NCBI GenBank assembly: GCA_017450705.1
Contig: JAFSTC010000085.1
Location: forward strand, 1-32,670
Direction: 5' to 3'
Origin: Lentisphaeria bacterium
GTDB lineage: Bacteria > Verrucomicrobiota > Lentisphaeria > Victivallales > Victivallaceae
Length of the DNA stretch: 32,670 nucleotides
Under the pieces are notes generated by a model, which was given only the letters and a program-made list of their open reading frames with translations, did no database searches and was not told the origin of the DNA. Positions 1 through 32,670 of this stretch are shown one piece after another. How positions within the stretch are numbered: the stretch's first letter is position 1; each line of letters begins with the position of its first letter. The position numbers were made by a program, and so were the translations under genes.

Positions 1-42
1 CGCAAGATGGACCTGGCAAAAACAGCGGCGCCGGATTGGTGA
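1..42 (+). CDS. possible 3' end of an upstream gene (partial)
   Basis: A frame open from the left edge reads RKMDLAKTAAPDW and stops at TGA 40-42. Thirteen residues are too few to identify a product, and a chance open frame is equally possible. It is listed only because a gene ending here would fit the gene-free stretch that follows. Confidence 0.2.
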   Translation, partial: RKMDLAKTAAPDW

Positions 43-343
43 TGCATTGCAAAAATGGCGGGACTGACGATTTCGAGGGGCGTACCCTTCTGCGGTACAC
101 CCCGAGGAAGCGGCTGTTTCGCGCTTTTGCAAGGCGCGCCAGGACAAGTCGGGGATTTTGACTGGGCCATCAATACCCGTATGGTGACGGTGAAACCGTT
201 GCGGTTTTATTTGCCGCAGGGCCGAGAGACAGCGACCGTCTCGGCGGCTTCTCCGCCCGCGGGCAGCGGCAACTCCCCCTCGGCCTGTTTCCGGTCAATT
301 CATACCTCATCTCTGTTTTTTTCGATTTTCTGAAAAAAGGGGC
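43..343. other. gene-free, hairpin-rich stretch upstream of the trp leader
   Basis: I recognise no protein here. The stretch is unusually rich in short inverted repeats. GGGGCGTACC (77-86) faces GGTACACCCC (94-103), nine of ten positions paired. ACGGT-GAA-ACCGT lies at about 187-199. GCCGAGA (221-227) faces TCTCGGC (239-245). No T-run follows these stems, so they are not obvious intrinsic terminators. It could be a structured RNA, the remains of an element, or simply GC-rich intergenic DNA; an open frame at 55-333 looks like nothing known. Confidence 0.3.
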
Positions 344-372
344 TTGATTTTTCGCTTTTTCAGGAATATGTT
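344..372 (+). promoter_or_regulatory. candidate sigma70-type promoter of the trp operon
   Basis: TTGATT (344-349) and TATGTT (367-372) are separated by 17 bases, each matching four of six consensus positions. The predicted start near 379 would give a leader transcript carrying the Trp-rich peptide and both terminators. It is the best placed candidate, but each hexamer is only moderate. Confidence 0.4.
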
Positions 373-414
373 AAGGGGTGTGATTCGAGTTACCAAGGGA
401 GTTTTGACACGTTT

Positions 415-468
415 ATGAGCAACATCGCCTGCAATGTCACGTTGTGGCGCTGGCAAGGCTGGCTGTAA
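415..468 (+). CDS. trpL: trp operon leader peptide (17 aa, three Trp codons)
   Basis: The frame ATG 415 to TAA 466-468 encodes MSNIACNVTLWRWQGWL. Trp codons are at 445, 451 and 460, close to the stop, the classical design of a trp attenuator leader. A purine-rich AGGGAG lies at 396-401, about 13 bases upstream of the ATG, somewhat distant for a Shine-Dalgarno site. The peptide is followed by an antiterminator/terminator pair (470-567) and then by trpE. In the known mechanism, a ribosome stalled at Trp codons when charged tRNA-Trp is scarce lets the antiterminator form. The job is inferred from composition, position and pairing. Confidence 0.7.
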   Translation: MSNIACNVTLWRWQGWL

Positions 469-538
469 AGGTCCGCACTTGCGTTTCGATGTTTGCGTAT
501 TTCCCGAAATAACTCTCAACAGAAAACAGATGCGGATC
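421..538 (+). promoter_or_regulatory. trp leader pairing regions 1:2 and antiterminator 2:3
   Basis: AACATCG (421-427), inside the leader peptide gene, is exactly complementary to CGATGTT (487-493) and would form the 1:2 pairing. GGTCCGCA (470-477), just after the leader stop, can pair with TGCGGATC (531-538) over eight positions, one of them a G-U. The second pairing uses the 5' arm of the terminator at 533-560, so the two are mutually exclusive. GGTCCG also occurs in the terminator's 3' arm (555-560), the mimicry expected of an attenuator. Confidence 0.6.
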
Positions 539-567
539 ATGCCGAAGACGGTGTGGTCCGTTTTTTT
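533..567 (+). terminator. intrinsic terminator, first trp attenuator
   Basis: CGGATCATGCC (533-543) pairs with GGTGTGGTCCG (550-560) over 11 positions, three of them G-U, around a six-base loop, followed by seven Ts (561-567). It lies between the leader peptide and trpE in the same direction, so it fits an attenuator. If the promoter at 344-372 is wrong, it could instead be the terminator of something upstream. Confidence 0.75.
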
Positions 568-783
568 ATGAGCGAAAACAGAATGATGAACGAATCTGCA
601 AAAGGTTTCCGGTGGTGGTGGCGCGGCCCGGGAGGGGAGACGGTCTTCCGTCGTCCGGCCGTGGACGGAAAATTTTTCCGGACGGCGGAAAGTTCAGCGG
701 ATCGCCCCTCCTCACCCGGGAGAAACGGTCCGCTTTTTTTTGTTCGAAGTTCCGGTAAGTTGTGTCCAAATGAGATAGTGTAA
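568..783 (+). CDS. possible second leader ORF with a Trp-Trp-Trp run
   Basis: An open frame with possible starts at 568, 583 and 586 contains three consecutive TGG codons at 613-621 within FRWWWRGPGG, a pattern like trp leader peptides. Just after it, GGAGGGG (631-637) is exactly complementary to CCCCTCC (705-711), part of the 5' arm of the second terminator. Two points argue against a simple leader: no start has a convincing Shine-Dalgarno, and the frame does not stop until 783, past the terminator and 10 bases before trpE. It may be a decayed duplicate, an unusual leader, or chance. Confidence 0.35.
   Translation: MSENRMMNESAKGFRWWWRGPGGETVFRRPAVDGKFFRTAESSADRPSSPGRNGPLFFVRSSGKLCPNEIV
697..741 (+). 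terminator. second intrinsic terminator upstream of trpE
   Basis: GCGGATCG (697-704) pairs with CGGTCCGC (726-733) over eight positions, one G-U. An inner CTCC (708-711)/GGAG (719-722) helix continues it, and eight Ts follow (734-741). CGGATC and GGTCCG are shared with the first terminator at 533-567, which suggests duplication. Its 5' arm can alternatively pair with GGAGGGG at 631-637. It lies 52 bases upstream of the trpE start. Confidence 0.75.
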
Positions 784-793
784 AGGAGAAAAA

Positions 794-2260
794 ATGTTCA
801 AACCCGAATTTGCCGAGTTCACGCGCCTCTCGGAAAAAGGCACCCGGTTCGTTCCCGTGTTCAGGGAATTCCTGGCCGACATGGAGACCCCCGTCTCGGC
901 CCTCTCCGCCTTCGCGGACGACGAAAACGTCTTCCTGCTGGAGAGCGTCGAGGGCGGCGAACGCATCGGTCGCTATTCCTTCATCGGCGTCAACCCCTAC
1001 GCGGTCTTCACTGTGGAGGAGGGCAAGGCCTTCCTGACCGAACGCGGCGGAGCGCGCCGCGAACTGCCCGCGCCGGGGGGGAAGCCCTTCTTCGCCCTGC
1101 GTGAGCTTCTGAAGGCCCATCCCACCGCCCGGACCGAGGGACTGCCTCCCCTCTCCGGCGGCGCGGTCGGCAGCATGAGCTACGAGCTCGCCGGGGAATT
1201 CGAGAAACTCCCGCCGTCCAAGACCCCCGGCGGCGCCCCCGACGCCATGTTCCTGATGACGGGAGAGATGATCGTCTTCGACAATCTCCGGCACACGGTG
1301 ATGATCATCGTCGAGGCCCGCCCGGGCGACGATCCCGCGGCGGACTACGACCGCGCCCGGCAGCGGATCAACGAGCTCCACGAAAAAATGACCCGCCGCA
1401 AGGCACACCCCTTCGCCGACACGCCCTCCGGGATCGAGCTCAAGCCCAAGATCTCCAAGGAGCAGTTCTGCGCCATGGTCGAGCGCGCGAGGGAGTATAT
1501 CCGTCAGGGGGAGATCATCCAGGTGGTCCCGTCCCAGAAATTCACCGCCGAGGAAGCGGTCGATCCCGTCAACGTCTACCGCGCGCTGCGGCTCATCAAC
1601 CCCTCGCCGTACCTCTTTTTCCTCAAGCACGGGGACCATCTGCTGATCGGCTCGTCGCCCGAGACCATGGTCAAGCTGGCCGACGGGACCGCTTCGATCC
1701 GCCCCATCGCCGGAACGCGGAAAAGAGGCGGCACCAGCCGCGAGGATGCCGTCCTCGCCGACGAACTGCTGGCCGACGAGAAGGAACGGGCGGAGCACCT
1801 GATGCTGGTGGATCTGGGACGCAACGACCTGGGCCGTCTGGCCGTGCCGGGCAGCGTCCAGCTCAAGTCCTTCATGGAGGTCCAGCGCTACTCTCACGTC
1901 ATGCACCTGGTCTCCGACATCGACGCCATCCTGCGGCCCGAGTTCGACGCCTTCGATCTGGCCGCCGCGGCCTTCCCCGCGGGGACGCTCTCCGGCGCGC
2001 CAAAGATCCGCGCCATGGAGATCATCAACGAGCTGGAACCCGAATCCCGGGGAGCCTACGGCGGCGCGGTCGGCTACTTCAGCAACTCAGGCAACATGGA
2101 TCTGGCCATCGTCATCCGGACTCTGGAGATCCGCAACGGCACCCTCACGCTGCAGGCCGGCGCGGGCATCGTCGCCGACTCCGTGCCCGAAAAAGAGTAC
2201 GAGGAGACGCTCAACAAGGGCGCAGCGGTCATGAAGGCCCTCCAGCGGCCGCTCATCTGA
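794..2260 (+). CDS. trpE: anthranilate synthase component I
   Basis: The 488-residue product is the chorismate-binding subunit that makes anthranilate with TrpG, the first committed step of Trp synthesis. The N-terminal region carries the LLES element that in this family forms the Trp feedback site (FLLESVEGGERIGRYSFIG, about residues 51-69). The C-terminal half has the chorismate-binding core, with LIGSSPE, IRPIAGTRKRG and the GTLSGAPKIRAM segment. Length is normal for TrpE. AAAGGAG lies a few bases upstream of ATG 794. It opens the operon behind the double attenuator, and trpG follows after 25 bases. PabB is unlikely given the complete trp context. Confidence 0.97.
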   Translation: MFKPEFAEFTRLSEKGTRFVPVFREFLADMETPVSALSAFADDENVFLLESVEGGERIGRYSFIGVNPYAVFTVEEGKAFLTERGGARRELPAPGGKPFFALRELLKAHPTARTEGLPPLSGGAVGSMSYELAGEFEKLPPSKTPGGAPDAMFLMTGEMIVFDNLRHTVMIIVEARPGDDPAADYDRARQRINELHEKMTRRKAHPFADTPSGIELKPKISKEQFCAMVERAREYIRQGEIIQVVPSQKFTAEEAVDPVNVYRALRLINPSPYLFFLKHGDHLLIGSSPETMVKLADGTASIRPIAGTRKRGGTSREDAVLADELLADEKERAEHLMLVDLGRNDLGRLAVPGSVQLKSFMEVQRYSHVMHLVSDIDAILRPEFDAFDLAAAAFPAGTLSGAPKIRAMEIINELEPESRGAYGGAVGYFSNSGNMDLAIVIRTLEIRNGTLTLQAGAGIVADSVPEKEYEETLNKGAAVMKALQRPLI

Positions 2261-2285
2261 CGTCAAGGAAAGGAGTTTTCCCAAA

Positions 2286-2879
2286 ATGTTTCTCATGATC
2301 GACAATTACGATTCCTTCACCTACAATCTGGTGCAGTATTTTCAGATCCTCGGCGAGGAGGTGAACGTGGTACGCAACGACGAGATCACTGCGGAGGGCG
2401 CGCTCTCCTCGGGCGCGGAGGCGATCATCCTCTCCCCCGGTCCCGGCCGCCCCGAAAACGCGGGGGTCATGATCGAGCTCATCCGCCGCGCGGAAGACAT
2501 GCCCCTGCTGGGGGTCTGTCTCGGACATCAGGCCATCGGATACGCCTTCGGCGCCGAGGTCGTCTCCGCCAAACGGCTCATGCACGGAAAAGTCTCCGAG
2601 ATCACCCACGACGGCAAGGGGCTCTTTGCCGGACTGGAAAATCCCTTTCAGGCGGTGCGCTACCACTCGCTGGCCATCCGCCGGGATTCCCTGCCGGAGT
2701 GCCTCATCCCCACCGCGACCAGCGAGGACGGGGAACTCATGGGGATCCGCCACAGAACGAAGCTGATCGAGGGCATCCAGTACCATCCGGAATCGGTCCT
2801 CACCCGCAGCGGCAGACGGCAGCTGCGCAACTTCATCCGTATGGTCAAAGAATACCGTTCGGGAGGCGCCTCATGCTGA
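2286..2879 (+). CDS. trpG: anthranilate synthase component II (glutamine amidotransferase)
   Basis: The 197-residue class I glutamine amidotransferase supplies ammonia to TrpE. The catalytic nucleophile is Cys78 in GVCLGHQAIG, and the His167/Glu169 pair lies in QYHPES; the oxyanion segment SPGPGRP is near residue 55. The N-terminus, MFLMIDNYDSFTYNLVQYF, is typical. AAGGAG precedes the ATG. The protein is not fused to TrpD, unlike in some enterobacteria. Its stop overlaps the trpD start (ATGCTGA, 2873-2879), suggesting translational coupling. It might also serve PabB elsewhere in the genome, which cannot be judged here. Confidence 0.96.
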   Translation: MFLMIDNYDSFTYNLVQYFQILGEEVNVVRNDEITAEGALSSGAEAIILSPGPGRPENAGVMIELIRRAEDMPLLGVCLGHQAIGYAFGAEVVSAKRLMHGKVSEITHDGKGLFAGLENPFQAVRYHSLAIRRDSLPECLIPTATSEDGELMGIRHRTKLIEGIQYHPESVLTRSGRRQLRNFIRMVKEYRSGGASC

Positions 2880-3898
2880 AACAGGAAATCGAAGCCCTGC
2901 TGGCGGGCCGCGACCTCTCCGCCGAGGAGACGGCTCAGGTCCTCGAAAAGATCGCTCAGGGGAGCGTTCCCCCCGTCCAGATCGGCGCGTTCCTCGCGGC
3001 CCTGCGGGCCAAGGGGGAGTCCGAAAGCGAGCTGGTCGGCGCCGCCCGGATGCTCCGGCAGAAATGCTGTTTCATCGACCACGGGCCCCGGGAGGTCATC
3101 GACACCTGCGGCACGGGCGGCGACCGCCGCGACGGACGCTCCACCTTCAACATCTCGACCACATGCGCCTTCGTGGCCGCCGGAGCCGGGGTCGGCGTGG
3201 CCAAGCACGGCAACCGCTCGGTCTCCAGCCGCTGCGGTTCCGCCGACGTGCTGGCCGAGCTGGGGTACGATCTGGCCGCTCCCCCGGAAGTCATCGAGGA
3301 CTCCATCATCGACAACGGCATCGGCTTTCTCTTCGCGGCGAAACTGCACCCCGTCATGGGCGCAGTGGCCCCCTACCGCCGGGAGCTGGGGATCCGCACG
3401 CTCTTCAACATGCTCGGCCCCCTGATCAATCCCGCCGGAGCAAGCGCCCAGCTGCTGGGAGTCTACGACGCCAAGCTCACGGAGCTTTTCGCCAGGGTCC
3501 TCCGGGCGCTGAAACTGCGCCGCGCACTGGTGGTCCACGGCCACGACGGCATGGATGAGATCACCATCTGCGCCCCCACCCGGGTCTCGGAGCTCAAGGA
3601 CGGCGGGATCCGCACTTACGATCTGCATCCGGAGCTTTATCTGGGCAGGCTTTACGATCCGCAGGAGATCCCCGGCGGCGACGCCCCGGAGAACGCGAGG
3701 ATCCTCAAGGCCGTGCTTTCCGGAGAGGACCGCGGCGCGGCCCGGGCCATCACCGTGCTCAACGGCGGCGCGGCGATCCTCGTGGCCGGACTGGCGGAGG
3801 ATCTGCGAGACGGCATACGGCAGGCCGAAAAATCCATCGACTCCGGCGCCGCCATGGAAAAACTGGAAGCCCTGCTCCGGAGTTCGAAAAATGCCTGA
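2873..3898 (+). CDS. trpD: anthranilate phosphoribosyltransferase
   Basis: The 341-residue enzyme transfers the phosphoribosyl group of PRPP to anthranilate. I chose ATG 2873, not an upstream in-frame start at 2699, because it gives the normal family length and overlaps the trpG stop. The helical N-terminal domain (about 1-70) is followed by the glycine-rich PRPP loop GTGGD at residues 80-84 and by KHGNRSVSSRCGSADVLAELG from about 107. NMLGPLINPA and VVHGHDGMDE are also characteristic. The 3' end overlaps trpC by eight bases. Confidence 0.96.
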   Translation: MLKQEIEALLAGRDLSAEETAQVLEKIAQGSVPPVQIGAFLAALRAKGESESELVGAARMLRQKCCFIDHGPREVIDTCGTGGDRRDGRSTFNISTTCAFVAAGAGVGVAKHGNRSVSSRCGSADVLAELGYDLAAPPEVIEDSIIDNGIGFLFAAKLHPVMGAVAPYRRELGIRTLFNMLGPLINPAGASAQLLGVYDAKLTELFARVLRALKLRRALVVHGHDGMDEITICAPTRVSELKDGGIRTYDLHPELYLGRLYDPQEIPGGDAPENARILKAVLSGEDRGAARAITVLNGGAAILVAGLAEDLRDGIRQAEKSIDSGAAMEKLEALLRSSKNA

Positions 3899-4700
3899 CG
3901 CGCCCGACATCCTGCAGACCATCGCTTCCGCAGGCCGGGCGTCTCTGGCCCGGCGGAAAGCCGCCCGTCCCGAAGCGGAACTGCGGCGCCGCATCAGGGA
4001 CCGCGCCCCCGCCAAATCCCTCTTTGCCTCGCTGAAGTCAAAAGAGGGCCGCCGGATCATCGCCGAGCTCAAAAAGGCCTCGCCTTCCAAGGGGGTCATC
4101 CGGCCGGACTTCCGCTTCGAAGCGTTCGCAAAAGAGTACATCGGCGCGGGCGCGGCGGCCATTTCGGTGCTGACCGAGGAAAATTTCTTTTTGGGAAGTC
4201 TCGCGTATCTGGAAAAGGTCGCCGACCTCGCCGCCGAAACGCCGGTCCCGGTGCTGCGCAAGGATTTTCTCCTCGATCCCTATCAGATCGTCGAGGCCCG
4301 GGCCGCGGGCGCGGACGCCGTGCTTCTCATCGCGGCGCTGCTCCCCTCGGACGGCCTCTTCTCTGACCTGCTGGCCCTCGCCCACGAACTGGGTATGGAC
4401 GCCCTGTGCGAAGCCCATACGGAGGAGGAGACGGACCGTCTGCTCCGACTCGGTGCCCGGATCGTCGGCGTCAACAGCCGCGATCTGCGCACGTTCAAAA
4501 CGGATATCTCCCGCACGGGAGCGCTTTTGCGGCGCATCCCCCCCGCCTGCGCCTCCGTGGCGGAATCGGGGATCCGGGAGGCGGCGGACTTCGACGGCCT
4601 TCCCGCGGACGCCTTCCTGATCGGGGAGCTGCTGATGCGCGCGGAGCATCCCGGAGAGAAACTGCGGGAACTCCGGGGAGGAAGATCATGCGCACGCTGA
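3891..4700 (+). CDS. trpC: indole-3-glycerol-phosphate synthase
   Basis: The 269-residue TIM-barrel enzyme converts CdRP to indole-3-glycerol phosphate. Hallmarks are the first-strand motif IIAELKKASPSKGVI (near residue 55), VLTEENFFLGS, VLRKDFLLDPYQI, ALCEAHTEEE, IVGVNSRDLRTF and SVAESGI near the end. The start at ATG 3891 overlaps the trpD stop and gives a family-typical length; the open frame extends further upstream only as a shadow of trpD. The gene is separate from trpF, unlike the fused E. coli protein, and overlaps it by 13 bases. Confidence 0.96.
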   Translation: MPDAPDILQTIASAGRASLARRKAARPEAELRRRIRDRAPAKSLFASLKSKEGRRIIAELKKASPSKGVIRPDFRFEAFAKEYIGAGAAAISVLTEENFFLGSLAYLEKVADLAAETPVPVLRKDFLLDPYQIVEARAAGADAVLLIAALLPSDGLFSDLLALAHELGMDALCEAHTEEETDRLLRLGARIVGVNSRDLRTFKTDISRTGALLRRIPPACASVAESGIREAADFDGLPADAFLIGELLMRAEHPGEKLRELRGGRSCAR

Positions 4701-5329
4701 TCAAGATCTGCGGTCTCACCCGGCTCGACGACGCCCTGCTGGCGGCGGAATCGGGCGCGGACTATCTGGGGTTCATCTTCGCCGAGGGCAGTCCCCGGCA
4801 GCTCTCGCCGGAAGCGGCAAAAGAGATCGTCTCGAAACTCCCGCCGGAGGTGAAAAAGGTCGGCGTCTTCCGGGACGACCCCCTGCCCGATATCCGACGG
4901 ATCATGGAGTTCTGCGGTCTGGACGTCGTCCAGCTCCACGGGCACGAGACGCTCCAGACGGCCAAAGTCCTCGCGCTGGAGTACGAGGTCTGGAAGGCCC
5001 TGCCCTTCACGTCGCCCGCCGTCTTTTCCGAAAGTCTGAAGTTTCAGGCCTTCACCCAGCTGGCGGACTCCGACAAGCGGGGGGGCGACTGCAACTGGTC
5101 CCTGGCCCGCCTCACCGCCCGGGGGCGGCGGCTCTTTCTGGCAGGAGGCATTTCTTCCGACAATGCCGCCCACGCCGTCGAAACGGTCTGCCCTGCCGGG
5201 CTGGACATCTGCTCCGGCGTGGAGGAACGACCGGGCGTCAAGGATCACCGCAAAATCACCGACATCATCAACCGGATCCGCACCGCGGACCGGATCCAGG
5301 AGGAAATTTATGAAAAACACGCATTATGA
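4688..5329 (+). CDS. trpF: phosphoribosylanthranilate isomerase
   Basis: The 213-residue TIM-barrel enzyme isomerises PRA to CdRP. Signature segments are the N-terminal [14 protein letters not shown] with its catalytic Cys, [31 protein letters not shown] and, near the C-terminus, [24 protein letters not shown] precedes ATG 4688, which decides the start over the longer upstream frame. It overlaps trpC by 13 bases and trpB by 20 bases. Confidence 0.95.
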
Positions 5330-6503
5330 CATCTACGGGGGACAGTATGTGGCCGAAACCCTCATGCCGGCTCTGGAGGAGCTGACAAGAGCCTACGAAA
5401 AGTTCAGGAACGATCCCGACTTCGTTGCGGAGATGAAGTATTTTCTCCACGACTACGTCGGCCGGGAGTCCCCCCTCTACTTCGCCGAACGGCTCACAGC
5501 TCACTGCGGCGGCGCGCAAATTTATCTCAAGCGGGAGGACCTCAATCACACCGGCGCCCACAAGAGCAACAACACCCTGGGCCAGGCCCTCCTCGCCCGC
5601 CGCATGGGCAAGAAGCGCCTGATCGCCGAGACCGGCGCGGGCATGCACGGCGTCGCCACCGCCACCGTGGCCGCCCGCTTCGGCTTCGAATGCGAGGTCT
5701 TCATGGGCGAGGCCGACATCCGCCGCCAGCAGCCCAACGTGGAACGCATGGCCATGCTCGGCGCGAAGGTCCGTTCCATCACCAGCGGCACCGGCACGCT
5801 CAAGGACGCCATGAACGAGGCGCTCCGCAACTGGGTCGAGACCGTGGAGGACACCTTCTACGTGATCGGCACGGTGGCCGGTCCCGCCCCCTACCCCGAA
5901 ATGGTCAAGGACTTCCAGTCCGTGATCGGACGGGAGGCCCGGGCGCAGTTCCTGGAGCGCACGGGGAAACTGCCCGACGAGGTCATCGCCTGTGTCGGCG
6001 GCGGCAGCAACGCCATGGGGATCTTCGCCGGTTTCGAGAACGACCCCGGCGTCAAACTCGTGGGCGTGGAGGCCGGCGGCATGGGGCTCGAGACGGGACA
6101 CCACGCCGCCAGCATCAACGGCGGCCGGGTCGGCGTGCTCCACGGCAGCAAGAGCTATCTGCTCCAGGACGCCGACGGTCAGGTCCTCGACGCCTACTCC
6201 GTCTCCGCCGGTCTGGACTATCCCGGCGTGGGGCCGGAACACGCTTTTCTCCACGACACGGGACGGGCCGAGTATACGGCGATCAATGACGACGAGGCCA
6301 TAGCGGCCTTCGATCTGCTCTGCCGTCTGGAGGGGATCCTGCCCGCGCTGGAGTCCTCCCACGCCATCGCCCAGGCGATCAAAAACGCCCCGCGCCTCGG
6401 AAAGGACAAGGCCATCGTCGTCTGCCTCTCCGGCCGCGGCGACAAGGACATGGAAAACATCCGCGCCTACAAGGCGGGCAAAAAGATCCTCAACTGCGAA
6501 TGA
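5310..6503 (+). CDS. trpB: tryptophan synthase beta chain
   Basis: The 397-residue PLP enzyme condenses indole with serine. The PLP-binding lysine is Lys85 in [10 protein letters not shown]. The phosphate-binding loop [10 protein letters not shown] and the [12 protein letters not shown] segment are intact. Size and the [19 protein letters not shown] start match the TrpB1 type that partners TrpA. A strong AGGAGG site (5299-5304) lies within the end of trpF just before ATG 5310. trpA follows 13 bases after the stop. Confidence 0.97.
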
Positions 6504-6516
6504 AAGGGAAACAAAG

Positions 6517-7308
6517 ATGAACCGCTTTCAAAAGATATTTTCCCGGGGCCGCAAGGTCGCGATCGGTTACGCCACCTGCGGCTGCCCCGACACGGAGAGC
6601 TCGATCGAATTCATGCACGGCATGGTCGCGGGCGGCACGGACATCCTCGAGCTGGGAGTCCCCTTCTCCGATCCCACCGCCGACGGCCCGGTCATCCAGC
6701 GCTCCTCGCAGCTGGCCCTGCGCAACGGTTTCCGCGTGGAGAAGGCCTTCGGCATCGCTTCGGCGCTCCGCAAGGCCTATCCCGAGCTGGGACTGGTGCT
6801 GTTCTCCTACTACAACCCCATCTTTTCCATGGGGCCGGAGAAATTCGCGGAACGGGCGCAGCAGGCGGGCGTCGACGGCGCATTGATCGTCGACGTGCCC
6901 TTCGAGGAACGGGGCGAGATCGAACCCATGCTGAACGCCCGGGGCATCGAACTCGTCCCGCTGGTCTCCCCGGCGACGCCCCCCGAACGGATGAAAAAGA
7001 TCACGGCCGGATGCGGAAGTTTCGTCTATTACATCACCGTCCGCGGCGTCACGGGGACGCGGAGCGCCCTGCCCGACGATCTGCAGAAAAATCTCGCCGC
7101 GCTGCGCCGCGCCGCCGCCCCCGCGCCGGTGGCGGCTGGGTTCGGCATCAGCTCTCCCGAGACCGCCCGGGCCGCCGCCGCGGGCGCCGACGGCATCGTC
7201 ATCGGCTCGGCCTTCGTCAAGATCCAGCTGGACGAGACCCTCTCCGCCGCGGAAAAAAAGGCCAAAGCCGAGGCGCTGGCCCGGCTCTGCTTCGGCGCGG
7301 TCAGGTAA
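6517..7308 (+). CDS. trpA: tryptophan synthase alpha chain
   Basis: The 263-residue TIM-barrel subunit cleaves indole-3-glycerol phosphate to indole, which is channelled to TrpB. The catalytic Glu and Asp lie in DILELGVPFSDPTADGPVIQ (near residues 47-63). Other hallmarks are LFSYYNPIFSMG, GALIVDVPFEE, PLVSPATPPERM and the phosphate-binding GFGISSPE. AAAGGGAAAC precedes ATG 6517. It closes the biosynthetic operon. No intrinsic terminator is visible after it, so transcription may continue into the amidohydrolase. Confidence 0.97.
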   Translation: MNRFQKIFSRGRKVAIGYATCGCPDTESSIEFMHGMVAGGTDILELGVPFSDPTADGPVIQRSSQLALRNGFRVEKAFGIASALRKAYPELGLVLFSYYNPIFSMGPEKFAERAQQAGVDGALIVDVPFEERGEIEPMLNARGIELVPLVSPATPPERMKKITAGCGSFVYYITVRGVTGTRSALPDDLQKNLAALRRAAAPAPVAAGFGISSPETARAAAAGADGIVIGSAFVKIQLDETLSAAEKKAKAEALARLCFGAVR

Positions 7309-7341
7309 GATCGCAAAAAAAATTCACTCGGCAGGAGGAAT

Positions 7342-8097
7342 ATGATGATCTCCGATTTCTCGAAGTTCAAAAAGATCGACGCCCATTCCCACATCGGGAC
7401 CTTCGGCAGTCCTTTCGACGTCGCCTTCGACGGCGCGATGCTCGCCGCCCAGATGAAGGAATACAACATCGAAAAGACCATCCTCTGCCCGGCGGCGGCG
7501 TCCCTCAACGCCGAACTCCTCGCCGCGTGGCGGCGGATGCCGGACAAGATCATCCCGCTCTACTGGGTCAACGCCAATCTCGGCACGCCCGCTTACGAAG
7601 ACTTGGAGCATTACCTGCGGGACTTCAACTTTGCCGGGGTCAAGATGCAGCCCCTCTTCGACGGCTTCACGGCGGACTCGCCATTGGTGGATCCCATCAT
7701 GGAGATCGCGCGCAAATACCGCAAGCCCGTCTTCATCCATTGCGGCCACCCGCCCTTCTCCCTGCCGTGGCAGATAGGTCTGCTGGCCGAGCGGCATCCC
7801 GACATCCCCATCGTGATGATCCACATGGGCCACGGCCACGGGGTCTACATCGACGGCAGCATCACCATGGCGAAGAAGTTCGGCAACCTCTTTCTGGAGG
7901 TCTCCGGCATGCCCATGGGCTGTCAGATCAAAAACGCCTACCTCAATGTGGGGCATGAGCGGGTGATGTTCGGCATCGATTCGCCGTTCCACCACCCCTC
8001 GGTGGAGATCCAGCGGGTCATGTCCTGCGGCCTCACCGACAGCCAGCTGGAGGACGTGTTCTACAACAACGCCGCGAAATTCATGGGACTCGTCTGA
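7342..8097 (+). CDS. amidohydrolase-family protein (TIM-barrel metal hydrolase)
   Basis: The 251-residue protein resembles the amidohydrolase_2 group. It has an N-terminal HSH metal motif in KIDAHSHIGTFG, a central FIHCGHPPF histidine, IHMGHGHG, and a late Asp in VMFGIDSPFHHPS, the order of metal ligands in this superfamily. The substrate cannot be deduced; group members include decarboxylases and lactonases. AGGAGG at 7333-7338 is only three bases from ATG 7342 and six from ATG 7345, so the second Met may be the true start. It follows trpA by 33 bases, but no Trp-related role is evident. Confidence 0.8.
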   Translation: MMISDFSKFKKIDAHSHIGTFGSPFDVAFDGAMLAAQMKEYNIEKTILCPAAASLNAELLAAWRRMPDKIIPLYWVNANLGTPAYEDLEHYLRDFNFAGVKMQPLFDGFTADSPLVDPIMEIARKYRKPVFIHCGHPPFSLPWQIGLLAERHPDIPIVMIHMGHGHGVYIDGSITMAKKFGNLFLEVSGMPMGCQIKNAYLNVGHERVMFGIDSPFHHPSVEIQRVMSCGLTDSQLEDVFYNNAAKFMGLV

Positions 8098-8120
8098 CCG
8101 TCCGGACATTCTCGCGGAAC

Positions 8121-8149
8121 GGCGGGGGAAGTTTTCAGTTTTCCCCGCC
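8121..8149. terminator. hairpin between convergent genes
   Basis: GGCGGGG (8121-8127) faces CCCCGCC (8143-8149), extended by A-T pairs, between the convergent amidohydrolase and AraC-type genes. The AraC stop codon lies in its loop. A T-rich segment only appears ten bases downstream on the + strand, so it is an imperfect intrinsic terminator. Confidence 0.4.
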
Positions 8150-9061
8150 GCTTTGCGCGTTTTTGCGGTAGGCGCGGGGAGAGAGGCCGCCGTGCTTCCG
8201 GAAGAAGCGCGAAAAGGAGTAGACGCCCGAAAAGCCGCAGCGCAGGGCGATCTCGGAGATGGCGAGATCGGAGTTGCTCAGCAGATGCTGGGCCAGATTG
8301 AGTTTTTTCCGGCGCAGGAACACCCCGGGTGTCGCGCCGAGCTGCCGACGGAAGACGACGCGCAGGTATTCCGGCGTCACGCTCCAGCGGGCGGCGACCT
8401 GCTGGAAGGGATCGGGAACGGGGGGCTCCCGCATCAACAGTTCGCAAAGTTCCCGGACATACGCCGCCGCGCCCCCCGGTCCGGAGGTCGGCAGGAGCCC
8501 CGCAGGCTCCACGCTGTTCCCGGGCAGCAGATCGAGGAACAGCTGCAGCGCGGAGCCGCAGATGTTTTCGGCGTGGGGCTCCTCCCGCAGACGGACGTAG
8601 TGCGACAGCAGCAGCGAGAGCACATTCAGGTTTTCGCCGGAGAGCCGGAACCGGGTGTTCCGCAGATGGGCCAGCGCGCCCGTGTCCTCCGTCTCGAACC
8701 GGATGAGGAGCCAGTGCACGGAGCGCTCCTTTTCATCAGGCAGTCTCATGTGGGGCTGGCCGGGGAGGATCAGGACCCCCTCCCCCTGCGTGAGCTCGAA
8801 ACGGGCCCCATCGACCAGCAGGAATCCGAATCCCGAGCAACAGATCCACAGCATGCAGCAGCTGTGGAGATTGAGGACGGGGCCGGAGATCATCTCGCCG
8901 CGCCGGAAGACGTGGATGTTCCTGAGCGGCAGTCCGTGAGGAGAAAACGCCAGGTTCCTGGCGCTGCTGAACCCGATCCGGTCCAGCTGCCGCCGGAGCC
9001 GGGACCAGAGGGCCTTCTCCGACGGTTTTTGACGGTCCGCGGCCATTTGCCTCTCCTTCAT
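8135..9061 (-). CDS. AraC-family transcriptional regulator
   Basis: The 308-residue protein has an N-terminal cupin-like sensing domain (about 30-140, including GEGVLILPGQPHMRLP) and a C-terminal pair of AraC helix-turn-helices (about 210-305). The second has the typical LAISEIALRCGFSGVYSFSRFFRKHGGLSP signature. Members usually sense a sugar or small ligand and activate adjacent transport or catabolic genes. The start may be ATG 9061 or the sixth codon at 9046, which has AAGGAG directly upstream. It is divergent from the oxidoreductase gene, so that cassette is its likely target. Confidence 0.88.
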   Translation of the reverse strand: MKERQMAADRQKPSEKALWSRLRRQLDRIGFSSARNLAFSPHGLPLRNIHVFRRGEMISGPVLNLHSCCMLWICCSGFGFLLVDGARFELTQGEGVLILPGQPHMRLPDEKERSVHWLLIRFETEDTGALAHLRNTRFRLSGENLNVLSLLLSHYVRLREEPHAENICGSALQLFLDLLPGNSVEPAGLLPTSGPGGAAAYVRELCELLMREPPVPDPFQQVAARWSVTPEYLRVVFRRQLGATPGVFLRRKKLNLAQHLLSNSDLAISEIALRCGFSGVYSFSRFFRKHGGLSPRAYRKNAQSGGEN

Positions 9062-9106
9062 GATTTTTCTCCCGCTCCCGCGGGCAGATAACGGAATCGG
9101 TTAAAA

Positions 9107-9138
9107 TTATCCCGTTTTCTGTCATTGTTTTTATCCGT
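9107..9138. promoter_or_regulatory. candidate AraC-type direct-repeat operator
   Basis: TTATCCCGT (9107-9115) and TTATCCGT (9131-9138) form a near-perfect direct repeat 24 bases apart in the intergenic region. The second copy abuts the -35 box of the oxidoreductase promoter. AraC activators commonly bind direct repeats reaching the -35 box, so these are candidate half-sites; no binding is shown. Confidence 0.35.
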
Positions 9139-9153
9139 ATCCTGAAGTATAAT
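9125..9153 (+). promoter_or_regulatory. promoter of the oxidoreductase-pseudopilin-hydrolase operon
   Basis: TTGTTT (9125-9130), a 17-base spacer and a perfect TATAAT (9148-9153). The weak -35 box suits an activator-dependent promoter. The -10 box sits in a 13-base palindrome, AGTATAATATACT (9146-9158). Confidence 0.65.
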
Positions 9154-9207
9154 ATACTGCGGAAGGGGCTCCATTCAAACGCGGATGGACGCAAATCGGT
9201 GAAAAAC

Positions 9208-10395
9208 ATGAAAAAAACACGGATCGCCGTCGTGGGCTTCGGTCAGCGGGGAGGCGCTTTCGTCGCCCTCGCCATGCAGGAGTCGGCGCAAGTCGAGCTG
9301 GCCGGCATCTGCGACTCGTCGCCGGAGCGTCTGCGAAGTTTCGCAAAGAAAAATCACTGCACGGCGCCTCTTTACACCTCGGTCGAAAAGATGCTGGAGG
9401 AGGCCCGTCCCGAGGGCGTGGTGATCTCCGTGCCCGATTTCCAGCACGCGCCCGTTGCGGTCACCGTCCTGAAACACGGCTGCGCCGTGCTGCTGGAAAA
9501 ACCCATGGCCCCCACGGTGGAGGGCTGCCGGGAGATCCTGAAACACGCGGCGAAAAGCCGCGGCGTCCTGCTGGGCTTCGTCCTTCGCAGCCACCCGGTC
9601 TACCGCAAGGTCAAGGAACTTCTCGACGCCGGGACCGTCGGACAGATCATGAATCTCCAGGCCGACGAGGAGCTCTCCGTGATGCACGGCGCAAGCTACA
9701 TGCGCCGCTGGCACCGCCGCGTGGCCAACTCCGGGGGCTTCATGCTGGCCAAGTGCAGCCACGACATCGACATCCTCTCGTGGCTCGTCGGGGAAAACCC
9801 CTGCCGGGTCTCCTCCTTCGGAAGTCTCGCCTTCTTCACGCCGGAGAAGCTGAAGCACGAATTCTGCAGCGAATGCCCTGACCGTGCCTGCCGGTTCCGT
9901 TTTGCGGGCGAGATGGTCGCCATGGACGAAGAGGAGGCTTCCTCCCCCTCGCGGTACGGTTTCGACCGCTGCGTGTACACGAAAGACAAGGACGTGATCG
10001 ACCATCAGGTCGTGGATTTCGAGTATCCCTCCGGCGTCACGGCGAGTTTCTCGCTGGACCTTTTTGCCCCCGCGCCGCGACGCCGCCTCAAAGTCGTCGG
10101 CACGGCGGGATACATCGAGGCGGACACCCGGACTCTCACCGTCGGCGTCGCCTTCTCCGATGGTAGGAAACCGCAGACTTTTGCGCTGAAACAGGAGAAC
10201 GCCTCGGGGCACGGCGGCAGCGATCTTGCGCTTTTCCGCAAATTCGTCGCCATGACGCGGGGAGAAAAAACCGATCTGGCCGGACTGGAGGCGGGGCTGG
10301 CCTCCACCGTCGTCGGCGTCGCCATCGAAACGGCGCGGCGCGAACGCCGCGTCGTGGAGCTCCCGCCCTCCGCCTACGAGGGAGCGCCCAAATGA
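9208..10395 (+). CDS. Gfo/Idh/MocA-family NAD(P)-dependent oxidoreductase
   Basis: A protein of about 395 residues with an N-terminal Rossmann fold ([13 protein letters not shown]), the [10 protein letters not shown] motif containing the conserved Lys of the family, and a [11 protein letters not shown] segment with the catalytic His/Asp arrangement. A Cys-rich insert, [11 protein letters not shown], lies near residue 230. Substrates in this family are sugars, inositols or glycosidic derivatives; the specific one is unknown. ATG 9208 is preferred over GTG 9199; neither has a strong Shine-Dalgarno. It is the first gene behind the promoter at 9125-9153 and probably handles a sugar released by the downstream hydrolase. 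Confidence 0.88.
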
Positions 10396-10460
10396 GTCAT
10401 CTTTCATCGTTTTTTCACAGGAAACCTGATTTATCCGATACAACAACAGGAGGAAAGGAA

Positions 10461-11270
10461 ATGGAAAACCCGAAACAAACCGATCGTCACCTCTCATCTC
10501 TCATCTCTCATCTCTCATCTCTCACGCGTAAACCGGCCTGCCGTTTTACGCTGATCGAGCTCCTCGTCGTGATCGCCATCATCGCCATATTGGCGTCCAT
10601 GCTGATGCCCGCCTTGCAGCAGGCCCGGGAACGGGGACGCTCCGCGCAGTGCATGAGCAATCTCAAACAGCTGGGACTGGCGTGCATGAGCTACAGCCGG
10701 GACCACGGCGGGTTCATCGTCAAGTACATGAATCTCAACATCGGCAAGGCGTCCGAAGGCATCACGTCGGAGTGGACCGGGTACTTCAAATTCGCCAAGT
10801 ACGTGAACCACAACGTGTTCATCTGCCCGTCGCTCTCGCCGGCCTCCAGCTATGCGCAGACCAATTACGTGGCCAACAGCTACAACGTCTCCTACCCCGG
10901 GTACGGCATCTCCTACGAGAACTACGGCAGCGGCCGCTACCGGAGGGGCGTGGACACGGGGCTCTCCATCGCCTGGTCCGCGCTCCACTCGTCGGACATA
11001 AAATATCCCTCCATGATGTACGCGATCATGGACGCCCGGCAGACCTACGCCTTCAACGGCGGCCACTTCGGCTGCCACCGCTTCTCCTACAGCTTCTCCA
11101 CCTCGGCCACCAAGCGAATGGGCAATCCCGACGGGGAACGGCACGGCGGCCGGATCCAGATCCTCTTCGCCGACGGCCACGCGGCCACGCGGGAGGTCGA
11201 TTCCTACGATCCGTACAAGACGCTGGGGTCCGGCCGGTTCCTCGTGCAGTGGAACGGCTGGGGCAATTAG
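10461..11270 (+). CDS. prepilin-type H-X9-DG domain protein (pseudopilin-like)
   Basis: The 269-residue protein has a class III/type IV pilin-like N-terminus ([20 protein letters not shown]) with the conserved Glu5 and a long hydrophobic helix, then a periplasmic domain ending in an H-X9-DG motif ([12 protein letters not shown]). This architecture is common in Lentisphaerae and Planctomycetes; its role is poorly known but suggests type II secretion or surface assembly. ATG 10461 is chosen because AGGAGGAAAGG precedes it; an in-frame ATG at 10392 overlaps the previous stop. The position before Phe is Arg, not the usual Gly. Codons 11-21 lie in a heptamer tandem repeat. Confidence 0.85.
10491..10524 (+). 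repeat. heptanucleotide tandem repeat (CTCTCAT) inside a coding sequence
   Basis: Four perfect CTCTCAT units (10491-10518) are followed by a six-base partial unit. The repeat encodes Leu/Ser/His/Ile-rich residues between the start codon and the prepilin leader. Because seven is not a multiple of three, gain or loss of a unit would shift the frame. Confidence 0.95.
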
Positions 11271-11285
11271 CGGCGGAGACGGGGA

Positions 11286-14200
11286 ATGAAGACCGCCGCC
11301 GCACTTTTCTGCCTCGTTCTGGGCGCGTTCCTGCTTTCGGGAGCCGAAACGCCCGCCCGGACCGTCAAGCGCCTCATCACCTGTCAGGAACAGCAGGAAG
11401 ACCTGACGCCTCTTCTGCCGGAATGCGTGAAACTGCTGGACTCCTCCGACTACGACGTCCGGTTCGCGGCGCTGCGAACGCTCGTCTTCGCCGGAGTCCC
11501 CTGCCCCGAGGCGGTCCCGGGACTGCTCAAGATCGTCCGCAAGCCGGTCCCGGAAAAAAACAGGAGAATGGATGCGCTGACTGGATACGCCCTCTCCGCG
11601 CTGGTCACGGTCTGCGAAGACGAAAAGGTCTTCTCGAAACTCCTCGACTCCCCCGACCCGAAACTGGTGAAATCCCTGAGCATGGCGCTGCTGGACTCCC
11701 CCCGCCTCACCCCGGCGCTGCGGAAAAAACTGCGCTGGCCGGGATCGGCTTACGCCCCCGCGCCGCCCTGCCGATTGATCGACCCCTCCTTCGAGAAGGA
11801 TGATCTCTCGGCGTGGGAGTTGCGCACATGCGAAGGCGCGGAGGGAAGCATCTCCCTCGACAATACCGTTGCCAGAAGCGGAAAAAACTCTCTCCGGATC
11901 GAAAAGAGCAATGCCGCGGGCTTTCTGGAACTGCGTTACCGCGGCCTCTTCGACATCCCCGCCGGGGAGGAATTCTTCTGGCGCGGCTATTATCAGGCGC
12001 AAGTCACCCCCGGATCCTCGCTGCTGGTCTTCGGTTTCGAGGACGAAAAGGGGAAATTCCTCACGCAGTCCGGCTCGCTGGCCCGTTCGGCCCGGCAGAG
12101 CCAGTCCTTCGCGGTCAACACGCCGCCGGGGAAGTGGGATCAGCGCATCGGACTCGTCGCCCGCCTGAAAAAGCCCGCCCGCCTGCGCCCCGTGATCCGC
12201 TTTTTCGGGGATCCGGGGGTGGTGCACATCGACGACCTCGCCTTTCCCGGCGCGGCGTGGATCCAGCGCCGGGCCTACGCCATCCCCGAGATCTGCCGCC
12301 TGTCGGTGCAGGAAGCCCGGAAACGCCTGAACGAGCGGAGCAACGCGACGGGGAAGATCGGTTTTTATCCCTCGGGCGCGGTCGGACTTGAGATCGACGG
12401 CAAACTGCTGCCCCCCGTCATCTATTTTTCCAGCATCTTCCCGGAGCTGGGCGATTACGCGCTCTTCTCGAAAATCGGCGTCAAGGTCTGCAACGTGACG
12501 CTCCACCTCAACGACGTCGCGGGCCCCCACACAAAAGGAAGCATCACGGAGATCTCCTCCGGCCCGGTCTGGCCCAGTGCGGGAAACGAAAACTATAATT
12601 TTGCCCCGCTCGTCTCCCGGCTGAAACGCCTGCTCCGGCAGGAGTCCGACCTCTACATCATCCTCGGGCTCAACATCACCTGGCCGCAGGATTACTTCAA
12701 ATACAATCCCGACTGCCTCTGGGCGGACGAGAAGGGCCGCAAGGCCTGGGGGACCAGTCTGCATCTCAGGGGATTTTTCGAAAAAGCCCCGGCCCCCGAC
12801 TGCATCCCGTGGCCCTCGCCCTACGCGGACAAACCCTTCGAGGACGCCGCAAAAGTCATGGCCGCCCTCATCCGCGAATTGAAGAAGGAGGGTCTGCACA
12901 AGCCCGTCGTCGGATGCTTCGTCGCCGGAGGGCACGACGGCCAGTTCGAGATCCGCTACCGGGACTACAGTCCCGCGGGAACGGAGGCGTGGCGCAAGTG
13001 GCTCAAGGAGCGCTACGGAAATGACGACGCCCTGCGCCGCGCGTGGAAACGCAAGGGCGTCTCGCTGGCCTCGGCCGCCGTTCCGCCGGAACACTTCGGC
13101 AAATACCCGAAGGGCGCTTCCCCCATCTTCTTCGATCCCGGCCGGGAGGCTCCCGACATCGATTACGAGACCTTCCGTCAGGAACGCATCTGGCGCGTCA
13201 AGGAGATCATGCTGGCCGCCGTCAAAAAGGAGCTGGGCAAAACCGTGCTCGGCGTGGCCTGGCAGATGGAGAAATTCCTGGTCAAGGACCCCTCACGGTT
13301 CCTCGCGAGCGACGTTTTCGACATCATCGTCACCCAGCCGGTCTACCAGCAGCGGCGGGCGGGCATGCCCTTCGGCAATCTGGCGCCCATGGACTCCTTC
13401 CGGCGGGCCGGAAAACTCTGGATCAGCGAACTGGACATCCGTTCGTTCCTCCGCTCGGTCTACGCGGACGAGCTGAAACAGCTCAAGGTGGGCATCCCCT
13501 TCGACATGGAACAGTTCCGGCAAACGGTCCGCAAACTCACCGCGGAGCAGATCGCCTCCGGCGGGGGCGGCTGGTGGTATCTGGATATGTTCGGCGGCTG
13601 TCACGCCCACCCGGAGATGCTCGAAGAGATCCGCCGGGGCGTCGAGCTCTACGACAGGATCCACCGGAAAAAGGACGCGCGGCAGCAGGCGGAGGCCGTC
13701 GCCGTCATCTCCCGCAGCGCCATTTTGAACCAGCGCCAGTGGGCCGCAAGTTTCCCCATGATGTACCAGCTGTTCGCTCTGCATCAGTCGGGGGTGCCCC
13801 TCGATGTCCGCTTCGCCGAGGACCTCTTTGCCTCCCCGGACGGGGACAAGTACAAAATCTACTTTTTCGCCAACCAGTTCGAGCTGTCTGAGAAGGAACG
13901 CGATTTCATCGACCGGCGGCTCAAATGCGGCAACAGGACGCTCATCTTCAACTACGCGTCCGGCGCAGTGGACAAAGCCCGCGGGACCCTCTCGCTCGCG
14001 CGAACGGAGAAGCTCACGGGCTTCAAACTCCGAACGAAACGGAATCTTGCCTCCCCCGCCGTCGGCCCCCGTCAGGCCCCGGGCAACCTCTACCGCGCCT
14101 ATCTGGACCAGAGCGATTCTTCCTCCATCGGACGGATCCAGCGCATCGTCATCGCCGATCCCAAGGCGATGGTTTTGAGCTCCTTCCTGGACGACGGGAC

Positions 14201-15953
14201 CCCGGCGGTGGGCCGGAAAGACTTCCCCAACTGGCGGTCGGTTTTTGCCGGTTCGCCCAACGCCGTGACGGCCGAAGTGTTCCACCGTCTGGCCAAAGAA
14301 GCCGGGGTCTCCCCCGTGATGGCGCCCGATGCGGGGATCGTCATGCTGAACCGCCACTTCCTCGCCGTCACCGCGCTGAAAAACGGCAAAAACGCGGTCC
14401 GTCTGCCCTTCCCGGCCCGGGTCACGGACGCCTTCGACGGCAAAGTCCTTTCCGACGGCGGCCGGGACTTCACGCTGGAACTTCGAAGCGGCGACGTGCA
14501 TTTTCTGCTGCTCGCCCCCGAAGCGGCGTCCCGCGACGTCCCGGCGGAAGAGCCCCTGCCCTTCCGCGACGGCGGTTTCGAGGGGGCGCAGACCACGTGG
14601 CGTCCCCTCATCAACGGCAAACTGGAACAAACCGCCCTCTGCGCATCAAGCGGAAGGAAGAGCGCTCGTCTGACGCCCGCCGAACCGGGGAAAGCGGCCT
14701 CGGCCTACTGCCCGCGTTTCAGCGCCGGGAGCATGATCGGCCGGAGACTGCGCCTCGAGGTGAGCGTCAGGGGAAAAGGCGTCGGGCGGATCGTGCTCCT
14801 GCCCTACCCGCCCGGCAGTTCCAGAACCAAACTGCAGCGGGGGGAAAAGGTGACGCTTTCGCCCGACTCATGGCGCAGGATCTCCATGCTCTGGGATCCC
14901 GGGGAAAAGCTCTTTGCCCGGGTCGCCCCCGCCGTGGAATTGGACTCGGGTGAGGAACTGTTCTTCGACGACTTCCGCATTTTCGACGCGCCGACGCCGG
15001 GCGTCCGGCTTGCGGGTCCGGCGAAGCCGCTGGTGGAAAAGCCGGGAACGGCCTTCGCTCTGCCCTTCTCGGGAGCCCTCCCCGGCATGGAAATCTCCGC
15101 CTGTCTGCTGGACAAAGAGTTCAAACCGCACATTTTCCGGGCCCGGGCGGACCAAACGGGCCGGGGCAAAATTGCCATTCCCGGACTTGAGGCGGGATAT
15201 CACGAATTCATCCTCTTCGGCGGCGGCGCCAACGCCGTCTGCGGCGCGGACATCGTCCCGGCGGACGAGATGCGGCAGCTCCGGGGGGCCGCGGCAAAAT
15301 CGAAGATCCCCCGGGGGAGCCGGATCCTCATTCTGGGAGACAGCCTCAGCGATTTCCAGCGGGGCAGCAATTACGCGGACAAGCTCGAATATTTCCTGCG
15401 CGGCAGGGAGGTCAAAGTGAACAACGCGGGCGTCCGCGGCGACCACATCCTCCGGGTCCGGGACCGCCTCGCCGGGAAGAAGACCTACCGGCCCCAAGCC
15501 TACCGGGGGATCTTTTCTCCCGTGCCCGACGTCGCCGTGATCTTTCTGGGGCACAACGACACTGTCTTGCGCGAAGGCGTCATCCAGGTTTCCCCCGAGG
15601 TCCAGAAGGCGGCTTACCGGGAGGTCCTGACCGAACTGCGGAAGAGAAAGCCCGACATGCGGATCATTCTCGTCACCCCGGTCCGCTGCCACAGGGAGAC
15701 CTGTCTTGCCAACATGGAGAAACGGCTGAAGAAGGGCTTGGGCCGCATCGAATTCGGCCGTCCGGAACTGCTGGAAAAGTACATCGCCGTTTTGCATGAG
15801 GTCGCCGGGGAATTCAACTGCGAGCTGGTCGATCTCTACACGCCGATGACGCAAATGAAGGATACGACGACGCTCTTCAACCCCGGCGACGGGGTGCACA
15901 TTTCCGCCAAGGGGAACCGTTTCGTCGCCCTCTCCCTGCTCGAAAAGCTCTGA
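11286..15953 (+). CDS. secreted GH42-like glycoside hydrolase fused to SGNH esterase domain
   Basis: A 1555-residue protein with a signal peptide (MKTAAALFCLVLGAFLLSG). In order: a HEAT-like helical region (about 25-145), a CBM4/9-like beta-sandwich (about 160-330), a GH42-like TIM barrel and flexible-domain region (about 360-860), a second CBM-like segment (about 1095-1260) and a C-terminal SGNH/GDSL hydrolase (about 1340-1555). The barrel has VAGGHDGQFE, where Asp551 or Glu555 may be the acid/base, and Glu715 in ISELDIRS as likely nucleophile; both are inferred by resemblance. The SGNH blocks are clear: GDSLS (near 1351), NNAG, GHND (near 1421) and DGVH (near 1535). It follows the pseudopilin gene by 15 bases. 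The likely job is deacylating and hydrolysing a substituted glycan. Confidence 0.75.
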   Translation: MKTAAALFCLVLGAFLLSGAETPARTVKRLITCQEQQEDLTPLLPECVKLLDSSDYDVRFAALRTLVFAGVPCPEAVPGLLKIVRKPVPEKNRRMDALTGYALSALVTVCEDEKVFSKLLDSPDPKLVKSLSMALLDSPRLTPALRKKLRWPGSAYAPAPPCRLIDPSFEKDDLSAWELRTCEGAEGSISLDNTVARSGKNSLRIEKSNAAGFLELRYRGLFDIPAGEEFFWRGYYQAQVTPGSSLLVFGFEDEKGKFLTQSGSLARSARQSQSFAVNTPPGKWDQRIGLVARLKKPARLRPVIRFFGDPGVVHIDDLAFPGAAWIQRRAYAIPEICRLSVQEARKRLNERSNATGKIGFYPSGAVGLEIDGKLLPPVIYFSSIFPELGDYALFSKIGVKVCNVTLHLNDVAGPHTKGSITEISSGPVWPSAGNENYNFAPLVSRLKRLLRQESDLYIILGLNITWPQDYFKYNPDCLWADEKGRKAWGTSLHLRGFFEKAPAPDCIPWPSPYADKPFEDAAKVMAALIRELKKEGLHKPVVGCFVAGGHDGQFEIRYRDYSPAGTEAWRKWLKERYGNDDALRRAWKRKGVSLASAAVPPEHFGKYPKGASPIFFDPGREAPDIDYETFRQERIWRVKEIMLAAVKKELGKTVLGVAWQMEKFLVKDPSRFLASDVFDIIVTQPVYQQRRAGMPFGNLAPMDSFRRAGKLWISELDIRSFLRSVYADELKQLKVGIPFDMEQFRQTVRKLTAEQIASGGGGWWYLDMFGGCHAHPEMLEEIRRGVELYDRIHRKKDARQQAEAVAVISRSAILNQRQWAASFPMMYQLFALHQSGVPLDVRFAEDLFASPDGDKYKIYFFANQFELSEKERDFIDRRLKCGNRTLIFNYASGAVDKARGTLSLARTEKLTGFKLRTKRNLASPAVGPRQAPGNLYRAYLDQSDSSSIGRIQRIVIADPKAMVLSSFLDDGTPAVGRKDFPNWRSVFAGSPNAVTAEVFHRLAKEAGVSPVMAPDAGIVMLNRHFLAVTALKNGKNAVRLPFPARVTDAFDGKVLSDGGRDFTLELRSGDVHFLLLAPEAASRDVPAEEPLPFRDGGFEGAQTTWRPLINGKLEQTALCASSGRKSARLTPAEPGKAASAYCPRFSAGSMIGRRLRLEVSVRGKGVGRIVLLPYPPGSSRTKLQRGEKVTLSPDSWRRISMLWDPGEKLFARVAPAVELDSGEELFFDDFRIFDAPTPGVRLAGPAKPLVEKPGTAFALPFSGALPGMEISACLLDKEFKPHIFRARADQTGRGKIAIPGLEAGYHEFILFGGGANAVCGADIVPADEMRQLRGAAAKSKIPRGSRILILGDSLSDFQRGSNYADKLEYFLRGREVKVNNAGVRGDHILRVRDRLAGKKTYRPQAYRGIFSPVPDVAVIFLGHNDTVLREGVIQVSPEVQKAAYREVLTELRKRKPDMRIILVTPVRCHRETCLANMEKRLKKGLGRIEFGRPELLEKYIAVLHEVAGEFNCELVDLYTPMTQMKDTTTLFNPGDGVHISAKGNRFVALSLLEKL

Positions 15954-15976
15954 AGACATCCCGGGACAAGCCGCCG

Positions 15977-18175
15977 TCACTGTCGAATCAGGTAAAGCGC
16001 CTTGATATCGATGGGGGATGCCAGATCGTTTCCGACAGGGGCACAGAAAAAATAACACTTTCCCTGCCCCGCAAGATATTCTCCGATCGGAACGATCTTG
16101 AAATCCTTTCCTGCGGCCGCCTCGAACGGGTAACAGCGGGAAATGTTCTTCTTGCTTTCCGGATAGTAAAGGCCCGCCCGGAATGAGCGCCCGGGCATTT
16201 CGGGAGAACCGCCGGTACGCATTTGAACGTAAATCTTCCAGCGACCTTCATAACGGGTGCGCATATCAAGTCCGGGGAACTGGATCAGCCAGCCCTTGTG
16301 GTCGGCACGCATACGGATGAAAGACCCCATGCGTTTCGTCCGAACGTTATTTTCATAGGCAGTCAGATCCGCCGCCGGAATGACGAGAACGTCTTCCTCC
16401 GGGATGCGGCGGAATTCCTCCGGAAGATCCTGAGCGGCAATCTTTTCCTGTTCACCGTAAAGCCGCCGGAGGCTTTTTTTCAAATTGTCCAGTCCGATAC
16501 CCTCGCCGACATTTTTATCGTGGCGTGTTTTGCGGCAGAAATCGGTCAATATCCCGCGGGGAACGGCAAGATCGGCTTTGTATCTGTGATAAGTTTGCGG
16601 GTGCAGCAAAAATGCCAAATCAATGGCGATTTTGGCCGTTTCCACCCGGTCACGATATTTTCCTCCGGAAGCCGCGGAGGCCTTGTTCATCAGACTGCGG
16701 GCTTTTTCCATATCCTCAAAAGAAAGCCACTCGGAAGCGGTTGTGCCCCACGTGAGTTTGAAATCGGCTTTTTGTTTTTGACAGTCGATCTTCATCAGCT
16801 CCAGATACTGCATGATAAAGGGCGCCGCCGCCCTGCCATAGTAATTTTCGACAAATTCCCGGATCAGTTTCCATTCATCCAGATCGGGATCCCACAGCAG
16901 TTTGCTGTTCACATAGGCCCGAAGCGGCGAAAAATCTCCGGTATCGCCGCCGCCGGACTGATTGAAAACGGCAATGACGCCATTGTCTCTGAAGAAACGC
17001 AGATTTTTCCCGTGCAGTCCCCAGTTCGGATCGGGGATCATGTGATTGTCAAAAAGAGAAACGTAATTCCAGACCATCAAATTACCGGTGAGCTTGCTCC
17101 ATCCTTTCAACGCATCGCGGAAAGCTCTGTTTTTTTCGGAGTCGAGAACAGTGCCGTAATCGCAGTCGGCGGCACACAGCCGGATGATGACATTTTTGCG
17201 GGGTCTGATATTTTCAGGCGGGGCGGCGGAGTATTCGTAGGCCAGCGTCTCGAACCATACCCCCGGATATTCCTTTTCCAAAGCCGCAGCGATCTCGTTC
17301 AGACAGTCCACCAGCACTCCCGACTGCCGATTCCCGTAACGTTCCGCCAGAAGTCCGCATTCTTTGCAGCGGCAATAACCTCTGTTGTCATCCTGACTGA
17401 CGGAGATGACTTTTATGTTTTTGTTCTTCTGAAGGATATGACGTATATTTCCAATCAGCTCCCGACGCATGTTTTTGTTCGAGAGGCACAACTGATTGCC
17501 CACCGGACGGCGCACCCCGTCGATTTCGGAATAATATTCCGGATGGCTTTTTCCGTATTTTTTCGGATCAAGCAGAAGATGAAATGTGTGGCAAAAATTC
17601 CAGATGGTCTCATGGCCGCCCCAGGCTTCACTTGTCTTCTGCCAGTGACCGTTGACTTTGCGCCGTGCGGAAAATTCACTGTCGAGACGCAACGCGGGAA
17701 ACGGCGTTTCACGGATCATGAAACAGGGGGAAAAACTCAAATCGACCTTTTCCGGCAAAATGAATTTTGCGGGATAATACGTTTCATCCGGCGCATAAAA
17801 ACGCATGCCGCAAAAATCTTCGAGAAACGTGTGCACCGCATAGAGAGTTCCCCGGGGGCGATCCCCGGTGAAATAAAAATCATCGCCTTTGCGCAGCAGA
17901 CGGATCTCATCAGGTCTGAAAGATTTGAAATCCTTGATGTTCAATGTATTTTTTATTTTCTCCGTCTGACCGACATAAAATTTATGCCTGGCGGATCCTT
18001 CTTCGCCGGGAGATGCGATGATCACCTCCTTTCCGGTAAGGCGGGAGAGAAATGTCCGCAGTTCACTGCCTGCCGTCCGTTCCGACGGAACGGCATCCGG
18101 GGCGACGACAACGGCATATTCCGCCGCGGAGAGACAAGCTGCCGCCCAAAGCGGAAATAAAAATATTCTCTTCAT
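15977..18175 (-). CDS. secreted DUF4838-domain protein (putative glycan-active)
   Basis: A 732-residue protein with a signal peptide (MKRIFLFPLWAAACLSAAEY). An N-terminal domain (about 20-130) resembles the GH20b/alpha-glucuronidase accessory fold (AGSELRTFLSRLTGKEV, GTLYAVHTFLEDFCGMRFYAPDE). A DUF4838 region (about 185-480) follows, with HPEYYSEIDG, QLCLSNKNMR and VSQDDNRGYCRCKECG. The C-terminal 150 residues look like a beta-rich appendage. DUF4838 proteins are widespread in glycan-degrading bacteria, but the reaction is not established. GGGGAAG precedes the ATG. It is the last gene of a three-gene operon with the pseudopilin (33-base gap) and the GntR regulator. The DNA is visibly AT-richer than the trp operon. 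Confidence 0.82.
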   Translation of the reverse strand: MKRIFLFPLWAAACLSAAEYAVVVAPDAVPSERTAGSELRTFLSRLTGKEVIIASPGEEGSARHKFYVGQTEKIKNTLNIKDFKSFRPDEIRLLRKGDDFYFTGDRPRGTLYAVHTFLEDFCGMRFYAPDETYYPAKFILPEKVDLSFSPCFMIRETPFPALRLDSEFSARRKVNGHWQKTSEAWGGHETIWNFCHTFHLLLDPKKYGKSHPEYYSEIDGVRRPVGNQLCLSNKNMRRELIGNIRHILQKNKNIKVISVSQDDNRGYCRCKECGLLAERYGNRQSGVLVDCLNEIAAALEKEYPGVWFETLAYEYSAAPPENIRPRKNVIIRLCAADCDYGTVLDSEKNRAFRDALKGWSKLTGNLMVWNYVSLFDNHMIPDPNWGLHGKNLRFFRDNGVIAVFNQSGGGDTGDFSPLRAYVNSKLLWDPDLDEWKLIREFVENYYGRAAAPFIMQYLELMKIDCQKQKADFKLTWGTTASEWLSFEDMEKARSLMNKASAASGGKYRDRVETAKIAIDLAFLLHPQTYHRYKADLAVPRGILTDFCRKTRHDKNVGEGIGLDNLKKSLRRLYGEQEKIAAQDLPEEFRRIPEEDVLVIPAADLTAYENNVRTKRMGSFIRMRADHKGWLIQFPGLDMRTRYEGRWKIYVQMRTGGSPEMPGRSFRAGLYYPESKKNISRCYPFEAAAGKDFKIVPIGEYLAGQGKCYFFCAPVGNDLASPIDIKALYLIRQ

Positions 18176-18208
18176 TATTTTTCTTCCCCGTGTTTTGCCG
18201 CACGCGAC

Positions 18209-18952
18209 TCACCACTCGGCTCCGGCTTCAGACCATTTGCGGTACGGCATATAACTGTAGGGCTGACACCACGCCCGCCAATCGTCGTATGTCGCGTACA
18301 TATTTACCGCATCCGCATGACCATCGGCATACAGGTGATTGTTCCGGCCGCTGTGCGGATGGGCAAGGTTGTCGATGTCCGCGGCGGCAGTAACGATCGT
18401 CATGCGTTCTCCCTCCTTGATGCCCTCCATCAGGGTCACGAATTTTCCGGGATATCTCGCACGATTGATCTTGCGCGCATGAAAGTTCAGATTCCCCTTC
18501 TGTGTATAATCCAGATCCCCGAGACGACGATTGTAGGTACAGGTGGGCAGATATTCCCCTGAATCATTCGGTTTCAACTCGCTCAGAAGCGTCGGACAAA
18601 GCATGATCTTGCCGGCCCGATCGATCTGAGCCGCCCGGCTCCTGCCCAGCAGCGGATTGACGCACTGCAGCCAGCAGCGCACCAGAAATTCATTGTTTTT
18701 CTTCAGTCCGTACGCAATGGGCATATAACCGGCGTTTCCATCTGCATACAGCATGAAAATCGTCCCGATCTCCCGATTGTTGCTCATACAGGAAATCGCT
18801 CTCCCCCGCTCTCTCGCCTGCTGCAGAGCAGGCATCAGCATCGCCGCCAGTATTGCGATGATGGCTATGACGACAAGCAGTTCTATAAGCGTAAAACAAC
18901 GGCCGCCGGCGGGTTTTGTCTTGGAACTGTTGACTCTTGTCGGTTGTTTCAT
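18209..18952 (-). CDS. prepilin-type H-X9-DG domain protein (pseudopilin-like)
   Basis: The 247-residue product has a short basic leader, then [20 protein letters not shown] with Glu5 intact, and a C-terminal H-X9-DG motif ([12 protein letters not shown]). It has the same architecture as the product at 10461-11270 but differs widely in the soluble domain. ATG 18952 is chosen over an in-frame start at 18991 because AGGAG lies eight bases upstream, overlapping the stop codon of the GntR-type gene. The residue before Phe is Cys, not Gly. It sits between a sugar-type regulator and a glycan-active protein. Confidence 0.85.
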
Positions 18953-18965
18953 GATCACGAATCTC

Positions 18966-20018
18966 CTATAATAAACCGGTTGACAAATCACTGATTTCGG
19001 GACGATAAAAGACAGCGCCGATATCCTGCTTGCCGGACATCATGGCCTTCATGAGCAACTCGACGCCGAGTGCCGCAAATCGGTGAAGATCGTTGTCGCA
19101 GCAGATGATCCGGGACAGCGGATAGCGCAGTTGCGCGGCACGGTCGAACATGACAAAGGCCCCCGGCATTTTTTCCGGAATCAGACGTCGTGCGAGGGCA
19201 CAGACAAGAGCGAGGGCAAAAAAATCCTCCAGACAAATCAGCCAATCCGGACGTTCTCTTTCAGGCATGGCAAGAATTTCCCGGATCACCCGTTGTTCAT
19301 CCGAAAATGTTTCGTAGGAAAATATCCGGCTCGTATCGCCGAAGTTTTCATGGAAAACATGTTCCACCTCCCGCCGGATAGTTGCTCGACAAAACAGTGC
19401 GGGACGCAGCGCACGGGATTTTTTGAGCATCGCACATGCTTCGGAAATGATCTTTTCATAATCGAAAAACACGCCGTTTTCCGCAATGCCTCCCGGGGAA
19501 CCGACAAAGACCAGCGGCAGTTTTTTTTCGCGGATGAATTCGATCGCGGCATGACTGAAATCGTCCAGATGTATCAACCCCTGGATCTCTTCGTTTTCCA
19601 CGCAGCGGCGCAAGCCGGGGAAATCGTCTATCTCAAAAAGGATTTGGCCGTTGTTTTCCTTGCGCGAACTGCGGAACAGACGAACTGTACATCCATTCTC
19701 CACAAGGTGCATCTGAAGACTGGTCAAAAGACAGCTGTAGTAGAAATTGTTTTCTCCGTGGAGCATGGTAACTCCGACGATCCGGCCGGCATGCCCCCCG
19801 GCATCGGGATCGATGACGAAAACGCCGACTTTGTCCCGGACTTCGAGCACACCGTCATCACGCAGGGCTTTGATTGCGGTGCCGATCGTCGTCGCACCAT
19901 AACGGAAAACCCTGCGCAATTCGTTTTGCGGCGGGAGCTTGGCGCCGTTTTTCAATTGCCGGTCCCGGATATAGCGTATCAGCAATTGTTTCGCCCGTTC
20001 CGTTTTACGCTCTGTCAT
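18966..20018 (-). CDS. GntR/LacI-type (AraR-like) transcriptional regulator
   Basis: The 350-residue protein has an N-terminal GntR winged helix (about 1-70, [34 protein letters not shown]) joined to a LacI-like periplasmic-binding-protein sensor (about 80-345, [32 protein letters not shown]). This pairing is known from AraR, which represses sugar genes until the sugar binds. AGAGGG precedes the ATG. It heads the operon with the pseudopilin and DUF4838 genes, so it probably autoregulates from the promoter at 20065-20093. Confidence 0.88.
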
Positions 20019-20060
20019 GGGGCCCTCTTTTTGTAACCCAAAAATAGTTTACTGATTTGT

Positions 20061-20093
20061 TTATACTATAACATCGGGATTTTGCTTTTTCAA
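20061..20093 (-). promoter_or_regulatory. promoter and candidate operator of the GntR operon
   Basis: On the minus strand TTGAAA (20093-20088), a 17-base spacer and TATAGT (20070-20065) each match five of six consensus positions. The 11-base palindrome TTATACTATAA (20061-20071) covers the -10 box and is a candidate autoregulatory operator. Confidence 0.7.
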
Positions 20094-20102
20094 GGAAATT
20101 TT

Positions 20103-20142
20103 TTATCAAAGGGCAATTTTTTCACGGAAAGCCATTTGATAA
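20103..20142. repeat. inverted repeat upstream of the GntR operon promoter
   Basis: TTATCAAA (20103-20110) and TTTGATAA (20135-20142) form an exact eight-base inverted repeat 24 bases apart, just upstream of the -35 box at 20088-20093. It may be a second operator or chance in AT-rich DNA. Confidence 0.35.
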
Positions 20143-20181
20143 AGAAAAGGCACAGGACGGCTCCCGGAGGGGAAAAAGCCT

Positions 20182-20290
20182 TCAGCCTCCGCGTTCGACG
20201 CTTTTTTCGGACTCTCCAGGAAAAACTTCCGCGTCCTGTCGGCGGCCGCCGATGACGAGATCGCCGCGGCGGACGACGCAGAGTTCACGG
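20182..20290 (-). pseudogene. remnant matching the 3' end of the kinase-like gene at 21031-22203
   Basis: The minus-strand reading ends with VVRRGDLVIGGRRQD, nearly identical to VVRRADLVIGGRKQD, the C-terminus of the kinase-like protein. The DNA match is strongest at 20249-20279 against 21050-21080, one mismatch in about 31 bases. There is no start or kinase core here, and the intact copy's stop is replaced by extra codons. It looks like a duplicated, decayed 3' end, with the DUF805 gene and its terminator now between the copies. Confidence 0.6.
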
Positions 20291-20293
20291 GGC

Positions 20294-20333
20294 GAAAAAA
20301 AGCGGCCTCCCGTTTTCGAAACGGGAAGGCCGC
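20294..20333 (-). terminator. intrinsic terminator of the DUF805 gene
   Basis: On the minus strand a long GC-rich stem (GCGGCCTTCCCGTTT facing AAACGGGAGGCCGC, with one bulged base) is followed by seven Ts. It begins 24 bases after the DUF805 stop codon. Confidence 0.88.
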
Positions 20334-20356
20334 GCCGAATGCGGAAAAACGATCCG

Positions 20357-20875
20357 TCAGCTGATGTAGGGATTCGGTCCGAATTCGTTGTCCTGCTGCT
20401 TGCCCTTGTAGAGGAAGAGCAGCAGCAGCGTGACAGTGGCGCCGACGGGCCAGAAAAGCAACGCGAGGATCCAGCCGAGCCAGACGGAACCGGTCCCCTG
20501 GATCTTCTCGACGACGCGGTTGCAGGCGGAATCCAGGTCAAGCAGATAAACCATGTAGATGACGGGCAGACCGGCCGGATTCAGATACCAGAGCCAGAAA
20601 CCGGAGAGCCCCAGATCGTGCAGACGGCGGACCGAAAGCGAAATGTAGCAGACCAGCATGGCGAGATAGACGATGGCCGCGATGCCGAAAACGATGTACC
20701 CGAGGGCCGAACCGGCGGTGAGGGCCCCCAGCAGACCGAAGACGATGGCCACGACGGCGACGAACAGGACGTAGAGCCAGAACTCCTTCTTGGTGGCCCG
20801 TCCCTGGAAGGTCAGGGTTTTCTTGAAAGTCCCGAAGAGCGTGTTCCAGAGATCTTTGAAAAAATTGGCGATCAT
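20357..20875 (-). CDS. DUF805 inner-membrane protein
   Basis: The 172-residue product has the DUF805 signature: an N-terminal TFQGRATKKEFWLYVLF segment, four predicted membrane helices, and the conserved SVRRLHDLGLSGFWLWYL after the second helix. The C-terminal EFGPNPY is also typical. Function of the family is unknown. I chose ATG 20875, which has GGAAAGGAA upstream, over an in-frame start at 20914. The gene stands alone, with its own promoter (20986-21013) and terminator (20294-20333). Confidence 0.9.
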   Translation of the reverse strand: MIANFFKDLWNTLFGTFKKTLTFQGRATKKEFWLYVLFVAVVAIVFGLLGALTAGSALGYIVFGIAAIVYLAMLVCYISLSVRRLHDLGLSGFWLWYLNPAGLPVIYMVYLLDLDSACNRVVEKIQGTGSVWLGWILALLFWPVGATVTLLLLFLYKGKQQDNEFGPNPYIS

Positions 20876-20985
20876 GACATTCCTTTCCGGGCTGAACGCC
20901 CTGCCCGGCCGCAACGGCCGATGCTGTTGTTTTCTCCCACACAGACTTTCCCCGGATCATTTGGGTTAAGTCCCGACAAAGTAAC

Positions 20986-21013
20986 AATATAGCACCGTTC
21001 GGGAGTTTTTCAA
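20986..21013 (-). promoter_or_regulatory. promoter of the DUF805 gene
   Basis: On the minus strand TTGAAA (21013-21008), a 16-base spacer and TATATT (20991-20986), each five of six to consensus. The predicted start is about 100 bases upstream of the DUF805 ATG. Confidence 0.65.
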
Positions 21014-21030
21014 GTCCCTTTTCCCGCTGT

Positions 21031-22203
21031 TCAGTCCTGTTTCCGCCCCCCGATGACGAGATCGGCGCGGCGGACGACGCCGCAGCTGCGGATATAGTTT
21101 TCCTCCAGCGGGATCCAGCGCTCCTTGAAAACCCGGTAACGGGCCTCGCCGTTGCGGCGGACGATGCGGCGCTTCTGCTCCTCCGGGGAGATGTCGTAAA
21201 AAACCTTGAGATCGGCGTAGTCCCCGAACTTGGGGTGCAGACTGTAGGCGCCCTCGACGATCCGCCAGCCGGAGTCCCGAACCTCCGCCGGTTTGCCGTA
21301 GCCCATGGTCGAACAGTCGAAGGTGCGGTAGGAGAACTTGCCGGACTTCTTCAAATGCGGCAGGACCTCCGCGGCAAAGCGCTCGTAGTGGACGTTGCCG
21401 CCGGGCTCCCGGTAACGGGCGGGGGTGCGCAAAACGAGGGGCAGAAAGAAATCGTCCATGTGAACGACCCCCGCATTCATAATTCCGGCCAGCTGGCGCG
21501 CCAGCGTGGTCTTGCCGGAGGCGGCCCGGCCGTCGACGGCGATGACCCGGGGTCCGCCGGTTTCGGGCAGCGCCGCCGCCCGCGCCAGCACGGGAAGGGA
21601 AAAAAGAAAGCGGGTGCTGACCACGCGGTAGGAGGGCCGTTCCGCCTTCCGGTACGCCTCCGAGTGATGTCCGGGCCCGCTCATCCGGCGGCGCAGACGA
21701 ATGAAGTCCGCCTTCCGTTCCCCGGCAAGCAGATTTTCCGCCGTGTCGAGAGCGTTTTTCAATACGGCGTCGCCGTCCGAAAACCGTCGTGCGGAGGCGG
21801 AAAACATGTTGAACAGCCACTCGGACGGCAGGCCCCTGCCCTTCCATGCCCGCAAATTGATCCGCATGAAATCCGGCGAGATGAATTCGAACATGGGTTC
21901 ATCCGGCCGGGGGGACGCGGAGGAAAATTCAGCGTCGAAACTTTTTCTCGCCGCCTCGCCGATCACTTTTCCGTGTCCCGGTCCGCAGGCCCCTTGAACG
22001 CACAATTTCAGAACGTCCTCAGCCTTCATCGCAGGATGCGCCTTCAGCTGCTCGGCAAGGCAGTCTTCGAACCCCAAAGGTTTCCCGTGACGCAGCACCT
22101 CCGTTCGCTCCCCCGCAAAGCGGGTCTCCAGCCCCGCGATCCCCTCCCCCCGCGCGGCGGCAAAGAGAAGCAGGAAAAGAAGAAAAAGGCAGACCCTTTT
22201 CAT
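21031..22203 (-). CDS. signal-peptide-like N-terminus fused to a uridine-kinase-like P-loop domain
   Basis: A 390-residue product. Residues 1-20 form a strongly hydrophobic signal-like segment (MKRVCLFLLFLLLFAAARG). A domain I do not recognise (about 25-190) contains KAEDVLKLCVQGACGPGHGK. The C-terminal half (about 205-390) is a uridine-kinase-like P-loop NTPase with Walker A in VIAVDGRAASGKTTLARQL, HMDDFFLP at the usual acidic position, and RNGEARYRVFKERWIPLEENYI. Known relatives are cytosolic, so export would be odd; the N-terminus may be an anchor. ATG 22203 lies eight bases after the ceramidase-like stop, without a strong Shine-Dalgarno. Last gene of the cysS-led cluster. Confidence 0.6.
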   Translation of the reverse strand: MKRVCLFLLFLLLFAAARGEGIAGLETRFAGERTEVLRHGKPLGFEDCLAEQLKAHPAMKAEDVLKLCVQGACGPGHGKVIGEAARKSFDAEFSSASPRPDEPMFEFISPDFMRINLRAWKGRGLPSEWLFNMFSASARRFSDGDAVLKNALDTAENLLAGERKADFIRLRRRMSGPGHHSEAYRKAERPSYRVVSTRFLFSLPVLARAAALPETGGPRVIAVDGRAASGKTTLARQLAGIMNAGVVHMDDFFLPLVLRTPARYREPGGNVHYERFAAEVLPHLKKSGKFSYRTFDCSTMGYGKPAEVRDSGWRIVEGAYSLHPKFGDYADLKVFYDISPEEQKRRIVRRNGEARYRVFKERWIPLEENYIRSCGVVRRADLVIGGRKQD

Positions 22204-22211
22204 CTTCCGGC

Positions 22212-23450
22212 TCACGCGTCCCGTTCCTCGGGGAAGGGTTCGTGGAGTTTGCGCATGCCCTCGACGGCGGCCGCGACGATCTGGAACCCGTCGTAGGGCC
22301 TGATGTGGGAGCTGTTGGTCTCGTATCCCCCCGCGACGAAAGCGTTGGCGTGGCAGATGTAGCTCAAATACCCCGTGGAGTTGTAGAGGATGAAGGTCCG
22401 GCGGAAGGGGCTGTGCCACTTCATCTCCTGCCCCAGTTCGGCCAGAAGCTCCCCGGGCACGCCGACGAGACAGACGTCGCCCAGAGCGAAAAGATGGACG
22501 CGGGTCTCGGCCTCCTTTTTGCCGGCGAGAGCGGGCAGTTCCTTCCTGGTCTCGGCGAGATCCTGCCGGACGTGGATCTTCACCTTTTCCACGGAGGTCC
22601 GGATCTTTGGCGACTTCATGAGGTAGAGCTCCGGATTGCGGATGGCGTCGCAGAAGCCCCGCATGGCCGCGATGGCGAGGGCGTCGGCGAAACGTCTGGC
22701 GGCCTCGAGACCGCACTCGGCGTCCCGGGGGAACATGTCCCCCGCCGCGCCCTGAGCGAAGACGCACCAGCAGCTGTTGTCAGCCATGATGTCCCGCAGC
22801 ATGCCGGGGAAGTCCGCCGAGATCTGGTGGGAGCCCAGCCCCATGGCGTGGGTGGCCAGCGGATGGGCGGCGTAATTGATCACGGTTCCCAGAGGGTGCG
22901 GTTCCCCCGGAGCGGTGAAGATCAGCATGCCCAGCTCCCGGTCGCGGAAGCCCGAGGCCAGCGGCTCCAGACTGCGGTGGTAGGGCAGATACTTCCCCCG
23001 GTTGGAGCCGTCCGCGTAGCGCCGGTTGTAGTTTTCGCCGCAGACGCACGAATAGAAATAGGTGTCGACCTCGAGCCACGAACCGGAGGCCTCCCGCACC
23101 GCGGCGGCGGACTTTTCGTAGAGCGCTGCGATGTAGTCCCTGTCGGCGGGGACCCGGCACAGGGAACGGGTGTGCGGCCCGGAATGGGTGTGCGTACAGG
23201 TGATGATGACGTTTTCCGGGGGACAACCGATGATCTTTCCGGCGTCGGCAGCGATTTTGAGGGTGAACTCCTCGTCCAGCCCCAGCAGATCGAAGCCGAG
23301 GAGGGCGCCCTTGCGCTCGCCGTCGTCCATCAGAAGGACCGAGAGCTTCAGGTCGTCGTGGATCCTGACCGAGACGTCGCGAGGCGCGTATCCGGCCACA
23401 AGAGTCCCGACTTCAGGCGAAATGACACACTCCGCGTGAGCGATCTTCAT
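22212..23450 (-). CDS. neutral/alkaline ceramidase-like protein (N-terminal domain)
   Basis: The 412-residue protein resembles the neutral/alkaline non-lysosomal ceramidase N-terminal domain. It has an ISPEVGTLVAGYAPRDV start and the metal-binding CTHTHSGPHT, plus further histidines in NYAAHPLATHAMG and HQISADFPG. True ceramidases are longer and secreted; this one has no signal peptide and no C-terminal domain, so ceramide is doubtful as substrate. Such short homologues are frequent in Lentisphaerae and Planctomycetes. GGGGAGG precedes ATG 23450. It lies 19 bases after uppS and 8 before the kinase-like gene. Confidence 0.75.
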   Translation of the reverse strand: MKIAHAECVISPEVGTLVAGYAPRDVSVRIHDDLKLSVLLMDDGERKGALLGFDLLGLDEEFTLKIAADAGKIIGCPPENVIITCTHTHSGPHTRSLCRVPADRDYIAALYEKSAAAVREASGSWLEVDTYFYSCVCGENYNRRYADGSNRGKYLPYHRSLEPLASGFRDRELGMLIFTAPGEPHPLGTVINYAAHPLATHAMGLGSHQISADFPGMLRDIMADNSCWCVFAQGAAGDMFPRDAECGLEAARRFADALAIAAMRGFCDAIRNPELYLMKSPKIRTSVEKVKIHVRQDLAETRKELPALAGKKEAETRVHLFALGDVCLVGVPGELLAELGQEMKWHSPFRRTFILYNSTGYLSYICHANAFVAGGYETNSSHIRPYDGFQIVAAAVEGMRKLHEPFPEERDA

Positions 23451-23469
23451 ACGCGCCTCCCCTGCCCCG

Positions 23470-24153
23470 TCACTTGGTTTTGATGCCGCCGAACCGGCGG
23501 TCCCGGGTGGCGTACCAGTCGAGGGCCTTCACCAGATCGGCTTCGGAGAAATCCGGCCACCAGGTGTCGGTGACGTAGATCTCGGAGTAGGCGCTCTCCC
23601 ACATCAGGAAGTTGCTGAGCCGCATCTCGCCCCCCGTGCGGATAATGAGGGCCGGATCGGGAAGATCCGGCGCGTAGAGATAATTCTGAAAATCCGCCTC
23701 GGTGATGCTTTTGCGCCCCTCCTTGAGCATTTTGTTGACGGCGTCGACGATCTCCGCCCGGCCGCCGTAGCTCAAGGCCATGTTGAGGGTGAATTTGTCG
23801 TTCTTCGCCGTTTTTGCGATGGTGCCGAGCAGCGCCATGCGGGAGAGCGCCGGCAGATCGTCCGTCCGGCCGACGGTGCGCAGACGTACGCCGTTTTTCA
23901 TCATATCCTTGAGCTTGCCTGTGCAGAACTCCGGGATCAGGGCCATGAGGGCGTTGACTTCGTCGAGGGGCCGCTTCCAGTTTTCCGTGCTGAAGGCGTA
24001 GACGGTGAGGGTTTTTATACCGTGCTTCATGGCGGCGTCCACGACGTTGGAGATGTTTTCGGCTCCGGCCCGGTGACCGGCGGTGCGGGGCAAGCCGCGC
24101 TGCTGGGCCCAGCGGCCGTTGCCGTCCATGATGATGGCGATGTGGTCAGGCAT
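23470..24153 (-). CDS. uppS: isoprenyl (undecaprenyl) diphosphate synthase
   Basis: The 227-residue cis-prenyltransferase makes the C55 lipid carrier precursor used in wall and O-antigen synthesis. The catalytic Asp10 lies in IAIIMDGNGRWAQQRG. FSTENWKRP, ALSYGGRAEIVDAVN, RTGGEMRLSNFLMWESAYSE and the late TWWPDFSEADL are all present. The usual RTSGE is RTGGE here, a mild change. GGGGAAAAAC precedes ATG 24153. It follows cysS by 27 bases, so the two are probably cotranscribed. Product chain length cannot be read from the sequence. Confidence 0.95.
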   Translation of the reverse strand: MPDHIAIIMDGNGRWAQQRGLPRTAGHRAGAENISNVVDAAMKHGIKTLTVYAFSTENWKRPLDEVNALMALIPEFCTGKLKDMMKNGVRLRTVGRTDDLPALSRMALLGTIAKTAKNDKFTLNMALSYGGRAEIVDAVNKMLKEGRKSITEADFQNYLYAPDLPDPALIIRTGGEMRLSNFLMWESAYSEIYVTDTWWPDFSEADLVKALDWYATRDRRFGGIKTK

Positions 24154-24180
24154 GATGTTTTTCCCCTGTGTGTTCGTTGC

Positions 24181-25593
24181 TTACTTCTTTTTGAGCCGCC
24201 AGCCGCCGCCGGGAACGTCCTCGATGAGGTAGCCTTTTGCGGAAATCTCATCCCGCAGACGGTCGCTTTCGGCGAAATTTTTCGCCTTGCGGGCAGCGGC
24301 GCGCTGTTCGGCAAGCGCGGCCAGCTCCGGCGGGATCTCCTCCGCTTCGGGGACCTTGTCCACGTCGAGACAGCCGATGATGCTGTCGAACTTCCGGAAC
24401 GCGGCCAGAACTTCCGCCGCACCGGCTTTGGAAAGGGTCCCGGCATCGGCCAGACGGTTGGCCTCGCGGCTCAATTCGAAGAGCTGGGCGACGGCTTCGG
24501 CGGTGTTGAGGTCGTCGGCCATGGCGGAGCCGAACTTCTCCAGCGCGGAATCGATCTGACCGCGGATCTCCGAACCGTCGCCCGGGGCGGAAACGCCGCG
24601 CATGCGGGCAAAGAAGGCGGAAAAGCGGTTGAGGGTCTCCCGGGCCTGAGCCAGTGCCTCGAAAGTGAAGTTGAGCTTCTTGCGGTAGTGGGCGCCGACG
24701 AGGACCCAGCGGATCTCCTGTCCCCGCCAGCCCTTGGCCTGAAGATCGCGGAGCGTGTAGAAGTTGCCCAGGGATTTGGACATCTTTTCGCCGTTGAGCA
24801 TCAGGTGTTCGCAGTGGAGCCAGTAATTGACCCATTTTTTGCCGTTGGCGGCTTCGCTCTGGGCGATCTCGTCCTCGTGGTGGGGGAACATGTTGTCGAT
24901 GCCCCCCGTGTGGATGTCGAAGGCGGTCCCCAAATACTTGCTGGACATGGCGCTGCACTCGATGTGCCATCCGGGGCGTCCGGGTCCCCAGGGGCTCTCC
25001 CACTTGACGTCGCCGTCGTTTTCGTCCCAGGCTTTCCACAGGGCGAAGTCGGCGACGGAATCCTTGGCGTACTCGTCGGTGTTGATCCGGACTCCGGCGC
25101 GCTGGTTTTCGCGGTCGATGCGGGCGAGCCGTCCGTAGGCGGGGAACTTGGCGATGGAGAAATAGATGCACTTGTCCTCGGCCTGATAGGCGAAGCCCTT
25201 TTCCATCAGGATTTTGATGAGGGCGATCATTTCGGGGATATGGTCGGTGGCGGCGGGATAGACCTCGGCGGGCTCGATGTTGAGGGTCTTGATATCCTCG
25301 AAGAAGGCCTTTTTGTATTTCTCGGTGAAGGTCCTCAGGGGGAGATTTGCGGCGCGGGAGTCGCGGATGGTCTTGTCGTCCACGTCGGTGAGGTTCATGA
25401 CCTGATGGACCTTGTATCCGAAGAACTCCAGCGTGCGTTTGAGGATATCCTCGAAGGTGTAGGCCCGGAAGTTGCCGATATGGGCGAAATTGTAGACGGT
25501 GGGGCCGCAGGTGTAGAGCCCGACCTCGCCCGGTTTCAGGGGCGCGAAGGGGACGACCCGCCGTTCCATGGTATTGAAGAACCTGATTTCCAT
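24181..25593 (-). CDS. cysS: cysteinyl-tRNA synthetase
   Basis: The 470-residue class I synthetase charges tRNA-Cys. The zinc-binding Cys is in [10 protein letters not shown] near the N-terminus, the HIGH-type motif is [23 protein letters not shown] and [13 protein letters not shown] supply further zinc ligands, and [11 protein letters not shown] is the KMSKS loop. ATG 25593 gives a length matching family members (about 460); an open frame continues upstream as non-coding. The candidate promoter (25640-25667) lies about 50 bases upstream on the minus strand, divergent from the tRNA-Ser gene. Confidence 0.97.
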
Positions 25594-25639
25594 GATCTCT
25601 TTCTTTCGTTTTGGGATCCGTGACGGACAAACCTGCTTT

Positions 25640-25667
25640 AAGATAGCAGATTTTTGCGTATTTGCAA
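25640..25667 (-). promoter_or_regulatory. candidate cysS operon promoter
   Basis: On the minus strand TTGCAA (25667-25662), a 16-base spacer and TATCTT (25645-25640), each four of six to consensus. It is correctly placed for the cysS-uppS cluster. Confidence 0.45.
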
Positions 25668-25696
25668 AAAAAAAAGGTGTTTTCGGCGAAAAAACT

Positions 25697-25725
25697 TTGC
25701 GTTTTGGCCTCATCCGTGCTATATT
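25697..25725 (+). promoter_or_regulatory. candidate promoter of tRNA-Ser
   Basis: TTGCGT (25697-25702), a 17-base spacer and TATATT (25720-25725), which matches five of six -10 positions. The predicted start near 25732 lies 13 bases before the mature tRNA. Confidence 0.5.
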
Positions 25726-25744
25726 TGACGGACGGCATCCTTTC

Positions 25745-25834
25745 GGAGAGATGGCTGAGCGGTCTAAGGCGACGGTCTCGAAAATCGTTGTACCCTCACG
25801 GGTACCGAGGGTTCGAATCCCTCTCTCTCCGCCA
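25745..25834 (+). tRNA. tRNA-Ser (anticodon CGA)
   Basis: A 90-base type II tRNA. The acceptor stem is GGAGAGA/TCTCTCC, with discriminator G and a genome-encoded CCA (25832-25834). The anticodon stem is ACGGT/ATCGT with loop CTCGAAA, so the anticodon is CGA, reading UCG. A long variable arm, GTACCC/GGGTAC, confirms the serine class. The T arm is GAGGG-TTCGAAT-CCCTC. Five Ts follow directly (25835-25839). It borders the AT-richer accessory region to its right. Confidence 0.97.
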
Positions 25835-25839
25835 TTTTT

Positions 25840-26255
25840 GTTTATCTCGCCTGGCGGCGGAGAGTTGCGATGGAAGGCAACGATGACCTGATACAAGCTC
25901 GATATGAAAAGGTGTGACCGTGGCGAATAAACGCAACGAAAAGTATCGCAAACAGGATGCGTCCGGCATCTCGATTCCCGAGTCCCGTCGGCTTCGGCAT
26001 GAAACCGGTACGTAAGGGTCCGTTCGCCGAAGATTTTGACATGGCCGCATCTATCCGGAACCGCTTTGTGCTGCCGATTCTCGCACTCGGCTTCGATGCC
26101 GCCGGGCCGGAACAGTCGGGGAAGCCGATTATCGCCGCCGTCGTGGGCATTGCGGAGTTTTTGGCGAACATGCGGCATGGATGAGGATGAAATATTGGAA
26201 AGAAACTATCGCCCATGCCGCATCGGCGAAGTGTGATTCAGAGAGGTAGGACATT
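25840..26255. other. no recognisable gene between tRNA-Ser and the DUF262 pair
   Basis: Open frames on both strands (for example 25957-26184 +) resemble nothing I know and lack Shine-Dalgarno sites. The reading VTVANKRNEKYRKQDASG continues only with a frameshift near 26015, so decayed coding sequence is possible. No copy of the tRNA 3' end that would mark an attachment site is visible. Confidence 0.4.
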
Positions 26256-28148
26256 ATGATTCAAGACCATGAAAATCTCCAGATTAAAAAAATCGGCGAG
26301 CTCAATGATATCTGTTTCGAGATTCATGCATATCAGCGCGGGTACAGATGGGGAGAAGAACATGTTTTGCAAATGCTGAAGGACTTTTCCGCGGCCATTG
26401 TCGACAACCGGAGCAAGCCGACAAATGAACAGGTGTCATACTATCTTCAGCCCGTGGTGCTGCGCGCTTCCGGAGACTCAAGATATGAATTGATCGATGG
26501 ACAGCAGCGTCTGACGACCCTTTGGATCCTCTGCAACAGTGCGATCCGCCTGGATCGCCGACTGACGAAAACGATGCCCAATTTTAAGCTCTCCTATCTG
26601 ACCAGAGAAAACAATACGAAGTTCCTCGAGGATCTGATCGAGGGCAAGGATCTGACTCCACAATCTATCGATCAGGAAAATTTTTTGGCGGCTTATAAAG
26701 TCATAAATGACTATTTGAACAAATTGTACGATGATGAAAACCCGGACGAATGGAGCATCTTTTTTAATTTTGTGATCGGGAGGGTGCAGATCATCTGGTA
26801 TGAAGTCGTGAATCGGGAGGAAAGCGGCAAGGAACTTTTCATGAAGATCAACCGCGGCCGGATCCCGCTGACGAATGCCGAACTTATCAAGGCTTATTTG
26901 CTCACTCATGTCACTGATGGCGTTTCGAGATTTGAGGAACAGGAGCAGCGGCAGATAGAAATAGCCACCCAATGGGACGATATGGAGCAATCGTTCCATG
27001 ATCCGTCCTTTTGGGCGTTCATTGCCGGGACGACGGAGGATGACTGGCTGGACAAACCCCGCATGGAGTATTTCTTCGATCTCTTGGCGCCACCGGAAGA
27101 CAACAGCCACAATGATGAATATCGTGTCTTCTATCAATATACGGAAGAGATCGGGAAAGAAAAATATCGGGGCGATTATATTCGGACGATATGGAGAAAG
27201 AAAATTCGCGCCGGGTACCTGAAGCTGAAGGAATGGTATGAAGACCGCACCCTTTATCATAAGATCGGATATCTGATCGCCGTTACCGAAAACGTCGTCG
27301 AGCGGAAAAAGTTTCTTAATGCGCTTTTGGATCTTGGAAAGCCCAAAAACGAATTCAACGCCGCGTTGGACGACATGATCCGAAACTCCTTGGATGTTAC
27401 CGCTGACAAGTTGATCTCACTTGACAGTCTTCAATACAGTAAGGCCGATGACTATCGCAAACTCAAAAAGCTCCTTTTGCTTTTCAATGTGCTGTGCTGT
27501 ATTTCTCCCGATACGAACGACGATGCCGATTCGGACAGCAAAAGCAGTTTCGTGGAAAGGTATTCTTTTGACCGGCATTATGAATGCAAGTGGAGCCTCG
27601 AACATGTGAACCCGCAAAGCGAGGGGGTCCTCGTCGAAGGAAAGCGTAAAATCGACATCCAGGATATGGTCGAATGGCTTAAAAAGCATTTGTACTGGCT
27701 GAAAACAGCGGATGATGAGCAGCTGTATGCATTCGCGGCGGACGCCGTCAACAGCGGGGGCGCGACCCTCGACGGGAAAAGTTTCCTCGAATTGAGACAG
27801 CGTATCCTGGCATACTTCAACAGGGATTTTTCGGATTTGGAGAATTCCATCTGCAATCTCGCGTTGTTGTCACACGGACAAAATGCGGCTTTGGGCAATG
27901 ATCTATTCGTCGAAAAGCGGTACCAGATCCTCAAGCTGATCTCCGAGGGGGAATTCGTTCCGCTTTGTACCCGTCGCCTCTTCCTGAAGTTTTACAGCGC
28001 CGAAAAGGACCGGGAAGACATAGACAAAATCGCCAATGATTCCATTTCGAAATACAATTATGTTTTTTGGACGCGTAAAGATGCGGAAAATTACCGCGCG
28101 GCTTTGGAAAAAGTTTTGTCTCCATATTTGAAGAATCAGGAACAGTGA
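26256..28148 (+). CDS. DUF262-DUF1524 protein, GmrSD/SspE-like putative DNA nuclease
   Basis: A 630-residue protein. The N-terminal DUF262 (ParB-like) domain has YQRGYRW at residues 26-32, the DGQQRLTTL motif from Asp81, and a KINRGRIPLT element. In GmrSD and SspE this domain binds and hydrolyses nucleotides. The C-terminal DUF1524 region has the nuclease-type EH pair at 449-450 (SLEHVNPQSE) and the NLALLSHGQNAALGN...FVEKR block (about 534-554). Such proteins cut modified phage DNA. GAGAGGTAGG precedes ATG 26256. It is coupled to the next DUF262 gene (one base between). The DNA is AT-richer than the core. Confidence 0.82.
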   Translation: MIQDHENLQIKKIGELNDICFEIHAYQRGYRWGEEHVLQMLKDFSAAIVDNRSKPTNEQVSYYLQPVVLRASGDSRYELIDGQQRLTTLWILCNSAIRLDRRLTKTMPNFKLSYLTRENNTKFLEDLIEGKDLTPQSIDQENFLAAYKVINDYLNKLYDDENPDEWSIFFNFVIGRVQIIWYEVVNREESGKELFMKINRGRIPLTNAELIKAYLLTHVTDGVSRFEEQEQRQIEIATQWDDMEQSFHDPSFWAFIAGTTEDDWLDKPRMEYFFDLLAPPEDNSHNDEYRVFYQYTEEIGKEKYRGDYIRTIWRKKIRAGYLKLKEWYEDRTLYHKIGYLIAVTENVVERKKFLNALLDLGKPKNEFNAALDDMIRNSLDVTADKLISLDSLQYSKADDYRKLKKLLLLFNVLCCISPDTNDDADSDSKSSFVERYSFDRHYECKWSLEHVNPQSEGVLVEGKRKIDIQDMVEWLKKHLYWLKTADDEQLYAFAADAVNSGGATLDGKSFLELRQRILAYFNRDFSDLENSICNLALLSHGQNAALGNDLFVEKRYQILKLISEGEFVPLCTRRLFLKFYSAEKDREDIDKIANDSISKYNYVFWTRKDAENYRAALEKVLSPYLKNQEQ

Positions 28149-28149
28149 T

Positions 28150-30846
28150 ATGAAAAACACGCAGGAAACTTTTTTTTCTCTTTTTCATTCCGTATACGAG
28201 ATCGAAAGAGGGAAGATCGATCCAGTAAACACGGGTAATCAGCAGGATGATGATGAAATAAACGGGAAAACGGTTCCCGTCTTCCTCCGAGGTATCCGTA
28301 TCCCGCGGATACAACGGGATTATGCTCAAGGAAGAGAAGGGAAAAAAGTTACCGAGATCAGAAAGGAATTCCTCCATGATCTGCATGAGGCGGTTGCGAA
28401 GAGGCAAGCCTGCTCGTTGAATTTCATTTATGGGAAACTTTATTCTCCCAAACGTATCCATGGTGAAGAAAAATATTCGGTCGAACTCCTGCCCTTGGAT
28501 GGGCAGCAGCGCTTGACGACATTGTTTCTCCTGCATTGGTATGCGTCACGAATCGCAGATGCCGATCCGGCGCAGACTGCCGTTCTGAACGGTTTTTCTT
28601 ACTATACCCGCTTTACCTCCGAAGATTTTTGCAATTTTCTGAAAGACATCAAAACGCTTCGGCCGGATGAAAACGAGGCCGGGTGGCTGGAGGAAAACAC
28701 GCCGGGGTGGTCTCCAGAACAAAGCCTGCTCCCCCTTGCCGACAAGGCCGTTTCGACTTTTCTGAAGAACAAATGCAATTTCGCGGATTCGTGGAAAAAG
28801 GATGAAACCGTTGCCGGCATGCTGAACATGCTTGACGCAATCCACCAGAAATTTCACGATATCCCCGATTTGTGGGATCGGCTGGTCTGCGATGAATGTA
28901 CTATCCGCTTCAATTTTCATATTCTGGATGATGTCGATCCCGATGATGTATTCATCAAGATGAATTCCCGGGGGAAGCTGCTGAATGAATTTGAATATTT
29001 CAAGGCCGATTTCCTCCGGCAGTTGGAAAAATTGAGTTATCCGGCATCGGGAATAGACGATATCGGTTTGAAATTCGACACCGTTTGGGAACCCGAATTG
29101 TGGAAGTATACCAAGGGGATGCCGAGCGGAGATGAAGAAGTATTGTTCCGGGGAGGCCAGTTGGATTCGCGGCAATTGTCCACCTATATGATGCGCTTCA
29201 TAAATCTTGTTTTTGATATAATGATCTGCCGCGATTTCAATACGAAGACCCCGTCGCGGAACGGCGATCCGGACCGCTATGACCGTAATCGGCTGTTGCA
29301 GGCCTTGACCTCTTCGGGAAAAACGCTGAACAGAGATGCACTGAGGTATTTCCTGGATACTCTGGATGCCTGGTTCGGCGTGGGGAAGGGGGTCGGGATC
29401 ACATCCTTTTTCGACAAGTATTTTATATCCGGATTTCGCAAGAGCGCCGAACACCCGGAAAAGATCTGCACGTTCAGCGATCGGGATCACCAGCTTCTTA
29501 AGCGCAGTCTCCTTCAATATGGGACAAACAGTTTCAAATTGGACGACTACATATGGATGAATGTCGTCAACGAAGCAAAAATGATGGAGAACGATCTTTC
29601 GGATGCCGTTTTCCGTTCTCGATTCCGAGTCGTCCGCAACCTTTTTTATCGAATGGATCGCGGCGAAAATCAATTGTTCTACATTTTGAATGCGACGGCA
29701 AAAATAATGCGTACCGGCGCGATCGTGCGCGAGCTGGAAATCGATGATGAACGGACGGTCAAAAAGTTTCCCGAATCTCAGATCGACGAGGAGAAATTCA
29801 AGGAGAGTCTGCAGGGGAAGGCATCTGTCCTTTATTCGAACATTCGTTTCCTGGAGGAATGGCCGTATTTCCGGGGACAAATAAAAGTCCTTCTTCCTGA
29901 AAATACCGATGATCTCGACAATGATCAACGACTTTTTGCCGACCGGAAGGATGCATTCCTCCGTCTTTTCGGCGGCGATTGGAACAGCGGTTATAATGCT
30001 TTGCTGCGCCATGCCCTTTTGCTCTGTACGGAAAACCTATATGCCGTTTTGACACGAAATCAGTATTGGTTCGGCGCGACGTCGGGAGAGTTTTCCTATC
30101 AGGCAGGATATTTTTCCAGAGGCGAAGATAACCCGGCCCTGAAAAATGCGTTTTTGAAACTGCTTGACGACGTCCACGACACCATCGGGAACACGCCTTC
30201 CGCCACGATTCCGGAGATATTGCAAACCATTATCGCCGCAAATGAAACAAAATATCCGGTTTCCGAGTCCCGCAAAGATTTGCGGTATTATCTCGTGAAA
30301 TACTTCGAGCCCATGCTCAACCCCTATGGGGATCCCGATTCTTCGTATCCGGAGTGGCCGGAGGGCATGATGTCGCGGAAAAATGACTCCGATTATGATT
30401 TGATCTGTTTTTACAAGCATACACTGGGCGGACGCTTCTGGGATCCGTATTTGGCCGCGATCCTGAGCGAATGCAAGAATGCGGATGTTTTTGCCGAGCT
30501 GGTCCGCTATGGCGCCGATTACAGGGATCGGCTTTATAACCTGTGCCTGTGCCGCGGAATTTTTATCGGCTGCAGAAAAAACGGTTTCGAGATCAAGGTG
30601 AATGAAGCCGATCTTCCTGCAATAACCGACTTGCTTAAAGAGAGAGTTTCGGAAGAAAGAACATCTTCCGTCGTGAAACTCGATGGCGAGGAAATACGCT
30701 TCCACCACTTGAAATTCGCGGTGAGCCAAGATGAAAACGGAATCGACCTCGAGGATCGCGTTCAAGCGGGAAAAGCTCTTGTCTGCCTCATAAGAAATAA
30801 ATTCGCCGAAATGGCGCCGCGTCCGGAAACGACCGGCGAATACTAG
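28150..30846 (+). CDS. DUF262 protein with a long uncharacterised C-terminus
   Basis: The 898-residue protein starts one base after the stop of the first DUF262 gene. The N-terminal domain carries IPRIQRDYAQG (51-61), DGQQRLTTLFLLHWY from Asp117, and a KMNSRGKLLNEFEYFKADFL element near 275, all DUF262 hallmarks. The remaining 600 residues (for example YKHTLGGRFWDPYLAAIL and YNLCLCRGIFIGCRKNG) match no domain I can name, and I see no DUF1524 EHxxP-type nuclease motif. It could be the recognition or regulatory partner of the upstream nuclease. Tight coupling and shared composition suggest joint function and joint transfer. Confidence 0.78.
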   Translation: MKNTQETFFSLFHSVYEIERGKIDPVNTGNQQDDDEINGKTVPVFLRGIRIPRIQRDYAQGREGKKVTEIRKEFLHDLHEAVAKRQACSLNFIYGKLYSPKRIHGEEKYSVELLPLDGQQRLTTLFLLHWYASRIADADPAQTAVLNGFSYYTRFTSEDFCNFLKDIKTLRPDENEAGWLEENTPGWSPEQSLLPLADKAVSTFLKNKCNFADSWKKDETVAGMLNMLDAIHQKFHDIPDLWDRLVCDECTIRFNFHILDDVDPDDVFIKMNSRGKLLNEFEYFKADFLRQLEKLSYPASGIDDIGLKFDTVWEPELWKYTKGMPSGDEEVLFRGGQLDSRQLSTYMMRFINLVFDIMICRDFNTKTPSRNGDPDRYDRNRLLQALTSSGKTLNRDALRYFLDTLDAWFGVGKGVGITSFFDKYFISGFRKSAEHPEKICTFSDRDHQLLKRSLLQYGTNSFKLDDYIWMNVVNEAKMMENDLSDAVFRSRFRVVRNLFYRMDRGENQLFYILNATAKIMRTGAIVRELEIDDERTVKKFPESQIDEEKFKESLQGKASVLYSNIRFLEEWPYFRGQIKVLLPENTDDLDNDQRLFADRKDAFLRLFGGDWNSGYNALLRHALLLCTENLYAVLTRNQYWFGATSGEFSYQAGYFSRGEDNPALKNAFLKLLDDVHDTIGNTPSATIPEILQTIIAANETKYPVSESRKDLRYYLVKYFEPMLNPYGDPDSSYPEWPEGMMSRKNDSDYDLICFYKHTLGGRFWDPYLAAILSECKNADVFAELVRYGADYRDRLYNLCLCRGIFIGCRKNGFEIKVNEADLPAITDLLKERVSEERTSSVVKLDGEEIRFHHLKFAVSQDENGIDLEDRVQAGKALVCLIRNKFAEMAPRPETTGEY

Positions 30847-30903
30847 GCTTCCGTGCGTTGTGCGCGCTTATGTGCTCGCCGCCAGCTGAAGCCCGGACTT
30901 CTT

Positions 30904-31143
30904 TTACCGCCAATCGGTTTCTGCGACGATGTGCAGGCATTTGCGGAACTCACCCGTCGGCCCAATCACGCCGTACTCCTTGCCTGCTGCGCACTCGGAG
31001 GCGTTGACGCCGAAGAGTTTTTCCCAGCTCTTCGGGTGGTCGCGGCACCGGCAGTAGAATTCATCACAGAAAGTGAAGGGAACTTTGCAGTCCGGGAGTC
31101 GGCAGATGCTCTGTTTTACCGCGGTCCACTCCTCCGGCGTCAA
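30904..31143 (-). pseudogene. Cys-rich small ORF, probably a truncated gene
   Basis: The minus-strand frame contains LTPEEWTAVKQSICRLPDC, then CDEFYCRCRDHPKSWEKLFG and three further cysteines, and ends at 30904. It looks like real coding sequence with paired cysteines that might bind zinc. It has only a TTG at 31143 and runs back open to a stop at 31168-31170, with no Shine-Dalgarno. I suspect a gene cut at its 5' end. The family is not recognised. Confidence 0.4.
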
Positions 31144-31148
31144 CCTCA

Positions 31149-31444
31149 GATCCAGTTGGTCGCGCGCCTACCGTCTGCTGGAACACGAGGAAACGAAGCT
31201 TTGGCACGCAAGTCCGGCGCAGATCTATGACGGGTACCTGAAGCAGCTCCGCCGCACGAACCGAAGTTATCACAACGGGCCGCACCACAGCAAGCTTGCG
31301 CCTTACTCCACGTTGATCCGGGAGTGGCGTGACAAGGAAATGACGATCCGGGAGATCGTTGAAGAGCTGTGGAAGTACAGTTGCCGAACCACCGCGCAGA
31401 GCTTTTCGTTGTTCTTGCGCAACCGGCACACGACACTCGCCTGA
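31149..31444 (+). pseudogene. fragment with a helix-turn-helix-like C-terminus
   Basis: From about 31154 the plus-strand frame reads WSRAYRLLEHEETKLWHASP and later KLAPYSTLIREWRDKEMTIR, EIVEELWKYSCRTTAQSF and LFLRNR, then stops at 31444. The last part resembles the recognition helices of small DNA-binding proteins of plasmids or transposons. The only upstream ATG (31073) would overlap the opposite-strand Cys-rich frame, so the 5' end is probably missing. The abrupt switch of coding strand near 31150 suggests a recombination junction. Confidence 0.4.
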
Positions 31445-31445
31445 T

Positions 31446-31503
31446 GGGGCATGCTGACAGTCGCTGGATAGGGCGACCGCGAGGGCGATGGCTTTAGTGC
31501 CCC
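31446..31503. other. nested inverted repeats
   Basis: GGGGCA (31446-31451) faces TGCCCC (31498-31503), enclosing GTCGC/GCGAC (about 31460-31475). No gene or T-run is associated. It may be a structured RNA or the end of an element. Confidence 0.3.
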
Positions 31504-31547
31504 CGGAGAATCGTAGTATTGTAAATAAAGTTCTGCAAAAAGAGAGA

Positions 31548-31613
31548 GGTCATGGTATATTATTAGTTAATCACGACAAAAACTAACGGCAAAGGAACCC
31601 AATACCATGACCT
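31548..31613. repeat. nested inverted repeat enclosing a start codon
   Basis: AGGTCATGGTAT (31548-31559) is the exact complement of ATACCATGACCT (31602-31613), and inside it TTAGTT (31563-31568) faces AACTAA (31581-31586). The ATG of a 46-codon frame at 31607 lies in the right arm. It could be an insertion-sequence end or an RNA hairpin masking a start. Confidence 0.85.
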
Positions 31614-31747
31614 GTCGAGTGAAGCGTTTTTTAAGCTCATTTCACTCGCCAAATTCTGAGTTTTTCGAGGTTAAAACCGGGTTTCAGACTGTGGGTGTCG
31701 ATTTTGAAAACGGACCGCCATTTTTTTGCTCCCCACAGATTCTTTAA
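31607..31747 (+). CDS. possible 46-residue ORF
   Basis: ATG 31607 to TAA 31745-31747 has AAAGGA 10 bases upstream. The product (MTCRVKRFLSSFHSP... ending FFCSPQIL) matches nothing I know. The start codon lies in a 12-base inverted repeat, and CGAGTGAA/TTCACTCG (31616-31623/31641-31648) forms a second hairpin within the frame. It may be a genuine small gene, a decayed transposase start, or chance. Confidence 0.2.
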   Translation: MTCRVKRFLSSFHSPNSEFFEVKTGFQTVGVDFENGPPFFCSPQIL

Positions 31748-31901
31748 ATCAGAGTCAGTTTGCGCAGCCTCCGCTAAAACACGTTGACACAAAGGGTTTT
31801 ATAAACCATATCGCCGTGTGTTTGAAACACACTCAGACCGCAAAGTCAGACCGTTTTTGCCCGATTTTTGCCCCTCCAGATTCTAAATTCTGAGTTTTTC
31901 G
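31651..31901 (+). repeat. 17-base direct repeat AAATTCTGAGTTTTTCG
   Basis: Exact copies lie at 31651-31667 and 31885-31901, 234 bases apart. Between them are the palindromes GGTTTTATAAACC (31795-31807) and GTGTGTTT-G-AAACACAC (31816-31832). Confidence 0.9.
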
Positions 31902-32240
31902 GTCGCGCCCGAAAAACTGGAGTTACTACACAAACGCCTCATAATCAGCAATAATGTATTTTTGACCCGACACAAGGTGGTGGGGAGAAAAAAACACGGT
32001 CGAAAGGGATACAAAATCGCTTAAAAACGGGTGCGGCCAGGACATCGTTTCAGCCTCAACATAGTGTACCCTCACTTTCAGAATAAGGTCGTGAGGAAAA
32101 TAAAACACGGTCGATTTTTTTCTCCCCACGGTGGTCTATTCCGGGACACTTGAGCCGTCTTGACCTCAAAAAGTGCCGTAGTATCACTGGCGAGAGGGTA
32201 GCCCGAAAAAACTCTCCTGGCATTTTTATTTTTCCCCACG
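31721..32240. repeat. cluster of dispersed repeats with core TTTTTTTCTCCCCAC
   Basis: Six related elements occupy non-coding DNA: plus strand at 31721-31736, 31863-31884 (degenerate), 32115-32129 and 32221-32240; minus strand at 31980-31994 and 32091-32106. The copies at 31980-31994 and 32115-32129 are perfect 15-base inverted repeats. The two minus copies share a 13-base direct repeat, AAAACACGGTCGA (31991-32003, 32102-32114). The elements at 32091-32106 and 32115-32129 abut to make a 39-base imperfect palindrome around CACGGTCGA. I cannot assign them to a known element. Confidence 0.7.
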
Positions 32241-32300
32241 GGAGTCTGAAGAAGTTTTCTCGGCGGTGGCGCGTTTTAATTCATCTCCCCCAGCACCGAA

Positions 32301-32669
32301 TCAGTAAAAGTCCGCTATGTTAAACCAGAACTCGGTCTGATACGTGATTTTCACCGCCGCTTTTCGCTTTAGATTCTCTTCACGTCCCTTGGGATCATCT
32401 TCGTAGCCGTTATGCGATTCCCAATCGGCTTTGAGTTCGTTCCAGGCGTTTTCCGGATACGCAGTCACTTCGACCAGAATGCGGTCATGGGGAACCCCAT
32501 TCACATCCACCAGAGCCTGCTCAACGGTGTTGTAGTCCAGCCCGCAATAACGCTGTCCTTCGGGTCGGGCAAAGATCAGTTCTTCCCGGTTGCGTTTGTC
32601 GATGAACGCATATTCCAAGGAAACCCCATCGAATTTTTCATCGGGATTGATTTCGGGATCGGACTCAAG
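32301..32669 (-). CDS. C-terminal part of an unknown protein (runs off the right edge)
   Basis: The minus-strand frame is open from the window edge to a stop at 32301, giving at least 122 residues: acidic at the start (ESDPEINPDEKFDGVS), then EYAFIDKRNREELIFARPEG and ending TEFWFNIADFY. No start codon with a Shine-Dalgarno is needed, because the gene continues outside the window. The composition looks like real protein. I do not recognise the family; a mobile-element or plasmid-type function would fit the surroundings but is unproven. Confidence 0.55.
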   Translation of the reverse strand, partial: LESDPEINPDEKFDGVSLEYAFIDKRNREELIFARPEGQRYCGLDYNTVEQALVDVNGVPHDRILVEVTAYPENAWNELKADWESHNGYEDDPKGREENLKRKAAVKITYQTEFWFNIADFY

Positions 32670-32670
32670 A

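Follow-up and report, generated by a model that had tools for sequence, protein, structure and literature searches.

Putative tandem tryptophan attenuators upstream of the trp operon in Lentisphaeria

The trp locus and its leader

The window, by which we mean the whole stretch of 32,670 nucleotides that was analysed, comes from a bacterium of the class Lentisphaeria and carries close to its start the tryptophan biosynthesis operon trpEGDCFBA, the leader of which contains two consecutive units of similar build (table 1). Each unit combines a reading frame with clustered Trp codons, an antiterminator strand and an intrinsic terminator, and in unit 1 this terminator sits between the leader ORF and the structural genes. 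A promoter-like site precedes the leader and places the expected transcription start upstream of position 567, and the expected 5′-UTR of leader 1 is about 35 nt long. The related locus L031 (genome G061) has TTGATT-16-TAAATT at the matching position. A point against regulation through this leader is the long gap of 13-16 between the ATG of leader 1 and its Shine-Dalgarno match. Further along the window, two prepilin-like proteins that share a motif are encoded at 10392-11270 and 18209-18991.

Table 1. Features of the trp leader and the start of the operon in the window; energies are from folding or duplex prediction.
Feature	Position	Strand	Details
Putative sigma-70-like promoter	344-372	+	TTGATT-17-TATGTT; 8/12 consensus matches; expected start ~378-380
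Leader peptide 1 ORF	415-468	+	MSNIACNVTLWRWQGWL, then stop; Trp codons 445, 451, 460; stop 466-468
Predicted 1:2 hairpin	453-482	+	453-463 with 470-482; -12.2 kcal/mol
Antiterminator strand 2, unit 1	470-477	+	pairing partner 531-538
Antiterminator strand 3, unit 1	531-538	+	shares bases with the 5′ arm of terminator 1
Terminator 1	532-567	+	532-544/549-561, 13 pairs including a closing G-U; -20.1 kcal/mol; T7 at 561-567
Leader ORF 2	568-783	+	ATG 568, 583 or 586; in-frame TGG TGG TGG 613-621; first stop TAA 781-783
Antiterminator strand, unit 2	627-648	+	partner ~698-717; duplex -23.7 kcal/mol
Terminator 2	696-741	+	9-bp outer and inner 5-bp stem; T8 at 734-741; -20.8 kcal/mol
trpE	794-2260	+	first gene of trpEGDCFBA (794 to ~7308)

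Alternative pairings in unit 1

A first-pass annotation of this DNA had described a classical trp attenuator, and most of its elements are borne out. Reading of the open frames in the window confirms a short leader ORF of 17 codons with three clustered Trp codons and a stop, and the proposed 2:3 pairing between 470-477 and 531-538 is found over eight positions with a single G-U (-11.9 kcal/mol). The helix put forward as the 1:2 pairing, between 421-427 and 487-493, is exactly complementary (7/7), but it encloses the 470-477 region together with the 453-463/470-482 hairpin and does not compete with the antiterminator. The competing 1:2 structure is most likely that enclosed hairpin, which is predicted to mask strand 470-477 when no ribosome is stalled on the leader. 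The terminator, said to lie just upstream of trpE, has the expected stem and run of seven Ts, but the ATG of trpE follows only at 794, and a second ORF with Trp codons and a second terminator occupy 568-741.

Folding of the whole leader gives a z of -2.1, and the antiterminator duplex ranks seventh among 200 shuffles. The suggested folding for alternative structures was carried out on the nascent RNA with a modelled ribosome, whose footprint was assumed to reach 12 nt past the A-site. A stall at codon 445 or 451 lets the antiterminator form (-16.9 kcal/mol), while a ribosome placed at the leader 1 stop leaves none (-6.1). In this modelling the antiterminator and the terminator are mutually exclusive, a ribosome at the stop covering the former and a stall on a Trp codon exposing it, and by this measure unit 1 is of classical attenuator design.

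From the sequence and its pairing potential we infer stalling, termination and an effect on expression in the following way. RNA polymerase would start near 378, with a ribosome following on leader 1. When charged tRNA-Trp is ample, the ribosome would reach the stop at 466 and cover 470-477, and terminator 1 would form; when tryptophan is short, it would stall at Trp codon 445 or 451, leaving 470-477 free to pair with 531-538, and the polymerase would continue. Past terminator 1 it would meet the similarly built unit 2, with its own Trp codons, antiterminator and terminator, so that full expression would require the passage of two serial checkpoints that share one signal. Transcription attenuation governed by ribosome position is the best explanation for the control of trpEGDCFBA, and we hold it to be very likely.

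Conservation of the switching elements

Direct comparison of unit 1 relies on one sufficiently close relative, L031, where leader 1 reads MNNIGNIAFTWRWQGWL followed by a stop; its unit 1 keeps the Trp codons, the stop, the antiterminator and the terminator at 87-88% identity, and most of the sequence between conserved elements is at 40-60%. From the Trp codons to the end of the 1:2 strand (445-494) the identity is 88%, and in terminator 1 it is 87%, against 50% for the N-terminus of leader 1, 41% for the spacer, 44% for the 5′-UTR and 40% for 741-793.

Across the order, the antiterminator duplex ranks tenth or better among 200 shuffles in 40 of 61 units, where about three would be expected; this set includes near-identical genomes, and its units are therefore not all independent. 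In a set thinned to about one genome per genus (46 units), strands were swapped between units, and none of 20,000 permutations fitted as well as the pairing of each antiterminator with its own terminator arm. The modelled switch was also followed in the nine genomes with two full units: in most of their units the terminator arm is paired under a Trp stall and becomes freer with the ribosome at the stop, the effect being weak in unit 2 of L157 and in unit 1 of L234 and L236. Trp codons and pairings are thus retained in relatives, as the annotation had asked to be checked.

The second unit and its possible decay

Leader ORF 2 begins directly behind the T7 of terminator 1, and unit 2 of the window, like unit 1, shows clustered Trp codons, an antiterminator and a terminator; among the 46 units, the best match to its antiterminator is its own terminator arm. 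What departs from the classical design is the missing stop: behind the Trp codons of the window's unit 2, no stop codon occurs in any frame within 90 nt, and leader 2 has no Shine-Dalgarno match. The homologous leaders of L031 and L032 (G055) possess a normal TGA about 42 nt past the last Trp codon and end in GWRWCWRSSPRGVPIPAACP and WYWWWRRIPRGVPVRSAWP, respectively. The contig of L032 starts 171 nt before trpE, and the nearest relative, G005, is cut off at trpE. The missing stop may reflect decay, a different mode of action or an assembly error. Because the stop has been lost in the window, unit 1 probably carries most of the regulation there, whose unit 2 may have undergone partial erosion; both units appear undamaged in L031 and in seven further genomes.

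The strongest competing explanation, which we regard as a serious possibility although somewhat short of an even chance, is that unit 1 works alone and that unit 2 of the window is a decayed relic, with a terminator that either never stops the polymerase or constantly lowers expression. The lost stop and the lack of a Shine-Dalgarno match fit a relic, as does the low identity of the unit 2 Trp region to L031 (52%). Against this, the window retains three in-frame Trp codons, terminator 2 is 73% conserved relative to L031, and the pairing of antiterminator 2 is kept in the two loci despite their differing sequences, and is seen by eye in L032.

An unlikely alternative is that the two units are linked as a relay, in which engagement of 531-538 in the antiterminator would free the 3′ arm of terminator 1 to pair with the 5′ arm of terminator 2, so that unit 2 would be released by unit 1 and not by its own leader. 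The duplex of GGUCCG (terminator 1) with GCGGAUC (terminator 2) has a predicted energy of -14.8 kcal/mol and forms when 545-708 is folded. It is strong in the window, in L031 and in L234 with its duplicated units; in L042, L046, L157 and L159 it is weak, and common descent could account for the shared motif.

Other regulators and the chance background

Control by a trp repressor, TRAP or a T-box, systems that regulate trp genes in other bacteria, is very improbable here: a search of the genome at the cut-offs used, in which the positive controls worked, detected neither TrpR, TRAP nor a T-box, and Rfam covariance models gave no credible match to any leader family at the leader, a permissive threshold yielding only chance-level hits. 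Among 137 genomes of the order, four have a TrpR match above the cut-off. The attenuators may stand in for a repressor.

The chance background was drawn from twenty stretches of the same genome (332 kb, both strands, or 665 kb strand-bases), in which 28 terminators were counted along with 47 ORFs that hold three TGG codons close together. The chance occurrence of a Trp-rich short ORF beside unrelated terminators is highly improbable as far as sequence can show, since such ORFs are not rare by themselves but the 665 kb strand-bases hold no combination of a three-Trp leader ORF with a terminator and the features are conserved in relatives. By the same scan the window holds one such combination, unit 1.

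Origin of the operon

The window's trpE is 86-88% identical to those of G061 and G055, which belong to another family, and of G005, which belongs to the same genus, against about 52-64% for the rest of its own family; most congeners have no trpE match. The operon genes, trpC being left out of the comparison, are 70-90% identical to those of G061 and G055. On the same contig, uppS is 82% identical to that of a congener and 53-55% identical to those of G061 and G055. Contamination of the contig is disfavoured: uppS is nearest to the same genus, and a second genome of that genus, G005, possesses a trpE of this type, so that transfer is a likelier source of the foreign-looking operon than mis-binning. 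Sequence identities suggest, as the simplest reading, that the operon was transferred together with its leader between families, in one direction or the other.

Relation to known leaders

In the E. coli trp leader, trpL, a short ORF contains Trp codons, 1:2, 2:3 and 3:4 pairings are alternatives, and a terminator precedes trpE. The leader of the window resembles it in all of these respects and differs from it in that no TrpR was found, two units lie in series and no Rfam leader family matches. In Sinorhizobium meliloti, the mRNA begins directly with the trpL leader ORF. That attenuator and the present one have in common consecutive Trp codons and a terminator ahead of trpE, whereas the window has an expected 5′-UTR of some 35 nt and a doubled unit. 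Several relatives do seem to start their mRNA at the leader ORF, as in Sinorhizobium: at 13 loci (L003, L005, L033, L034, L035, L038, L039, L041, L050, L137, L144, L150 and L243) the -10 box of a promoter-like site upstream of trpE stops 7-10 nt short of the leader ATG, and the mRNA from which the leader peptide is translated is therefore probably almost leaderless.

Two sensors in series within one leader are likewise found in tandem riboswitches and T-boxes; there the RNA binds its ligand or tRNA directly, whereas here the ribosome would be the sensor. The Salmonella mgtCBR leader also has two short ORFs on one leader mRNA, but these respond to two distinct signals, ATP and proline, and their effects add up (PMC3641672); in the present leader, by contrast, Trp codons occur in both ORFs, and a separate intrinsic terminator belongs to each. 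The range of trp attenuation, given by the annotation as Proteobacteria, where it is indeed known, is wider, as attenuators of amino-acid genes have been reported in Actinobacteria too (PMC1262725), and the trp attenuator of Streptomyces venezuelae is cited in PMC4833913. A literature search, in which older subscription papers were little covered, returned neither a same-signal tandem trp attenuator nor trp attenuation in Lentisphaerota.

Trp leaders across the class

The regions upstream of trpE were read in genomes of the order and class. The tree contains 120 trpE rows, four of which have an incomplete upstream region, and the 116 readable regions were assigned partly by hand. Trp-leader attenuators occur in about 80 of them, with one unit in 40, a single Trp leader followed by a close pair of terminators in 31, and two full units in 9; none was seen in the other 36. 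Victivallis vadensis (L056) has a single unit with the leader MLNNRIQSVIKGWRWQWRKPAMASFVAL, and shares an identical trpE with G134, a member of the window's family, which supports the placement of the DNA in Lentisphaerota. The claim of classical trp attenuation in this phylum is well supported, since Trp codons and exclusive pairings recur in relatives including V. vadensis, but the doubling of the regulator had been missed.

The nine tandem loci, namely the window (L001), L031, L042, L046, L157, L159, L233, L234 and L236, fall in at least four trpE lineages, and a tree built quickly with FastTree requires 5 to 7 changes of the tandem label, which indicates repeated gains, losses or both, indistinguishably. 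In L234 the two units align over their full length, terminators included; in L234 and L236 they lie within 560 nt upstream of trpE and are about three quarters identical by eye. Judged by these alignments, the paired units of L234 and L236 are a recent tandem duplication.

We consider it reasonably probable that two ribosome-mediated attenuators, both responding to one amino acid and both equipped with a terminator, stand in series before trpE, and that this arrangement was gained or lost several times in Lentisphaeria, once by recent duplication, perhaps in place of a trp repressor and travelling with the operon between families. Two serial checkpoints would cut leakage multiplicatively without a repressor. 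Classical trp attenuation thus gains a comparative footing in a class for which no literature report was found, together with a same-signal tandem form, and the natural series from a single unit through one leader with two terminators to two full units opens the study of attenuator duplication and decay.

Among the loci with one leader, L238-L240, L242, L243, L247, L137, L139, L147 and others carry two terminators about 8-35 nt apart behind one Trp leader. In some of these lineages, a second segment of the antiterminator is complementary to the 5′ arm of the second terminator; as a general dual antiterminator this proved weak overall (swap test p 0.03) and good in some lineages only. L255 has three terminators upstream of trpE. 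About 200 nt upstream of trpE in L054, a terminator is preceded by a possible leader, MNRQTTTTWRTMTMRINP, whose codons include one for Trp and several for Thr.
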